The notes under the pieces were generated by a model that was given only the letters and a program-made list of their open reading frames with translations, searched no databases and had not been told where the DNA came from. From Azospirillum lipoferum 4B (GTDB taxonomy: Bacteria > Pseudomonadota > Alphaproteobacteria > Azospirillales > Azospirillaceae): a DNA stretch of 64,000 nucleotides. Made by a program: the position numbers and the translations under genes. Positions 1 to 64,000 of this stretch are shown here, one piece after another. Numbering within the stretch: position 1 is the stretch's first letter; each line of letters begins with the position of its first letter. The stretch lies in assembly GCF_000283655.1 (NCBI RefSeq), contig NC_016622.1, positions 2,120,501-2,184,500 of the forward strand. Reading direction: 5' to 3'.

Positions 1-239
1 GGGCAGCCGCCGGTCTCCACACCCATGATCCGTTCCGGCTTCAGCGCGCCGGAGCGGGTGAGGAATTCCGCATCCTCCTTGGTGTAGATGTCGTTGGTGA
101 TCGCCGCGACCTCCCAATCGTCGCGCATGCGCTTGCACAGCGCGTCGGTCAGCGCGGTCTTGCCGGAGCCGACGGGGCCGCCGATGCCGACGCGAAGCGG
201 ACCGGCGTGGCTCTTTTCGATAGCGGGGAGAGCGCTCAT
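1..239 (-). CDS. ureG: UreG urease accessory GTPase (partial, 3' end outside window)
   Basis: UreG is the SIMIBI-class GTPase that, with UreD, UreF and UreE, inserts nickel into the urease active site. Only the first 79 codons are inside the window. They contain the P-loop GPVGSGKT near residues 21-28 and the family-typical ITNDIYT and GVETGGCP segments. The ATG lies at 239 and overlaps the ureF stop in an ATGA arrangement, so the two are probably translationally coupled. It is the last visible gene of the minus-strand urease operon. The identification is secure; the C-terminal part cannot be judged. Confidence 0.95.
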
Positions 240-982
240 GAGCGGAACAGCCTCGTATATTGGGTTTCGTGGATCATCGAGGTCCAGTCGACGGCCATTG
301 CCCGGCCGCCGAGATCGTCGAGCGGGGCTGCCAATGCCGCCTCCGCCGCCTTGTGGGTGATGGGGTCGAGTGCGGCCAGCGCCCGCTGCCCGTCGGTCTG
401 GCCCAGCGGCACCAGCCGGACGCCGGCCGACACCAGATTGGCGGCGAAGGCGTGGAGGTAGGCGGTAAGCGCCGGCCCCTCCGCCACGCCGACCAACGCC
501 GACACCAGCGCCACCGCCACCGCATAGGCGACCGGTCGGCCGGTGGCGGCGATCACCGCATCCCAGCGCGGCAGGTCTTCGAGCGGCCATGCGGCGCGGA
601 TCGCCAACAGGAAAGCCTGCCCCTGCGCCCGCGATTCGAGCGCGGTTTCGGAGGAGGCGCGCAGGATGTCGGCGCGCTCCACCGCCCAGGCGAAGGCGGC
701 CTCGTCCCCCGACCGCACGGCGCGATGGGCGGCGGCGAACAGCATGCCGTCGGTCCGCCCGGCGCCATGGCGCAGGATGCCGTCGAGCCAGACGATCAGC
801 GTGGCGCGGTCGCGCACCAGCCCCTGCTCCACCGCCGCCTCGATTCCATGGCTGTAGGAGAAGCCGCCGACCGGGAAGCTCGGCGACAGCCACGCCAGCA
901 GGCGCGTCAGGGCGTGGGTGGAGACGCCGCCCTCCACCTCAGTGCGAATGCCCATGCCCGCCGCCATGCGAATGTCCGCCAT
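236..982 (-). CDS. ureF: UreF urease accessory protein
   Basis: UreF is a mostly helical protein that bridges apo-urease/UreD and the GTPase UreG and checks the fidelity of nickel and CO2 delivery. The 248-residue product has the characteristic N-terminal [16 protein letters not shown] motif (around residues 32-47) and the usual UreF length of about 230-250. The first ATG at 982 has GGAAGG eight bases upstream; two further in-frame ATGs follow within nine codons, so the exact start is uncertain. The start lies inside ureE (about 44 bases of overlap) and the stop overlaps the ureG start, indicating tight coupling ureE-ureF-ureG. Confidence 0.93.
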
Positions 983-1421
983 AGGCGCCGCCTTCCGGCA
1001 TGAAGGGCGCGGTCACGTCACGCACCTCGGCGCCCAGCCCGCGCAGCATATCCTCGATCACATGGTCGCGGCGCAGGCGGATGGTGTCGCCGACGATCTG
1101 CACCGGCAGGTGACGGTTGCCGAGATGCCAGGCCACCCGCGCGAAGGCCTCCACCGGGCCGGGCACGCGGACCTCCATCAGTTCCTCAGGCGCGGCGACC
1201 ACGCGCAGGAAGCTGCCGTCCCCCAGTTCCAGCCCGTCGCCGTCGTCCAGCGCCACCGCCCGCGGCAGGTCGAGCAGAAAGGCGCCGCCGGCATCGTCGG
1301 TCATCGCCATGCGGCGGCGGAAGCGGTCGTCGAAGGCGAGCGTCACGGTGCCGGCCGCCTGCTCGGCGGGCCAATGGCCGCGGGCATGGACTCGGGTGGC
1401 GCGGCGGGTGGGGTCGGTCAT
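939..1421 (-). CDS. ureE: UreE nickel metallochaperone
   Basis: UreE binds and delivers Ni(II) to the urease activation complex. The 160-residue product has the UreE peptide-binding and metal-binding domains and ends in a histidine-rich tail ([11 protein letters not shown]), the classical extra Ni-binding tail of many UreE proteins. Its ATG at 1421 overlaps the murI stop (ATGA), so its translation is probably coupled to glutamate racemase, an unusual partner. The 3' end overlaps ureF. Product confidence is high from the tail, size and operon position. Confidence 0.92.
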   Translation of the reverse strand: MTDPTRRATRVHARGHWPAEQAAGTVTLAFDDRFRRRMAMTDDAGGAFLLDLPRAVALDDGDGLELGDGSFLRVVAAPEELMEVRVPGPVEAFARVAWHLGNRHLPVQIVGDTIRLRRDHVIEDMLRGLGAEVRDVTAPFMPEGGAYGGHSHGGGHGHSH

Positions 1422-2263
1422 CAGCTAAGCCGTTCGAAGGGGGTCGGGTGGCCGAAGAAGCGGCTGGCCAGCTCGCTGACCAGCGCCGCGTCCCCGGTGG
1501 TGAAGAAGCGCAGGCCCCGTTCGGCTGGGTTAGGGCGGTATTCGGGGTGGCGGTCGAGATACTGCTCCAGCGAGCGGGCGGTCAGCGTCGGCTGGCACAG
1601 CACCTCCACACCCGGCGGCAGCGCGCGGGCGAACAGGTGGCGGACCAGCGGGTAATGGGTGCAGCCCAGCACCACCGTGTCCAGCGGCTGGCTGCCCATC
1701 TTGTCCAGCAGCACCCCGACATAGCCGGCGACCGCCGGTTCGATCTCCGCATCCGACGCCCCGCGCTCGATCAGCGGCACGAGGTCGGGACAGGCCTGCT
1801 GCACGACGCGGATGGAGGGGGCGCGCTTGCCGATCTCGCGCGGGAAGGAGCCGGAATTGACGGTGGCCGCGGTGGCGAAGATGCCGACGCTGCGTGGTTC
1901 GGCCAGATGGTCCGGCGGCACGGTGTCGATCATCCAGGGCACGCGGGTGATCGCCTCCACCATCGGCACCAGCACGCCCAGCACATTGCGGCCGGGATGG
2001 GCCGACGGCAGCCATTCCTGCTGCAATCGGCGCAGCGCGACGGCCGCGGCGGTGTTGCAAGCGATGACGACCAGCCGGCAACCCTGGGCGAACAGCCGGT
2101 CCATCCCGGCGATGGTCAGCCGGTAGATGTCGTCCTCGCTGCGCGGGCCGTAGGGAGCGGCGGCATGGTCGCCGAGATAGACGAAGGGCCGGTCGGGGGC
2201 GGCGTCCACCAGGGCTCGCAGCACCGTCAATCCGCCATGTCCTGAGTCGAATACACCGATCAC
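1421..2263 (-). CDS. murI: Glutamate racemase embedded in the urease operon
   Basis: MurI interconverts L- and D-glutamate and supplies D-Glu for peptidoglycan. The 280-residue product shows the two catalytic cysteine motifs of the Asp/Glu racemase family, IACNTA (about residue 70) and LGCTHYP (about residue 190), and an N-terminal FDSGHGG loop (usually DSGVGG). The first codon appears to be GTG at 2263. It sits between ureC and ureE on the same strand, separated from ureC by about 140 bases holding a palindromic repeat, and overlaps ureE by four bases. No biochemical link with urease is evident, so its placement may be accidental or may reflect nitrogen-responsive co-expression. Confidence 0.9.
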   Translation of the reverse strand: MIGVFDSGHGGLTVLRALVDAAPDRPFVYLGDHAAAPYGPRSEDDIYRLTIAGMDRLFAQGCRLVVIACNTAAAVALRRLQQEWLPSAHPGRNVLGVLVPMVEAITRVPWMIDTVPPDHLAEPRSVGIFATAATVNSGSFPREIGKRAPSIRVVQQACPDLVPLIERGASDAEIEPAVAGYVGVLLDKMGSQPLDTVVLGCTHYPLVRHLFARALPPGVEVLCQPTLTARSLEQYLDRHPEYRPNPAERGLRFFTTGDAALVSELASRFFGHPTPFERLS

Positions 2264-2282
2264 CGACGAAACCTTGCTTGAA

Positions 2283-2395
2283 TCCCCTTCTCCCCCCTAG
2301 GGAGAAGGTCGGGATGAGGGGGTTCGGCGCAGCCGAAGACCGCCCACGCCACGTGCCCCCACCCTAACCCTCTCCCCGGGCGGGAGAGGGGATTA
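2283..2395. repeat. GC-rich palindromic intergenic repeat (copy 1)
   Basis: Non-coding block made of CCCTTCTCCC/GGGAGAAGG-type inverted arms, a central part with GCGCAGCCGAAGACC, and a second pair of CCCTAACCCTCTCCC and GGGAGAGGGG arms. It has the same composition as six other blocks in the window. It lies between ureC and murI, inside an apparent operon, where it could form a strong hairpin in the mRNA and act as an attenuator, processing site or stability element. Confidence 0.7.
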
Positions 2396-2406
2396 AATAA
2401 AGCGCC

Positions 2407-4116
<1,710 letters not shown>

Positions 4117-4143
4117 AATCCTTCGCCCTTCCCTGTCGGCCCG

Positions 4144-4449
4144 TCAGAGGGCGCCGTTGACCTTGCGGTTGAAGCCGATCACCACCCGGTCGCCGCCATA
4201 GGCGACCAGCTTCACATGGCGGGTCTGGCCGGGCTCGAAGCGCACCGCCGTCCCGGCGGGAATGTCGAGCCGGAAGCCCCGCGCCTTTTCACGGTCGAAG
4301 GTCAGCGCGCTGTTGGTTTCGTAGAAGTGGAAGTGCGAGCCGACCTGGATCGGCCGGTCGCCGGCATTGGCGACGTCGAGTTCGACGGTGGCGCGGCCGT
4401 CGTTCAGCACGATCTCGCCGGCCGCCGGGAAGATTTCACCGGGTTTCAT
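4144..4449 (-). CDS. ureB: Urease subunit beta
   Basis: Structural beta subunit of the three-subunit bacterial urease. The 101-residue product begins [13 protein letters not shown] and contains the conserved [12 protein letters not shown] segment and [10 protein letters not shown], all typical of UreB. Separate ureA and ureB genes, as here, are the usual bacterial arrangement (fused in Helicobacter). It lies 13 bases after ureA and 27 bases before ureC. Confidence 0.97.
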
Positions 4450-4462
4450 CGGGCAGTCCCCC

Positions 4463-4765
<303 letters not shown>

Positions 4766-4826
4766 CGGGGGATTGCCCTTTCGCCGCCCTGTTCATTGCC
4801 GGATCGTTGCCGGCCGGTTGGTGGCG

Positions 4827-4854
4827 ATTATGCCACGATGATGCGGTGCGCCAA
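4827..4854 (-). promoter_or_regulatory. Candidate sigma-70 promoter for ureABC
   Basis: On the minus strand a TTGGCG (4854-4849) is separated by 16 bases from CATAAT (4832-4827), a good match to the vegetative consensus, about 60 bases before the ureA start. The ureD-ureA gap of 146 bases is the largest within the operon apart from the repeat-containing gap, consistent with an internal promoter. No sigma-54 motif was seen. Assignment is by inspection only. Confidence 0.45.
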
Positions 4855-4911
4855 GTGCGTCGTATGACGTAGGGGGTTGAAAGTGCTGGCGGGAAGGCTT
4901 CGACGCGACCG

Positions 4912-5850
4912 TCAAACCTCCCACAGCCGTGGCAGGCGCGTCGGCAGCCCGGCAGCCTCACTACGCAAACCCGACCACAGCGCCGCATAGGCGCGGCGCA
5001 CCGCGCGGGCGTCGCCGCCGAGGATGCGGACGACCAGCAGACCGTCCAGCGCGGTGGCGCCAATGCGCACGCCCTCAAGCGGCTCGGTCAGCGCACGGAT
5101 CGCGTCGAGGTGGCGGGCGGCGTCGGGGGCGGCGTGCAGCAGGGTGGCGCAGGCGGCGGCTCCCCCGAAGCCGGCGGGGTGGGCCAGCGCCTCGGCGATG
5201 TCGTCGTCCAGATGCAGGGCGTCGGCCCAGATCAGGCGGCCGTCCCGGGCGACCTCCCAGGCATCGCGGATCAGGCCGCGGGTCACCGTCTCGCCGAAGG
5301 CGGCGCGGCCGAAGACCAGCATCTCGCCGGCGATGGCGCGCCCATTGCCCGACAGGTCGATCCGGGTCAGGCGGCGCAGGCGGGAGCCTTCGAAAACGAT
5401 GGCTTCCTGCGGCATCCACTCCAGCCACGCGCCGTCCTCCACCGACAACACAGTGTCGATGCGGCAGTCGGCCCCGGTGGAGCGATAGACCTTCTCGGCC
5501 GCCTGGGTGGTGACCAGGGCCTTCGCCCCCGGCCCGACCGCGAGGGCGATGTCCATGCGGTCGCCGCCGACCATCCCGCCGGAGGTGGTGGCGAGCACCG
5601 CGATGGGAAGATCGCCGCGACGCGGCGTCGGCATCAGCACCCGCAGCGGGTCGTGGTGGTAGAGCGTCGCCAGTCGCGTTTCGCCGTGCCGATGTTCGAA
5701 CCGGACGGTGGCGGCGCCATGGACGGCGACCTTCTTTTCCTCGCGACCTGCGTCTTCCGGCCTGTCGGCCACCGCCACCTGAACCAAGCGCCCGCTCCCA
5801 CCCTGGATGTTGCGGGCGCCAGTCTGCCGGAAGCGGAGCCGTTCAGGCAA
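4912..5850 (-). CDS. ureD: UreD (UreH) urease accessory protein
   Basis: UreD is the scaffold that binds apo-urease and recruits UreF and UreG for nickel insertion. The product has the hallmark TTSGGMVGGDRMDI and TTQAAEKVYRS segments and the QEAIVFEGSRLRR region of the family. The longest frame gives 312 residues from a TTG at 5850; the conserved part starts only at about residue 43 (AVHGAATV), so the true start may be up to about 120 bases downstream. It follows the LuxR-type regulator by 23 bases at most on the same strand, suggesting possible co-transcription. Confidence 0.93.
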   Translation of the reverse strand: MPERLRFRQTGARNIQGGSGRLVQVAVADRPEDAGREEKKVAVHGAATVRFEHRHGETRLATLYHHDPLRVLMPTPRRGDLPIAVLATTSGGMVGGDRMDIALAVGPGAKALVTTQAAEKVYRSTGADCRIDTVLSVEDGAWLEWMPQEAIVFEGSRLRRLTRIDLSGNGRAIAGEMLVFGRAAFGETVTRGLIRDAWEVARDGRLIWADALHLDDDIAEALAHPAGFGGAAACATLLHAAPDAARHLDAIRALTEPLEGVRIGATALDGLLVVRILGGDARAVRRAYAALWSGLRSEAAGLPTRLPRLWEV

Positions 5851-5873
5851 TGCGGACGGACACCCCGCCCCGC

Positions 5874-6593
5874 TCAGCCCTCGCCGTTGAAGCAGCCGTT
5901 GCGGGCGGCGACCACCGCGACCTGGGTGCGGTTGCGCACGCCCAGCTTCTGCATGATGGCGCGGACATGCACCTTCACCGTGCCTTCCAGCACGCCAAGG
6001 CCGCGGGCGATCTCCTTGTTGGAATGGCCGGCCAGCAGCAGTTCGAACACGTCGCGCTGGCGGTCGGTCAGCCGGTCCAGGATGTCGTCGTTGCCGCGCG
6101 GCCCCTCGCTCAGCGCCCCGTTCAGCACGGCGCGCGGCAGCGGCAGGAAGACGTCGCCGCTGAGCGCCAGCGAGATGGCATGCTCCAGCACTTCCGGCGG
6201 GCTGGTCTTCAGCACATAGCCGCGGGCGCCCATGCGGACGCTGTCGACGATGTCCGCCACCTCGTCGGAGTTGGTGAGGATCAGCACAGGCACCTCGCCC
6301 AGCGCTTCCTTCAGGCGGCGCAGCCCGTCGATGGCGCCGCCGCCGGCATCCGCATCGTCACCGCGCGGCGGGCCGGGATCGTACAGGACCAAGGCCAGTT
6401 CGGGAGTCTTGCGGCCGACGTCCAGCGCTTCATCCAACGACCCGGCCTCCAGCACGCGCGTTCCGGGGCAGATTTCGCCGATGGACAGGGCGAAGCCGTG
6501 GCGAACCATCGGCTGCTCGTCGACCACCAGAAAAATCCGCGTCGGATTGCCCGCGCTGCGCGAACTGCCGCGCGCTTGAAGCTCGAACTCCAT
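5874..6593 (-). CDS. LuxR/NarL-type response regulator upstream of the urease operon
   Basis: A 239-residue two-domain response regulator. The N-terminal receiver (about residues 18-140) has an Asp in the expected beta3 loop (VLYDPGPP) and a Lys in VLKTSPPE. The C-terminal LuxR HTH (about 165-230) has LTDRQRDVFELLLAGHSNKEIA and a GTVKVHV recognition segment. Its sensor kinase is not in the window. It is divergent from a second LuxR-type regulator at 6998 and lies directly upstream of ureD, so it may share a transcript with the urease genes; whether it regulates urease is inference only. Confidence 0.88.
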   Translation of the reverse strand: MEFELQARGSSRSAGNPTRIFLVVDEQPMVRHGFALSIGEICPGTRVLEAGSLDEALDVGRKTPELALVLYDPGPPRGDDADAGGGAIDGLRRLKEALGEVPVLILTNSDEVADIVDSVRMGARGYVLKTSPPEVLEHAISLALSGDVFLPLPRAVLNGALSEGPRGNDDILDRLTDRQRDVFELLLAGHSNKEIARGLGVLEGTVKVHVRAIMQKLGVRNRTQVAVVAARNGCFNGEG

Positions 6594-6997
6594 CGTGTCC
6601 CCTTATGCTCAGCGGACCGCTTTTCAGAAGGGCCAAGAACACCCAAAAGGCCCCATCGGGAAAGCGGTTCATTCGCGCCGCTCTATGGCGCGGCTACCTC
6701 TCAATATCGAATGAACGGATCTCCGTTCAATTTCTGGCTAAATCCGATCTATTGGCTGTGACTTTCCTGTTCTCATCTTGCGCCGTTGGTTAATGAACCG
6801 TATAAATCATCCCGGCACGAAGCGTAAAGCCCGCTGTTCCGAACAATATTGTTCTAATTTTTCATGTTCGGAGTCTGCCTGGACCGGATCAGTCGGCCCG
6901 GTCCTTGGCGCTGGTCTTCCGACCGGGGTCCAGGGGATGCAGATCAAAGGGGGGATCGCCGCCGCCCGGCAATGGGCGGCCCAGCGGAGGATGATCG
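6594..6997. promoter_or_regulatory. Divergent AT-rich regulatory region between two LuxR-type regulators
   Basis: About 400 bases without a convincing gene. Positions 6700-6870 are markedly AT-rich for this genome. Two palindromes stand out: 6712-6729, where TGAACGGA and TCCGTTCA flank a two-base centre, and the perfect 14-base palindrome GAACAATATTGTTC at 6841-6854. Both are plausible dimeric operator sites controlling one or both divergent regulators. No clear -35/-10 pair could be assigned. Confidence 0.5.
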
Positions 6998-7666
6998 ATG
7001 AAGACATGGACTGTGATGCTGGTCGACCATGACCGGCTTTTCTCGGCGGCCTTGGCGACGCTGATCGGCGGCGGCCCCTTCCGGGTCAGCGCCCACGCGG
7101 CCAGCGCCGACGACGCGCTCGACTTGATCGCCGACGGCGACCAGCCCGACCTGATCGTGCTGGCGCTGCAGGACGGCATGCCCGAGGAGATAGCCGGCAT
7201 CCGCCGCCTGCGCGAAGGCACGTCGGCGCGGATCGTCGTGCTGGCCGACACCATCGCCGACCGCAGCCTGTCGCAGTCGCTGAAGGCGGGCGCCGACGCC
7301 TATCTGAACAAGAGCATGTCGAGCGAGAGCCTGCTGCGCTCCCTGCGGCTGGTGATGCTGGGCGAGGTGGTCTATCCCACCCATGTCGCCGGGCTGCTGA
7401 TGGCCGCCGCCAACGAACGCCCGCAGCACACCCCGACGCCCATCGCCATGCCGCCCAGCGGCGACCTGTCGAAACGCGAGGTGCAGATCCTGCGCTGCCT
7501 TCTGGCCGGCCAGTCGAACAAGGCCATTGCGCGCAACCTGCACATCACGGAATCGACCGTGAAGATGCATTTCAAGAACGTGATGCGGAAGATCAACGCG
7601 CAGAACCGCACGCAGGCCGCGGTGTGGGCGATCCAGAACGGGTTGTCGCCGCTGGTGACGGCGTAG
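6998..7666 (+). CDS. LuxR/NarL-type response regulator with atypical receiver
   Basis: A 222-residue protein with a receiver-like N-terminus (residues 5-120) and a LuxR HTH (about 150-215: LSKREVQILRCLLAGQSNKAIA, then STVKMHFKNV). The acidic pocket (LVDHD) and the Lys loop (YLNKSMSS) are present, but at the beta3 position where PDLIVLD is expected the sequence reads PDLIVLALQDG, so the phospho-acceptor Asp appears replaced by Ala; D at the +3 position might substitute. It could be a phosphorylation-independent regulator. It is transcribed away from the regulator at 5874-6593 and has no sensor kinase next to it. Confidence 0.87.
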   Translation: MKTWTVMLVDHDRLFSAALATLIGGGPFRVSAHAASADDALDLIADGDQPDLIVLALQDGMPEEIAGIRRLREGTSARIVVLADTIADRSLSQSLKAGADAYLNKSMSSESLLRSLRLVMLGEVVYPTHVAGLLMAAANERPQHTPTPIAMPPSGDLSKREVQILRCLLAGQSNKAIARNLHITESTVKMHFKNVMRKINAQNRTQAAVWAIQNGLSPLVTA

Positions 7667-7682
7667 ATCCAACGCTCCGTAG

Positions 7683-7850
7683 GGGATGCCCCCTCCCTTC
7701 CCATGCTTTCGCATGGGTCCCTTCCCTCCCCCGCCCTCGGCCGGCCGAAGGCCGGTCCGATTGCGGGAGAGGGTGACGTTTGCGATTGCCGGACCAGTCC
7801 CCTCTCCCGCGAAGCGGGGGAGGGTTAGGGAGGGGGTAGAAGCGTCCCCT
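7683..7850. repeat. GC-rich palindromic intergenic repeat (copy 2)
   Basis: A 170-base non-coding block between two convergent genes. It contains CCCTTCCCATGC/GCATGGGTCCC arms shared with the copy at 53818-53970, then GGCCGAAGGCC, GCGGGAGAGGG and a final CCCCTCTCCCGC / GCGGGGGAGGGTTAGGG hairpin. Its position between convergent stops suggests a bidirectional terminator-like role. Confidence 0.7.
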
Positions 7851-8421
7851 ACTCCGCAGCGTTGCGATGGCCGGCGTGGCGGCCTTCGCAGAACTCCTCG
7901 ATCATCTTGCGGCAGAAGGCCGGAATGTCGTCGGGCTTGCGCGAGGTGACCAGCCCGTGGTCGGTCACAACCTGCTCGTCGACCCAGTTCGCCCCGGCAT
8001 TGCGCAGGTCCGTCTGCAGCGACGGCCAGCTGGTCATGCGCTTGCCGCGCACGCCGCCGGCATCGATCAGCGTCCAGGGGCCGTGGCAGATCGCGGCGAT
8101 GGGCCGGTCGGAATTGACGAAGCTCTTCACGAACTCGATCGCCTTGGGCTCCAGACGCAGGGAATCCGGGTTCATCACGCCGCCGGGCAAAAGCAGTGCG
8201 TCATAGCGGCCGGCATCGGCCTGGTCGAGCGTGACGTCCACATCGACCATGTCGCCGCGGTCATGGTGATTCCAGCCCTGGATCTGCCCGGCCTTGGGCG
8301 CGACCACATGCACGGTGGCGCCGGCGTCGCGCAGCGCCTTCACCGGTTCGGTCAGTTCCACCTGTTCGAAGCCGTCGGTGGCGAGGACGGCGACGGTCTT
8401 GCCGTCGAGTTTCTGAGCCAT
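7849..8421 (-). CDS. DJ-1/PfpI family protein (class I glutamine amidotransferase-like)
   Basis: A 190-residue member of the PfpI/YhbO branch of the DJ-1 superfamily, associated with protein or nucleotide deglycation and stress resistance. The nucleophile elbow AICHGPW holds the catalytic Cys-His, the oxyanion strand reads ALLLPGGVMNPD, and the C-terminus has GLVTSRKPDDIPAF typical of the family. The longest frame begins at 8460, but the ATG at 8421 is preceded by GGAG at good distance and gives the conserved start MAQKLDGKTVAVL. It is convergent with the regulator at 6998-7666. Confidence 0.9.
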   Translation of the reverse strand: MAQKLDGKTVAVLATDGFEQVELTEPVKALRDAGATVHVVAPKAGQIQGWNHHDRGDMVDVDVTLDQADAGRYDALLLPGGVMNPDSLRLEPKAIEFVKSFVNSDRPIAAICHGPWTLIDAGGVRGKRMTSWPSLQTDLRNAGANWVDEQVVTDHGLVTSRKPDDIPAFCRKMIEEFCEGRHAGHRNAAE

Positions 8422-8578
8422 GCAGGGATCTCCTTCGCTGTGCATGCCGTTGAAGGCCATTGCGTTGGCCTATGCCGCAGCAACCGGATTACCCCTGGAT
8501 GGTTCCCTGGGAACCGTTCCGCAATTCCTATGTTGATTGTGACATACGAGACACACATCAGCGATGGGAGCCCGATCC

Positions 8579-8935
8579 ATGAGGTTCCAGACCATGTTGG
8601 CCGGCCTTGCGCTGGCGATGACCTTTTCCTTCACCCATGCCGAGTCGGCGCTGGCCGCCGATCCGCGCAGCGGTGACGACCTCGTCGGCGTCGAGGTGAC
8701 CGGCCTGCTCGGCGAAGAGCTGGGCCAGATCGTTTCCGTTTCCCCTGCCGCCACCGGCAAGGACGACAGCGTCCTGGTCGAGGCCAGCGGCATGCTGGAC
8801 GTCGGCCACCGCTTCTTCACCGTCCACCGCTCGCAGCTGGCGCCGGGCGAGGACGTGGACACCGTCACCTACAGGAAGACCGCAGAGGACGTGATCCGCC
8901 GCCTGCACAGCGACACCCAGGTCGCGGAGCGTTGA
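8579..8935 (+). CDS. Secreted PRC-barrel-like protein
   Basis: A 118-residue protein with an N-terminal signal peptide (MRFQTMLAGLALAMTF, cleavage probably near ALAAD). The mature part, LVGVEVTGLLGEELGQIVSV followed by a DDSVLVEASG segment, resembles a PRC-barrel domain as found in small periplasmic alphaproteobacterial proteins. Start at 8579 is supported by GGGAG eight bases upstream; an earlier ATG at 8564 has no site. It is divergent from the DJ-1 gene and not in an obvious operon. The function is unknown; the barrel assignment is from sequence pattern only. Confidence 0.7.
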   Translation: MRFQTMLAGLALAMTFSFTHAESALAADPRSGDDLVGVEVTGLLGEELGQIVSVSPAATGKDDSVLVEASGMLDVGHRFFTVHRSQLAPGEDVDTVTYRKTAEDVIRRLHSDTQVAER

Positions 8936-8992
8936 ACAAAGTCGCGGAGCGCTGAACCGGCGCTCCGCCTGCCCGTCTCGCCGCCCGCCCGC

Positions 8993-9472
8993 TCAGGCGA
9001 TCCGGTCGAGGCCGGTTTCGTCGGGATGGCAGGGTTTGCAGCCGGTGGGCCAGGGTTCGCCCAGATCCTCCACCACCATGCGCCAGGACGGCCCGTCGAG
9101 CCGGACGCAGCCGCCGCCGGCGAAATGAAGGGCGACCCCACCCTCCACCGTCTCCATCGACAGCAGTTCCAGGAGTTGCCCGCGATCCTTCAGGTCGAAT
9201 CCGCGCAGCTTGGCCCCGGTCACCCCCTCCACCCGCACGCCGCAATGGACCCGCTCATAGGGAGCAAGATCGTCGTCGTCGGCGGTGGGACCGGGCCGGG
9301 GCCGGTCGGCCGACTCCCAGCGGAAGCGGTTGACGACCATGACGAACCGCTTCTCGTCGGGCTGGAAGCACATGTCGCCGACCGGCAGGATGGCGTCCTG
9401 CAGGCAGGCGGAGACGACCTTCAGGTCCTCCTCATCCTCGGCACGCAGGCGGATCGGGGTGATGGCCGTCAT
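8993..9472 (-). CDS. DUF2948 family protein
   Basis: A 159-residue cytoplasmic protein with the start MTAITPIRLRAEDEEDLKVV and the PVGDMCFQPDEKRFVMVVNRFRW segment characteristic of the alphaproteobacterial DUF2948 family, whose genes commonly lie next to murA, as here. The function is unknown. The longest reading frame reaches 9607, but that extension is arginine-rich antisense material overlapping murA; the ATG at 9472 gives the family-consistent start. It is 64 bases downstream of murA on the same strand, so co-transcription is likely. Confidence 0.85.
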   Translation of the reverse strand: MTAITPIRLRAEDEEDLKVVSACLQDAILPVGDMCFQPDEKRFVMVVNRFRWESADRPRPGPTADDDDLAPYERVHCGVRVEGVTGAKLRGFDLKDRGQLLELLSMETVEGGVALHFAGGGCVRLDGPSWRMVVEDLGEPWPTGCKPCHPDETGLDRIA

Positions 9473-9536
9473 AATCAGGGGCACCTCTCGGGAAAGGCCA
9501 ACCTCAATGGGAAGGCGGGAGGGGCGCCCCCGCCGT

Positions 9537-10829
9537 TTACTCGTCGCCGCCGTGGATGCGCTCGATCTCCGCACCGCAGGCCGCCAGCTTCTCCTCCACC
9601 CGCTCATAGCCGCGGTCGAGGTGGTAGACGCGGTTGACCATCGTCTCCCCCTCCGCCGCCAGCCCGGCGAGCACCAGCGACACCGAAGCGCGCAGGTCCG
9701 TCGCCATCACGGGCGCACCGGTCAGCCGCTCCACACCGCGCACCAGGGCCGACGAGCCGTGGACCGTGATCCGCGCGCCCATGCGCGTCAGTTCCGGTGC
9801 GTGCATGAAGCGGTTCTCGAAGATCGTTTCCGTGATCATCGCCGCACCCTTGGCCGTGCACATCAGGGCCATCATCTGGGCCTGAAGGTCGGTGGGGAAG
9901 CCAGGGAACGGCTCGGTCATCACATCGACGCCGTGCAGTTCACCGTTGGCGCGCGAAACGCGGATCCCGTTCTCGATCTCCTCGAAGGCGACGCCGGCCG
10001 GTGCCAGCGCCTTGACCGCCGCTTTGATCAAATCGAGACGGGTGTTCATGATGTCAAGACGGCCGCCGGTGATCGCCGCGGCCATGGCGTAGGTGCCGGT
10101 CTCGATGCGGTCGGCCACCACCATGTGGCGGGCGGCATGCAATCGGTCGACCCCCTCGATCACCAGCCGGTCGCTGCCGATGCCGGTGATCTTCGCCCCC
10201 ATCTTGACCAGGCATTCGGCGAGGTCGGTCACTTCCGGCTCGCGCGCCGCATTGACCAGGATGGTGGTGCCCTTGGCCAGCGTGGCGGCCATCAGCAGGT
10301 TCTCGGTCGCGCCCACCGACACCTTGGGGAAGACGTATTCCGCACCGCGCAGACCGCCGGCCGGGGCCTTGGCGACGATGTAGCCCGCCTCGATCCGGAT
10401 GTCGGCGCCCATCGCCTCCAGACCCTTGATGTGCAGGTCGACCGGGCGCGCGCCGATGGCACAACCGCCGGGCAGCGACACCCTGGCCTCGCCGCAGCGG
10501 GCCAGCAGCGGTCCCAGCACCAGCACGCTGGCGCGCATCTTGCGGACCAGATCGTAGGGAGCGGTGGTGTTGGTGATGTCGCGCGCGGTGAAGTCCACGG
10601 CGCGGCCGGCGCAATCGCCGCCGGCACCGGCCATGTGGATCGCCACGCCGTGCTGCAGCAGCAGATTGCACAGCGTGTTGATGTCCGCCAGGATCGGCAG
10701 GTTGGTCAGCGTCAACGTCTCGTCGGTGAGCAGCGACGCCGTCATCAGCGGCAGGGCGGCGTTCTTGGCGCCACCAACGGTGATGGAGCCGTTCAGCGGG
10801 CGGCCGCCGCGGATGCGGATCTTGTCCAT
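9537..10829 (-). CDS. murA: UDP-N-acetylglucosamine 1-carboxyvinyltransferase
   Basis: MurA transfers enolpyruvate from PEP to UDP-GlcNAc in the first committed step of peptidoglycan synthesis and is the target of fosfomycin. The 430-residue product begins [14 protein letters not shown] and carries GGAKNAALP (about residues 19-27) and the catalytic-Cys loop [15 protein letters not shown] (Cys near residue 120), so it should be fosfomycin-sensitive in principle. It is full length for the family. Dcd lies 54 bases upstream and DUF2948 downstream on the same strand. Confidence 0.97.
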
Positions 10830-10883
10830 GGACCTGTTTCTTTCGCGGATACGCCTTCGGAAAAGGCGTCGGATTAGGAGCGC

Positions 10884-11438
10884 TCAGAGCCGGGGCAGCG
10901 TGACGCCCTTCTGCCCCATGTATTTGCCGGACTTGTCGGCGTAGGACACCTCGCACACGCTGTCGCCCTTCAGGAACAGGAACTGGCACAGCCCCTCGTT
11001 CGCATAGACCTTGGCGGGCAGCGGGGTGGTGTTGGAGATTTCCAGCGTGACGTGGCCTTCCCACTCCGGCTCCAGCGGGGTGACGTTCACGATCAGGCCG
11101 CAGCGGGCATAGGTGCTCTTGCCCAGGCAGATGACCAGGACGTCGCGCGGGATGCGGAAATACTCAACCGTGCGGGCCAGCGCGAAGCTGTTCGGCGGGA
11201 TGATGCAGACGTCGGTCTTGCGGTCGACGAAGCTCGAATCGTCGAAGCGCTTCGGGTCGACGATGGCGTTGTCGACGTTGGTGAAGATCTTGAACTCATC
11301 GGCGACCCGGGCGTCGTAGCCGTAGGACGACACGCCGTAGGAGATCACGCCTTCGCGCTTCTGGGTCTCGACGAAGGGCTCGATCATGCCCTTGGTCTCG
11401 GCCATCTCGCGGATCCAGCTGTCCGGCATGATGCCCAT
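10884..11438 (-). CDS. dcd: dCTP deaminase
   Basis: Dcd deaminates dCTP to dUTP, feeding dTMP synthesis. The 184-residue product contains the trimer-forming and active-site motifs [28 protein letters not shown] and the catalytic Glu within that block. The start at 11438 ([10 protein letters not shown]) has AAGGAG ten bases upstream; the frame runs open to 11519 but that part is not conserved. It is upstream of murA on the same strand, the two being separated by about 54 bases. Confidence 0.95.
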
Positions 11439-11602
11439 CGCGGGGGTACTCCTTGGCGTATATATTGGATGAAGGGGTCGTGAAGGCTGGTTTGTAGCCG
11501 AGCACGCGGCGGGGCTCAAGAAAAGCTAGGCCGCTTGGCGCGCATGGACGGTTCTTTATCACGGCGCTGGTCTTGCGCGCGGCGGAGGCTAAGCTCTCCA
11601 CC

Positions 11603-12034
11603 ATGATCCAGACCTTCACCCTGTCCGTGACGGACACTCCCGCCCCGGCCGATCTGGCCGGAGTCTTCGACGGCCTGCGCGCCTACAACGAGGCGTCGCT
11701 CGGCCGCGCCTATGACCGCCGCGACCTGGTGGTGGTCGCCCGCGACGCGGACGGCACGCTGAAGGGCGGGCTGGTCGGCTACACCAACTGGGAATGGCTG
11801 TATGTCGACCTGCTGTGGGTGGACGAATCGACCCGCGGCAGCGGTCTCGGCGGTCAGTTGATGGCTGCGGCGGAGACGGAGGCGAAGGCGCGCGGCTGCC
11901 GCTGGTCGCGGCTCTACACCTACGACTTCCAGGCGCCGGGCTTCTATCCGAAGCAGGGTTATCGGGTGTGGGCGGAGATGGAGGGCTATCCGCCGGGGCA
12001 CAGGCAGATCTGGTTCAGGAAGGATTTGGCTTAG
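11603..12034 (+). CDS. GNAT family N-acetyltransferase
   Basis: A 143-residue GNAT protein. The acetyl-CoA binding motif A is visible as LLWVDESTRGSGLGGQLM, followed by AAAETEAKARGCRWSRLYTYDFQAPGFY, an arrangement typical of small single-domain GNATs where the Y of FY acts as general acid. The substrate is unknown. The first frame codon is a TTG at 11573; the ATG at 11603 fits the fold better. It is divergent from dcd and convergent with the small gene at 12133. Confidence 0.85.
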   Translation: MIQTFTLSVTDTPAPADLAGVFDGLRAYNEASLGRAYDRRDLVVVARDADGTLKGGLVGYTNWEWLYVDLLWVDESTRGSGLGGQLMAAAETEAKARGCRWSRLYTYDFQAPGFYPKQGYRVWAEMEGYPPGHRQIWFRKDLA

Positions 12035-12058
12035 GGGCGTGCGGATTGTGGAGGGTTA

Positions 12059-12118
12059 TACCCCCACCTAACCCTCCCCCGCTGGGCGGGGGAGGGTTAG
12101 GGAGGGGGCACCGACGCC
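12059..12118. repeat. GC-rich palindromic intergenic repeat (copy 3, minimal form)
   Basis: The shortest and cleanest member of the repeat family: 12067-12101 is a perfect 16-base-pair stem (CCTAACCCTCCCCCGC with its complement) around a three-base loop. It lies between convergent genes ending at 12034 and 12133 and could terminate both. Confidence 0.75.
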
Positions 12119-12132
12119 CCACATTTCCCACC

Positions 12133-12279
12133 TCACTCCCCCCGCTGCCGCGCCTGTTCCTTGCGCTTGCGCAGGTTCTCGCGCAGGCGGGCGGCGAGGC
12201 GTTCGTCGCGGGCCGACGCCGCCGGCTTCGGCTTCACCGGAGCCGGCGGTTCCTTCATCGTCTCGGCGCTGTCGTCCAT
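12133..12279 (-). CDS. Small basic hypothetical protein
   Basis: A 48-codon frame starting MDDSAETMKEPPAP and ending in a strongly charged helix (DERLAARLRENLRKRKEQARQRGE). A GGAG lies about ten bases before the ATG at 12279. Small proteins with this Lys/Arg-rich C-terminal helix are common beside conserved alphaproteobacterial genes, but no function is known. The antisense to this region is repeat and noise. It is downstream of the hypothetical gene at 12315 on the same strand, 36 bases apart, so probably co-transcribed. Confidence 0.6.
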   Translation of the reverse strand: MDDSAETMKEPPAPVKPKPAASARDERLAARLRENLRKRKEQARQRGE

Positions 12280-12314
12280 CGGAGAGGCTCCGCAGCAGGC
12301 CTCAGGGATCGGCC

Positions 12315-12665
12315 TCAGTGATTGGACTGGTGCAGGATCTGGTCGCGCAGGCCGGTGTCGTACCCGACGCCGGTGGCGGTCAGGATCGCGGCGGCGGGGG
12401 TGCGCTTCACGATGCCCTTGCGCTCCAGAATGGTCCAGACGGCGTCGTTCTGCAGGCCGGTGGCGTCCTTGGCGGCGACGACGGAATGGCCGAGATGGAA
12501 GTGGTTGCCGTGGGCATGCGGCAGGGCGGTGATCTGGAAGCCACCCTCCTCGTCCTCGGCCGGCTTGTTCTCCAGACGGGCGAGTTCCTGCAGCAGGGTC
12601 AGGGTGCGCAGCTGCAGCGGGTTCAGGTTCAGCGGATTCTTCTTCGGGGGCATCGATGGTTCCAT
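12315..12665 (-). CDS. Conserved hypothetical protein (116 aa)
   Basis: A soluble protein of 112-116 residues, with starts possible at 12665 or 12653 (MPPKKNPLNLNPLQ). The N-terminal part looks like a short helix (LQLRTLTLLQELARLE), the middle contains a His-rich PHAHGNHFHLGHSVVAAKDATGL segment that could bind metal, and the end reads GIVKRTPAAAILTATGVGYDTGLRDQILHQSNH. The function is not recognised. It is divergent from the polysaccharide locus beginning at 12822. Confidence 0.65.
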   Translation of the reverse strand: MEPSMPPKKNPLNLNPLQLRTLTLLQELARLENKPAEDEEGGFQITALPHAHGNHFHLGHSVVAAKDATGLQNDAVWTILERKGIVKRTPAAAILTATGVGYDTGLRDQILHQSNH

Positions 12666-12821
12666 CGGTCCTGATGTGTCGCGGTCGCGCAGTAGACCGG
12701 CAGGGCGGAGCGGCTGTCAAGCATGCGAACCGGTCACCGGACACAGACGGATGCAGGCTGGCGCCCCGGTCGCCGCTGGGGCATAAGTCCGTCGGACCAT
12801 CGTCATAAGGACCTTGAGACC

Positions 12822-13805
12822 ATGACCATCCTCGTCACCGGTGCCGCCGGCTTCATCGGATCGCATGTCGCGGCGGCTCTGCTGGACCGCGGGGAAAGCG
12901 TGCTCGGCCTCGACAACCTGAACGACTATTATGCGGTGGCGCTCAAGGAGGCGCGGCTGGCCCGGCTGACCGGCCGCCCCGGCTTCCGCTTCGTCAAGGC
13001 GGACATTTCCGACCGTTCGACGGTCGAGGGTCTGTGGCCGCAGCTCAAAGATGTGACCGGCGTGGTCCATCTGGCGGCGCAGCCGGGCGTCCGCTACTCC
13101 ATCGAGAATCCCTACGCCTATGTCGACGCCAACGTCACCGGTCAGGTGACCTTGCTGGAGGCGGCACGGCGCATGCCCGGCTTGCGGCATTTCGTCTATG
13201 CCTCGACCTCGTCCGTCTATGGCGCCAACCGCAAGATGCCGTTCTCGGTGGAGGACCGGGTGGACAGCCCGGTATCGGTCTATGCCGCGACCAAGAAGGC
13301 GGCGGAGATGCTGGCCTTCACTTACAGCCATCTCTACCGGATGCCGATGACCGGCCTGCGCTTCTTCACGGTCTATGGCCCGTGGAGCCGCCCGGACATG
13401 GCGACCTGGCTGTTCGCCGACGCCATCACCGCCGGCCGGCCGATCCGCGTCTTCAACGGCGGCAAGATGAAGCGCGACTTCACCTTTATCGACGACATCG
13501 TCGCCGGCGTGCTGGCCGCCCTCGACCGCCCCGCACCGGTCGATGCGGAGACCGGCGCCCCGCACCGCGTCTTCAACCTCGGCAACAACCGGTGCGAGGA
13601 GCTGATGCGCTTCATCGGCGTGCTGGAACAGGCATTCGGCCGCGAGGCGGTGAAGGTGATGGAACCGATGCAGGCAGGCGACGTGCAGGAAACCGCCGCC
13701 GACATCGAACTGAGCCGCCAAGTGCTGGGCTTCGAGCCGAAGACCCCGATCGAGATCGGCCTGCCCCGCTTCGTGGAGTGGTACAAGGGCTATCATAAGC
13801 TCTGA
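12822..13805 (+). CDS. NAD-dependent epimerase, UDP-glucuronate 4-epimerase-like
   Basis: A 327-residue extended SDR. It shows the dinucleotide-binding GAAGFIG motif (residues 8-14), the LDNLNDYY segment typical of UDP-glucuronate 4-epimerases, the catalytic STSSVYG serine and the YAATKKA Tyr-Lys pair. It would convert UDP-GlcA to UDP-GalA for LPS or capsule. The start at 12822 has AAGGA ten bases upstream; the frame extends to 12723 without support. It is the first gene of the polysaccharide locus that continues to 19799. Confidence 0.88.
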   Translation: MTILVTGAAGFIGSHVAAALLDRGESVLGLDNLNDYYAVALKEARLARLTGRPGFRFVKADISDRSTVEGLWPQLKDVTGVVHLAAQPGVRYSIENPYAYVDANVTGQVTLLEAARRMPGLRHFVYASTSSVYGANRKMPFSVEDRVDSPVSVYAATKKAAEMLAFTYSHLYRMPMTGLRFFTVYGPWSRPDMATWLFADAITAGRPIRVFNGGKMKRDFTFIDDIVAGVLAALDRPAPVDAETGAPHRVFNLGNNRCEELMRFIGVLEQAFGREAVKVMEPMQAGDVQETAADIELSRQVLGFEPKTPIEIGLPRFVEWYKGYHKL

Positions 13806-13841
13806 CCGTCTTTCCCCTACCCCTCCACCACCCGAGCCATC

Positions 13842-14846
13842 ATGACCTCCACCGCCTATTCGTCCGCGCTGATCGGCGTCTTCCTGCTGTGTCTGGCCGC
13901 CGGCTGGTATCTGTCCACCCGCGTGCTGCGCTATCTCCTCGCCAGCAGCATCATGGACATCCCGAACGAGCGGTCGAGCCATCAGGCCCCAACCCCGCGC
14001 GGCGGCGGCTGGGCGGTGATGCTGACGGTGGTGCCGGTCTTCGCCATCGCCGGGATCGCCTTCGGCCGGCCGCTGGAAACGGGGGCGATGCTGCTGGGAA
14101 CGCTGGCGCTGATAGGGGTGTCGTGGATGGACGACCGGCGGGAATTGTCGCCGCTGCTGCGGCTGGCGGTGCAGGCACTGGCGGTGGCCTTCGGGTTGCT
14201 GGCGCTGCCGTCCGACCAGCTGGTGTGGCAGGGCTGGCTGCCCTGGGGGCTCGACCGGGCGGCGACCGCCTTCCTGTGGCTGTGGTTCGTCAACCTCTAC
14301 AATTTCATGGACGGGATCGACGGGCTGGCCGGCAGCGAGACCATCCTGATCGGCGGCGGCGTCGCGCTGGTGTCGCTGGCGATGGGAGAATTCGGTCTGA
14401 CCGGAGTCGCCGGGGCGGCGCTGGCCGGGGCGGCGGCGGGGTTCCTGACCCACAACTGGCGGCCGGCGCGCATGTTCATGGGCGATGTCGGCAGCATTCC
14501 GCTCGGCCATATCCTGGCCTTCCTGCTGGCCTCGCTGGCGGCGCGCGGCGATTGGGCGGCGGCGCTGATCCTGCCCGCCTATTACCTGACCGACGCCACC
14601 ATCACGCTGCTGCGCCGGTTGCTGCGCGGCGAGAAGATCTGGCAGGCCCACCGCGAACATTTCTATCAGAAGGCCGCCAAGGGCGTCGGCCGGCATGACC
14701 GGGTGGTGCTGACCATCATCGGCTACAGCCTCGTCCTCGTCGTCGCGGCGCTGGCCGCCGGAATTTTCGGCGCCTGGACGCTCGTGCCCGGTGCCGTGAC
14801 CGTCGCGCTGCTGCTGGCGACGCTGACGCGCATGTCGAAGGCCTGA
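13842..14846 (+). CDS. WecA/WbpL-type polyprenyl-phosphate sugar-1-phosphate transferase
   Basis: A 334-residue polytopic inner-membrane protein with about ten hydrophobic segments, of the MraY/WecA family, which initiates lipid-linked polysaccharide synthesis by moving a sugar-1-phosphate from a UDP-sugar to undecaprenyl phosphate. The family motifs are visible: MDDRR (about residue 95), NLYNFMDGIDGLAG (about 150-163) and MFMGDVGS (about 210-217), and a C-terminal HREHFYQ loop. With the WbpV-like and WbpM-like genes in the same locus, the donor may be UDP-N-acetyl-quinovosamine (inference by analogy with wbpL/wreU). It is five bases ahead of the next glycosyltransferase gene. Confidence 0.9.
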   Translation: MTSTAYSSALIGVFLLCLAAGWYLSTRVLRYLLASSIMDIPNERSSHQAPTPRGGGWAVMLTVVPVFAIAGIAFGRPLETGAMLLGTLALIGVSWMDDRRELSPLLRLAVQALAVAFGLLALPSDQLVWQGWLPWGLDRAATAFLWLWFVNLYNFMDGIDGLAGSETILIGGGVALVSLAMGEFGLTGVAGAALAGAAAGFLTHNWRPARMFMGDVGSIPLGHILAFLLASLAARGDWAAALILPAYYLTDATITLLRRLLRGEKIWQAHREHFYQKAAKGVGRHDRVVLTIIGYSLVLVVAALAAGIFGAWTLVPGAVTVALLLATLTRMSKA

Positions 14847-14851
14847 TCCTC

Positions 14852-15691
14852 ATGACCTCCGCTTTCCTCGACCTGTCGGTCGTCCTCTACCACCCCGATC
14901 CGGACCTGCTGGTCCGCTCCCTCGACACCATCGGTGCCGCCGCCGACCGGCTGGCCGAGGGGGCCGGGGTGCAGACCCGGCTGTGGATCGTCGACAATGG
15001 CGCACCGGAGGGCAGCGACCCAAGCTCCAACCCGTTCCGGGCGCTGCTGGACCGCTATGCGGAAGCCGGCCGGCCGCCGGTGACGCTGATCGCCGGGCAC
15101 GGCAATGTCGGCTATGGCGCCGGGCACAATCTGGCGATCCGTCAGGGCGACGCGCCCTATCACCTGATCCTGAACTACGACATCCTGCTGGAGCCCGACG
15201 CTCTGCTGGCCGGCTGGCGCTATATGGAGGCGCACCCGCGCACCGTGCTGCTGACGCCCAAGGTGTTCGGCCCGTCGGGGGAGCAGGAGTTCCTGTGCAA
15301 GCGCCGGCCGACCGTGCTGGATCTGGGCCTGCGCGCCTTCGCCCCCGCATCGGTCAAGCGGATGTTCGCCCGGCGGCTCGACCGCTACGAGATGCGCGAC
15401 GTCACCCGCGACTCGGTCGTCACCGGACTGGAGCAGGTCAGCGGCGCCTTCATGCTGTTCCGGCGCGAAGCGCTGAACCGGCTGGGCGGCTTCGACGACG
15501 GTTATTTCCTGTATTTCGAGGATTTCGACCTGTCGCGCCGGGCGATGGCGCTGGGCGAGATCGCCTATGTGCCGGATGTGCGCATGGTGCATTTCGGCGG
15601 CAAGGCAGCGCGCAAGGGCAGCGCGCATATCAGGATGTTCGCCCGTTCCGCCCTACGCTTTTTCAACACCCACGGATGGCGGCTGGTCTGA
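14852..15691 (+). CDS. Glycosyltransferase family 2 (rhamnosyltransferase-like)
   Basis: A 279-residue GT-A fold glycosyltransferase. It has the nucleotide-binding IVDNGAPEG segment, GHGNVGYGAGHNLAI, the metal-binding DXD-like NYDILLEPD, and the acceptor-side GGFDDGYFLYFEDFDLSRR motif, as in WbbL-type rhamnosyltransferases. It likely adds a residue to the lipid-linked O-antigen. It begins five bases after the WecA-like gene, so they are co-transcribed. Its 3' end overlaps the oppositely oriented glycosyltransferase at 15653 by 39 bases. Confidence 0.87.
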   Translation: MTSAFLDLSVVLYHPDPDLLVRSLDTIGAAADRLAEGAGVQTRLWIVDNGAPEGSDPSSNPFRALLDRYAEAGRPPVTLIAGHGNVGYGAGHNLAIRQGDAPYHLILNYDILLEPDALLAGWRYMEAHPRTVLLTPKVFGPSGEQEFLCKRRPTVLDLGLRAFAPASVKRMFARRLDRYEMRDVTRDSVVTGLEQVSGAFMLFRREALNRLGGFDDGYFLYFEDFDLSRRAMALGEIAYVPDVRMVHFGGKAARKGSAHIRMFARSALRFFNTHGWRLV

Positions 15692-16702
15692 GCTGTGCGG
15701 TTTCCGCAGCCCCGGCCGGCCGCGGGTCTTCAGCAGCAGCGGGTTCCAGGCGATCATGCGGGCGACCTGCCCCAGAGTGGCCTTGCGGTCGCGCTGGATG
15801 GCGCGGCGCTTGGCGATCATGCGCGGCAGCCCGCGCAACGCATCGCGGATGCCGCGGCCGATGGCGCCGGTGCGCCCGCTGCCCAGGCTGCGCACCACCA
15901 GATAGACCACCAGCAGCGCATGGCCCACGAAGGCCAGCGGCAGCAGCGGCAACGGCATGTTCTTCACCATCGTCCACACCAGATTGCGGACGCCGTGATA
16001 CTGGGCGAAGGTGCCGTACTGCTTGGACACGCCGCTGCTGACATGCTCCACCACCGCGTCGCCGACCTGCACCGCCGGGCCGCCGTTGAGCCGGATGCGG
16101 AAGCCGAGGTCGACATCCTCGCAATAGCAGAAGAAATCCTCGTCGAAGCCGCCGACGGCCTCGAAATAGTCGCGCCGGTACATAGCCGCGGCGGCACAGG
16201 GCGAAAAGACCGATCCGCTGTAATAGGGCGGCTTCAGCATGCGGCGGTAATTGACCCGCCAGGCGAAGCCGAAGATGGAATACTGGTCGCCCTCGCCGTC
16301 GATCATGCGGGGATCGTGCGAGAAGAGCTGGGTCGAGCCGAACATCGCCACGTCGGGCTGCGCCTGGGCGGCGGCCTGCAACCGCTCCATCCAGTCGCGC
16401 CGCGGAAAGGCGTCGGGGTTCAGCGTGACGATCCAGGGAACGGTGGCACCGGCCGCGCCGATGTTGTTGGCCTTGGCGAAGCCGACATTCGTGTCCGACC
16501 GGATCATGCGGAATCGCGGATCGGCAGGCAGAGCGATGCCGTCGACGTCCTTGGAGGCATTGTCGACGATCACCACTTCGAAAGCGGGATCGGTCTGGTC
16601 GAGCAGACAGCCAATGACGCGGTTGACGAAGTCGGCGCAATTAAAGCTGACGATGATGATTCGGCTGTGCCGATCATTCGCATCGTCCACGAAATGTGAC
16701 AT
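15653..16702 (-). CDS. Glycosyltransferase family 2, convergent
   Basis: A 349-residue GT2 enzyme with IVDNASKD (nucleotide binding), RSDTNVGFAKANNIGA, a TLNPDAFP metal site and GGFDEDFFCYCEDVDLGFR. A hydrophobic stretch (LPLLPLAFVGHALLVVYLVV, about residues 240-260) suggests membrane association. It is the only minus-strand gene in the polysaccharide locus and overlaps the 3' end of the preceding plus-strand glycosyltransferase by 39 bases. The start at 16702 is the first ATG of a clean N-terminus (MSHFVDDANDRH). Confidence 0.87.
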   Translation of the reverse strand: MSHFVDDANDRHSRIIIVSFNCADFVNRVIGCLLDQTDPAFEVVIVDNASKDVDGIALPADPRFRMIRSDTNVGFAKANNIGAAGATVPWIVTLNPDAFPRRDWMERLQAAAQAQPDVAMFGSTQLFSHDPRMIDGEGDQYSIFGFAWRVNYRRMLKPPYYSGSVFSPCAAAAMYRRDYFEAVGGFDEDFFCYCEDVDLGFRIRLNGGPAVQVGDAVVEHVSSGVSKQYGTFAQYHGVRNLVWTMVKNMPLPLLPLAFVGHALLVVYLVVRSLGSGRTGAIGRGIRDALRGLPRMIAKRRAIQRDRKATLGQVARMIAWNPLLLKTRGRPGLRKPHSSDQPPSVGVEKA

Positions 16703-16874
16703 GTCTTGGTAGCGTCCTTATTCACGCGTCCCTGTCCAGCTTATAACCATTCCCTTCATCGACCGAAAGTCGGAAAAGGGGCTTCGGACTTTGCGCCGTG
16801 GCGCACCCTGGCCAAACCGGATAATAAATCGTCGCTCAGTCCACCATACGAACCAAGTCCGGACCATCCCGCAC

Positions 16875-17819
16875 ATGCGCGTTCTCCTGACCGGCGCCAC
16901 CGGCTTCGTCGGCCGCCACACCGTCCCGCTGCTGGCCGCCCACGAACACCGGGTGCGCGCGGCCCTGCGCACCGCCTCCGAAGGGCCGTGGGAGCCGGCC
17001 GTCGTCGGCGACATCGGCCCCGACACCGACTGGACGGCCGCGCTCACCGGCGTGGATGCCGTGATCCACATGGCGGCCCGCGTCCATGTGATGCGCGACA
17101 CCGCCGCCGACCCGCTGGCGGAGTTCCGCCGTGTCAACACCGCCGGCACCATCCGTTTGGCGGAGCAGGCCGCCGCCGCCGGGGTGAAGCGCTTCGTCTT
17201 CCTCAGCAGCATCAAGGCGATGGTGGACGAAAGCCGCCCCGCACCGCTGGACGAGGCGACCCCGCCCAACCCGACCAGCCCCTACGGCATCTCGAAGCTG
17301 GAGGCGGAACGGGCGCTGGCGGCGATCTCCGCCCGCACCGGCATGGAGGTGGTGGTGATCCGTCCGCCGCTGGTCTATGGCCCGGGTGCCGCCGGCAACA
17401 TGCGGGCGCTGGTGAAGCTGGTGGCGACCGGCCTGCCCTTGCCCCTGGGCGGCATCCGCAACCGGCGCAGCCTGATCTATGTCGGCAATCTCGCCGACGC
17501 GGTGGTGACGGTGCTGGAGCATCCCGACGCCGCCGGCCGGACCTTCCTGGTCCAGGACGGCGAGCCGCTGTCGACCGCCGATCTGGTGCGCGCCATTGCC
17601 GCAGCGCTCGACCGGCCGGCCCGGCTGATCCCGGTGCCGCAGGGGCTGATGGCGCTGGGCGCAGCGCTGACCGGGACGCGGGCGGTGTTCGACCGTCTGG
17701 CCGGCACGCTGACGGTGGATGACGGCCCCATCCGCAACAGGCTTGGCTGGCGCCCGCCGCATGACCTTGCGACCGGGTTGCGCGCCACCGCGGAATGGTT
17801 CAAAGCTTCCCGCGGCTGA
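16875..17819 (+). CDS. SDR family epimerase/reductase (WbpV/WreQ-like)
   Basis: A 314-residue extended SDR with GATGFVG at residues 7-13, catalytic LSSIKAM serine region and YGISKLEAE Tyr-Lys pair. The HMAARVHVMRD and YGPGAAGNMRALVKLVATGLPLPLG segments are those of the WbpV/WreQ group, which reduces the 4-keto intermediate made by a WbpM-type dehydratase to UDP-N-acetyl-quinovosamine; plain UDP-glucose or UDP-GlcNAc 4-epimerase activity is the alternative. The longest frame starts at 16791; the ATG at 16875 gives the normal SDR N-terminus. It is followed by the WbpM-like gene after 45 bases. Confidence 0.83.
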   Translation: MRVLLTGATGFVGRHTVPLLAAHEHRVRAALRTASEGPWEPAVVGDIGPDTDWTAALTGVDAVIHMAARVHVMRDTAADPLAEFRRVNTAGTIRLAEQAAAAGVKRFVFLSSIKAMVDESRPAPLDEATPPNPTSPYGISKLEAERALAAISARTGMEVVVIRPPLVYGPGAAGNMRALVKLVATGLPLPLGGIRNRRSLIYVGNLADAVVTVLEHPDAAGRTFLVQDGEPLSTADLVRAIAAALDRPARLIPVPQGLMALGAALTGTRAVFDRLAGTLTVDDGPIRNRLGWRPPHDLATGLRATAEWFKASRG

Positions 17820-17864
17820 TCGCGACGTCGAAACAAGCCGAACGAATGAACAAGGTTTAGCGGC

Positions 17865-19799
17865 ATGCGCATCCCGTCCGCACGGGCATCCCTGGTGTTC
17901 CTGCATGATCTGGTGATGACCGGGGTGGCCCTGGTCGTGGCCCTCTATCTGCGGGTGGGCGGTTCCGCCTTCGGTCTCTATTCCGATGCGCTGTCCATCG
18001 CGCTGCCGGTGCTGGTCGGCGTTTCCGCAGCGGTCTTCGTGCTGTTCGGACTGTACCGCGGCATCTGGCGCTACGCCTCCATCCCCGACCTGATGCAGGT
18101 GGTGCGCGCCGTCACCGTGGCGGTGCTGTGCTTCGTGCTGGCGATGTTCCTGCTGACGCGCGCCGAACTGCTGCCCCGCTCGCTGCCGCCGATCCTCTGG
18201 CTGGTGCAGATGCTGCTGCTGGGCGGCCCGCGCTTCGCCTACCGCTTCCTGAAGGACCGCCGGTTCAGCTGGGCCGAGGCTGTGGAGGGCGTGCCGCGCA
18301 TTCCCGTCCTGCTGCTGGGCGTCGGCGACGCGGCGGAGCTGTTCATCCGCTCGCTCGACCAGCCGGGACAGTCGGCCTACCGCGTCGTCGGCATCCTCGA
18401 CGACAAGGGCCGGCGCATCGGCCATGCCGTGCGCGGCGTGCCGGTGCTGGGCGGCCCCGACGACCTCGAACAGGTGGTCCAGGCGCTGGAACGCAAGGGC
18501 GAACGGCCGCAGCGGCTGATCGTCACCAAGGGCAATGCCGAGCTGAAGGGATCGACCCTGCGCAGCCTGCTCGACCGGGCGGAGGCGCTGGGGCTGGTCA
18601 TGTCCCGCCTGCCCAGCCTGACCGAGTTCAAGTCGGCGCTCGGCGAAGGCAAGGGCGTGGAGGTGCGTCCCATCGCGCTGGAGGATCTGCTGGGCCGGCC
18701 GCAGGCGGTGCTGGACCGCGGTGCCATATCCGGACTGATCGGCGGGCGGCGGGTGATCGTCACCGGCGCCGGCGGCACCATCGGCAGCGAGCTGGTCCGC
18801 CAGATCGCCGCGCTTGGTCCGGAACGGCTGATCCTGCTCGATGCCGGGGAGTTCAACCTCTACAGCATCGAGATGGAGGTGCGGGAGAAGTTCCCAAGCC
18901 TCGACACCCGCGCGGTGATCGCCGACGTGCGCGACCGCGACCGCATCATGCGCCTGTTCCAGGACGAACGCCCCGCCCTGGTCTTCCATGCCGCCGCGCT
19001 CAAGCATGTGCCGCTGGTGGAGGCCAACCCGTGCGAGGGCGCGCTGACCAACGTGGTCGGCACCCGCAACGTGGCCGACGCGGCGCGCGCCGCCGGCTGC
19101 CTCGCCATGGTGCTGATCTCCACCGACAAGGCGATCCGCCCGACCAGCGTGATGGGCGCGGCCAAGCGCTTCGCCGAGACCTATTGCCAGGCGCTGGACG
19201 TGCTGCCGCCGCGCGATGGGACCGAGCATGCCACCCGCTACATGACCGTGCGTTTCGGCAATGTGCTGGGATCCTCGGGCTCGGTGGTCCCGCTCTTCAC
19301 CCGGCAGCTGGCCAAGGGCGGGCCGCTGACCGTCACCCATCCCGACATGCGCCGCTATTTCATGACCGTGCGCGAGGCGGTGGAACTGGTGCTGCAGGCG
19401 TCGGCCCACGGCGCCACCCGCGCGGAGGATCGCGGCAAGATCCTGGTGCTGGACATGGGCGAGCCGGTGAAGATCGCCGACCTCGCCCGCCAGATGATCC
19501 GGCTGGCCGGCTACCGGCCGGGCGTGGACATCGAGATCGCCTTCACCGGCCTGCGTCCCGGCGAGAAGCTGTTCGAGGAGATCCTGACCGCCGCGGAGGC
19601 ACCGAGCCGCACGGAGGCCGACGGCGTCTTCCTCGCCTCCCCCCGCCTGATCGATTATGCGCTGGTCAACCGCGCGGTGGGCGAGCTGGAAGCGGCGGCG
19701 CGGGCCGGCGACGGCGAGCGCGTGCTGTCCATCCTCGGCACCGTCGTGCCCGATTTCCGCGCCGAAGCGGTGCTTCCGTCCGCTGCGACGCAGGCTTGA
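17865..19799 (+). CDS. Polysaccharide biosynthesis nucleoside-diphosphate-sugar dehydratase (CapD/WbpM/WreV-like)
   Basis: A 644-residue inner-membrane enzyme of the WbpM/CapD family, which carries out UDP-GlcNAc 4,6-dehydration. The first 120 residues hold about four transmembrane segments with the LYRGIWRYAS motif, followed by a Rossmann-like region with LLLGVGDAAELFIRSL, and the catalytic SDR domain from about residue 290: GAGGTIGSELVRQI, HAAALKHVPLVE, STDKAIRPTSVMGAAKR and the GNVLGSSGSVVPLF segment. Length is typical of the membrane-anchored subfamily. It follows the WbpV-like gene and presumably supplies its substrate. It is the last gene of the locus, followed by tRNA genes. Confidence 0.92.
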   Translation: MRIPSARASLVFLHDLVMTGVALVVALYLRVGGSAFGLYSDALSIALPVLVGVSAAVFVLFGLYRGIWRYASIPDLMQVVRAVTVAVLCFVLAMFLLTRAELLPRSLPPILWLVQMLLLGGPRFAYRFLKDRRFSWAEAVEGVPRIPVLLLGVGDAAELFIRSLDQPGQSAYRVVGILDDKGRRIGHAVRGVPVLGGPDDLEQVVQALERKGERPQRLIVTKGNAELKGSTLRSLLDRAEALGLVMSRLPSLTEFKSALGEGKGVEVRPIALEDLLGRPQAVLDRGAISGLIGGRRVIVTGAGGTIGSELVRQIAALGPERLILLDAGEFNLYSIEMEVREKFPSLDTRAVIADVRDRDRIMRLFQDERPALVFHAAALKHVPLVEANPCEGALTNVVGTRNVADAARAAGCLAMVLISTDKAIRPTSVMGAAKRFAETYCQALDVLPPRDGTEHATRYMTVRFGNVLGSSGSVVPLFTRQLAKGGPLTVTHPDMRRYFMTVREAVELVLQASAHGATRAEDRGKILVLDMGEPVKIADLARQMIRLAGYRPGVDIEIAFTGLRPGEKLFEEILTAAEAPSRTEADGVFLASPRLIDYALVNRAVGELEAAARAGDGERVLSILGTVVPDFRAEAVLPSAATQA

Positions 19800-19855
19800 T
19801 CTCCGGCTTTATTCCGGGCGTGAAAAAAAGTGAGTGACGAGGTGATTTTAAGCGC

Positions 19856-19884
19856 TTGCATCCCCAAAAGGCCTGTGGCATAAC
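19856..19884 (+). promoter_or_regulatory. Candidate promoter of the tandem tRNA-Thr genes
   Basis: TTGCAT at 19856-19861 and CATAAC at 19879-19884 are separated by 17 bases and lie about 75 bases ahead of the first tRNA. The arrangement matches strong stable-RNA promoters of alphaproteobacteria, which often have a TTGC-type -35. Assignment is by inspection. Confidence 0.5.
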
Positions 19885-19960
19885 CCGCGCCACTTCGGGG
19901 GGCGGTCAAGCCTGAACGCCTCACCCGGACGCATCGCCTTCGCGATGATCGGATATCGGG

Positions 19961-20035
<75 letters not shown>

Positions 20036-20071
20036 TTCCTCCGATCCTGTCATCAGGCGTTCGTATCCGGC

Positions 20072-20146
<75 letters not shown>

Positions 20147-20285
20147 TCCCCTCTTTAAAAAATCCCCTTAAAAATCGGTTCATCGCTTCCTTGACCTTGC
20201 CGCCGAAAGGCCGCAAGAAACCCCCCACTTCTTCTTCACATTTTGTGAAGTCACAGGTGCGGGTTCGTTTCGGGAGGATGTCACC

Positions 20286-21365
20286 ATGGCCGGCAACAGC
20301 TTCGGCACGCTTTTCCGCTTCACCACCTGGGGCGAGAGCCACGGTCCGGCCATCGGCGTCGTCGTGGACGGCTGCCCGTCGCTGATCGACCTCGTTGCGG
20401 AAACGGACATCCAGCCCTGGATGGACAAGCGCCGGCCCGGCCAGTCGCGCTACACCACCCAGCGCCAGGAACCCGATCAGGTGAAGATCCTGTCCGGCGT
20501 GTTCGAGGGCAAGACGACCGGCACCCCGATCTCGCTGCTGATCGAGAACACCGACCAGCGCTCCAAGGACTACAGCGACATCGCCGGCAAATTCCGTCCG
20601 GGCCATGCCGACTATACCTACTGGCAGAAATACGGCATCCGCGATTACCGCGGCGGCGGCCGCTCCTCGGCGCGGGAAACCGCCTGCCGGGTCGCCGCCG
20701 GTGCGGTGGCGCGCAAGGTGCTGGGCAGCGCCATCCAGCTGCGCGGCGCGCTGGTGCAGATCGGCCCGCACAAGGTCGACCGCAGCCGCTGGGACTGGGC
20801 GGAGATCGACAACAACCCCTTCTTCTGCCCCGACCCGGTCGCCGCCACCCAGTGGGCCGAGTATCTCGACGGCATCCGCAAGAGCGGCTCGTCGGTCGGC
20901 GCGGTGGTCGAACTGGTGGCGTCCGGCGTGCCGGTAGGTCTCGGCGACCCGCTCTATGACAAGCTGGACAGCGACCTCGCCTGCGCGATGATGACGATCA
21001 ACGCGGTGAAGGGTGTCGAGATCGGCAACGGCTTCGCCGCCGCCGAACTGACCGGCGAGCTGAACGCCGACGAGATGCGCATGGGCCCGGACGGCCAGCC
21101 GCAGTTCCTGTCCAACAATGCCGGCGGCATCCTGGGCGGCATCTCCACCGGGCAGGACATCGTCCTGCGTTTCGCGGTGAAGCCGACCAGTTCGATCCTG
21201 ACGCCGCGCCAGACGGTGGACACCGCCGGCAACGACACCGATATCCTGACCAAGGGCCGCCACGACCCCTGCGTCGGCATCCGCGCCGTGCCGGTGGGCG
21301 AGGCGATGATGGCCTGCGTGCTGGCCGACCACCTCCTGCGGCGGCGGGCCGAGCGTAGGGAGTGA
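20286..21365 (+). CDS. aroC: Chorismate synthase
   Basis: AroC makes chorismate from EPSP at the end of the shikimate pathway, using reduced FMN. The 359-residue product has the three family signatures: [16 protein letters not shown] (residues 16-31), [18 protein letters not shown] (about 125-142) and a C-terminal [14 protein letters not shown] region with the HDPC motif. GGGAGG lies shortly upstream of the ATG at 20286. Full length. It follows the tRNA genes and precedes a repeat block. Confidence 0.97.
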
Positions 21366-21388
21366 GGGGTAGGGCTTCTTGCGGACTT

Positions 21389-21557
21389 AGACCCCCACCT
21401 AGCCTCCCCCGCTCTCAGCGGACCTACGGTCCGCCTGCCGCGTCAGCACAAAGCGGAGCTTTGTGCGAGAGCTGGGTGGGGGAGGGACTGCCGCTGCTTT
21501 GCCGCTTAAGCACTTGTCCCCTCCCCCGCCCAGCGGGGGAGGGTTAGGGTGGGGGCA
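21389..21557. repeat. GC-rich palindromic intergenic repeat (copy 4, compound)
   Basis: About 170 non-coding bases after aroC with CACCTAGCCTCCCCCGCTC and GAGAGCTGGGTGGGGGAGG arms enclosing smaller inverted repeats (GCGGACC/GGTCCGC and GCACAAAGC/GCTTTGTGC), a shared GGGACTGCCG core, and a final CCCTCCCCCGC / GCGGGGGAGGGTTAGGG hairpin. It appears to be two elements joined. Confidence 0.7.
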
Positions 21558-21599
21558 AGACCTGACCGCCCATAGCCTCCCACACCACAGGACCGCCCC

Positions 21600-22184
21600 A
21601 TGCCCGCCCCCCGCCACGGACAGCGCCTGATCCTCGCCCTGGCGATGCTGGCCGCTCTCTCTGCCGGTGCTGCCCCCACGGCCATGGCGAACGACAGGCC
21701 CTTCCAGGAGTTCGACGAGACCTTCAAGTCCTGGAAGCTCTACTGCCAACTCTGGACCGCGACGCGTCAGGTCGAATGCGAACTGACCGCCCGCGGCACC
21801 AACGACCGCACCGCGCGGCTGGTCTGGCTGCGCTCGACCGAGAAATGGCGCGAGGGGCTGCGCTTCCGGGTGTCCGCCGAATCGCTGGATCTCGACAAGC
21901 TGGTGCGTGTCTGGTCCGACCGGTCGGTGTTCAAGCCGGATTCTCCCTGCAAGCCCTACCGGTTCGAGACCAACACCTGTGCGGTGACCGATCCCGACAT
22001 CAACCGCCGCATGGTGGAGCGGATCGCCCCGGCGCCGGAGGTCTCCATCGTCGGCCAGTCGCCGGCCGGCGAGAAGACGGAGGTGCGTTTCCCGCTCGCC
22101 GGCTTCCGTGAAGCGCTGGAACGCAGCGATGCCATCCGCGCGATGGCAGGCAGACCGTGGGCGACCAGACCCGATGGCGATTGA
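21600..22184 (+). CDS. Secreted protein, invasion-associated locus B (IalB)-like
   Basis: A 194-residue protein with a clear signal peptide (LILALAMLAALSAGAAPTAMA) and a mature domain that begins FQEFDETFKSWKLYCQL and has two cysteine pairs (C in LYCQ, VEC, SPCKPYRF and TNTC). The W-x-x-x-C start, RFRVSAES strand and overall size resemble the IalB family of alphaproteobacterial envelope proteins, but the match is weak and the function is unknown. It ends just before or within the 5' end of the rnr frame, so the two may be co-transcribed. Confidence 0.6.
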   Translation: MPAPRHGQRLILALAMLAALSAGAAPTAMANDRPFQEFDETFKSWKLYCQLWTATRQVECELTARGTNDRTARLVWLRSTEKWREGLRFRVSAESLDLDKLVRVWSDRSVFKPDSPCKPYRFETNTCAVTDPDINRRMVERIAPAPEVSIVGQSPAGEKTEVRFPLAGFREALERSDAIRAMAGRPWATRPDGD

Positions 22185-22234
22185 TTCCTATATATAGCCA
22201 TCCCAGCGACAAGAACCGACGGACCCCCCGCCCC

Positions 22235-24391
22235 GTGACCGACAGCCATTTCCCCGGCAAGGATGCCATTCTCGCCTTCATCCGGTCCAGCACCACCCCC
22301 GTCGGCAAGCGCGAGATCGCCCGCGCCTTCAAGCTGTCCGGATCGGCGGACCGCGAGATGCTGAAGGATCTCCTGCGCGAGTTGGAGGCCGATGGCGCGG
22401 TGGAGCGGGGCCGCAACAAGCGCATGGCCCCGCCGCAGTCGCTGCCGGCCGTCGCCGTGCTGCTGATCACCGGCGTCGATGCGGACGGCGAGTTGTCGGC
22501 CCGCCCGCTGACCTGGACCGGCGAGGGCAACCCGCCGCGCATCTTCCTGCTGCCGGAAAAGAAATCGCGGGGCGAGGGAAAGCCGCTGGCGGTGGGCGAC
22601 ACGTTGCTGGCGAAGCTCGCCCGCATCAACGACCGCCTCTATGAGGCCCGCGTCATCCGCCGCATCGACGGAGAGCGCGAGGGCCGTATCCTCGGCGTCT
22701 ACCGGCCGAGCGCCGATGGCGGGCGCATCCTGCCGACCGACCGCCGCCACAAGACCGAGTTCCTGGTGCTGCCGCCCAACCGCGGCGACGCCGAGGCCGG
22801 CGACCTCGTCTTCGCCGACATCCTGCCGGCCGGGCGCGCCGGCCAGCCGCAGGCCCGCGTGGTTGAACGGCTGGGCTCCACCGACGAACCGCGCGCCTTC
22901 AGCCTGATCGCCATCCACGCCCACGGCATCCCCACCGTGTTCCCGCACGCGGCTCTGCGCGAGGCGGAATTGGCGGCGGTGCCGGCGCTGATGCAGCGGG
23001 AGGATCTGCGCGACATCCCGCTGGTGACCATCGACGGTGCCGACGCCCGCGACTTCGACGATGCGGTGTGGGCGGAGGCGGACAGCGACCCGGAGAATCC
23101 GGAAGGCTGGCACCTGATCGTCGCCATCGCCGACGTGTCCTACTACGTACGCCCCGGATCGGCGCTCGACCGGGCGGCGTACGAGCGCGGCAACTCGGTG
23201 TACTTCCCCGACCGCGTCGTGCCGATGCTGCCGGAAGCGCTGTCGAACGGGCTGTGCTCGCTGCGGCCGGGGGAGGACCGCGCCTGTCTGGCCTTCCACC
23301 TGTGGATCGACCGCAACGGTGTGCTGATTCGGCACCGGCTGGTCCGCGGACTCATGCGGTCGGCGGCGCGGCTGACCTATGAACAGGTGCAGAGTTGCCA
23401 CGATGGCCTGCCGGACGACGTGACGGCGCCGCTGGCCGAAAGCGTGATCGCCCCGCTGTTCGGCGCCTACGCCCGGCTCGCCGCCGCCCGTGCCAAGCGC
23501 GGCACGCTGGAACTCGACCTGCCGGAACGCCGCGTCCGCATCGACGAGCGCGGGCGGGTCGCGGAGATCGCGGTGCGCGAGCGCCACGACAGCCACCGGC
23601 TGATCGAGGAGTTCATGATCGCCGCCAACGTCGCGGCGGCGGAAGTGCTGGAACGGCGCACCATGCCCGGCCTCTACCGCATCCACGACCGCCCCTCCAT
23701 GGACAAGATGGAGGCGCTGCGCGGCTTCCTCGCCGACATCGGCCATCCGCTGGGCAAGAGCGCCGATCTCACGCCCAGCCACTTCACCCGCATCCTGCGC
23801 AAGGTGGCGGGCACGTCGCACGCGCCGCTGGTCAGCGAGGTGATCCTGCGCGCCCAGGCGCAGGCCGCCTACAGCCCGGACAACATCGGCCATTTCGGGC
23901 TGGCGCTGCACCGCTACGCCCATTTCACCTCGCCGATCCGCCGCTATGCCGACCTGATCGTCCACCGGGCGCTGATCCGCACGCTGGGGCTGGGCGTCGG
24001 CGGGCTGGACGACGAGACGCTGGGCCGGCTGGCGGAGATCGGGGAGCATCTGTCGGGAACCGAACGCCGCGCCGCCGCAGCGGAGCGCGACGCGGTCGAC
24101 CGCTACACCGCGGCGTTCCTGGCCGACCGGATCGGGGAGCGCTTCAGCGGCCGCATCGCCGGCGTCAGCCGCTTCGGACTGTTCGTGCGGCTGGACGAGA
24201 GCGGCGCCGACGGGCTGATCCCCGCCAGCACCCTGCCCGACGACAGGTACGACCATGACGAGGCGGCGCACGCCCTGGTCGGGCAGCGTACGGGCCGGAC
24301 GTACCGTCTCAGCAGCCCGGTCAAGGTGGTCCTGACGGAGGCCGATCCGGTCAGCGGCAGCATGCTCTTCCGGCTGGCCGACTCCGACTGA
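22235..24391 (+). CDS. rnr: Ribonuclease R (exoribonuclease II family)
   Basis: RNase R is a processive 3'-5' exoribonuclease for structured RNA. The product (718 residues from the GTG at 22235; an upstream GTG at 22157 would give 744) has an N-terminal helical region (GKREIARAFKLSGSADREML), cold-shock domains, the RNB catalytic block with DGADARDFDDAVWAE (the metal-binding Asp cluster, about residue 275) and ADVSYYVRPGSALDRAAYERGNSVYFPDRVVPMLPEALSNGLCSL-type signature, and a C-terminal S1 domain (RFSGRIAGVSRFGLFVRL). The family-consistent start is VTDSHFPGKD at 22235. Full length. Confidence 0.95.
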   Translation: MTDSHFPGKDAILAFIRSSTTPVGKREIARAFKLSGSADREMLKDLLRELEADGAVERGRNKRMAPPQSLPAVAVLLITGVDADGELSARPLTWTGEGNPPRIFLLPEKKSRGEGKPLAVGDTLLAKLARINDRLYEARVIRRIDGEREGRILGVYRPSADGGRILPTDRRHKTEFLVLPPNRGDAEAGDLVFADILPAGRAGQPQARVVERLGSTDEPRAFSLIAIHAHGIPTVFPHAALREAELAAVPALMQREDLRDIPLVTIDGADARDFDDAVWAEADSDPENPEGWHLIVAIADVSYYVRPGSALDRAAYERGNSVYFPDRVVPMLPEALSNGLCSLRPGEDRACLAFHLWIDRNGVLIRHRLVRGLMRSAARLTYEQVQSCHDGLPDDVTAPLAESVIAPLFGAYARLAAARAKRGTLELDLPERRVRIDERGRVAEIAVRERHDSHRLIEEFMIAANVAAAEVLERRTMPGLYRIHDRPSMDKMEALRGFLADIGHPLGKSADLTPSHFTRILRKVAGTSHAPLVSEVILRAQAQAAYSPDNIGHFGLALHRYAHFTSPIRRYADLIVHRALIRTLGLGVGGLDDETLGRLAEIGEHLSGTERRAAAAERDAVDRYTAAFLADRIGERFSGRIAGVSRFGLFVRLDESGADGLIPASTLPDDRYDHDEAAHALVGQRTGRTYRLSSPVKVVLTEADPVSGSMLFRLADSD

Positions 24392-24748
24392 CTCGCGGTC
24401 TCCATCCGATACCGTTGCTTCGAGGCAACGCTTAAACAGTGTGGCGAACCGATGGCGGACTCGTGACAAAGCCAAGGGTTCGCCACAGCTGTACCATAGC
24501 CGCACCATACAAGCGTGACCTTGACGACACAGGCAGAGACAATCCGCAACATTGCGAATCGCTCCGCAATTTTGTCCCGCACGCCCTTCCGGCCGAAGGT
24601 GTATCTATCCCCCATCCGGGACCGGCATCATCCCCGTCCGGTCCGGCCGCAGGAAAGGGAGGCCGCGGTTCGCCCCATGGCCAATTGCGATCACAGCGCG
24701 TGCGATCACACCGTACCGTCACGCGTGTCGCCGTTTCGGATCCCCGCG
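24392..24748. promoter_or_regulatory. Intergenic region with an inverted and a direct repeat upstream of the processing protease
   Basis: About 350 bases without a convincing gene, although the protease frame is open from 24515. It contains an 11-base inverted repeat, TGTGGCGAACC at 24440-24450 and its complement at 24477-24487, with a 26-base centre, and a 10-base direct repeat TGCGATCACA at 24686-24695 and 24701-24710. Both may be regulator binding sites. No clear terminator for rnr was seen. Confidence 0.4.
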
Positions 24749-26329
24749 ATGTCGAGCATGGCACGCCGCCTGCGCCGCTCCATTCGCCTTTCCGCCTTCC
24801 AGCTATCCGCCTCGGCGCTGCTCGCTTCCACCGCCGTCGCGGCCCCCAGCCAATCCCTTCCGGCCAGCGCGCCGCCGCCCGTCAGCGAGCAGGTCTTCGC
24901 CGTCGGCTTCGGCAAGATCGCCGAGGTCTATCTGGACTCCGTGTCCTTCAACCGCCTGGGCCTGGACGGGCTGAAGGGCCTGAGCGCCCTCGATCCCGCC
25001 GTGACGGTGGAGCGCGCCGGCGGCACCGTACGCCTGTACGTGTCGGGTACGCTCGCCGCGGAGTACGGGGCGGCACCCGACGCCGACGCCGGCGGCTGGG
25101 CGGCGCTGACCACCCGCGTCATCGACCGCGCGCGCAGCCATTCCCCCGTCCTGTCCAAGGCGACGCCGGAACGGCTGTACCAGGTGGTGTTCGACGGCAT
25201 CACCGCCGATCTCGACGGCTATTCCCGCTATACCGGCGTCCAGCGCGCGACCAACGAGCGGGCGCAGCGCGAAGGCTATGGCGGCGTCGGCATCTCGCTG
25301 GACAGCAACGCCAACGGCCGCGTCACCGTGCATGACATCATGCCGCACAGCCCGGCCGAACGCGCCGGCATCATCGACGGCGAACAGCTTCTGGCGATCG
25401 ACGGCGACCTGACGGCGCGGATGACCCAGGCCGAGATGCGCGACCGGCTGCGCGGCCCGACGGGCACCCTGGTCACGCTGACCGTCGCCCGCGACAACGG
25501 TCCGCCGCGCCGCCTGCCGCTGCGGCGGGAGCGTGTGGTGCCCAACACCATCACCTATTCGCTGTCCGGCGACGTCGGCATCGTCAAGCTCGACCGCTTC
25601 AACGCCACCACCGCCTCCAGCCTGCGAACGGCGGTCAACACCCTCCGCCAGACCGCCGGCCCGACCCTGAACGGAATGGTGCTGGATTTGCGCGGCAATC
25701 CGGGCGGGCTGCTGGATCAGGCGGTCGCGGTGGCGGACCTGTTCATGCGCCGCGGCCGGATCATCTCCACCGAAGGGCGCAATCCGGAAAGCCGCCAGCG
25801 CTTCGATGCCAACCCCGACGACCTGCTGGACGGGCTGCCGCTGGTGGTGCTGGTCGACGGCCGCTCCGCCTCCTCGGCGGAGGTGGTGGCGTCGGCGCTG
25901 CAGGACTCCGGCCGCGCTGTGGTGGTGGGTGCGTCCAGCTACGGCAAGGGCAGCGTCCAGACCGTCACCCGGCTGCCCAACGACGGCGAGCTGTTCCTGA
26001 CCTGGAGCCGCATCTACACGCCGGCCGGCTACACCCTGCACCGCCAGGGCGTGCAGCCCACCGTCTGCACCAGCCGGGCCGGACAGACCGATCCGGACTC
26101 CCTGCTGTCCGACCTGCGCGAAGGGCGCTTGCGTCCGGCACAGATCGCCAGCTGGCGGTCCAAGGCGGCCGACGACGAAAAGGCGCTGAGCGCCCTGCGC
26201 GAAGCCTGCCCCTGGAAGGAGCATGAGCCCGACCTGGACCTGAAGGTCGCCATGCGGCTGCTGGCCGAGCCGGCTCTGTACCAGCGCGCGGTCGCCAGCG
26301 CCGTGGTCAACACGGTGGCGGAGCGCTGA
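24749..26329 (+). CDS. C-terminal processing peptidase (S41 family, periplasmic)
   Basis: A S41 serine protease of the CtpA/Prc type, which cleaves C-termini of envelope proteins. The N-terminus has a signal peptide (RRLRRSIRLSAFQLSASALLA, then VAAPS). A helical region is followed by a PDZ domain (YGGVGISLDSNANGRVTVHDIMPHSPAERAGIIDGE in parts), then the protease domain with the catalytic serine in DGRSASSAEVVASAL and the catalytic lysine in SSYGKGSVQ. The conserved VLDLRGNPGGLLDQAV is present. 526 residues from the ATG at 24749; in-frame ATGs at 24677 and 24758 are alternatives. The last 90 residues contain two cysteines and are unlike standard CtpA. Confidence 0.9.
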   Translation: MSSMARRLRRSIRLSAFQLSASALLASTAVAAPSQSLPASAPPPVSEQVFAVGFGKIAEVYLDSVSFNRLGLDGLKGLSALDPAVTVERAGGTVRLYVSGTLAAEYGAAPDADAGGWAALTTRVIDRARSHSPVLSKATPERLYQVVFDGITADLDGYSRYTGVQRATNERAQREGYGGVGISLDSNANGRVTVHDIMPHSPAERAGIIDGEQLLAIDGDLTARMTQAEMRDRLRGPTGTLVTLTVARDNGPPRRLPLRRERVVPNTITYSLSGDVGIVKLDRFNATTASSLRTAVNTLRQTAGPTLNGMVLDLRGNPGGLLDQAVAVADLFMRRGRIISTEGRNPESRQRFDANPDDLLDGLPLVVLVDGRSASSAEVVASALQDSGRAVVVGASSYGKGSVQTVTRLPNDGELFLTWSRIYTPAGYTLHRQGVQPTVCTSRAGQTDPDSLLSDLREGRLRPAQIASWRSKAADDEKALSALREACPWKEHEPDLDLKVAMRLLAEPALYQRAVASAVVNTVAER

Positions 26330-26397
26330 GTCCTGCCAATGAGGCGACAGGACCTGTGGCAATCGAAGTCGGGCACCGATTTCACCGTCCATAAGGC

Positions 26398-26425
26398 TTG
26401 ACATTGCGGCGTCAGACGGTATTTT
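26398..26425 (+). promoter_or_regulatory. Candidate promoter of rpmG
   Basis: A consensus TTGACA at 26398-26403 is followed after 16 bases by TATTTT at 26420-26425, about 65 bases ahead of the ribosomal protein gene. This is one of the best vegetative-type promoters in the window, as expected for a ribosomal gene. Confidence 0.55.
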
Positions 26426-26489
26426 CCGCCGCTACGACGCCGCCCCCGCCGGGCCGGCGGGGCACGGATTTTTTGTCGGGATCGAGATC

Positions 26490-26657
26490 ATGGCCAAGCA
26501 GAACACCGTCCTCATCAAGCTGGTGAGCACGGCTGACACCGGTTTCTTCTACGTGAAGAAGAAGAACCCCAAGAAGACCACCGAGAAGCTGTCGTTCCGC
26601 AAGTACGACCCGGTGGCGCGCAAGCACGTCGAGTTCAAGGAAGCCAAGATCAAGTAA
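26490..26657 (+). CDS. rpmG: 50S ribosomal protein L33
   Basis: A 55-residue protein starting [20 protein letters not shown] and continuing with [21 protein letters not shown], the standard L33 sequence of alphaproteobacteria. It has no zinc-binding CxxC pairs, so it is the C-minus, zinc-free form. It stands alone between a clear promoter and a strong intrinsic terminator, as a single-gene transcript. Confidence 0.97.
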
Positions 26658-26692
26658 GTCTTGTCCGACACTGAGCTGTGCTTCGAATGAAC

Positions 26693-26725
26693 AAGGCCGC
26701 CTTTCTGGCGGCCTTTTCGTTTTTG
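26693..26725 (+). terminator. Intrinsic terminator after rpmG
   Basis: AAGGCCGCC (26693-26701), a five-base loop and GGCGGCCTT (26707-26715) form a perfect nine-base-pair stem followed by TTTTCGTTTTT. It is 35 bases after the rpmG stop. Confidence 0.9.
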
Positions 26726-26879
26726 GGCCGAAGCTTTGCATTTTCCGCGACAGGGCCGGTGCCGCGTCGGGTCGCTGTCGCTATTTGCGGTGACCGCCGC
26801 ACCACGGATGCGTGCATTCCAAATAGGACATTTCGGGCGGACACTCTTCGGACGGTAACCGACTCCGGAGGGACCGACC

Positions 26880-28217
26880 ATGCCCGACACGCAAGTTATC
26901 CCGCCCCCCGGCCCACTTGCCGACTCCGGCGCGACCGTGCCGGACGGCGACCGGCGGCAGGCTCTCGCCACCCGTTTCCAGAAGGCGCGCGCCCGCACGG
27001 CCGAACTGGTCGCCACCCTGTCGCCGGAAGACCTGATGGTTCAGACCGTGCCCGACGGCGCCCCTGCGAAATGGCACCTCGCCCACACCAGCTGGCTGTT
27101 CGAGGCGGCGGTGCTGATCCCCTTCAGCCCCGGCTACCGCCCTTGCGACCCGGTCTTCCTCGACCTGTTCGCGGCGCGCGGTGAGCGATTCGCCGCCCCG
27201 CCCCGCGTGCTGTCCCGCCCGAGTGCGGCGGAGATCATGCGTCACCGCGACCAGATCAACGCCGCGGTGCTGCATCTGATCGAGCAGGTGGACGACGGGC
27301 TGTGGAATGCCGTCGAACCGGCGCTGGTGATGGCCATCGCCCACGAACGCCGCCACCAGGAGCGCATGCTCCTGCACATCAAGCACGCCCTGTGGTCCAA
27401 CCCGCTGCGCCCAGCCTATGAACCGGCGCCGGACCATCCGCATCTTGGGGCACCGCCCGATGGCTGGGTGGACCAGGCCGGCGGGCTGGTCGAGATCGGC
27501 CGCCTCACCCCGCTGCCCGGATTCGATCATGAGGGGCCGCGCCACCGCGTCTGGCTGGATCCCTATCGCTTGGCCGCCCGCCCGGTCACCTGCGGCGAGT
27601 TCCTGGCCTTCATCGAGGCCGGTGGCTACAGCGACCGCTCGCTTTGGCTGTCCGACGGGTGGGAGACCGCGCGGGCGGAGGGCTGGAGCGCACCGCTCTA
27701 TTGGGAGCGCGGCAACGGCGGGCAGGGCGGTGACCGGAACAGCGGTTCCGGCTGGCGGGTCTTCACCCTCTACGGCATGCAGCCGCTCGACCCGGACGAG
27801 CCGGTCTGCCATGTCAGTTGGTACGAGGCCGACGCCTATGCCCGCTGGGCCGGCAAGCGCCTGCCGCGCGAAGCGGAATGGGAGACGGTCGCCGCCGGCT
27901 GCGCCAGCATGGGCAATCTGCTGGGCACCGGCCACCGCCACCCGCGCTGCGGCACCTGTCACGGCACCGGCCCCTGGCAGATGTGCGGCGACGTGTGGGA
28001 ATGGACCGCCGACGCCTTCGCCACATATCCGGGCTACCGTCGCCCCGACGGCCCGGACGAGGCGGTCAACGGCCGACTCGCCGGCAACCGCATGGTCCTG
28101 CGCGGCGGCAGCTGCCTGACCCCCTTCGACCATGCCGGTCCCTGGACGCGACACTACCTGCGGCCGGAGACCCGCCTGTCGGTGAGCGGCTTCCGGCTGG
28201 CGGAGGATGCGGCTTAG
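26880..28217 (+). CDS. egtB: EgtB-like iron-dependent sulfoxide synthase (ergothioneine or related)
   Basis: EgtB joins a thiol to hercynine to form the sulfoxide precursor of ergothioneine, using a non-heme iron held by three His. The 445-residue product has an N-terminal DinB-like four-helix domain with the iron ligands in KWHLAHTSWLFE and HERRHQERML (HxxxHxE), and a C-terminal formylglycine-generating-enzyme-like domain with VSWYEADAYARWAGKRLPREAEWE, GDVWEWTAD and VLRGGSCLTP. GGAGG lies shortly before the ATG at 26880. EgtD, normally the next gene, is absent here; the following gene is convergent and the stop codons overlap. Other sulfoxide synthases (OvoA-type, SenA) are possible. Confidence 0.85.
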   Translation: MPDTQVIPPPGPLADSGATVPDGDRRQALATRFQKARARTAELVATLSPEDLMVQTVPDGAPAKWHLAHTSWLFEAAVLIPFSPGYRPCDPVFLDLFAARGERFAAPPRVLSRPSAAEIMRHRDQINAAVLHLIEQVDDGLWNAVEPALVMAIAHERRHQERMLLHIKHALWSNPLRPAYEPAPDHPHLGAPPDGWVDQAGGLVEIGRLTPLPGFDHEGPRHRVWLDPYRLAARPVTCGEFLAFIEAGGYSDRSLWLSDGWETARAEGWSAPLYWERGNGGQGGDRNSGSGWRVFTLYGMQPLDPDEPVCHVSWYEADAYARWAGKRLPREAEWETVAAGCASMGNLLGTGHRHPRCGTCHGTGPWQMCGDVWEWTADAFATYPGYRRPDGPDEAVNGRLAGNRMVLRGGSCLTPFDHAGPWTRHYLRPETRLSVSGFRLAEDAA

Positions 28218-29617
28218 GAGATTTGGCCGGACGCCCCCGCCGCGCCGGCCTCCACACGCTCAGCCACCAGTGCCCGCGCCTGCCCCTGGGTCAGGACGCC
28301 ACGTTCGGTCAGACGGGTGAACAGCGCGGCAGCCAGTTCGGCCACGGCCAGCGCCTCCCCCTGGGGGCCGGTGCGCAGGCGATGGGGCAGGCCGAAGGCG
28401 GCGGCGAGCCGGTCGGGGGGCGCGCCGGCCAGTGCCGGGTCCAGCGCCGCCGCCAGCACGCCGAGGTCCAGGCCCTGCGGCAGGACGGGGTCAGCGACGC
28501 CCGCCAGCGCGGCGGACCGCGCCAGGGCGGCAAGCGCCTGGTCGACACCGATGCCGACGGCGATGCAATTGTGCAGCGCATCCTGGATCGCCGGCCAGAC
28601 CGCCGCGAAGGGACGCTCGCCCGCCACCATGGCTGTACCGATGCCGTGACGGGCGGTCGCCTCCTCCGGCACCGGATCGATGGGGTCGATCAGAAGGGTA
28701 AGCGACACGGTCGGGAAGATGCGCGTTCCCGCCAGCCGCACCGTGCCCACCGCGATGACCGGACCGCTGTCCGGTTCCACCCCCGCCGTCGCCACCCACA
28801 GCGCGACGAACGGCAGTGCGGCCAGCGGTTCGTCGTCTCCCAAAGGGGCGGCGGGCTGGGCCGGCCGAAGGGTGAGCGCTCGCTTGGCCGTCAACCCGGC
28901 GCCATTGGCCATGCCGCGGGCGGGAAAGGATAGCATCACTCCGGAATTCAGGCCGAGATCGACCAGCCTCGCGGACAGTTCGCCCTCCTCCGTTCGGCGC
29001 AGCACCGCGGAGACGGGCGCCCCGCCGCCACGCGCCCGTTCGATGGCGCGGGCCAGATCGTCGCGCAGCAGGGCCTTGCCGATGTCGGCGCCTTCCTCCA
29101 CCTCCAGCAGCCGGGCGGCGGCGGCGTTCAGCCGCTCCACCCGTCCCAGCTCGTCGATGATCAGCACCGGGTCGTCGGTGAGGACGAGAGCCGCGCGAAC
29201 CGCCCGGTCCATGCGTCCGCCACCCAGCGGCCCGCGCCCCAATGGACCATCTGCGAGAGGGCCAACTGCGAGGGGGCCATCGGCCACGATCTGCTCACCG
29301 CCCCGGATCAGCCCAGAGGCCACCGCGGCCAGACGCCCGACCTCGCCGCCGCTTCCGCCCGCCCAGGGTTCCAGATCGATGCGGTTGCGCCCGCCGGACA
29401 GTCGGTCCGCCAGTCGCTCCAGATCGCCGAAATGGCGGGTCAGCCGGGAGAAGACGAACCAGACCGCCAGCAGGCCGATTCCGCAGACCGTCAGGTCGCG
29501 CGTGAATACGGTCCGGTCCGCCGCCGCCAACTGCGTGATCTCCACGCCCAGAAAGACCAGCGTGGCCGCCGTCACCGCCAGCCCCAGCATCGCCACGCGC
29601 CAAACGCCGCCCTTCAT
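28214..29617 (-). CDS. Membrane-anchored PAS protein with a degenerate DnaQ-like exonuclease domain
   Basis: A 467-residue protein with two transmembrane segments (about residues 8-30 and 42-57), a HAMP-like helix, a tandem five-residue GPLxx linker repeat (about 114-134), a PAS domain (about 145-225, LIIDELGRVERLNAAAARLLEV) and a C-terminal domain (about 268-460) that follows the DEDDh exonuclease layout of DnaQ: FVALW.., HGIGTAMVAGERPFAAVWP, then SLD-like GLDLGVLAAALDP. The catalytic residues appear lost: the expected D-x-E reads W-V-A (274-276), and the His-Asn-Ala and GDA motifs are altered. Probably a sensor-like pseudo-exonuclease. The start at 29617 has GGGAGG seven bases upstream. Confidence 0.75.
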   Translation of the reverse strand: MKGGVWRVAMLGLAVTAATLVFLGVEITQLAAADRTVFTRDLTVCGIGLLAVWFVFSRLTRHFGDLERLADRLSGGRNRIDLEPWAGGSGGEVGRLAAVASGLIRGGEQIVADGPLAVGPLADGPLGRGPLGGGRMDRAVRAALVLTDDPVLIIDELGRVERLNAAAARLLEVEEGADIGKALLRDDLARAIERARGGGAPVSAVLRRTEEGELSARLVDLGLNSGVMLSFPARGMANGAGLTAKRALTLRPAQPAAPLGDDEPLAALPFVALWVATAGVEPDSGPVIAVGTVRLAGTRIFPTVSLTLLIDPIDPVPEEATARHGIGTAMVAGERPFAAVWPAIQDALHNCIAVGIGVDQALAALARSAALAGVADPVLPQGLDLGVLAAALDPALAGAPPDRLAAAFGLPHRLRTGPQGEALAVAELAAALFTRLTERGVLTQGQARALVAERVEAGAAGASGQIS

Positions 29618-29750
29618 CGGGCCGCCTCCCCCCTCGTTGCACCCAGACTTTGGACTTTTGGCTATCCGTGCGATTCACGCTTCAGGCGGTTCCGCTTGAA
29701 CCGATCGCACTCTAGCGGGCCGAAAGGAAACGGAGAAGCGACGCGCGTGT

Positions 29751-29927
29751 TCAGTGCGCCAGCAGTGTGGTCCGCGCGCCCTCCACCTGCTCCATCAGAC
29801 CGGCCAGCGCCCCCCTGACCTCGCCCGAAAGGCCGATCATCAGCAGCGCCACCACCGCAACGGCCAACGCATGGTCAAGGAGGGGGCGATTCGGCTGGGT
29901 GCGGAAGAACGGACGGATCGGCGGCAT
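29751..29927 (-). CDS. Putative small single-pass membrane protein (58 aa)
   Basis: A 58-codon frame, MPPIRPFFRTQPNRPLL then DHALAVAVVALLMIGLSGEV and a helical tail ending LLAH. It has one hydrophobic segment of about 15 residues and a GGAG about ten bases before the ATG at 29927. It resembles Flp-type pilin precursors only in size and in having a hydrophobic N-terminal third. It is divergent from the TadG-like gene at 30305. No homologue is recognised and the frame may not be expressed. Confidence 0.45.
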   Translation of the reverse strand: MPPIRPFFRTQPNRPLLDHALAVAVVALLMIGLSGEVRGALAGLMEQVEGARTTLLAH

Positions 29928-30304
29928 CACAGGCTTGCTCCGGCACGGGAAGAAAACGGGGAATGGACGGCGGCGCCAGCCTACCGGCGGAAAAACCCAA
30001 CGAATGCCTAACGGCGCGGGAACGGGACCGCTTGTCCTGCTTTTGACACCGGAAAGCCGCTATTTGGAGGCATTTTTAAAGTCGAGGCCACGCTTTCAGC
30101 TTCACGCCGTTCGAGTTACCCTTTGTTGCCGCTCGTGCAAACTCGGATTACCGCCTTTGCGTAAAATACATGGCAACTCCGATCCTATCTTTTGCTATCG
30201 CTCTGTTGCATTTCCTGGTTTGCCTGCTTGCCGGATGATGCTAAGAGTAAGCCATCCAACGACAACACTCCTTTCCGCATAGGCATTTCCTTGGGAGGCC
30301 GGCA
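29928..30304. other. Intergenic region, no gene seen
   Basis: About 375 bases, moderately AT-rich between 30040 and 30250 compared with the surroundings, ending in a GGGAGG ribosome binding site ahead of the TadG-like gene. It presumably holds divergent promoters, but no convincing -35/-10 pair or operator was identified. Confidence 0.4.
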
Positions 30305-30754
30305 ATGACTTTGGTCTATCGTCCCCTGCCCTATGGCGGGCACGAAGACCGGCGGACAGGCCGCCACCTGCTTCTGGTGGTCGCCCTGATCCTTGCCATT
30401 CCGACCGTGCTCGGTGCCGGCTGCACCGTCGACGCCCTGCGCAGCTATGCGGTGGAGGCGCGGCTGGCGCAGGCGGTCGACGCCGCGGCCCTGGCCGGCG
30501 GGCGGGTGATGTTCGATTCCCAGCGTGACGGACACATCCGCAGCTTCTTCGACAAGGCCTTCCCCAGGGGGTTCCTGGGATCGAACCTGTCGCCCCTGAC
30601 CATCGCGGAGGACGCGGCGGCCGGCACCCTCACCGTCAGTGCCCATGCCAGCGTCAACGCCATCTTCCTGCGCCTGTTCGGTAAAAAGGAAGTGACGGTG
30701 GAAGCGCAATCCATCGTCCGCCGTGGCCACTACGCCCGCAGCAAGCTGCAGTAA
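30305..30754 (+). CDS. Small TadE/TadG-like secreted or pilus-associated protein
   Basis: A 149-residue protein with one N-terminal transmembrane segment (LLLVVALILAIPTVLGAGCTVDA, shown in part) followed by the sequence LAQAVDAAALAGGRVMF that is typical of the region after the membrane helix in TadG-like (Flp pilus assembly) proteins. TadG usually continues into a von Willebrand domain, which is absent here; the remainder (AAGTLTVSAHASVNAIFLRLFGKKEVTVEAQS) is like the strand-rich TadG N-terminal domain. No other tad genes are present. GGGAGG is close upstream of the ATG. Confidence 0.65.
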   Translation: MTLVYRPLPYGGHEDRRTGRHLLLVVALILAIPTVLGAGCTVDALRSYAVEARLAQAVDAAALAGGRVMFDSQRDGHIRSFFDKAFPRGFLGSNLSPLTIAEDAAAGTLTVSAHASVNAIFLRLFGKKEVTVEAQSIVRRGHYARSKLQ

Positions 30755-30876
30755 GCCCCCTCCGAACCCACACCACCACATCACCGATTCGCGATGCTCG
30801 CATTCGCGGAATGCAGCCCGGCGGCTTCGCCACTGCGGTAGAAGGACGGACAGCGCCCTTTCCACCGGAGTCCGCG

Positions 30877-31272
30877 ATGCTCGGAACCCTGACGCTTCTC
30901 CTGCTTTGCCAACTGGCGGGCGAACTGGCCGCCCGCCTGCTGCACCTGCCGGTCCCCGGACCGGTGCTGGGCATGCTGCTGCTGTTCGCCGGACTTCTGT
31001 TGCGCGGCGGCGTTCCGGCGGCGGTGCAGGAAACGGCCGGCGGGCTGTTGCGGCACCTGTCCCTGCTGTTCGTGCCGGCCGGCGTCGGCGTGATGGTCCA
31101 TGTCACCCGCCTGGAGACGGAGGCGCTGCCCATCGTCATCGCGCTGTTCGGCAGCACGCTGTTCGGCATCGCCGTGACGGCGAAGCTGATGGCCTTCCTG
31201 CTGAGTCGCACCGATCCGCGGTTGGAGGAAGACCCGGCGGCCGGGAATTCGGCGGAAGGGGACCGGGCATGA
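30877..31272 (+). CDS. lrgA: LrgA/CidA family holin-like membrane protein
   Basis: A 131-residue polytopic protein with four hydrophobic segments and the family motif PVPGPVLGMLLLFAGLL, then GGLLRHLSLLFVPAGVGVM. LrgA/CidA proteins resemble phage holins and influence murein hydrolase activity or export of small metabolites. The ATG at 30877 has GGAG eight bases upstream. The stop overlaps the lrgB ATG (ATGA), giving the classical two-gene operon. Confidence 0.88.
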   Translation: MLGTLTLLLLCQLAGELAARLLHLPVPGPVLGMLLLFAGLLLRGGVPAAVQETAGGLLRHLSLLFVPAGVGVMVHVTRLETEALPIVIALFGSTLFGIAVTAKLMAFLLSRTDPRLEEDPAAGNSAEGDRA

Positions 31273-31991
31273 GCGACGATCTTCACCAGATCTGGGTCTA
31301 TCTGTCGGCAAACCCGCTGGCCGGGCTGACCCTGACCCTGGTCGCCTACCAATGCGGGCTGTGGCTGTTCGAGAAGCTGGGCCGGCGCCCGGTGCTGAAC
31401 CCGGTGCTGATCGCGGTCGTCCTGATCGCCGGGGTGCTGAGCCTGTCGGGCATCGATTACCGCACCTATTTCGACGGCGCGCAGTTCGTCCATTTCCTGC
31501 TGGGTCCGGCCACGGTGGCGCTGGCCATCCCGCTCTACAACCAATTCCAGGAGGTGCGCCGCTCCGCCCTGGCGCTGGTGGTGGCGCTGCTGGTGGGATC
31601 GGCGGCCTCGGCGCTGAGCGCGGTGGCGCTGGTCTGGGCCTTCGGCGGGTCGGCGGTGACGATCCTGTCGATGGCGCCCAAATCCGTCACCTCCCCCATC
31701 GCCATGGGCGTGTCGGAGCAGATCGGCGGCCTGCCGTCGCTGACCGCGGTGTTCGTCATCATCACCGGCATCGTGGCGGCCAGCCTCGGCACCTGGGTGC
31801 TGAACCTTGTGCGGGTGAAGGACTGGCGCGCCCGCGGATTCGGCATGGGGGTGGCGGCGCACGGCATCGGCACCGCCCGCGCCCTGCAGGTCAACGAGGT
31901 GGCAGGCGCCTTCGCCGGACTCGGCATGGGGTTGAACGGGCTGGCGACGGCTCTGCTGCTGCCGACGCTCTATCACCTGATCTGGGGCTGA
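31269..31991 (+). CDS. lrgB: LrgB/CidB family membrane protein
   Basis: A 240-residue polytopic protein of the LrgB family with the signatures RRPVLNPVLIAVVLI, GPATVALAIPLYNQ and MAPKSVTSPIAMGVSEQIGGLPSL. It pairs with LrgA; the plant homologue PLGG1 transports glycolate/glycerate, so a small organic acid is a possible substrate. The ATG overlaps the lrgA stop. It is followed by the leucine leader region. Confidence 0.9.
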   Translation: MSDDLHQIWVYLSANPLAGLTLTLVAYQCGLWLFEKLGRRPVLNPVLIAVVLIAGVLSLSGIDYRTYFDGAQFVHFLLGPATVALAIPLYNQFQEVRRSALALVVALLVGSAASALSAVALVWAFGGSAVTILSMAPKSVTSPIAMGVSEQIGGLPSLTAVFVIITGIVAASLGTWVLNLVRVKDWRARGFGMGVAAHGIGTARALQVNEVAGAFAGLGMGLNGLATALLLPTLYHLIWG

Positions 31992-32077
31992 GCGGGGCTA
32001 TGGTTCGCCTGTCCCGCAGTCAGTTTCCCGCCAATCCGGGCTTGACAGCCATGCCGCACCTGCGCACAGTGCGGTTT

Positions 32078-32134
32078 ATGACCACCATCGACCGCCAGAA
32101 CGCCCTTCTTCGACTTCTCGGCCCGGCGCTTTAA
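32078..32134 (+). CDS. Leucine leader peptide (candidate attenuator of leuA)
   Basis: An 18-codon frame, MTTIDRQNALLRLLGPAL, about 250 bases upstream of leuA. Five of the 18 residues are leucine, clustered in the second half, and four of the five use CTT, a codon that is rare in this GC-rich genome. This is the expected design of a transcription-attenuation leader that senses charged tRNA-Leu. A TTGACA lies upstream at 32042-32047. No strong ribosome binding site precedes the ATG, so initiation close to the 5' end is possible. Confidence 0.65.
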   Translation: MTTIDRQNALLRLLGPAL

Positions 32135-34096
<1,962 letters not shown>

Positions 34097-34106
34097 GGGG
34101 TCGGAC

Positions 34107-34228
34107 TGCGGCCCCCTCCCTAACCCTCCCCCGCTTTGCGGGAGAGGGGACTGCCGCGACCTTACCCTCCACCGCTGAAAGCGGGGGAGGGAGGGGCCCG
34201 CTCGCAAGAGCGGGAGGGAGGGGGCATC
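34107..34228. repeat. GC-rich palindromic intergenic repeat (copy 5)
   Basis: Begins ten bases after the leuA stop. It contains CCCTCCCTAACCCTCCCCCGC / GCGGGAGAGGGG arms around TTT (shown in part), the GGGACTGCCG core, and further CTCCACCGC / GCGGGGGAGGGAGGGG and GCTCGCAAGAGC arms. A likely terminator-like structure for leuA. Confidence 0.7.
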
Positions 34229-34316
34229 GCCCGCCCGCACTCCCCCAACCTTGCCCCCACGCGCCTGCCCGCCTATAAGTCCCCACGAAACGCGTCGAGC
34301 AACAGCGGACAGCGCT

Positions 34317-35303
34317 ATGATCGTGGTCACCGGCGGGGCCGGCTTCATCGGGTCCAACCTTGTCGCGGCATTGGCCGCGCGCGGCATCACCGACGTGGCG
34401 GTCGTCGACCGCTTCCGCGACGGCGAGAAGTGGCAGAACCTTGCCAAGCGCGAGGTCGCGACCCTGGTTCCGCCGGAACAGACGCTGGCCTTCCTCGACC
34501 AGCATGCGGCGGAAATCGACACCGTCTTCCATCTCGGCGCCATCTCCGCCACCACCGAGCGGGACGTCGACAAGATCGTCGCCAACAACGTGGCGCTGAC
34601 GTTGGACCTGTGGCGCTGGTGTTCCTGGCGCGGTTGCCGGCTGATCTACGCCTCCTCCGCCGCCACCTATGGCGACGGCTCCGCCGGATTCGACGATGAC
34701 GGATCCTGCGACGGGCTGGCGCGGCTGCGGCCGCTCAACGCCTATGGCTGGTCCAAGCATCTGGTCGACCGTCGCATCGCCCGCGCCGTCGCCACCGGCG
34801 ACCTCGTGCCGCCGCAATGGGCCGGGCTGAAGTTCTTCAACGTCTACGGCCCCAACGAGGCGCACAAGGGCGACATGATGAGCGTGGTCGCCAAGCTGCA
34901 TCCGCAGCTGACGGCCGGCAATCCGGCACGCCTGTTCAAGTCGCACAAGGACGGCTTCGAAGATGGCGGCCAGCTGCGCGACTTCATCCACGTCGACGAT
35001 TGCATCGCGGTGATGCTGTGGCTGTACGACCATCCGGAGGTCAGCGGCCTGTTCAACGTCGGCACCGGCAAGGCGCGCAGCTTCAAGGATCTGGCGCTGG
35101 CGACCTTCTCGGCCCTGGGGCTGCCCCCCCGGATTGAGTACTTCGACATGCCCGAGCATCTGCGCGGCAAATACCAATATTTCACGCAGGCGACGACGGA
35201 TCGCCTGCGCGCCGCCGGGTTCGACCAGCCCTTCACCGAGCTGGAAGAGGGTGTCCGGCGCTATGTGCAGGAATTCCTGTCGCAGCCCGACCCGTATCGC
35301 TGA
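34317..35303 (+). CDS. hldD: ADP-L-glycero-D-manno-heptose 6-epimerase
   Basis: HldD makes the heptose donor for the LPS inner core. The 328-residue SDR product has GGAGFIGSN (residues 6-14), VDRFRDGEKWQNL, a catalytic ASSAATYGDG serine region, NAYGWSKHLVD (Tyr-Lys) and NVYGPNEAHKGDMMSV, all typical of HldD. The ATG at 34317 starts the Rossmann fold directly; the frame extends upstream to 34251 without support. Lgt follows after 11 bases. Confidence 0.93.
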   Translation: MIVVTGGAGFIGSNLVAALAARGITDVAVVDRFRDGEKWQNLAKREVATLVPPEQTLAFLDQHAAEIDTVFHLGAISATTERDVDKIVANNVALTLDLWRWCSWRGCRLIYASSAATYGDGSAGFDDDGSCDGLARLRPLNAYGWSKHLVDRRIARAVATGDLVPPQWAGLKFFNVYGPNEAHKGDMMSVVAKLHPQLTAGNPARLFKSHKDGFEDGGQLRDFIHVDDCIAVMLWLYDHPEVSGLFNVGTGKARSFKDLALATFSALGLPPRIEYFDMPEHLRGKYQYFTQATTDRLRAAGFDQPFTELEEGVRRYVQEFLSQPDPYR

Positions 35304-35314
35304 CCGGAGTTCCC

Positions 35315-36136
35315 ATGTTTGCCGCCCTGCCTGTCGTGGCCTTCCCCACCATCGACCCGGTCGCCTTCGCCATCGGCCCGGTCGTCGTCCGCTGGTATGC
35401 GTTGGCCTATCTGGCCGGCTTCGTGCTGGGCTGGCGCTATTGCCTGGGGCTGGCGCGGCTCGATGCCGACCGCCGGCCGAAGCCTGAGGAGTTCGACGAC
35501 TTCCTGACCTGGGCGGTGATCGGCACCATCCTGGGCGGGCGGCTCGGCTATGTGCTGTTCTACAACCTGCCCTACTATATCGAAAATCCGCTGGACGCCT
35601 TGCAAGTCTGGCATGGCGGCATGTCCTTCCATGGCGGCATGGTCGGCGTGCTGACCGCCATCGGGCTGTTCTGCTGGCGGCGCGGCATCTCGCCCTTCGT
35701 CTTCGGCGACATCATCGCCGCCTGCGCGCCCATCGGCCTGTTCTTCGGCCGCATCGCCAACTTCATCAATGGCGAACTGTATGGCCGGGCTGCGCCCGAC
35801 TTCGCCTATGCCATGGTGTTTCCGCGCGATCCGCTCCAGGTGCCGCGCCATCCGAGCCAGCTCTACGAGGCGGCACTGGAGGGCGTGGTTCTGTTCATCC
35901 TGCTGGCGATCGCCATCCGCAGCCCGGCGCTGCGCAACCGGCCCGGCACGGTCGGCGGGCTGTTCCTGATCGGCTACGGCCTGTCGCGCATCATCGTGGA
36001 GTTCTTCCGCGAACCCGATCCGCAGCTGGGCTTCCTGTTCGCCGGCGCCACGATGGGACAGCTGCTGTCGCTGCCGATGGTCGCGGCCGGCCTGTGGCTG
36101 GTCCTGCGCGGCCGGCGCCACGCCATCCCGGCCTGA
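35315..36136 (+). CDS. lgt: Prolipoprotein diacylglyceryl transferase
   Basis: Lgt transfers diacylglycerol from phosphatidylglycerol to the lipobox Cys of prolipoproteins in the inner membrane. The 273-residue polytopic product carries the signature GRIANFINGELYGR (about residues 148-161), the HGGMSFHGGMVGV motif (about 103-115) and RHPSQLYEA. Full length. It starts an apparent run lgt-midA-pgeF and lies 11 bases after hldD. Confidence 0.96.
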   Translation: MFAALPVVAFPTIDPVAFAIGPVVVRWYALAYLAGFVLGWRYCLGLARLDADRRPKPEEFDDFLTWAVIGTILGGRLGYVLFYNLPYYIENPLDALQVWHGGMSFHGGMVGVLTAIGLFCWRRGISPFVFGDIIAACAPIGLFFGRIANFINGELYGRAAPDFAYAMVFPRDPLQVPRHPSQLYEAALEGVVLFILLAIAIRSPALRNRPGTVGGLFLIGYGLSRIIVEFFREPDPQLGFLFAGATMGQLLSLPMVAAGLWLVLRGRRHAIPA

Positions 36137-36140
36137 CGCC

Positions 36141-37277
36141 ATGGCGGACGAAAGCGCCGGTTCGGACACACTGGCCCATCTGCTGGCCCGCCGCATCCTG
36201 GTGGACGGCCCGATCAGCGTCGGCGCCTTCATGGCGGAAGCGCTGGGGCACCCGCGGCTCGGCTATTACATCCGCCAGGACCCGTTCGGCAGCGACGGCG
36301 ACTTCACGACCGCGCCGGAGATCAGCCAGATGTTCGGCGAACTGGTCGGTCTGTGGTGCGTCGACAGCTGGATGCGGCTCGGCGGCCCCGGCCCCTTCCA
36401 TCTGGTGGAGCTCGGCCCCGGCCGTGGCACGCTGATGGCGGACGTGCTGCGGGCGGCAGCCGTGCTGCCGCTGTTCCGCGACAACGCGACGGTTCATCTG
36501 GTGGAGACCAGCCCGGCCCTGCGCGAGCGCCAGCGCCGGACGCTGCAGCCCATCCTCGGCGATGCCATCCAGTGGCACGACCGGCTGGAGGATGTGCCCG
36601 ATGGCCCGACCATCCTGATCGCCAACGAATTCTTCGACGCCCTGCCGATCCGTCAGGTGCAGAAGACCGGCCATGGCTGGTTCGAACGTCTGGTCGATGT
36701 CGAGCCCGACAGCAGCAAGGATGATCCACGCTTCCGTTTCGTCCTGGAGGCCTTCGGCAGTTCCGGCAGCCGGCTGGTGCCTGATGCCCTCCGCGATGCG
36801 CCGGACGGCAGCGTGGTGGAGGTCTCCCCCGCCTCGCAGGCGGTGGCGCAGTTGATCGGCGCCCGGCTGGCCGCCGCCCCCGGCGCGGCGCTGGCGATCG
36901 ACTATGGCTATGCACAGGGTCCGGCGGTGGGCGACACGCTGCAGGCCCTGCGCCGCCATGCCTTCGCCCCGGTGCTGGAGGCGCCGGGCGAGGCCGACCT
37001 GACCGCGCATGTCGATTTCGCCAGCATCGCCGCCGCGGCGCGGGAGGGCGGTGCCCAATCCTTCGGCCCGGTGGAGCAGGGGGAATGGCTGACCCGCCTG
37101 GGCATCCACCAGCGGGCGTCCTCCCTGATGGCCAAGGCCACACCGGCCCAGGCCAAGGATATCCGAAGCGCGATGGACCGCTTGATCGATCCTGCGCAAA
37201 TGGGCAGGCTGTTCAAGCTGGTCGCGCTGGCCACGCCCGGAGCCTTCGCCGACGCCTCCCCGCCGGCGGGCTTCTGA
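36141..37277 (+). CDS. SAM-dependent methyltransferase, MidA/NDUFAF7 family
   Basis: A 378-residue member of the family that in mitochondria methylates a complex I subunit (NDUFAF7) during assembly. It has PEISQMFGELVG, the SAM motif LVELGPGRGTLMADVLR (about residues 92-108), ANEFFDALPIRQ and LAIDYGY. In alphaproteobacteria a role in NADH dehydrogenase assembly is plausible but inferred. It follows lgt after four bases, a common alphaproteobacterial gene order. Confidence 0.9.
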   Translation: MADESAGSDTLAHLLARRILVDGPISVGAFMAEALGHPRLGYYIRQDPFGSDGDFTTAPEISQMFGELVGLWCVDSWMRLGGPGPFHLVELGPGRGTLMADVLRAAAVLPLFRDNATVHLVETSPALRERQRRTLQPILGDAIQWHDRLEDVPDGPTILIANEFFDALPIRQVQKTGHGWFERLVDVEPDSSKDDPRFRFVLEAFGSSGSRLVPDALRDAPDGSVVEVSPASQAVAQLIGARLAAAPGAALAIDYGYAQGPAVGDTLQALRRHAFAPVLEAPGEADLTAHVDFASIAAAAREGGAQSFGPVEQGEWLTRLGIHQRASSLMAKATPAQAKDIRSAMDRLIDPAQMGRLFKLVALATPGAFADASPPAGF

Positions 37278-37410
37278 CGGCCAAACGCAGACAACCGGTT
37301 AGAGACAAGAGCACCGGAACCGCCATCGGGACAAACCGGGCGGACCGTGCATCGCGGCCCCCTGCCCTGTCGGGCAAGCGGGAGCCACAGAACAGGGAAG
37401 GACGGCGTTC

Positions 37411-38178
37411 GTGATCACACTCGGCGCGCTGAACGACATCACCCATATCCGCCACGCCTTTTTCACCCGCACCGGCGGGGTGTCCACCGGGCGGTACGCC
37501 TCGCTGAATTGCGGGCTGGGGTCCAACGACTCAACCGCGGCGGTGCGCGAGAACCGCGCCCGCGCCGCGGCCCGCATGGAGGTGGCGCCCGAAAACCTCG
37601 TCACCTGCCATCAGGTCCACAGCCCGACCTGCGTCGTGGTGGAGGAGCCATGGACGCCGGAGACGGCCCCCAAGGCCGACGCCATGGCCACCCGCCGGCC
37701 GGGCATCGCTCTGGGCATCCTCACCGCCGACTGTGCGCCCGTTCTGTTCGCCGACAGCAAGGCCCGCGTGATCGGTGCCGCCCATGCCGGCTGGAAGGGC
37801 GCCCGGGCCGGCGTCATCGAGGCGACCGTCGCCCGCATGGTGGAGCTGGGCGCCAAGCCCAACCGTATCGTCGCCTGCATCGGCCCCTGCATCGCCCAGC
37901 GCTCCTACGAGGTCGGGCCGGAATTCCCCGCCCCGTTCGAGGAGGAGGACCCGCGCAACCGCGACTACTTCGCCCCCGCCCGCAAGCCCGACCATTTCCT
38001 GTTCGATCTGGCCGCCTACGTCACCCGGCGGCTGGGCGACTCCGGCGTCACGGTGATCCAGCGCTGCCCCAACGACACGGTGGCGGAGGAGGACCGCTTT
38101 TTCAGCTACCGCCGCTCCTGCCTTCGGGGCGAACCGGATTACGGCCGCGGCCTTTCGGCCATCGTCCTCCAGAACTGA
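37411..38178 (+). CDS. pgeF: PgeF/YfiH family multicopper oxidoreductase-like protein
   Basis: A 255-residue YfiH/LACC1-family protein. Members have been described as peptidoglycan editing factor and as purine nucleoside phosphorylase/adenosine deaminase. The conserved zinc ligands and active-site residues are visible: TCHQVHSP (His), LTADCAPVLF (Cys) and GAAHAGWKGARAGV (His), plus GPCIAQRSYEVG. The start is a GTG at 37411 with AAGGA eight bases upstream. It follows the MidA-like gene by about 130 bases on the same strand. Confidence 0.92.
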   Translation: MITLGALNDITHIRHAFFTRTGGVSTGRYASLNCGLGSNDSTAAVRENRARAAARMEVAPENLVTCHQVHSPTCVVVEEPWTPETAPKADAMATRRPGIALGILTADCAPVLFADSKARVIGAAHAGWKGARAGVIEATVARMVELGAKPNRIVACIGPCIAQRSYEVGPEFPAPFEEEDPRNRDYFAPARKPDHFLFDLAAYVTRRLGDSGVTVIQRCPNDTVAEEDRFFSYRRSCLRGEPDYGRGLSAIVLQN

Positions 38179-38270
38179 ACCACCCCGAACGGGCGCTGAT
38201 CGCGCCACGGTCATGCCGCCCGCGCAGGGCGGCATTCCCCAATGGGGAAAGACCCCACCGTCATCGAACG

Positions 38271-38299
38271 TTTACACGGGCACGCCCCTTTGTTATGGT
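38271..38299 (+). promoter_or_regulatory. Candidate promoter of prs
   Basis: TTTACA at 38271-38276 and TATGGT at 38294-38299 with a 17-base spacer, about 80 bases before prs. Upstream, 38214-38234 forms an eight-base-pair hairpin (TGCCGCCC with GGGCGGCA) without a U-run, which may mark the end of the pgeF transcript. Confidence 0.4.
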
Positions 38300-38379
38300 C
38301 CGCCCCGTTTTCAAGGGGCGGCGGCGCGCAAGCGGCGAACGTGCCTTGAGCCGTATCCCTGCAAAGAGAGCCGACCCCG

Positions 38380-39315
<936 letters not shown>

Positions 39316-39335
39316 CCAGCGGCAGCTTTACAGGA

Positions 39336-39368
39336 AAGGCCCTTTCCCGATGGGAGAGGGCCTTTTTT
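39336..39368 (+). terminator. Intrinsic terminator after prs
   Basis: A 13-base-pair stem (39336-39348 with 39352-39364, one G-U pair) with a GAT loop, followed by a TTTTTT run ending at 39368, about 20 bases after the prs stop. Confidence 0.92.
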
Positions 39369-39385
39369 GTTGCGCACATTTGCCC

Positions 39386-39586
39386 TCAGCCCTCCCCCGC
39401 CAGCCCGTGGAAGTCGTTCGCCGTCACCTGCCCGCCGGTCGCGGTGGCAATGCGCGCCATCACCGCCGGACGGGGAACCCGGCGGCCGTGGCGGTAGCGG
39501 TTGACCGTGGCCTGACTCGTCCCGATCAGGGCGGCGAAGGCCTCTTCCTTGGTTGCGGTCCGGGTGAGCCAATCATCGAGCGTCAT
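39386..39586 (-). CDS. Small Cro/CI-type helix-turn-helix protein
   Basis: A 66-residue protein, MTLDDWLTRTATKEEAFAAL then IGTSQATVNRYRHGRRVPRP, with a compact HTH (residues 14-36) as in Cro-like regulators. It is divergent from the S24 repressor gene at 39669 across an 82-base gap with two short palindromes, the arrangement of a phage-type CI/Cro switch. No phage genes surround it. The start at 39586 is the only reasonable ATG; the frame runs further but overlaps the repressor. Confidence 0.75.
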   Translation of the reverse strand: MTLDDWLTRTATKEEAFAALIGTSQATVNRYRHGRRVPRPAVMARIATATGGQVTANDFHGLAGEG

Positions 39587-39668
39587 ACCGCAATGGTTTA
39601 GACCAAGCCGGCTTCTGCGCGCAACTGGATTTATTCCGCGACGTTGGACTTTCCAAAGCCGTTTTGGT
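39587..39668. promoter_or_regulatory. Divergent operator region of the CI/Cro-like pair
   Basis: An 82-base gap between divergent regulators holding TGGT-TTAG-ACCA (39594-39605) and TTGGA-CTT-TCCAA (39644-39656). Both share a TGG...CCA outline and flank the start codons of the two genes, as expected of operators for mutual or self repression. Confidence 0.45.
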
Positions 39669-40343
39669 ATGAACAAGCCTATGACCACCATGCGCGAACT
39701 GCGGCAGGCCGCCGGGCTGAGCCAGGAGAAGCTGGCCGATCTGGCCGGCACCTCCCAGCCCCAGATCAACAAGCTGGAGACCGGCCAGCGCAAGATGACC
39801 GTCGATTGGGCGGTCAAGCTCGCCCAGCCGCTGGGCGTTGAGCCCGCGGTGCTGCTCGGCCTCGACCTGCCGGCCGTTCCGGCGGCGGCACGCCCGGCGC
39901 GGCCTGCGATGCCGCCGCTGCTGCGAACGCCGCCGGCCGGGGCGCAACAGGCCCAGGCGGCCGCATCCATGCCGGTCAGGGCGGCGGCGCGCGGCGGGGT
40001 GGACCAGGAGATGTTCCTGGAGGATGGTCCCATCGACTGGATCGCCCGTCCCGACTATCTGAAGAACGCCCGCGATCCCTACGCCATGTATGTCGTCGGC
40101 GAATCGATGATGCCGCGCTTTCGGCCGGCCCAGCTGCTGCACGTCAACCCGCACAAGCCGCCGGCACCGGGGGCCGGGGTGGTGGTGGTCAAGCGCAACA
40201 AGGCGGTGCTGGTGAAGGAGTTCGTGCGCCGCGGCCCCGAGGCGGTGGTGCTGCGCGAATATCAGCCGGCGGACCGCGAGTTCGCCGTTCCGCTGGAGGA
40301 TCTCGATACCCTGCACACCGTCGTGGGGCTGCAGGAGCCCTGA
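39669..40343 (+). CDS. XRE-family repressor with S24 (LexA/CI-like) peptidase domain
   Basis: A 224-residue protein with an N-terminal HTH (residues 8-60, RELRQAAGLSQEKLADLAGT, SQPQINKLETGQRKM), a Pro/Ala-rich linker (70-115) and a C-terminal S24 domain with the catalytic Ser in YVVGESMMPRF and the Lys in VVVVKRNKAVLVKEF. Such repressors autocleave on RecA activation or act without cleavage; an Ala-Gly site is not obvious. The ATG at 39669 gives MNKPMTTMREL; ATGs at codons 5 and 8 are alternatives. It is divergent from the small HTH gene, and a TATAAT promoter within palindromes follows. Confidence 0.88.
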   Translation: MNKPMTTMRELRQAAGLSQEKLADLAGTSQPQINKLETGQRKMTVDWAVKLAQPLGVEPAVLLGLDLPAVPAAARPARPAMPPLLRTPPAGAQQAQAAASMPVRAAARGGVDQEMFLEDGPIDWIARPDYLKNARDPYAMYVVGESMMPRFRPAQLLHVNPHKPPAPGAGVVVVKRNKAVLVKEFVRRGPEAVVLREYQPADREFAVPLEDLDTLHTVVGLQEP

Positions 40344-40347
40344 GGCT

Positions 40348-40399
40348 ATACCGATCCGGTATCGGTATTCATTGGCCCTTATAATCCATATTGGATTAT
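40348..40399 (+). promoter_or_regulatory. Promoter overlapped by two palindromes
   Basis: ATACCGAT and ATCGGTAT (40348-40355 and 40361-40368) form one inverted repeat; ATAATCCA and TGGATTAT (40381-40388 and 40392-40399) form a second. A perfect TATAAT lies at 40380-40385, overlapping the left arm of the second. The layout suggests tight regulation of the small gene at 40462. The responsible regulator is unknown; the adjacent S24 repressor is the obvious candidate. Confidence 0.6.
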
Positions 40400-40461
40400 T
40401 CCTTCGCTGCGCGGATCGCCGGACATGCCCGGTGCACCGCCCCAGCCAAGGAGAAACGGTC

Positions 40462-40773
40462 ATGCCCCAGCTCTATCCCCGCTTCCATCCCGGCCCGTCC
40501 GGCGGGCGGCTCGACAGCTTCAGCGAGCGCGGCGCCCGCGAATTGGCCCGCCGCATCCGCGAGGCCTGGGCCAGGATCGGCTGGGATGTGGAGGTGCGGG
40601 TGGAGCGCATCGCCAGCGAGGAACTGGGCGACGGGCGCAGCATCGCCCATTTCACCGTCCGCAGCGACCTGATCAACGGCCTGCCGCAACGTCGTCTGGA
40701 GCGGCGCTCGAAACAGTGCATCGACCAGCATCAGGACGAGGCGGCGGCCCGGCCGCAGAAGCGGGCCGCCTGA
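40462..40773 (+). CDS. Conserved hypothetical protein (103 aa)
   Basis: A 103-residue soluble protein with no signal peptide: MPQLYPRFHPGPSGGRL, then FSERGARELARRIREAWARIG and WDVEVRVERIASEELG, ending in a charged tail. The order helix-strand-strand is visible but no family is recognised. It is preceded by AAGGAG eight bases before the ATG and by a strong promoter overlapped by palindromes, so it is probably the main regulated target of the neighbouring repressor module. Convergent with the gene at 40781. Confidence 0.65.
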   Translation: MPQLYPRFHPGPSGGRLDSFSERGARELARRIREAWARIGWDVEVRVERIASEELGDGRSIAHFTVRSDLINGLPQRRLERRSKQCIDQHQDEAAARPQKRAA

Positions 40774-40780
40774 CGCCGCT

Positions 40781-41170
40781 TCACTTCAGCCGCTCGTCCA
40801 GTTCCACCTGATAGCCGACGGCGAGGCGGTTGGTCTCGTTGGCCATTCCCACCACCGCCATCAGTTCGCCGAACTGCGCGTCGGTCATGCCCAGCCGGCG
40901 CGCCGCCGCCTCGTGCGAGCGGATGCAGTACTGGCAGTTGTTGGTCACGCTGACCGCGACGAAGATCATCTCCTTCACCAGCGGATCCAGCGCGCCGGGA
41001 GCCATCACCTCCTTCAGGCTGTCCCATGTCCGCGCCAGTGTCGGCGGGTGGTGGGCGATCATCTTCCAGAAATTATTCACGTCCGGGACGCTGCGCGTCG
41101 CCTTGATGTCGTCGTAGACGGCGCGCACCTCCGGTGCGGCATCGGCCTGGTCGATGGGGGGAAGCGGCAT
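40781..41170 (-). CDS. Carboxymuconolactone decarboxylase / AhpD-like protein
   Basis: A 129-residue protein of the AhpD/CMD superfamily. It has the redox motif NNCQYCIRSHEAAARRLGM (C-x-x-C with a following His), as in peroxidase-related alkylhydroperoxidase D proteins; the upstream part PDVNNFWKMIAHHPPTLARTW is typical. It probably acts as a thiol-based reductant or peroxidase; the partner is unknown. The ATG at 41170 (MPLPPIDQADAAP) is preferred over the open extension to 41317. It converges with the gene at 40462, with seven bases between the stops. Confidence 0.88.
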   Translation of the reverse strand: MPLPPIDQADAAPEVRAVYDDIKATRSVPDVNNFWKMIAHHPPTLARTWDSLKEVMAPGALDPLVKEMIFVAVSVTNNCQYCIRSHEAAARRLGMTDAQFGELMAVVGMANETNRLAVGYQVELDERLK

Positions 41171-41470
41171 GGCGGACGGGCTCCTGCACGGGGTTGTGAC
41201 CCGTCGATATGGCCGGACATCGTGCCGCAAGGCAACCGCCGGTCTATGCCAACCGCCGTGCGGTTCATGCCCATCGGCCGCGTTGACCATGGGTCGCCCC
41301 GCTGGTAGTAAAGACAAGGCACAAGATCGCGCAAACGTTCGGGCCGCCGATCAGCCGCCGACGGTACCAAGCCAAGAAGCCGACAAGACACGAAACCCAT
41401 TCGTGCAACGTTCCCATGCGGCCCGGTTCCGGCACACGCCCGGTCAGGCCCGACTGCCGGGAGGAACAGC
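41171..41470. other. Intergenic region, no gene seen
   Basis: Three hundred bases between divergent genes. Open frames here are shadows with biased composition. It ends with GGGAGGAAC ahead of the GTG at 41471. No operator or promoter could be assigned with confidence. Confidence 0.4.
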
Positions 41471-42232
41471 GTGGAGAGCATGGTTCTCGAAACGGTCGAG
41501 CGTCTTGGAACGGCCAACTCCCCTGCCATCCCTCCGGAAGACGCGGGCCTCCGCGACTCGGCCGAGGCCCTGCTCCGTCTCGCTCACTTCCATGCGGAGG
41601 AGCCGACGCCGGCTTTGTTCACGGCGCTGCGCGAGAGCCCGGTCGGCCGCGGTCCGCTGGCGCTTGACCGTGACGATGCCCTGCAGGCCGCCGCCCTGGT
41701 GGACGAGGTGGTGAGCGATCTTCCCGACCGGATCACCCGCCGCTGCCTCGCCGCACTGGCCGCCGATTTCACCGCCATCCACCACAGCGGCGAGTTGCGC
41801 GCCTGCCCGACCGAGGGACCGTGGATGGACGAACGGGTCAGGGCCGAGGCCGCCGCCTCGCTCCAGCGCTGGCGGACCGGGATGGAGACGGAACTCCGCC
41901 GCCCGCCGTTCGACCGGTTGCCCGACGACCATGTCGCGGTGGAGCTGGCGATGCTGGCGGAACTACTCGACCGCGGCCGGGCGGCCGACGCGGTTCGGTT
42001 CCTCGACCGCCATCCGTTGCGCTGGGTGCCGAATTTCTGCAGCCGGATCGCCACCCGCTGCCGGGAACCTTTCTTCGCCGGCATCGCCATCCTGACCAAC
42101 GCCCATCTCGACCATCTGCGCGACCGGCTGGGCGCCGCCTGCAACATGCCGCGTCCTGGCGAGGACGAGGATGACACCCGCCGCCGACGCTGGACCGAGG
42201 GGCGGTTCCCGCGCGCCTGCACCTGCGAATAG
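41471..42232 (+). CDS. TorD/DmsD-like molecular chaperone
   Basis: A 253-residue all-helical protein. The C-terminal segment LDRHPLRWVPNFCSRIATRC followed by REPFFAGIAILTNAHLDHLRD matches the TorD/NarJ family, chaperones for molybdoenzymes before Tat export. The N-terminal half (LLRLAHFHAEEPTPALFTALRESPVG) also fits. GTG start with a good GGGAGG site upstream. No molybdoenzyme or membrane subunit is present nearby, so its client is unknown. The C-terminus ends PRACTCE with two cysteines. Confidence 0.75.
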   Translation: MESMVLETVERLGTANSPAIPPEDAGLRDSAEALLRLAHFHAEEPTPALFTALRESPVGRGPLALDRDDALQAAALVDEVVSDLPDRITRRCLAALAADFTAIHHSGELRACPTEGPWMDERVRAEAAASLQRWRTGMETELRRPPFDRLPDDHVAVELAMLAELLDRGRAADAVRFLDRHPLRWVPNFCSRIATRCREPFFAGIAILTNAHLDHLRDRLGAACNMPRPGEDEDDTRRRRWTEGRFPRACTCE

Positions 42233-42344
42233 TAGAGCCGGACCTGCCGGAAGTCGGAGTTGCCCCGGCTTCGGTCCATCGTCCAAGGTGGCGGGGGTGG
42301 CGCCCCCATGGCCGTCCAGCTCCTTTCCCCAGCATTGGATGGCA

Positions 42345-44471
42345 ATGCCCTTTCGCAGCCCCGAAAGCCGGACCGATCGCAAGGGCTCCCTGCGGCTGCT
42401 TCGCCTCCTGCTCGCGGTATCGGTGGCCTTGCCGCTGGTGCTGTTCGCCGGCATCGGATGGCGCGAACGGGGTGAGGCCCAGGAGGAGGCCGAACGGAAC
42501 AGCCGCAAGAACGCGCTGATCCTGCACGAACATGTGCTGAAGGTGTTCGACACCATGGCGCAGGTTCTGGATCGCGTGGATGAGCGCGTCCACGGCCGAA
42601 GCTGGCGTGAGATCGGCGAATCGGAGTCGCTGCACCGCTATCTGCGGACCATGGTGGGGGAATTGGATCAGGTCGGCGCCATAGGGCTGACCGATGCCAC
42701 CGGTACCGTGCGCAACTCCAGCCGCGTCTTCCCATCGCGCAACAGCTATATCGGAGACCGCGCCGACTTCCGGGAACAACGGGAAAGCGACGCCGGCCTG
42801 CTCATCGCCGGGCCGATCGCGGATGCGGCCACCGGCCGGGCCACCTTCGGCATCAGCCGGCGCCGCAGCAGCCCCGGCGGTCCCGATGCCAGCTTCGACG
42901 GGATCATCGCCGCCATCGTCGATCCGGATTATTTCTTCAGCTTCTACCGGCAGGTCATCGGGACGGAAGGCGAATCCATCTCGCTGATCCGCGAAGACGG
43001 CGTGATCCTGATGCGATACCCGCCGCTGGAAGGGGCCGCAACGCTCCCCACCCTGCCGACCGACAGCGGCCTGCGCGGCGAAATCGAAAAGCAGCCGAAC
43101 GAAGGGCTGTTCCGCACCGACGCCAGCCATGTGCAGGGTCTGGCCCGCGTGTTCGCCTACAAACGGGTCAGCAATTTTCCGGTCTATGTCGTCTATGGGT
43201 TGGATCAGGCGCAGATCGCCCGGTCCTGGTGGCGCAACATCGCGCTGGACGGCGCCTTCGTCGCCCCGGCCACCCTGGCGCTCGCGCTGATCGCCTGGCT
43301 GGCCTACAGCCGTGCCGCGTCCGAGGCTGCGGCGGTGCGCCGCTGGGCGGAGGAGGTGCGCAACCGCGAAAGGCTGGAGGAGGCCCTGCGCCAGAGCCAG
43401 AAGATGGAGGCGCTGGGCCAGCTGACCGGCGGGGTCGCCCACGACTTCAACAATCTGCTGACCGCGGCGATGGCCAACATGCATCTGCTGGGCCGCCACC
43501 TGCCGCCGGAGGGGCAGCGTTTCCTGACGGGCGCCAACACCGCGCTGGAACGGGCGGAGAAGCTGACCCGCCAGTTGCTGTCCTTCTCGCGCCAGGACGC
43601 GGTGAATCCGACCGTGGTCGATCTGGGCGACAGCCTGCGCCGGATGGGCGACCTGCTGGAACGGTCGGTGCGGGCCGATATCGCGCTGGAATGGGATATC
43701 GCGCCGGTGCCGATGTTGGTCGCCGTCGATTCCATCCAGCTGGAGATGGCGGTGCTGAACCTGGTTCTGAACGCCCGCGACGCCATGCCCGGCGGCGGAC
43801 GGATCCGCATAGCCGCGTCTCCCGGACCGGAACCGCGCAGCGTGCGCATCGAGGTGTCGGACACCGGGGCCGGCATGCCGCCGGAGGTGATCGCCCGCGC
43901 CTTCGATCCCTTCTTCACCACCAAGGGCGTCGGCAAGGGCACCGGGCTCGGCTTGTCGATGGTCTACGGCTTCGCCCGCCAGTCCGGCGGCAATGCCGCC
44001 ATCGACAGCCGGCCGGGCGAAGGCACCCGCGTCCGCATCGACCTGCCGCTGACCGAGATGAGGCCGCCGGAACCGGCCCCCGCCCCCACCGCGCCGGCGG
44101 CCGAGCACCGCCCGCTGCGCATCCTGGTGGTGGAGGACAACCCGCTGGTCCTGATGGCGACGGTGGAAGGGCTGATCCAGGAGGGCTTCACCGTGGAGAC
44201 CGCCGAAGACGGCGTGGCCGCGCTGGAACTGCTGGAAACCGACCGCGACTTCGATCTGGTCGTGTCGGACGTGGTCATGCCCCGCGGCGTGTCGGGCATC
44301 GACCTGGCACGGCACATCCGCGAGCGCTGGCCGCAGCTGCGCGTCCTGCTGGCGTCCGGCTACAGCCCGGAGTCGCTGGCGTCCATGGGGGCGGACACCG
44401 CATCGGTGCTTGCCAAGCCCTTCACACCCGACCAGCTGGCCGCACGCATCAGGTCCCTGGCCGGCGCGTAG
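42345..44471 (+). CDS. Hybrid sensor histidine kinase with Cache-type sensor and receiver
   Basis: A 708-residue inner-membrane protein. Two transmembrane segments (about residues 17-35 and 300-320) flank a periplasmic double-Cache domain (VRNSSRVFPSRNSYIGDRADF, then IVDPDYFFSFY). Then HisKA with MEALGQLTGGVAHDFNNLLT (phospho-His near residue 365), HATPase with LNLVLNARDAMP (N box), DTGAGMP and GTGLGLSMVYG (G boxes), and a receiver (VVEDNPLVL, DLVVSDVVMPRG, Asp near 645, LAKPFT). Start at 42345 (MPFRSPES) or at 42339. The output partner is not in the window. Confidence 0.93.
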   Translation: MPFRSPESRTDRKGSLRLLRLLLAVSVALPLVLFAGIGWRERGEAQEEAERNSRKNALILHEHVLKVFDTMAQVLDRVDERVHGRSWREIGESESLHRYLRTMVGELDQVGAIGLTDATGTVRNSSRVFPSRNSYIGDRADFREQRESDAGLLIAGPIADAATGRATFGISRRRSSPGGPDASFDGIIAAIVDPDYFFSFYRQVIGTEGESISLIREDGVILMRYPPLEGAATLPTLPTDSGLRGEIEKQPNEGLFRTDASHVQGLARVFAYKRVSNFPVYVVYGLDQAQIARSWWRNIALDGAFVAPATLALALIAWLAYSRAASEAAAVRRWAEEVRNRERLEEALRQSQKMEALGQLTGGVAHDFNNLLTAAMANMHLLGRHLPPEGQRFLTGANTALERAEKLTRQLLSFSRQDAVNPTVVDLGDSLRRMGDLLERSVRADIALEWDIAPVPMLVAVDSIQLEMAVLNLVLNARDAMPGGGRIRIAASPGPEPRSVRIEVSDTGAGMPPEVIARAFDPFFTTKGVGKGTGLGLSMVYGFARQSGGNAAIDSRPGEGTRVRIDLPLTEMRPPEPAPAPTAPAAEHRPLRILVVEDNPLVLMATVEGLIQEGFTVETAEDGVAALELLETDRDFDLVVSDVVMPRGVSGIDLARHIRERWPQLRVLLASGYSPESLASMGADTASVLAKPFTPDQLAARIRSLAGA

Positions 44472-44502
44472 GCTCGGTGCTCCGATCCGGCGGCTGCCGG
44501 GA

Positions 44503-44727
44503 TCAGGTCAGGGCGCTGACGAACATCGGCGTCCACATCGCCATGCACCAGACGAGGCCCAGGCACAGGCCGCGGGTGAAGTCGTCGAAGGTCGGCTGTT
44601 CCAGGCGGTGCAGCTTCCACATCGCGTTCACGTCGCCGGGCGTCGGGGTGGCGTCATCCGCGGCGTTGGGGGGGCTGGTGGGTTCACGGCTTGCGGCTGC
44701 GCGCCGGTCGGGGTCGCGTGACGGCAT
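44503..44727 (-). CDS. Small predicted membrane protein (74 aa)
   Basis: A 74-residue frame from the ATG at 44727. The N-terminal half is polar and Pro/Ala-rich; the C-terminal half reads MWKLHRLEQPTFDDFTRG and then a hydrophobic helix LCLGLVWCMAMWTPMFVSAL. Not assigned to a known family. It converges with the histidine kinase (about 30 bases between stops). A frame extending to 44742 has a less likely ATG. Confidence 0.55.
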   Translation of the reverse strand: MPSRDPDRRAAASREPTSPPNAADDATPTPGDVNAMWKLHRLEQPTFDDFTRGLCLGLVWCMAMWTPMFVSALT

Positions 44728-44831
44728 GGCTGGGCCTCGCATCGATGGTGGAATGCCCAGGAAACTTGTGCCCGCCTCCGCCGCCGGCCACCCTTTCTTC
44801 CGTCATCGGTGAAATTTTATCGGCATACGAA

Positions 44832-44867
44832 AAAAGGCCGCCACCCGCTGGACGGATGGGGCCTTTT
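44832..44867 (-). terminator. Intrinsic terminator of the gene at 44901
   Basis: On the minus strand GAAAAGGCC-type stem AAAAGGCC/GGCCTTTT (44860-44867 with 44832-44839) encloses a 20-base loop with internal GC pairing and is followed by further T residues. It is 34 bases after the stop of the gene at 44901-45125. Confidence 0.75.
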
Positions 44868-44900
44868 CGCACGCGATCCGGCCAGATCGGCCGGATGAGC

Positions 44901-45125
44901 TCACTTGCCGGGACGGATCACCGGGGTGAGCTGGTCGCCCCAGTTGCCGGCTTCATTGTGATAACGGGCGGTGCGCATCAGCTCCACCGTCACGCCGGCC
45001 TCGACCGCCTTGACGACGGCGTCGTTCAGGCGGTGCAGGTTGTTGGCGACGATGCGGATGGCGCTTTCCTGCTCCGGAGTCATCTCCGAACGGTCATCCG
45101 GCGGCGCGTCCTTGAATCCCGACAT
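44901..45125 (-). CDS. Conserved small hypothetical protein (74 aa)
   Basis: A 74-residue soluble protein, MSGFKDAPPDDRSEMTPEQE then SAIRIVANNLHRLNDAVVKA, mostly helical, ending GDQLTPVIRPGK. AAGGAAC lies seven bases before the ATG at 45125 and an intrinsic terminator follows the gene, so it is a real single-gene unit. The function is unknown. Confidence 0.7.
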   Translation of the reverse strand: MSGFKDAPPDDRSEMTPEQESAIRIVANNLHRLNDAVVKAVEAGVTVELMRTARYHNEAGNWGDQLTPVIRPGK

Positions 45126-45549
45126 GCGTTGTTCCTTCCCCTGGATTGGGACCGCCCCGGCGGGACCGGCAGCGGTCCAGAACTTGGTCATGATCTTGCC
45201 CGGCGTCCGATGCCGGTTTTCATCATGTACCACATCGTGTGCGCCGCGACAAAGTTCCCGACGCGCCAAGCGCTTGCGACCATTGGCCTCTTGCAACCGA
45301 CGAACGGCCCTGCGGCACCTCCAAACCGACGATGCCGCTGACAGGCCGAAAATGTCCTCACAAGCAATGAACGGTTGCCAGCCGTCTTTACCGGGAGGCA
45401 ACGGAAATCCGCCGAAACATTGTTTCCAGCGAAGAAAGCAAATATCAGTTTAGCGTCTTACTTAACTTTTAGGTTAACTCGACTGTTGACGCATCTCGAT
45501 TACAATGCCCAGAATTCGCCATAAACTTGCTGTCCCAACGGAGATCATC
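45126..45549. other. Intergenic region, AT-rich at its right end
   Basis: About 420 bases. The part from 45420 to 45510 is AT-rich (TTACTTAACTTTTAGGTTAAC) and contains a TACAAT at 45501-45506 that could be a -10 box for the secreted protein downstream. If so, the ATG at 45505 would lie within the promoter and the TTG at 45550 would be the true start. No gene was recognised in the rest. Confidence 0.4.
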
Positions 45550-45918
45550 TTGAAGAACGTCGCCGCCAAGGCCCTGCTGGTTGTGTCCTCGCTGTTCCTG
45601 ATGCACGGCGCGGCACTCGCCGGCCAGCAGGATTTCACGATTGTCAACAAGACCGGCTATGCGCTGAAGCACATCTATGTATCCGAGAACAACAACAACA
45701 GCTGGGACGAGGACATCCTCGGCCGTGATGTCCTGGAGAACGGCGAATATTTCGAGGTTTCCTTCGGCAAGGCCGAAAAGGTCTGCAAGTGGGACATGAA
45801 GGTCGTCTATGACGACGGCGAGTCGGCGGTCTGGAGTGGCCTGAACCTGTGCCAAATCTCCAAGCTGACGCTGAAGTGGAACAAGAACACCGGCGTCACC
45901 TCGGCCCAGACCGAGTAA
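45550..45918 (+). CDS. Small secreted protein of unknown function
   Basis: A 122-residue protein with a good signal peptide (KNVAAKALLVVSSLFLMHGA, cleavage after ALA) and a mature domain of about 100 residues: DFTIVNKTGYALKHIYVS, then NNNNSWDEDILGRDVLENGE and two cysteines (VCKWD, NLCQIS) that probably form a disulphide. The sequence suggests a small beta-sandwich. The TTG at 45550 is preceded by GGAG six bases upstream; an ATG at 45505 adds 15 residues but has no site. It converges with the ABC ATPase gene, with five bases between the stops. Confidence 0.7.
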   Translation: MKNVAAKALLVVSSLFLMHGAALAGQQDFTIVNKTGYALKHIYVSENNNNSWDEDILGRDVLENGEYFEVSFGKAEKVCKWDMKVVYDDGESAVWSGLNLCQISKLTLKWNKNTGVTSAQTE

Positions 45919-45923
45919 GTTCC

Positions 45924-46856
45924 TCAGCGGAAGTTGTCGGTGCTGCGGTTCATCAGGTGGATGAAGACGTCTTCCAGCGTCGGGTCCGTCGCGGTGATCC
46001 GCAGTTCCCGCCGTCCGCCCCAGGGGGCGAGCGCCCGGTCGAGGGCGACCGGATCGGTGCCGCTGACATGCAGGCGGCTACCGAAGACCGCCACCATTTC
46101 CACCCCCGGCTGGCCTTCCAGCGTCGCGGCGATCCGGTGCAGGCCTTCGCCGGCGACCAGACGGGTGTGCAGGCCCGAATCGGCGATGACCTGCTCCACC
46201 GTGCCATGGGCCATCATCGTGCCGTAGGCGATGTAGGCGATGCGGTGGCAGCGCTCCGCCTCGTCCATGTAATGGGTGCTGACCAGCACGGTCAGTCCTT
46301 CGCCGGCCAGCCGGTGGATCTCGTCCCAGAACTCCCGCCGCGCCTTGGGATCGACGCCGGCTGTCGGCTCGTCGAGAAGCAGAAGCTTCGGCTCGTGCAG
46401 GATGCAGGCGGCCAGCGCGAGGCGCTGTTTCCAGCCCCCCGACAATTCGCCGGCCAGCTGCGTGCGGCGGTTGGACAGTCCCAGCCGGTCCAGCGCCTCG
46501 GCCACCCGCCGCCGCCGGTCGGGCAGGCCATACATGCGGGCGACGAAATCCAGATTCTCGGCGATGCTCAGATCCTCCCAGAAGCTGAACTTCTGGGTCA
46601 TGTAGCCGACCTGCCGCTTGATCTCCGCACTCTGCCGCCGGATGTCGAGGCCGAGGCAGGTCCCCTCCCCCGCATCGGCGGTCAGCAGCCCGCACAACAG
46701 GCGGATCGTCGTGGTCTTGCCCGACCCGTTGGGACCGAGAAAGCCATAGATCTCGCCGGTCTCCACCCGGATCGACACATCGTCGACCACGGTCTTGCTG
46801 CCGAACCGCTTCACCAGCCCGCGCACGTCGATGGCGGGAGGAGCATCCGCCGTCAT
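45924..46856 (-). CDS. ABC transporter ATP-binding protein (drug-exporter type)
   Basis: A 310-residue ATPase of the DrrA/YbhF type. Walker A GPNGSGKTTT (about residues 41-50), Q-loop YMTQKFSFWEDLS, signature ELSGGWKQR, Walker B LLLLDEPTAGVDP and the His switch STHYMDEAE are all present, so it should be active. The last 90 residues follow the usual extension of this family. The ATG overlaps the stop of the HlyD-like gene (ATGA). A permease gene, expected downstream in YbhGFSR-like operons, is missing: the next gene is convergent. Confidence 0.93.
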   Translation of the reverse strand: MTADAPPAIDVRGLVKRFGSKTVVDDVSIRVETGEIYGFLGPNGSGKTTTIRLLCGLLTADAGEGTCLGLDIRRQSAEIKRQVGYMTQKFSFWEDLSIAENLDFVARMYGLPDRRRRVAEALDRLGLSNRRTQLAGELSGGWKQRLALAACILHEPKLLLLDEPTAGVDPKARREFWDEIHRLAGEGLTVLVSTHYMDEAERCHRIAYIAYGTMMAHGTVEQVIADSGLHTRLVAGEGLHRIAATLEGQPGVEMVAVFGSRLHVSGTDPVALDRALAPWGGRRELRITATDPTLEDVFIHLMNRSTDNFR

Positions 46857-47851
46857 TGCGGCCTTCCCACCGGCCCGACATCCATGGGCCGGACATCCGC
46901 GGGCCAGACATCGACAGGCAGCCCCGGATTCAGCGGCCGGCCCGGCATCGCCTCCACCCGGAAGACCAGCTTTTCGCGGCTGCCGACGCTGTAGATCACC
47001 GGCGGGGTATATTCCGCCTGCGAGGCGATGCGCGTGACCCGCGCCGACAGGCCGGGCGGGCAGCCGTCGCAGCGCACCGACAGCACCGTACCCGGCGCCA
47101 CCGCCGCCATGGCGGGTTCCGGAACGAACAGCACCAGCTTCACCCGCTCCGGCGGCAGCAGCGACACCACCGGGGAACCCGCCGGCACCCATTCGCCGGG
47201 GTTGTAGAGCGTGTCCTCCACCAGGGCCGCGACCGGCGCGGCGGGCGCCAGATCGGCCAGCCGCCGCTCCGCCTGGACCAGCGCCGCTTCGGCCTGGGAC
47301 ACCGCCTCGTCGGCGGCGCGCAGCTGCTCGGGCCGCGCGGGCAACGCCGCGACCGCCAGCTGCGCCTCGGCCTCCGCCAACTGGCCGCGGTCGCGGTCAT
47401 AGGCGGCGCGCGCCTGATCGAGCTTGTCGGGCGAGGTGACCTTGCGGGCGACCAGTTCCTGCTGGCGGGCCAGTTCGGCGGAGGAATAGCGCAGGGCCGC
47501 CTCCGCCCGTGCCTTCTGTGCGGTCAGCACCGCCACCTCCTGCGGCCGCTTGCCGGTGGCGAGGTCGGCACGCTGAGCCCGCGCCTGGGCCAGTACCGCG
47601 GCCAGCCGGTCGCGCTCCGCATTGGCCGTGGCCCTGTCGATGGCAAACAGCGGCGCCCCTGCCGCCACCTGCGCGCCGCGGACCACCGACAGGCTTTCCA
47701 GGGTTCCGGCGCTGGGGGCGGCAATGCGTAGATACTCCCCCTCGACATAGCCGTTGGCGAGCGGCGGCGGCCCGCCGGCACCGAAGGGAAGCCCGAGCGC
47801 CAGCGCGAAGGCCGCCAGCCCATCCGCGAGACCGGCCAGGATACCGCTCAT
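46853..47851 (-). CDS. HlyD-family periplasmic adaptor (YbhG-like)
   Basis: A 332-residue membrane-fusion protein with an N-terminal signal anchor (LADGLAAFALALGLPFGAGG), a biotinyl-lipoyl domain (VEGEYLRIAAPSAGTLESL, then GAQVAAGAPLFAID), a long coiled-coil hairpin (residues 75-205, rich in A, E, R, L), and a barrel domain (LVEDTLYNPGEWVPAGSPVV). It would connect an inner-membrane ABC exporter to an outer-membrane channel. It overlaps the TetR gene upstream and the ATPase gene downstream by four bases each. Confidence 0.9.
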   Translation of the reverse strand: MSGILAGLADGLAAFALALGLPFGAGGPPPLANGYVEGEYLRIAAPSAGTLESLSVVRGAQVAAGAPLFAIDRATANAERDRLAAVLAQARAQRADLATGKRPQEVAVLTAQKARAEAALRYSSAELARQQELVARKVTSPDKLDQARAAYDRDRGQLAEAEAQLAVAALPARPEQLRAADEAVSQAEAALVQAERRLADLAPAAPVAALVEDTLYNPGEWVPAGSPVVSLLPPERVKLVLFVPEPAMAAVAPGTVLSVRCDGCPPGLSARVTRIASQAEYTPPVIYSVGSREKLVFRVEAMPGRPLNPGLPVDVWPADVRPMDVGPVGRPQ

Positions 47852-48519
47852 GGCGTCGTCTCCCCCGCATCGCGCAGCAGCACCCAGCGCAGATTGCAGA
47901 TATGCGTCTCCACCAGTGCCGGCACGTCCAGCGGCGCTTCGCCGTCCAGCCCGTCGAAGGAGGTCCGCCAGACAGCGCTCATCAGCAGCGGAGCGACGAT
48001 CAGGCGGACGGTTGAATCGACGGCCACCGGTCGGAACTCCCCGCTCGCGATCCCCCGCTGCAGCAGGGAGGCCAGCACGCCGAAACCGCGGCGGATCACC
48101 TCGCGATGGTAGAAAGCTGCAAGATCCGGAAAATTGCCCGCCTCGGCGATCACCAGCCGCGGGATGGTGGCGGCACGCGTGGTCGCGACCAGATGCGCCA
48201 CCATGCGCAGCAGCCGCTCCAGCACCGGAAAGCTCGGCCCTGCGGCGGCGGCGGCCAGGGCTTCGGCCTGCTCCAGATTGGGCAGTATGGCGGCGCGGAT
48301 CACCGCCTTGAACAGCTCGTCCTTGCTGGGGAAATAGAGATAGAGCGTGCCCTTGCTGACGCCGGCGCGTGCCGCCACCTCCTCCAGCCTCGCGGCGGCG
48401 AAGCCGCGTTCGGCGAAGACATCCATCGCCGCGGCGACGATCTCCTGCGGGCGGGCATCCTTGCGGCGGCGCCAGCGCGGCGGGGCTTCCGGTTCGGAAC
48501 GGGAAACGCGGTCGGGCAT
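47848..48519 (-). CDS. TetR-family transcriptional regulator of the ABC exporter operon
   Basis: A 223-residue TetR protein. The N-terminal HTH (about residues 25-70) reads IVAAAMDVFAERGFAAARLE and EVAARAGVSKGTLYLYFPSK, the standard TetR form. The ligand-binding domain is followed by LRWVLLRDAG. It is the first gene of the operon and probably represses it; a palindrome lies 19 bases upstream of its start. The ligand is unknown, perhaps a substrate of the exporter. Confidence 0.92.
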   Translation of the reverse strand: MPDRVSRSEPEAPPRWRRRKDARPQEIVAAAMDVFAERGFAAARLEEVAARAGVSKGTLYLYFPSKDELFKAVIRAAILPNLEQAEALAAAAAGPSFPVLERLLRMVAHLVATTRAATIPRLVIAEAGNFPDLAAFYHREVIRRGFGVLASLLQRGIASGEFRPVAVDSTVRLIVAPLLMSAVWRTSFDGLDGEAPLDVPALVETHICNLRWVLLRDAGETTP

Positions 48520-48537
48520 GGCGCAGCCATCTTCATA

Positions 48538-48551
48538 ACTGACCAGTCAGT
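48538..48551. promoter_or_regulatory. Candidate TetR operator
   Basis: ACTGAC-CA-GTCAGT, a 14-base inverted repeat with six-base arms, sits 19 bases upstream of the TetR start. The TGAC-NN-GTCA core is found in operators of many TetR regulators, so autoregulation is likely. Confidence 0.65.
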
Positions 48552-48886
48552 AATTAACATGAAATCGCCTTGCCACCAATGGCTAAGCCCGTTGTGCAGC
48601 GCAACAGAATCTATGCAAAAGGTCTTGCCTTTCGGCGAGTAGTCACGGACACTTTCCACCGGCTGGCAGCGTGCGAACAGGCCGCGGCCAAGCCCGGTCC
48701 GGCGAGCGGGCATCAAGAATCGGGCATCGAGAAATCAGGGCACGAACAGCGCGGCCGGACCAACGGCCGCCGCGGTTTTCCGGAGGGACGGATCAAGGCG
48801 CTGACGCCAGGACCCGCTGCTTTGAGATGGCCGGATCATTCCATCCGGCGCGTGGCCGGGTCCCAAGCCGAGCGAGGGGATCGATC
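48552..48886. other. Upstream region of nifA, no regulatory element recognised
   Basis: About 330 bases. The nifA frame is open upstream to 48671, but the conserved protein starts at 48887. No sigma-54 -24/-12 element, TGT-N10-ACA site or FNR/FixK-like box was seen. nifA is probably transcribed from a vegetative-type promoter that could not be located. Confidence 0.4.
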
Positions 48887-50785
48887 ATGCCGAGTGCTGC
48901 CCAGTCCGCGTCATCTTCCAGCCTCGAGCTGCTGACGATCTATGAGGTCAGCAAGATCCTCGGGTCGTCGCTGGATTTGGAACAGACCCTGCGCGAAGTG
49001 CTGCGCGCCTTGTCCTACCAGCTGCAGATGCACCGTGGCCGCGTCTACCTCCAGGGGGAGGACAATGCGCTGCGTCTGGTCGCGGCACTGGGGCTGCCGA
49101 AGGATTCGACGGCGCAGGAGATCGACTACAGCCAGGGCGAAGGCATCAGCGGCCGCATCCTGAAGACCGGCATGCCGGCCGTCGTCCCCAATCTGGCCGA
49201 GGAGCCGCTGTTCAACAACCGCTCCGGCGGGCGCGACGACCTGGACGAACAGGTGGCGTCGCTGGTCGGGGTCCCGATCAAGGCGGCCGGCACCGTCGTC
49301 GGCGTGCTGACCATCGACCGCATTTCCGACGACGGCCCCAGCGGCCATTTCGGCTCCGACGTCCGTTTCCTGACCATGGTCGCCAACCTGATCGGCCAGA
49401 CCGTGCGCCTGCACCGGACGGTGGCGGAGGAGCGGCGCTTCATGATGCGCGAGACCTTCCGCGTCCAGAAGGAACTGCGGCCGGTGGTGGCGCCGGTCAA
49501 CGACGTGGTCTGCACCAGCCCCAACATGGTCGACGTGCTGGCCCAGGTGCACCGGGTGGCGCCCTTCAAGTCCACCGTGCTGATCCGCGGCGAGAGCGGC
49601 ACCGGCAAGGAGCTGATCGCGCGGGCCATCCACAACCTGTCGCCGCGCAAGGATGCCCCCTTCATCCGCGTCAACTGCGCCGCCCTGCCGGAATCGCTGC
49701 TGGAGTCGGAACTGTTCGGCCACGAGAAGGGATCCTTCACCGGCGCCCAGAAGGACCACAAGGGCCGGTTCGAACTGGCCTCGGGCGGCACGCTGTTCCT
49801 GGACGAGATCGGCGACATCTCCTCCAACTTCCAGGCCAAGCTGCTGCGCGTGCTGCAGGAGCAGGAGTTCGAGCGGGTCGGCGGGTCGAAGACGATCAAG
49901 ACCGACGTCCGCCTGATCTGCGCCACCAACCTGAACCTGGAGGAGGCGGTCGGCCACGGCAAGTTCCGCGCCGATCTGTATTTCCGCATCAATGTGGTGA
50001 CGATCCACCTGCCGCCGCTGCGCGAACGGCGCGGCGACATCGCCATGCTGGCCAAGCATTTCGTCGCCAAATTCGCCCGCGACAATGGTCTGGCCCTGGA
50101 CATCGACCGTGACGCGCTGGAGGTTCTGAACCGCTGCACCTGGCCCGGCAACGTGCGCGAGCTGGAGAACTGCATCGAGCGCGCGGCGACCCAATGCCGC
50201 AACGGCACCATTCGCGTGCCCGACCTGTCCTGCAGCATGAATCTCTGCAATTCGTCGGTGCTGTTCCAGTACCGCACCATGGGGGCGGCGGTCGGCGGGC
50301 TGGCCCCGTCGATGAGCGGCACCCCGATAAACCCGTCAGGCGCCAACCCGGCTTTGGGACGCCCGCAGCAGCCGCCCATCGCCGGCATGCCTCCTGCGGT
50401 GCCGGCACCGGCACCGGCGAACGGGGCGGCGAATGGGGTGTCGAACGGAACACAATGGCCGGCTTGCGCGTCGGGCTGTTCCGCCGGTCCGGCGCCGGTC
50501 TGCGGCGCGTCAAAGCCGCTGCCGCCGACCGCCATCGCTCCCCTGCCCGCTCCCCAGCCGGCCGCCGCCGCCCCCGCGGTTCCCTCCGCCCCGGCGCCGC
50601 AGCCCGCCGACACCCCCGACCTGCCGCTGGACGAGCCGGAGTCGGGTCCCCTGCGCGACCGTCTGGTGTGGGCGATGGAACGCACCGGCTGGGTGCAGGC
50701 CAAGGCCGCCCGCCTGCTGGGCATGACCACCCGCCAAGTCAGCTACGCGCTCCGCAAATACAACATCGAAATCAAGAGGTTCTAA
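48887..50785 (+). CDS. nifA: NifA, sigma-54-dependent activator of nitrogen fixation genes
   Basis: NifA activates nif promoters with sigma-54 RNA polymerase. The 632-residue product has an N-terminal GAF domain (about residues 10-170, [20 protein letters not shown]), a central AAA+ domain (about 205-440) with Walker A GESGTGKE, the sigma-54 contact loop GSFTGA (usually GAFTGA) and LFLDEIGD, and a C-terminal Fis-type HTH ([20 protein letters not shown]). The exact C-x11-C-x19-C-x4-C motif (C417, C429, C449, C454) marks an oxygen-sensitive NifA. A Pro/Ala linker (470-590) holds additional cysteines. The start at 48887 has GAGGGG upstream and matches the known NifA N-terminus. Confidence 0.97.
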
Positions 50786-50860
50786 GGCGGTCGGCTGACG
50801 GATGCCGCAACCGGAACCCTGCGGGGTGCGACCACTGCCGTCGCGCTCCGCCGCGGTTTC

Positions 50861-51817
50861 ATGCTACCCTGCCGCGCCTTCGGTTCGATGGCATCTTTCC
50901 GATCGAACGGATCTCCGGTCTTGCCCTCGCTTGAGAAGCCCCTCGCCCTGATGTTCGTCGACATCGCGGACAGCACGATGTTGTACGAGCGCATCGGCAA
51001 CGCCACCGCCGCGGCTCTGACGCAGCGGGTGCTGGCCCACCTGCGCCAGCTGGTCGAGGAACACAAGGGCGGGGTGATCAAGAGCCTGGGCGATGGGCTG
51101 CTGGCCGCCTTCCCGGCCTGCGACGACAGCATCCGCGCCGCCTGCGCCATGATCGACAGTCAGGACCGCTTTGGCCTGCGGCTGCGCGTCGGCATCCATC
51201 ACGGCGCGGTGATCGAAGGGGTGGGCGACCTGTACGGCGACGCCTGCAACGTCGCCGCGCGGGTGCAGCAGATCGCGCGCCAGGGCGAAATCCTGGTCAC
51301 CCAGGCATTGGTGGACGGCCTGTCGCCCAACCTGCGCGAGCGGACCAAACCGCTGAGCAACGTTGCCATGAAGGGCAAGACCGCACCGGTCCGCGTCCAT
51401 CGGGTCCGCAGCGCCGACGACGCCGACGACGCCGTGGAAAGCACCACGCTCGGCTTCTCGATGGTGACGGAGGCCGGCGATGCCATGGTGACGCTGCATC
51501 TGTCCTACCGCGGACAGGACATCACGATGAGCCGCGCGCTGCCCCGCGTCACCATCGGGCGGGAGGACAGCAGCGGCCTGCGCATCGCCTCGCGCCAGAC
51601 CTCGCGCCAGCATGCGGTGATCGACTTCACCCGCGAGAGCTTCCTGCTGACCGACCATTCCACCAACGGCACCTTCATCCGCAGCGGCGGGTCGCCGCCG
51701 CTGGTGCTGCGCCGCGATTCGACCAAGCTGGTCGGCAGCGGCCTGATCGGCTTCGGGGCGGAGGCGCTGGACGAGAGCCAGGACCATGTCGTCGCCTTCC
51801 GCGGCGAACTGGCCTGA
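50861..51817 (+). CDS. Class III nucleotide cyclase with C-terminal FHA domain, between nifA and nifB
   Basis: A 318-residue protein. Residues 28-190 form a class III cyclase domain with both metal-binding Asp (LMFVDIADS, D34; KSLGDGLLAAF, D78), the base-selecting Lys (K74), and LYGDACNVAARVQQIA (D127, N130, R134), so cAMP synthesis is expected. Residues about 220-310 form an FHA phosphothreonine-binding domain with TIGRED, TSRQHAVI and STNGTF. The start is uncertain (50861 or 50888). It lies 75 bases after nifA and ends just before the NifA sites of nifB, so it is probably co-transcribed with nifA. Its role is unknown. Confidence 0.85.
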   Translation: MLPCRAFGSMASFRSNGSPVLPSLEKPLALMFVDIADSTMLYERIGNATAAALTQRVLAHLRQLVEEHKGGVIKSLGDGLLAAFPACDDSIRAACAMIDSQDRFGLRLRVGIHHGAVIEGVGDLYGDACNVAARVQQIARQGEILVTQALVDGLSPNLRERTKPLSNVAMKGKTAPVRVHRVRSADDADDAVESTTLGFSMVTEAGDAMVTLHLSYRGQDITMSRALPRVTIGREDSSGLRIASRQTSRQHAVIDFTRESFLLTDHSTNGTFIRSGGSPPLVLRRDSTKLVGSGLIGFGAEALDESQDHVVAFRGELA

Positions 51818-51823
51818 CCGCTT

Positions 51824-51839
51824 TGTCGGCACCCCGACA
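51824..51839 (+). promoter_or_regulatory. NifA upstream activator sequence 1
   Basis: TGT at 51824-51826 and ACA at 51837-51839 separated by exactly ten bases, the consensus NifA binding site. It starts six bases after the stop of the cyclase gene and about 110 bases upstream of the -24 element. Confidence 0.85.
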
Positions 51840-51862
51840 AAGCCCCCTGCCGGTCCCGCCAT

Positions 51863-51878
51863 TGTCGCAATGACGACA
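51863..51878 (+). promoter_or_regulatory. NifA upstream activator sequence 2
   Basis: A second TGT-N10-ACA at 51863-51878. Its centre is 39 bases from that of the first site, roughly four helical turns, which would place two NifA oligomers on nearly the same DNA face. Confidence 0.85.
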
Positions 51879-51935
51879 GCGTCCGCGATGCCGACAAATC
51901 TCTATAAGCCTTTGTAAACGCTTCATTTCTGCCTC

Positions 51936-51951
51936 TGGCCCCGAACTTGCT
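51936..51951 (+). promoter_or_regulatory. Sigma-54 promoter of the nifB operon
   Basis: TGGCCC-CGAAC-TTGCT: the -24 GG (51937-51938) and -12 GC (51949-51950) have the correct spacing, with one change from the TGGCAC-N5-TTGCA consensus. With the two NifA sites upstream this is a complete nif promoter driving nifB and probably the genes to 59858. Confidence 0.9.
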
Positions 51952-52004
51952 TTTCTCCACTTCATCCAACGGTGTCGTCCGGCACGGCAGGGAAGGAGTG
52001 GATG

Positions 52005-53567
52005 ATGGGCAACGTGGTTTCGCTCGACAGCATCTTCGGGCTGGGAGAACTGGCTCCGCCCTTGACGATGCCGGCAGCGCCAGAGGCGGCGTCCGGCTGT
52101 TCGTCGTCGTCCTGCGGCTCATCCGATGGTCCGGCCGACATGGACCCGGCGGTGTGGGAGAAGGTGAAGAACCACCCCTGCTATTCGGAAGAGGCGCATC
52201 ACTATTTCGCCCGCATGCATGTCGCGGTCGCCCCGGCCTGCAACATCCAGTGCAATTACTGCAACCGCAAATACGATTGCTCGAACGAGAGCCGGCCGGG
52301 CGTGGTCTCCGAAAAGCTGACCCCCGATCAGGCGCTCAAGAAGATCCTCGCCGTCGCCCAGGAAATCCCGCAGTTGTCGGTGATCGGCATCGCCGGCCCC
52401 GGCGACAGTCTGGCGGCCAACGGCAAGAACACCTTCGCCACCTTCGAGATGCTGCAGAAGAAGGCGCCGGACCTGAAGCTGTGCCTGTCCACCAACGGCC
52501 TGGCCCTGCCCGAGCATGTGGACACCATCGCGCAATACAACATCGACCACGTCACCATCACCATCAACATGGTCGATCCGGAGATCGGCGCGCAGATCTA
52601 CCCGTGGATCTTCTACAAGCACAAGCGCTGGACCGGGCTCGACGCCGCGAAAATTCTCCATGAGCAGCAGATGCTGGGGCTGGAGATGCTGACCTCGCGC
52701 GGCATCCTGGTGAAGGTGAACTCCGTCATGATCCCGGGGATCAACGACGAGCACCTGCTGGAGGTGAACAAGGCGGTGAAGAGCCGCGGCGCCTTCCTGC
52801 ACAACATCATGCCGCTGATCTCCGACCCCGCCCACGGGACGTATTTCGGTCTGAACGGCCAGCGCGGCCCCACCGCGCAGGAGCTGAAGGTGGTGCAGGA
52901 CGCCTGCGAGGGCGGGGCCAAGCTGATGCGCCATTGCCGCCAGTGCCGCGCCGATGCGGTCGGCCTGCTGGGCGAGGATCGCGGCGAGGAGTTCACCGCC
53001 GACAAGATCGAGGCGATGGGCGCCATCGACTATGACGACGAGGCCCGCCGCAGCTACCGCGAGCATGTCGAGGCCGAACGCGCTGGCCGCCATGCCTCTA
53101 AGGCGGCGGCGCAGGCCGATGTCCGCGACAGCGTCGGCACCACGGCCGATCCGATCCTGATCGCCGTCGCCACCAAGGGCGGCGAGCGCATCAACGAGCA
53201 TTTCGGCCACGCCAAGGAATTCCAGATCTACGAGGTCGGCCCCAACGGCGCAAAGTTCGTCGGCCATCGCCGCGTCGACCAGTATTGCGAAGGCGGTTCC
53301 GGCGACGTCGACACGCTGGACGGCGTGCTGGCCGCCATCAACGACTGCACCGCGGTGTTCGTCGCCAAGATCGGCGGCTGCCCGTCCAAGTCGCTGGCCC
53401 AGGCCGGGATCGAGCCGGTCGACCGCTTCGCCTTCGACTACATCGAGGAATCGGCGCTGGCCTATTTCAAGGACTATGCCGAGCGGCTCGGCCAGGGCGT
53501 CGTCCAGTCCCGCGCCGGCCAGGATGCGGTGATCCGCACCGGGGCGCTGACCGCGCGGCGCGCCTGA
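52005..53567 (+). CDS. nifB: NifB, radical SAM FeMo-cofactor biosynthesis protein
   Basis: NifB makes NifB-co, the [8Fe-9S-C] precursor of FeMo-co. The 520-residue product has the radical SAM motif C79-x3-C83-x2-C86 (CNIQCNYC) followed by [16 protein letters not shown], the [13 protein letters not shown]-contact segment, the two-cysteine [17 protein letters not shown] region, and a C-terminal NifX-like domain (about 390-500, [21 protein letters not shown]). An N-terminal Ser/Cys-rich extension ([10 protein letters not shown]) is present. AAGGAG lies six bases before the second of two tandem ATGs (52005), which is the preferred start. Confidence 0.98.
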
Positions 53568-53621
53568 CCTCCCGTTCCCCTTCCCCCTTCCACAGCCATC
53601 CCATCACCGAAGGAGAGAGCC

Positions 53622-53813
53622 ATGGCCTACAAGATCAAGTCCGCCGAATGCACCGTCTGCGGCGCCTGCGAGGCCGAGTGCCCGAACATCGCCATCAGCC
53701 TGAAGAAGGGCACCTACGTCATCGACCCGGCCAAATGCACCGAATGCCAGGGCCAGTTCGACAGCCCGCAATGCGCCGCCGTCTGCCCGGCCGACTGCTG
53801 CGTCCCGGCGTGA
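53622..53813 (+). CDS. fdxN: FdxN-type 2[4Fe-4S] ferredoxin
   Basis: A 63-residue ferredoxin. Cluster motifs: [12 protein letters not shown] (CxxCxxCxxxCP) and [13 protein letters not shown] followed by AAVCP (CxxCx8CxxxCP), the arrangement typical of nifB-linked ferredoxins. It probably supplies electrons or clusters to NifB. GGAGAG precedes the ATG. It lies 54 bases after nifB and is followed by a palindromic repeat block. Confidence 0.96.
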
Positions 53814-53817
53814 GTTG

Positions 53818-53970
53818 AGCCCCCTCTCCCGCCCCGGGAGAGGGAGGGACCCGCCGAAGGCGGGAGGGTGAGGGGCACGGTGGACATGGATTCTCGATCC
53901 TTGGATCACCCCCACCCTTCCCATGCTCCGCATGGGTCCCTTCCCTCTCCCGGGGCGGGAGAGGGACCTG
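53818..53970. repeat. GC-rich palindromic intergenic repeat (copy 6) inside the nif operon
   Basis: About 150 bases starting four bases after the fdxN stop. Two units: CCCCCTCTCCCGCC/GGGAGAGGG with a CCGCCGAAGGCGG hairpin, and CCCTTCCCATGC/GCATGGGTCCC with CCCTCTCCCGG/GCGGGAGAGGG. The second unit nearly matches part of copy 2. It separates nifB-fdxN from the rest of the operon and may lower or process downstream transcript. Confidence 0.7.
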
Positions 53971-53992
53971 AGGAAACCAGGAGCACCGCGCC

Positions 53993-54508
53993 ATGCTGGA
54001 CGAGGTGGATGAGGACTGGCTCGCCCGCCGCTACTACGGCGGGGATCTTCCGCCCGAGGCGGAACGCTGCCTGCATCTGGCCGCCGCCAGCTATGCCGAC
54101 AGCGAGGCGGCGCTCGCCCATCTCGCCCGCGCGGCGGAGGTTGCCCCCGGTCATCGCCTCGTCGATCTCGGCCATTACAAGTTCCACTTCTACAAGGCGA
54201 ACCTCGACCGGGCGCTGGTCTATGGCGAGCGCATGATCGGCCACGCCATGGCCGCGCTCGGCGTCAACCATGCCGACTGGCGCGCCGTCACCCCGGCCAC
54301 CGCCGATTTTCGCGGGCTGGAGCCGGCTCCCCGCCTGTTCCTGTTCGCCCTGGTGGCCATCGGCTACCTGCTGCTGCGCACCGGTCGGCTCGAAGCCGGG
54401 CGGGAGGCGTTGGGCAAGGTCCGCGACCTCGACCCCGACGACCGCTTCGGCGCATCCCGCCTGATCGCCATTGCCGACCAGCATGAGCGTGAGGAGGCCG
54501 GCGCATGA
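53993..54508 (+). CDS. nif-cluster helical repeat protein (TPR-like)
   Basis: A 171-residue soluble helical protein. Two TPR-like stretches are visible: AALAHLARAAEVAPGHRLVDLG and LLLRTGRLEAGREALGKVRD followed by LDPDDRFG. The His/Tyr-rich YKFHFYKANLDRALVYGERM in the middle is distinctive. Proteins of this type occur next to nifB and the LRV ferredoxin in Azospirillum-like nif clusters, but no function is known. AGGAG is upstream of the ATG. The stop overlaps the next gene (ATGA). Confidence 0.75.
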   Translation: MLDEVDEDWLARRYYGGDLPPEAERCLHLAAASYADSEAALAHLARAAEVAPGHRLVDLGHYKFHFYKANLDRALVYGERMIGHAMAALGVNHADWRAVTPATADFRGLEPAPRLFLFALVAIGYLLLRTGRLEAGREALGKVRDLDPDDRFGASRLIAIADQHEREEAGA

Positions 54509-55317
54509 GCGACGACATCCTCGAATCCCTGGATTGGCGCGGCGAGCCGGTGGACTGCACCGCCTGCACCCACAAGGAGCGCCGGCTCGACCCGGATACC
54601 GCAGCCCTTCCCGCTGGCGGCAAGCTGACCGGACACTGCCTGCTGTCGAAGGCCTGCGTGCAGGACCGCTACGCCAAGCGCATCCAGCGTTTCTTCGAGT
54701 GGAATCCGGAGCTGTCCGCCGGCCATCTCAACCATCCCTATTTCGAAGTGCGGGCGAACGCCGCGCGCTTCGCGCCGATCTTCCAGCTTCCCCGGCTGAT
54801 GAACGACCCGGACGAGACGGTGCGCTCCGTCCTGGCCCGCCGGCTGCCGCGCCGCCTGCTGCTGAAGCTGCGCGACGACCCCGACTGCGAGGTGCGGATC
54901 GCCGTCGCCACCCGGCTGGAGGATGCCGACCTCGCCCCGCTGATGCGCGATCCCGACTGTTCGGTGCGGCTGCGCGTGGTGCGGCGGATCCCCGACGGCA
55001 TGCTGCCGGCGATGATGCATGACGAGGACCCGGAGGTGCGGGTGGAGGTCGCCCGCCGCCTTTCCATGGATTGGCTGCCCAGCCTCGCCTGGGACGACAG
55101 CCCGCGGGTGCGGTTGGTGGTGGCGCAGCGGCTGCCGGCGTCGAAGCTGCATGTGCTGCTGCCGGATGCCGACTGGATGGTCCGCCTCGCCGTCGCCGGT
55201 CGGATCGATACCGGGCAACTCGGCCCGCTGCTCGACGACCCGGAGGAGGAGGTGCGCGCCATCGCCCGCCAACGCGCCGCCGGCCTCGCCATCGCCAACG
55301 ATCTCCCGCCCCTCTAG
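54505..55317 (+). CDS. Leucine-rich-repeat-variant (LRV) iron-sulfur protein
   Basis: A 270-residue protein like the LRV protein described from Azotobacter vinelandii, where an N-terminal [4Fe-4S] cluster caps a right-handed superhelix of repeats. The N-terminus has four Cys (DCTACTHKER, GHCLLSKAC) for the cluster. From about residue 75 to 265 there are eight or so repeats of about 24 residues containing DPDxxVRxxxAxRL (for example DPDETVRSVLARRL, DPDCEVRIAVATRL, DPEVRVEVARRL). It is co-translated with the previous gene (ATGA). The function in nitrogen fixation is unknown; protein docking to a redox partner is plausible. Confidence 0.88.
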   Translation: MSDDILESLDWRGEPVDCTACTHKERRLDPDTAALPAGGKLTGHCLLSKACVQDRYAKRIQRFFEWNPELSAGHLNHPYFEVRANAARFAPIFQLPRLMNDPDETVRSVLARRLPRRLLLKLRDDPDCEVRIAVATRLEDADLAPLMRDPDCSVRLRVVRRIPDGMLPAMMHDEDPEVRVEVARRLSMDWLPSLAWDDSPRVRLVVAQRLPASKLHVLLPDADWMVRLAVAGRIDTGQLGPLLDDPEEEVRAIARQRAAGLAIANDLPPL

Positions 55318-55346
55318 CAGCCATCAACGGACGGAGCGCCAGCGCC

Positions 55347-55673
55347 ATGACCGACATCGAAGCCGCCGCCCCATACCGCCGCGAGCGCGCCCGCAGCGCC
55401 GAGGATGCCAACGAGCTGGTCGGCCCGCCGGTGCTGGAACAGGGCTTCAAGGTCAAGGCGCTGCGCGACGTGCGCAACGACGGGACCTATCCCGGCCGGC
55501 CGGTCGGCGACTTCCTGATCCGCGAAGGCGATGTCGGCTACGTCATCTCCATCGGGACCTATCTGCAGATGTACTACATCTATGCCGTTGATTTTTATGA
55601 AAAACGGGTCGTCGTCGGCATGCGCGCGCGCGAGCTGGAGGTGATCGACGCCCACTGCAACGACCCGCAATGA
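55347..55673 (+). CDS. nifZ: NifZ, copy 1
   Basis: NifZ helps mature the P-clusters of the MoFe protein. The 108-residue product has the NifZ core QGFKVKALRDVRNDGTYPGR, PVGDFLIREGDVGYVISIGT and YLQMYYIYAVDFYEKRVVVGMR. The ATG at 55347 lies 30 bases after the LRV stop; the frame open to 55071 is a shadow. A second, divergent NifZ follows. Confidence 0.9.
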   Translation: MTDIEAAAPYRRERARSAEDANELVGPPVLEQGFKVKALRDVRNDGTYPGRPVGDFLIREGDVGYVISIGTYLQMYYIYAVDFYEKRVVVGMRARELEVIDAHCNDPQ

Positions 55674-55705
55674 ACACTGGTCCACACCCGATAAGGAGCC
55701 TCGCG

Positions 55706-56011
55706 ATGTCCGACGTCGAAGCCGCCGCCAAGCCCGGTTTCATCCCGCCGCGCGAACCGCTGTACGACTGGGGCCTGCGGGTCACGGTGCAGGAGGACCT
55801 GTTCAACGACGGCAGCCACCCCCAGGTGCCGGACGGCGCGCTGCTGGCGCCGAAGGGCACGCCGGGCGTGATCGTCCGCGTCGGCCGTACCGAGGAAGGC
55901 AGCCTGCCGGTCTATCTGGTGGAGTTCCCCGGCGGCACTGTCGTCGGCTGCCTGGAGGAGGAAATCGCCCCGGCCGACGGGTCGCGGCGCGGCGTGCCCG
56001 GCGTGATGTGA
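55706..56011 (+). CDS. nifZ: NifZ, copy 2
   Basis: A 101-residue NifZ paralogue: YDWGLRVTVQEDLFNDGSHP, then GALLAPKGTPGVIVRVG and LPVYLVEFPGGTVVGCLEEE. It differs considerably from copy 1, so the two are old paralogues or act on different targets. The ATG at 55706 has AAGGAG seven bases upstream; the frame opens at 55670. It is followed by the cysteine desulfurase after 14 bases. Confidence 0.85.
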   Translation: MSDVEAAAKPGFIPPREPLYDWGLRVTVQEDLFNDGSHPQVPDGALLAPKGTPGVIVRVGRTEEGSLPVYLVEFPGGTVVGCLEEEIAPADGSRRGVPGVM

Positions 56012-56025
56012 TGGGGGGCGATGCG

Positions 56026-57177
56026 ATGACCATCTACCTCGACAACAACGCCACCACCGCCCTGGCTGCGGAAGTGCGCGACGCAATGATGCCGCACCTG
56101 TTCGGCGAATTCGCCAACCCGTCCAGCCCCCATTCCGCCGGCATGGCCGCCCGCCGCGCGGTCAGCGAGGCCAAGGCCCAGGTCGCCGCCTTGATCGGCG
56201 CCAAGCCGGCCGATCTGGTGATGACCGGCAGCGCCACCGAGGCGACGCACGCCGCCATCCTCGGCGCGCTCCGCGTCATCGAGGAGACCGACCACCGCCG
56301 CGACCACATCGTCACCACCGCGGTGGAGCACCCGGCGACGCTGGCATTGTTCGGCGACCTGCGCCAGCGCGGCTGGCGCGTCACCATCCTGCCGGTGAAC
56401 CGCGACGGCCTGCCCTCGCTGGTCGATCTCGCCGCCGTGGTGACGGAGGCGACGGCGCTGGTCTCCATGATGTGGGCCAACAACGAGACCGGCGTGCTGA
56501 TGCCGGTGGAAGGTGCGTCCGCCATCGCCCATGCCCATGGCGCGCTGTTCCACAGCGACGCGGTGCAGGCGGCGGGCCGGGTGCCGGTCGATTGCGGCAT
56601 CGCCGATTACCTGACGCTGTCCGCCCACAAGATGCACGGGCCGAAGGGTGTCGGCGCGCTTTATGTCCGGAAGGGCGTCCCCTTCCACGCGCTGATCCAC
56701 GGCCATCAGGAGCGCCGCCGCAGGGGCGGCACGGAGAATGTGCCGGGTATCGTCGGCTTCGGCGCCGCCGCGTCGCTGGCGTCGCTCTGGCTGGACGAGG
56801 CCGACCTGATCGCCTTCCTGCGCGACCGGCTGGAACAGGGCATCCTCGCCCGCTGGCCCGGCGCGGTGGTGAACGGCGCCGGCGCCGCCCGGCTGCCCAA
56901 CACCAGCAACATCCGCTTCGCCGACGGCCGTGGCCATCCGCTGGATGCGGAGGAGTTGCTGATGCGGCTCGACCGCGCCGACATCGCCGTGTCGATGGGC
57001 GCCGCCTGCTCCTCCGGCGGCAACGAGCCGAGCCATGTGCTGACCGCCATGGGACTGAGCGGCGAACAGGCCGCCGCCAGCCTGCGCTTTTCGCTGAGCC
57101 GCTACACCACCGCGGCGGAGGTGGACGCCGTCCTGTCGGAATTGCCGGCCCTGCATGCCCGGCTGGTCGCCGCTTGA
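56026..57177 (+). CDS. nifS: NifS-type cysteine desulfurase
   Basis: A PLP-dependent enzyme that supplies sulfur for nitrogenase clusters. The 383-residue product has TIYLDNNATT, TGSATEATHAAI, the stacking VEHPATL His, the FHSDAVQ Asp, the PLP-Lys motif SAHKMHGPKGVGALY, RRGGTENVPGIVGFG and the active-site Cys loop GAACSSGG. All catalytic residues are present. The ATG at 56026 follows a GGGG stretch; the frame begins at 56008. SufS/IscS-like use is possible, but the nif context favours NifS. Confidence 0.93.
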   Translation: MTIYLDNNATTALAAEVRDAMMPHLFGEFANPSSPHSAGMAARRAVSEAKAQVAALIGAKPADLVMTGSATEATHAAILGALRVIEETDHRRDHIVTTAVEHPATLALFGDLRQRGWRVTILPVNRDGLPSLVDLAAVVTEATALVSMMWANNETGVLMPVEGASAIAHAHGALFHSDAVQAAGRVPVDCGIADYLTLSAHKMHGPKGVGALYVRKGVPFHALIHGHQERRRRGGTENVPGIVGFGAAASLASLWLDEADLIAFLRDRLEQGILARWPGAVVNGAGAARLPNTSNIRFADGRGHPLDAEELLMRLDRADIAVSMGAACSSGGNEPSHVLTAMGLSGEQAAASLRFSLSRYTTAAEVDAVLSELPALHARLVAA

Positions 57178-57217
57178 GACGAAATATCAACGATAACAAC
57201 AGGCTGGAGTGTCCGTG

Positions 57218-57427
57218 ATGAAGGTGATGATCCGCAAGGCGTCCGAGCAATACACGATCTACGTCGCCAAGAAGGACCTGGAGGAACCCATCGTCGAGAT
57301 GGAGAAGCCGGACCTGTGGGGCGGCTGGATCAAGGTCGCCAACGGCTGGACGCTCGACCTGCCGGAGATGCCGGCGGACACCCGCCTGCCGATCACCGTA
57401 GACGCCAAGAAACGCGGAACGGAGTGA
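57218..57427 (+). CDS. nifT: NifT/FixU family protein
   Basis: A 69-residue protein starting MKVMIRKASEQYTIYVAKKD, then LEEPIVEMEKPDLWGGWIKV and ANGWTLDLPEMP, the NifT signature. The function is unknown. CTGGAG lies before the ATG at 57218; a GTG at 57209 and another at 57215 are less likely starts. It lies 40 bases after nifS. Confidence 0.9.
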   Translation: MKVMIRKASEQYTIYVAKKDLEEPIVEMEKPDLWGGWIKVANGWTLDLPEMPADTRLPITVDAKKRGTE

Positions 57428-57432
57428 CGCCC

Positions 57433-57717
57433 ATGGCCCTGTCTCCCGAGCGCATCGACAGCATCGCCACGCTTGCCGGCCGGCTGTTCGCCGGTGGCGG
57501 CAAACTCGACGCCGTGGTCCGCGGCGTGCGCGAGGCCAACCCGGACCTGAAGACCGTCACCGGCGCCATGGCCGCGGTGATGGCCGAGGATCCCTTCCGG
57601 GAGGAGGCGGGCTTCGACCTGCATCTGGTGGACGGCAACAACCACTGCTGGCTCATCACCGACAAGCCGGAGCTTGCCACCGGCGTCGTGATCGCCCAAC
57701 GGGACGAGGACGAGTGA
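57433..57717 (+). CDS. nif-associated hypothetical protein (94 aa)
   Basis: A 94-residue soluble protein: MALSPERIDSIATLAGRLFA, then a helical stretch and MAEDPFREEAGFDLHLVDGN followed by NHCWLITDKPELATGVVIAQ. Similar small proteins follow nifT in several diazotroph clusters (DUF6129-like, from memory). The function is unknown. It is tightly linked: five bases after nifT, and its stop abuts the next ATG. Confidence 0.75.
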   Translation: MALSPERIDSIATLAGRLFAGGGKLDAVVRGVREANPDLKTVTGAMAAVMAEDPFREEAGFDLHLVDGNNHCWLITDKPELATGVVIAQRDEDE

Positions 57718-58947
57718 ATGAGCGATGCCGCCGCGGTTCTGCACGAGCCTTCCCCCGCCGATGACGACCCCACCGATATTGGTGAAGTGGACGACTACAT
57801 CCCGCTGACCGACCCCGACATCTCGGGCGCCGAGGTCGAGATGCTCGGCCGCCTGCTGTCCTCCGGGGCCTTGAGCGATGGGCGGATGGTGCGGGCGTTC
57901 GAGGACGCCTTCGCCGCCTATGTCGGCCGCGACCATGCGGTTGCGGTATCGAGCGGCACCATGGCCACGCTGCTGATGCTGAAGGGCTATGGCATCGGCG
58001 AGGGCGACGAGGTGCTGTGCAGCCCCTTCGGCTGGCATCAGGTGCAGCATGCGGTGGCGCTGTCCGGGGCCACGCCGGTGCTGGTCGACATCGACTATTG
58101 GCAGCACACCATCAACCCGGAAAAGGCAGCGGCCCTGGTCACGGAGAAGACCAAGGCGATCCTGGCCGCCAACGTCAACGGCCACCCTGCCCATTGGGAC
58201 GAGCTGCGCGCCCTGGCCGATGCCAAGGGCCTTCTGCTGCTGGAGGATTCGAGCGAGGCCATCGGCTCCACATACAAGGGCCAGATGGTCGGCACCTTCG
58301 GCGACGCTGCGGTCTTCGATTTTTCCGAACCCGGCATCCTGCTGGCCGGCGAGGGCGGCATGATCGTCACCGACGACCGCGATCTCGCCCACCGGCTGCG
58401 CTACATGCGCCAGCGCGAGACCGAGCACCGCAACACCGTGGTCATCACCCGCACCCTGCCTTGGCAGGCGGGGATGAGCGACCTGAATGCCGCGCTGGCC
58501 CTGGTGCAGTTGAAGCGCCTGCCGGAGATCCTGACCCGCCGCAATCTGGTCATCGCCTATTACGACGCGGCGATGGCGAGCTTCGAGGGGATCAAGCCGC
58601 CCTATCGTGGGCCGGGGGCCGAGGTGGTCAACCCGATGGTCTATTGCGTCCATCTCGGCACCCGCTTCACCGCGTCCGGGCGCCGGTCGATCATCGAGGA
58701 TCTGGACACCCACGACATCGACGCCAGCGACTTCGGCCAGCCGCTGCACACCCAGCAATACTACATCGAAGCGCTGGGCGAGGATCGGGCCGGCCGCGGC
58801 GCCTGCCCGGTCTGCACCAAGACGGCCGACCGCGTGCTCGCCCTGCCGCTGCACCGCAAGATCACCCGCGATCAGGTCGCCTTCATCGTGGAAACGCTGA
58901 AGGACGCCAGCGTCAACACCGGCGCCGGCGCCGCGATCTATCTGTGA
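57718..58947 (+). CDS. DegT/DnrJ/StrS-fold protein lacking the PLP lysine, in the nif operon
   Basis: A 409-residue protein with the aminotransferase fold of the DegT/AHBA family. It has SSGTMATLLMLKGYGIGEGDEVLCSPF-type phosphate-binding region, LLLLEDSSEAIGSTYKGQMVG (the pyridine-contact Asp) and AGEGGMIVTDD. Where family members carry the Schiff-base Lys (FSF-x3-K-x-hhhxGEGG), the sequence is FDFSEPGILLAGEGG (residues 200-214), with Gly206 at the Lys position and no other Lys nearby. It cannot be a normal aminotransferase. A CPVC pair lies near residue 363. It abuts the previous gene and is followed by the SIR2-like gene after 23 bases. Confidence 0.85.
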   Translation: MSDAAAVLHEPSPADDDPTDIGEVDDYIPLTDPDISGAEVEMLGRLLSSGALSDGRMVRAFEDAFAAYVGRDHAVAVSSGTMATLLMLKGYGIGEGDEVLCSPFGWHQVQHAVALSGATPVLVDIDYWQHTINPEKAAALVTEKTKAILAANVNGHPAHWDELRALADAKGLLLLEDSSEAIGSTYKGQMVGTFGDAAVFDFSEPGILLAGEGGMIVTDDRDLAHRLRYMRQRETEHRNTVVITRTLPWQAGMSDLNAALALVQLKRLPEILTRRNLVIAYYDAAMASFEGIKPPYRGPGAEVVNPMVYCVHLGTRFTASGRRSIIEDLDTHDIDASDFGQPLHTQQYYIEALGEDRAGRGACPVCTKTADRVLALPLHRKITRDQVAFIVETLKDASVNTGAGAAIYL

Positions 58948-58970
58948 AGACCCGAAGGGAAGAGGCATCC

Positions 58971-59858
58971 ATGACCGTCACCACGCTTGCAACCGATTCC
59001 GACTCCGTCACGGTTCCGGACGCCGCGGCGGCGCTGGCCGACATCGCCGCCGCGCTGGCGGCGAGGCAGGTGGTGCCCTATCTCGGCCCCGGCGCCTTCG
59101 CCCTGCTGCCGCCCGACCGGTGCCCGATCCCGCGCAATTCGGCGGAGCTGGTGCAGCGCCTGAACGCCAAGGTCGCCGCCCCCGGCCGCATCCGCTCCAA
59201 CCTGACCGCCGTCGCCCAGTTCATCGAGACGCGCAAGCACCGCAAGACGCTGGAGACCATCCTCAACGAGATCTTCCGCCAGACGGTGCCGGCGACTCCG
59301 GTGCATGGCCTGCTGGCGGCGGTCCCGGCCCCGCCGCTGGTGGTCGATGTCTGGTATGACAATGTCCTGGACAGCCTGCTGAGCGCCGCGGCCGACCGGA
59401 CCTGGGGCCAGATCCAGGGGGTGTCGCACCCGCAGTCGACCGGCGAATGGGTGCGCTACTACGCCCCCGACGGCACGGAGACGACGGCGGAGGCGGCGAT
59501 CGGCTGGGACACTGTGCTCTACAAGCCGTCGGGTGCGGTGACGCCGGCCGGCAACTATCTGATCTCCGACAGCGACTATGTCGAGATCCTGACGGAGATC
59601 GACATCCAGACGCCGATTCCCGCAGTGGTGAAGGACCGTCGCGCTGGCCGCCATTTCCTGTTCCTGGGCTGCCGCTTCGACCACGAGATCCAGCGCACCT
59701 TCGCCCGGCAGATCTCCAAGCGCTCCTCCGACAGCCATTGGGCGGTGATTCCCGGCGAGTTGTCGAAGAACGAGGCGCGCTTCCTGGCGCTGCACGGGAT
59801 CAAGCGGATCGACATGACGCTGGAGGACGCGGTGGAGGCGCTGAGAGCGGGGGTGTGA
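58971..59858 (+). CDS. SIR2-like domain protein in the nif operon, active site altered
   Basis: A 295-residue soluble protein that follows the SIR2_2 layout: VVPYLGPGAFALLP (Rossmann Gly loop, 39-42), VVDVWYDNVLDSLL (127-137; family TNYD), VLYKPSGAVTPAGNYLISDSDY (family Y-K-x-HG-S-x, about 183-202) and HFLFLGCRFDHEIQRTF (final strand and helix). The Asn and His used by active SIR2 enzymes appear as W128 and S187, so NAD hydrolysis is doubtful although binding may remain. AGAGG precedes the ATG at 58971. It is the last gene of the nif operon before a repeat block. The alignment is by eye. Confidence 0.75.
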   Translation: MTVTTLATDSDSVTVPDAAAALADIAAALAARQVVPYLGPGAFALLPPDRCPIPRNSAELVQRLNAKVAAPGRIRSNLTAVAQFIETRKHRKTLETILNEIFRQTVPATPVHGLLAAVPAPPLVVDVWYDNVLDSLLSAAADRTWGQIQGVSHPQSTGEWVRYYAPDGTETTAEAAIGWDTVLYKPSGAVTPAGNYLISDSDYVEILTEIDIQTPIPAVVKDRRAGRHFLFLGCRFDHEIQRTFARQISKRSSDSHWAVIPGELSKNEARFLALHGIKRIDMTLEDAVEALRAGV

Positions 59859-59888
59859 GGGCTTTGTTGGGGAGGTGTCGGCTGGCGA

Positions 59889-60017
59889 ATGCCCCCTCCC
59901 TAGCCCTCCCCCGCTAACGCGGGAGAGGGGACTGCCGTCGCTTTGGCAGTTACATTACGCGAACAAGCGTCCTACCCCCTCTCCCGCAAAGCGGGGGAGG
60001 GATGGGGAGGGGGCAAT
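59889..60017. repeat. GC-rich palindromic intergenic repeat (copy 7)
   Basis: Begins 30 bases after the SIR2-like gene. CCCTCCCTAGCCCTCCCCCGC and GCGGGGGAGGGATGGGGAGG form long outer arms (in part), enclosing GCGGGAGAGGGGACTGCCG and CCCTCTCCCGC. It shares the GGGACTGCCG core with copies 4 and 5 and marks the end of the nif operon. Confidence 0.7.
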
Positions 60018-60111
60018 AGCCAGAACACCCCTACCCCCAAAGAAGCGGCACCGCATCGCAACACACTCCCCCTCCATCCGTTACCCTGCGAAACGGATGG
60101 AGCGTGCCGGA

Positions 60112-61155
60112 ATGGCGACGAACAGCGGCCTCACCTTGTCTGCAGCAATCGCGGCCCTGCTGCTGACCGCATCGACGGCCGACGCCCAGGAAACCACCCC
60201 GCCGCCGGGCGATGCGCCCGCGGCCTCCGGCCCGGCCATCGGTTTCTGGATCGACAACGACCTGTTCGGCGGCGGGACCGACCGCTACTACTCGAACGGA
60301 TTCCAGTTCTATTACTTCTCCGGCGCGCGGCCGACCTACGGCAGCATCGACTGGCTGGCCAACCTCGTGCCCTGGATCGAGCCGGGCGGGGTGCGCCGCT
60401 ACGGTTTCGCCTTCGGCCAGAACATCTATACGCCGAGCAACCTCAAGGTCCGCAATCCGGACCCCAGCGACCGGCCCTATGCCGGCTGGCTCTATGGCCG
60501 GGTGTCGGTGCTGAACGAGGCGCCGACGGCGGTGGACCGCATCGATCTCGACCTCGGCATGGTCGGACCGTCCTCGCTGGCGGAGCAGACGCAGAAGACG
60601 GTCCACAAGATCGTCGGCGGCGCCACCTACCCGGAGGGCTGGAACTACCAACTGCGCGACGAGCCGGGCGTGGTGCTGAGCTATGAGCATGTCTGGCGCA
60701 GCGAGAAGCCGAACAGTCTGGGGCCGCTGGAATGGGATTTCAGCCCCCATGTCGCCGGCAGCCTGGGCAATGTGCTGACCTTCGCCGCGGTGGGGAGCAC
60801 GGTCCGGCTGGGCGGCAACATGCCGCCGCCGGTCGGCGCCCTGGCGACCCGCCCCACCTCCAGCATCCCCTACCAGGACTCCCCCTATTCTGAGCGGCCG
60901 GGGCGCTTTTCCTGGTACGTCTATGCCAGCGCCGAGGGGCGGGCCATCGCGCGCAACATCTTCCTGGACGGCAACAGCTTCCGGGAAAGCCGGTCCGTCG
61001 ACAAGCATCCCTTCGTCGGCAGCGTGCAGGCCGGGCTGACGCTGCGCTACGGCCGCTATGGCCTGACCTATGCCCAGACCCTGCAGACGCCGGAGTTCCG
61101 CGGGCAGAAGTCGCTGACCAATTACGGCTCGCTCCGGCTGTCGGCGCAGTTCTGA
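60112..61155 (+). CDS. LpxR-like lipid A 3'-O-deacylase, outer membrane
   Basis: A 347-residue outer-membrane beta-barrel of the LpxR family (DUF2219), which removes the 3'-acyloxyacyl group from lipid A. Signal peptide MATNSGLTLSAAIAALLLTA, then the family start GFWIDNDLFGGGTDRYYSNG (N49, D50 as catalytic/metal residues, S61) and VHKIVGGATYPEGWNYQL with the catalytic His (H165). The C-terminus ends in F, as in barrel proteins (SLRLSAQF). The start at 60112 has GGAG nine bases upstream. Confidence 0.9.
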   Translation: MATNSGLTLSAAIAALLLTASTADAQETTPPPGDAPAASGPAIGFWIDNDLFGGGTDRYYSNGFQFYYFSGARPTYGSIDWLANLVPWIEPGGVRRYGFAFGQNIYTPSNLKVRNPDPSDRPYAGWLYGRVSVLNEAPTAVDRIDLDLGMVGPSSLAEQTQKTVHKIVGGATYPEGWNYQLRDEPGVVLSYEHVWRSEKPNSLGPLEWDFSPHVAGSLGNVLTFAAVGSTVRLGGNMPPPVGALATRPTSSIPYQDSPYSERPGRFSWYVYASAEGRAIARNIFLDGNSFRESRSVDKHPFVGSVQAGLTLRYGRYGLTYAQTLQTPEFRGQKSLTNYGSLRLSAQF

Positions 61156-61238
61156 GCGGCCGGCATCATCCGTCCGAATGCCCCGCCCGCCACCATTCGC
61201 CCCTTTCACGGGCGGCCGGTTCGGGCTATGTCAGGGGA

Positions 61239-61805
61239 ATGAACCAGTTCGCACGCCTGGCGATCGAGGCCGGTCCGCTGGCCGCCTTCTTCGTCGCCAA
61301 TTCCCAGGCCGGCATCATGACCGGCACCGCTGTCTTCATGGTCGCCATCAGCATCGCGGTCGCGGTGTCATGGCGGCTGGAACGCCGCATCCCGATCATG
61401 CCGGTGGTCGGCGCAGGCTTCGTGCTGCTGTTCGGCGGCCTGACCCTGTGGCTGCAGGACGACCTGTTCATCAAGATCAAGCCGACCCTGGTCAACCTGC
61501 TGTTCGCCACGGTGCTGTTCGTCGCCCATGCGATGCGCCGCAACGTGATGAAGCGGCTGCTGGGCACCGTGCTGAACCTGTCGGACGACGGGTGGCGCAC
61601 GCTGAGCATCCGCTGGGCCTGGTTCTTCCTGGTCCTGGCTGTGTTGAACGAGGTGGTGTGGCGGAACTTCTCCACCGACATGTGGGTGAACTTCAAGGTG
61701 TTCGGCATCATGCCGCTGACCCTGGTCTTCAGCGCCTTCCAGGCACCGCTGATCATGCGCCACCAACTGCCGGACGAGCCGGCGGAAAGCGGACCGGCCG
61801 CCTGA
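61239..61805 (+). CDS. yciB: Inner-membrane septation protein A (YciB/IspZ family)
   Basis: A 188-residue protein with five hydrophobic segments. Family motifs: EAGPLAAFFVAN at the N-terminus, LFIKIKPTLVNLLFA, RLLGTVLNLSDDGWRTLSIR and NFSTDMWVNFKVFGIMPL. YciB proteins influence cell-envelope synthesis and septation. Full length. About 80 bases after the LpxR-like gene, same strand. Confidence 0.95.
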   Translation: MNQFARLAIEAGPLAAFFVANSQAGIMTGTAVFMVAISIAVAVSWRLERRIPIMPVVGAGFVLLFGGLTLWLQDDLFIKIKPTLVNLLFATVLFVAHAMRRNVMKRLLGTVLNLSDDGWRTLSIRWAWFFLVLAVLNEVVWRNFSTDMWVNFKVFGIMPLTLVFSAFQAPLIMRHQLPDEPAESGPAA

Positions 61806-61924
61806 GGGCGCCGCCTTTATCGGGTTCCTTCGGCGCACGCCTCTTGTGCGGCGCGGAAGGGGCACTCACATTGGTGGCGACCGCGACGTCGTCCGCTTCG
61901 ACCGATTTGCAGAGGTATTGATCG

Positions 61925-62257
61925 ATGGGCAGTTTCAGCATCTGGCACTGGTTGATCGTTCTGGTCATCGTGCTTCTCCTGTTCGGCGCCGGCAAGCTGC
62001 CCAACGTGATGGGCGACATCGCCAAGGGCGTGAAGGCCTTCAAGTCCGGCCTGAAGGACGAGGAGGACGAGACGCAGCCCGCTCCCGCCCAGACCGCTTC
62101 CCAGGCCCCGCCCGCCGCGATCAACCCGGCGCCCGTCCAGCCTGCCGCCCAGCAGCCGGTCACGCAGGCTCCGGTGCCCCCGGCTGCTTCCCAGTCAACT
62201 TCCCCGGCCGCCACCCAGCCGCACCCGGTCGATCCGGCCAAGCCGCATCAGGGCTGA
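61925..62257 (+). CDS. tatA: TatA twin-arginine translocase subunit
   Basis: A 110-residue protein with the TatA N-terminal membrane helix ([20 protein letters not shown]), the [20 protein letters not shown] amphipathic helix and a Pro/Ala-rich polar tail. In many alphaproteobacteria tatA is followed by tatB and tatC; here the next gene is a SPOR protein and tatBC are not in the window. The tail with many Pro-Ala pairs is longer than usual. Confidence 0.93.
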
Positions 62258-62430
62258 CCGGCAAACCAGGACGGCAGCCCCTTCTTTTGCATCGCCCGTC
62301 CGCCGGGCGCGGCCGCTTGGCGGTTTGATGGGGCGGCAAAATACGATAAAGAGAAGGGGCTTTCCGCAGTCGGTCCGTTTTCCGCGGAGCGGCCGGCGGA
62401 AGGCCCCTCCTTGTTTCCAGCCGGCCCGCC

Positions 62431-63561
62431 ATGACGGGCAAGCGCAGGTCGACCGTGACGCTCAAGCCACCGCCCCGGCAGGCTCCCACCCTGTCGACAC
62501 CGACGTTCAAGGACGAGATGAAAGCAAACGGCAAACCTTCCGATACTCCGCCGCCGGAGAATGAGGACATCGCCAAGCTGCTTCGTGCCTTGAACGAGGA
62601 TCTGCACGCGGATCAGCAGGACGAGGTCGAGGACGACGAGGAAGAGCCGGCAAGCCGTGGCCTGCCGCTGGGCAAGATCGCGCTTGCCCTGCTGGCGGCG
62701 GGCGGCATCGCCGTCGGCGTCGTCTATTTCGGATCGGGCGATCCGGAGCCGGTGACGACGGCGGCCAACGGCTCCTCGCCAATGGTGCCGGCCCCGGCCA
62801 TCACCCGTGCGCCCCAAAACGCGACGCCGTCCAATCCGGCGCCGTCCGGCGCAGCGACCAACGGCGCGCCGGCCGCGGCCGTCACACCGCCGGCACCGAC
62901 GCCCCCCACCCAGGCGGCCCCGGCGACGCCGATGGCTCCGCCGGCCGTGTCCGCCGCACCGCCGCCGCCGGTCGCCGCCCTGCCCGCCAGCCCGCCGCCG
63001 GTGCTGAAGGTGCCGGAACCGCCGCCCGTCCCGGCCACGGCGCCCGCCGCAGCACCCAAGCCGCGCGCTTCGGTCCCGGCCGAACCCGCTCCGCCGCCGG
63101 TTGCCCAGAAGCCGGAAGCTGGGGAGCCCGCCGATACCGGCTCCCTCCAGGCGATGCTGGCCCCGCCGAAGGAGGCTGCCAAGCGTCCGCCCGCCGGCGC
63201 AGCCCCCGCCGCGACTCCGGCTGCACCGCCGGCTCCGCCGGCCACGGCATCGGCTCCCCCGTCCGCCAATGGCGAAGCGAAGCCCCCGGCCAAGGCCGCC
63301 ACGCCGCCGGCTTCCGCGCCGGCCGGGCGCTACACCGTGCAGGTCGGCACCTTCTCGGTGACGGCGAATGCCGATTCGCTGGCGCAGCGTCTGCAGGGCG
63401 GCGGCTTCCAGGCCTATACGGTGGATTGGACCGACAGCTCCAACCGGTCCTGGCGGGCGGTGCGCGTCGGCGGATTCGCCGATCAGACCGCGGCAAGGCG
63501 CGAGGCGGAACAGTTGAAAACGAAGATGGGGCTCAACCCGGTCGTGATCACCGCCCGCTGA
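62431..63561 (+). CDS. SPOR-domain membrane protein
   Basis: A 376-residue protein (or 347 from an in-frame ATG at 62518). A charged N-terminal region is followed by one membrane helix (KIALALLAAGGIAVGVVYFG, about residues 82-101), a very long Pro/Ala-rich linker (about 110-295) spanning the periplasm, and a C-terminal SPOR domain (about 298-376: GRYTVQVGTFSVTANADSLAQRL, then WRAVRVGGFADQTAARREA). SPOR domains bind denuded glycan strands at the septum, so a role in division or peptidoglycan remodelling is likely. Confidence 0.9.
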   Translation: MTGKRRSTVTLKPPPRQAPTLSTPTFKDEMKANGKPSDTPPPENEDIAKLLRALNEDLHADQQDEVEDDEEEPASRGLPLGKIALALLAAGGIAVGVVYFGSGDPEPVTTAANGSSPMVPAPAITRAPQNATPSNPAPSGAATNGAPAAAVTPPAPTPPTQAAPATPMAPPAVSAAPPPPVAALPASPPPVLKVPEPPPVPATAPAAAPKPRASVPAEPAPPPVAQKPEAGEPADTGSLQAMLAPPKEAAKRPPAGAAPAATPAAPPAPPATASAPPSANGEAKPPAKAATPPASAPAGRYTVQVGTFSVTANADSLAQRLQGGGFQAYTVDWTDSSNRSWRAVRVGGFADQTAARREAEQLKTKMGLNPVVITAR

Positions 63562-63629
63562 TCCCCCGCCGGACCGGTGGAGGCACGGCGCCGGTCCTTT
63601 CCCTGCGACAACGTGTCATGCAAGCGATG

Positions 63630-63665
63630 GCCCGGCGGCGACATTTGGTCGCGGCCGGGCTTTTT
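63630..63665 (+). terminator. Intrinsic terminator after the SPOR gene
   Basis: A 13-base stem with one mismatch (63630-63642 with 63648-63660) and a five-base loop, followed directly by TTTTTC. A weaker hairpin GGACCGG/CCGGTCC (63571-63597, then TTT) lies closer to the stop. Confidence 0.8.
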
Positions 63666-63828
63666 CTTGCGCCGTTTACCCCCGTTCTTTGGTCGGGGGA
63701 GCGGGGAGTGCCGCTTGATCCCCGCTAGTCTTTGCTCGTACCATGGACATTCCAGGGCACGAATGCATTGCCCAGGCCACAAATTTGGGAAGCCGGCAGC
63801 AGACCGGCGCACCGGAGGACGCCCCGCC

Positions 63829-64000
63829 ATGAAGCCGACCATCCTGGTCGTCGACGACGAACCCAGCATCGTCCTGTCGCTCCAGGTCCTCATGCAGCGC
63901 GCCGGGTTCGACGTGCGCATCGCCCGCGACGGGGACGAGGCGCTGCGCTCGGTGGAGGACTATACCCCCGACCTGATCCTGCTCGACGCCATGATGCCCA
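63829..64000 (+). CDS. Response regulator (partial, 3' end outside window)
   Basis: The first 57 codons of a receiver domain: MKPTILVVDDEPSIVLSLQV with the acidic pair, then PDLILLDAMMP with the phospho-acceptor Asp. GGAGG lies about ten bases before the ATG at 63829. Output domain and partner kinase lie outside the window. Confidence 0.9.
   Translation, partial: MKPTILVVDDEPSIVLSLQVLMQRAGFDVRIARDGDEALRSVEDYTPDLILLDAMMP

Follow-up and report, generated by a model that had tools for sequence, protein, structure and literature searches.

The window, the whole stretch of 64,000 nucleotides of Azospirillum lipoferum 4B that was analysed, contained a nifB operon with all of its genes on the forward (+) strand. 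The operon opened with nifB (51972..53567), whose product matched TIGR01290 with 670.6 bits, over the cut-off. It was followed by genes for a 4Fe-4S ferredoxin (53622..53813), a TPR-like protein (53993..54508; weak Pfam matches, below cut-off), an LRV protein with an FeS4 domain (54505..55317), two NifZ-domain proteins (55347..55673 and 55670..56011), a NifS-like cysteine desulfurase (56008..57177; 431 bits, below the NifS cut-off of 530.75), NifT (57218..57427), a small protein of 94 aa (57433..57717), a DegT-fold protein without the PLP lysine directly downstream of it (57718..58947), and a SIR2_2-domain protein (58971..59858). From nifB to the SIR2_2 gene the genes were tightly packed, and the largest gap was the 179 bp between the ferredoxin gene and the TPR-like gene. 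Just past the operon, an LpxR-like outer membrane protein (PF09982, 320 bits) was encoded at 59998-61155.

A sigma-54-like -24/-12 site, TGGCCCCGAACTTGC, was found by pattern match at 51936..51950 (+) and represents a predicted promoter upstream of nifB. Two pattern matches to the NifA upstream activator-like sequence TGT-N10-ACA were located at 51824..51839 and 51863..51878 (both +), and this pattern matched six times in the whole window. No further sigma-54-like pattern match was found on the + strand between 51936 and 59858. We read the ORF at 48671-50785 as a putative NifA-like sigma-54 activator. Between this ORF and nifB, the sequence at 50861-51817 encoded a class III nucleotide cyclase domain fused to an FHA domain. 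A preliminary description of this DNA had placed the DegT gene in a NifA/sigma-54 operon, and this placement was supported by the patterns upstream of nifB and by linkage to nif genes at 58 of the 58 loci examined.

The DegT-fold gene was an ORF of 409 aa with zero internal stops. In a profile search its product matched PF01041 (DegT_DnrJ_EryC1) with 288 bits against a cut-off of 19.8, and the match covered residues 35-394, corresponding to positions 3-359 of the 360 in the profile, i.e. a near full-length domain. The NCBIfam models of sugar aminotransferases matched below their curated cut-offs, the best being PseC (199 bits, cut-off 423.5), and the nearest solved chains were perosamine synthetases and ArnB-type enzymes. 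The motif FDFSEPGILLAGEGG began at residue 200, so that residue 206 (codon 58333..58335, +) was Gly, and zero Lys residues were present in residues 195-216. Over the stretch of FDFSEPGILLAGEGG, the gapless phmmer alignment set the Lys of the perosamine synthetase 3bn1 (...FFGNKIITTGEGG...) opposite Gly206, and a profile of 18 nif orthologues placed the Gly206 column at the Lys of 3bn1, 8sng and ArnB 1mdo. Neither sequence nor profile alignment to these three chains placed any other Lys at the Schiff-base column. The chain 3dr4, which is near-identical to 3bn1, carried Ala at the Lys position, and we infer that it is a deposited mutant. The absence of the Schiff-base Lys, which the preliminary description had reported as Gly206 with no Lys in residues 200-214, was thus confirmed as real, and sequence and profile alignment turned up no other Lys at the PLP column.

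The residues of the cofactor site were compared in a table of 69 distinct nif-linked orthologues; the Azospirillum searches contributed 39 of these, and the remaining 30 came from elsewhere. Only identical copies were removed; the window protein (P0001) and one partial row were counted in, and 12 of the 57 Azospirillales genomes with the gene were not in the table under their own handles. At position 206 the table contained Gly in 51 rows, Ser in 8, Leu in 6, Ala in 3 and Gln in 1, and Lys in 0 of 69. With all 69 distinct orthologues lacking Lys at this column, its absence is beyond chance, and a strain-specific sequencing error was ruled out. The residue varied even inside the Azospirillum searches, where Ala was found in one row (L038). 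We read this drift as the probable sign that no particular residue is needed at 206 any more, rather than as a substitute catalytic residue.

The other cofactor contacts were partly retained and partly replaced. In the sugar aminotransferase Spr1654, Asp170 contacts N1, His173 contacts O3', Tyr84 lies on the ring, Ser194 and Thr59 contact the phosphate, and Lys199 is covalently bound, according to the part of PMC5936713 available to us. Likewise, Thr60, Asp156, Ser180, Lys185 and Asn239 are described in the available part of PMC8040287 as strictly conserved in Pcryo_0638, PglE and DesI, and this Asn239 probably maps to position 252 of the nif protein. Asp177 (codon 58246..58248, +) in the segment LEDSSEAIG, a pyridine-nitrogen contact by the role given in the part of PMC5936713 seen, was Asp in 69 of 69 orthologues, in agreement with the pyridine-contact Asp named earlier. 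Glu180 and an aromatic residue at 106 (Trp in 52 rows, Phe in 17) were also present in all 69, and position 81 was Thr in 61 and Ser in 4 more. The retention of Thr81, Asp177 and the aromatic residue 106 fits the continued binding of a ring ligand. Position 201 (codon 58318..58320, +), five residues before the Lys position and occupied by the phosphate-binding Ser in PLP enzymes, was Asp in 69 of 69. Position 252 (codon 58471..58473, +), usually Arg or Asn in PLP relatives, was mostly Gly in the nif clade (Gly 46, Arg 1, Asn 0 among the 69). Thus, of the phosphate-binding Ser/Gly segment that had been reported in the protein, the Gly80-Thr81 part was present, but the second phosphate ligand, Ser, was replaced by Asp201. 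As judged from the aligned residues, the loss of the site is wider than the preliminary description saw, and it extends from the Lys to the Ser-to-Asp change at 201 and the mostly Gly position 252.

Several residues were fixed in the nif clade and not common to the Lys-bearing pair of proteins closest to it in the tree described below: Y127, W128, N152, D201, P205, K293 and the GAGAAIY tail. W160 and E180 were fixed in the clade and were also found in this sister pair. The C-terminal tail NTGAGAAIYL (58915..58944, +) was kept in the nif clade and was absent from the four aligned bacterial relatives that carry the Lys. Conservation in the clade extended to the lysines K136 (68/69), K293 (69/69), K395 (69/69) and K368 (64/69). 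The sister pair kept the Lys even with Ala in place of Ser at 201; therefore, the loss of the Ser alone is no proof of the loss of PLP, and an apparent PLP enzyme can, to judge from this pair, lose the phosphate Ser.

His in place of the Lys is known from the DegT family, in E1 for example. For comparison, 16 DegT paralogues, some of them near copies, were chosen by hand from genomes of the genus Azospirillum. Residue 206 was Lys in 8 and His in 8 of them, all 16 had Ser at 201, and position 252 was Arg in 15 and Leu in 1. The eight His-bearing paralogues (L234-L237, L239, L240, L242 and L243) shared Trp106, Asp177 and Glu180 with the nif clade. Searched against solved chains, the His-bearing paralogue L240 matched best to 2gms, named PMP-dependent dehydrase WbdK (E 5e-113), which we take to be the enzyme also known as ColD, a PMP-dependent dehydrase; 3gr9, the entry that carries the name ColD, ranked fourth (E 2e-111). 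In the 2gms alignment, Ser and His stood at the same places as in the His-bearing paralogue. The likeness of L240 to ColD suggests that this paralogue may function in the making of a 3-deoxysugar. A ColD-type replacement by His was rejected for the nif protein, in which residue 206 is Gly, Ser, Leu, Ala or Gln, while the His-bearing paralogues and 2gms keep the Ser and the paralogues keep Arg252. By its residues, the nif group is apparently neither a PLP aminotransferase nor a ColD-type enzyme. The earlier suggestion that the protein does not carry out sugar transamination was supported by the same columns, with the Lys absent and the phosphate Ser changed to Asp in 69 of 69.

A scan of named genomes recovered 28 loci, of which 27 were titled Azospirillum and 1 Roseomonas genomospecies 6. 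Among plasmid records, the orthologue was found in Methylococcus sp. EFPC2 and in two Paraburkholderia, and a broken copy was found in Bradyrhizobium sp. BWA-3-5; a fifth plasmid record (Halobaculum, 35%) was left out as an orthologue. The three intact plasmid copies were annotated as aminotransferases. The copy on the plasmid of the peanut-nodule strain BWA-3-5 (L062, 10001-11117), which is the partial row of the residue table, was unannotated, lay in two tblastn pieces and was broken inside a nif cluster. In the order sample the gene was present in 57 of 82 Azospirillales genomes. With the best 4 or 5 candidates per genome scored, it was present in 4 of 385 genomes of a class sample and in 6 of 398 genomes of the phylum sample; another class sample scored in the same way at a looser limit gave 9 of 369, two of which were Lys-bearing and not nif-linked.

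The gene was restricted to genomes carrying NifB in both samples tested, order and phylum. In the order sample it was found in 57 of 66 genomes with NifB and in 0 of 16 without (Fisher p 5e-11, shared descent ignored). In the phylum sample, with the best 4 or 5 candidates per genome, the corresponding numbers were 6 of 43 and 0 of 355 (p 1e-6, shared descent again ignored); here two draws of 398 genomes each, one for the gene and one for NifB, were taken as one set, and their displayed handles agreed. The gene was lacking in 9 of the 66 NifB-bearing genomes of the order sample and in 37 of the 43 of the phylum sample, and nitrogen fixation as such therefore does not depend on it. The nifB regions of these genomes, 46 in all and comprising every DegT-less NifB genome of both samples, were 3.5 to 19.9 kb long, and many of them stopped at a contig end. 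They contained no ORF of the DegT family, with or without the Lys (at least 60 aa, E 1e-5, profile of alignment A4). The idea that other nif clusters hold a Lys-keeping DegT protein was accordingly rejected for these 46 regions as far as they were fetched, and the check for Lys-keeping homologues in nif clusters proposed with the preliminary description came out negative.

At all 58 nif-DegT loci examined, the neighbours were other genes of the nifB operon. nifB itself was on the fetched piece at 53 of the 58 loci, and four of the remaining five pieces ended with the contig. At the fifth (L013, Azospirillum sp. TSH64), the TPR-like gene and those after it, as far as SIR2, were together, with nifB and the ferredoxin gene off the piece, and in the matching genome G008 nifB was located about 0.6 Mb away. 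No nif gene was found at four Lys-bearing control loci. In another genome (G103, locus L205), nifB, ferredoxin, TPR-like, LRV and both nifZ genes and a partial nifS match were present without nifT, the small gene, the DegT gene and SIR2; four other sampled members of its genus carried the module. G103 is a natural loss of the operon end and is useful for physiological comparison.

The small gene was found directly before the DegT gene even at loci where NifT, NifS and SIR2 had moved. Its profile, which was built from the same DegT loci in which it was then counted, matched at 57 of 58 DegT loci and in 0 of the 46 DegT-less nifB regions (E 1e-3). The sole DegT locus without a match was L086, and matches below the threshold were seen in two DegT-less regions (L222, E 0.07; L195, E 0.11). 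A His-Cys pair was kept in all 18 rows of the small protein printed. Pfam DUF6129 gave a weak match to the Methylococcus small protein and none to the window copy, and no paper on DUF6129 was found in the open-licence literature searched. With this linkage and its position just before the DegT gene, the small protein is the best candidate partner of the DegT-fold protein. SIR2 was present in 58 of 82 genomes of the order, namely the same 57 with the DegT gene and G101. It was dropped as an obligate partner, since it was also present in 9 of the 46 DegT-less regions (G101 included) and lay elsewhere in the operon at several loci. A SIR2_2-domain protein is common in nifB operons, also in those without DegT.

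All 27 nif rows of a 73-row tree fell into one group, which had a support of 100/100 and sat on a long branch. The comparators were 42 viral and 4 Lys-bearing bacterial rows, and among these the Lys-bearing pair L096/L097 was the sister of the nif group; a nearer relative than this pair may exist, given that the comparators besides it were 42 viral and 2 other bacterial rows. Two patterns had been used to collect the viral comparators, and since one of them demanded the Lys, the number of viral rows with Lys is not an independent count. Nothing was recovered when viruses were scanned with a single Lys-bearing protein. L096 and L097 scored best against PseC, below its cut-off, no NifB match was found in their genomes, and one of the two adjoined a NeuD/PglB-type acetyltransferase and a PseB-like dehydratase. 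The simplest reading of the tree is that a nucleotide-sugar aminotransferase was recruited on one occasion and that the Lys was probably lost at the base of the clade. Residues stayed invariant among orthologues of 45-64% identity to the window protein, and dN/dS in 7 pairwise comparisons was 0.06-0.40, indicating purifying selection.

Taken together, these results point to a DegT-fold pseudoenzyme. A nucleotide-sugar aminotransferase would have been recruited a single time into the nifB operon of diazotrophic proteobacteria, where its descendant would act as an accessory in nitrogenase maturation; from sequence comparison we give this reading a probability of roughly 0.6. The usual internal aldimine would be impossible in such a protein, and the phosphate of PLP would not be held in the usual way. 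With no Schiff base and no usual hold on the phosphate, transamination would not be expected. The protein may instead be a scaffold or ligand-binding accessory factor in the maturation of the nitrogenase cofactor or of Fe-S clusters, presumably made under NifA/sigma-54 control and working together with the product of the small gene that precedes its own. That it might act at the NifB/Fe-S stage is suggested by nothing but its neighbours, nifB, ferredoxin, nifZ and nifS. A bolder version, which we put forward tentatively, is that the protein could be an unrecognised and widely shared nitrogenase-maturation factor, its B6 site rebuilt around Asp201 and the tail for a cofactor precursor or metal ligand, and that it and the small His-Cys protein could be an obligate pair, the two genes moving as a unit into nifB operons.

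Readings in which the protein is still an enzyme have to be weighed against the pseudoenzyme. PLP or PMP might be bound non-covalently, and Asp201 or Glu180 might serve as the acid/base in B6 chemistry that needs no lysine, ColD-like or otherwise. The retained ring-side residues (Asp177, residue 106 and Glu180 in every orthologue, Thr81 or Ser in nearly all) would suit such chemistry, and Trp106, Asp177 and Glu180 recur in the eight His-bearing paralogues. These paralogues, however, retain Ser201 and Arg252, and 2gms shows the same Ser and His, whereas in the nif clade Ser has become Asp, 206 drifts among five residues and 252 is unconserved; a fixed carboxylate at the phosphate site would moreover be unfavourable. 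We consider lysine-free B6 chemistry rather unlikely. An enzyme of new chemistry, with a pocket rebuilt for a non-B6 ligand such as a nucleotide, a homocitrate-like acid or a metal, would explain why N152, D201, P205 and P248 (67/69) are fixed in or near the old active-site motifs and not in PLP relatives. Such invariance may equally mark an interface or a change of fold, no analysis points to a ligand, and the Azospirillum CxxC (C363, C366) is missing from the aligned rows outside Azospirillum, on which ground a metal site at 363-366 was dropped. This possibility is doubtful too, and slightly the less probable of the two.

That a relocated Lys forms the Schiff base, so that the protein is still a PLP enzyme, seems improbable to a high degree. 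K136, K293, K368 and K395 are fixed or nearly so in the clade, unlike in the Lys-bearing sister pair, but all four are far in sequence from the strand of the cofactor lysine, perosamine synthetase has Lys at the 136 and 293 positions besides its own cofactor Lys, and the phosphate Ser is gone as well. Least probable of all is that the gene is decaying and simply travels with the operon. The broken copy in BWA-3-5 and the absence of the gene from G103 would agree with decay; the purifying selection, the residues that stay invariant at 45-64% identity and the retention of the gene in 57 of 66 NifB-bearing Azospirillales genomes speak against it, and it was rejected on dN/dS.

The aminotransferase label of the three intact plasmid copies misleads lists of nif parts meant for transfer to crops. 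If the protein is a pseudoenzyme that helps to build nitrogenase in free-living fixers, it would be a missing accessory part. By our own reasoning, its role may be tied to free-living fixation. The family would also offer a clean case of a DegT enzyme that lost its cofactor site once and was retained for another job.

In the part of PMC3899966 (2011) seen, BRADO5411 of Bradyrhizobium ORS278 is entered as a 'putative Aminotransferase, DegT/DnrJ/EryC1/StrS family' beside genes for a 2Fe-2S ferredoxin and for NifZ-domain, LRV-FeS4, TPR and SufA-like proteins. From this gene order, rather than from sequence alignment, we infer that BRADO5411 is orthologous to the nif DegT gene. According to the same part of the paper, the nif-related operon (BRADO5414, 5416, 5418 and 5424) is also found in Azorhizobium caulinodans, where an operon of this type is up-regulated in bacteroids, and is absent from B. 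japonicum USDA110, S. meliloti 1021 and M. loti; that part contains no discussion of a missing Lys in BRADO5411. In the open-licence literature, searched in part, no other paper naming the nif-linked DegT gene and no notice of its lost Lys were found.

The operon of the window can be compared with two others known from partially available papers. The Rhodobacter capsulatus nifB1-rcc03265-nifZT-rcc03262(SIR2) operon (PMC6925177) encodes NifZ, NifT and a SIR2-family protein as in the window, and this SIR2-family protein is NifA-dependent according to the available text. The Rhodovulum nif operon (PMC9412634) likewise has a SIR2-like protein, NifZ and NifT. Unlike in the window operon, no DegT gene was seen in either of them in the text available; the main text of the R. 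capsulatus paper as obtained contains neither 'aminotransferase' nor 'DegT', and that of the Rhodovulum paper lacks 'aminotransferase'.

Among DegT-family proteins, ColD and E1 resemble the nif protein in being members of the family without the Lys. The ColD-like His-bearing paralogues differ from it in having His at 206, Ser at 201 and Arg at 252, all three of which are lacking in nearly all members of the nif clade. With the branch of PseC, PglE, ArnB and perosamine synthetase (PF01041; TIGR03588), the nif protein has in common the family, Asp177, Thr81 and the aromatic residue 106. It differs from this branch in that the Schiff-base Lys is missing, Asp stands for the phosphate Ser, the Arg or Asn at 252 is gone in nearly all members, and an extra conserved C-terminal tail is present. 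The genomic setting differs as well, being a nif operon for the nif DegT protein and a sugar locus for the enzymes of the PseC, PglE, ArnB and perosamine synthetase branch.
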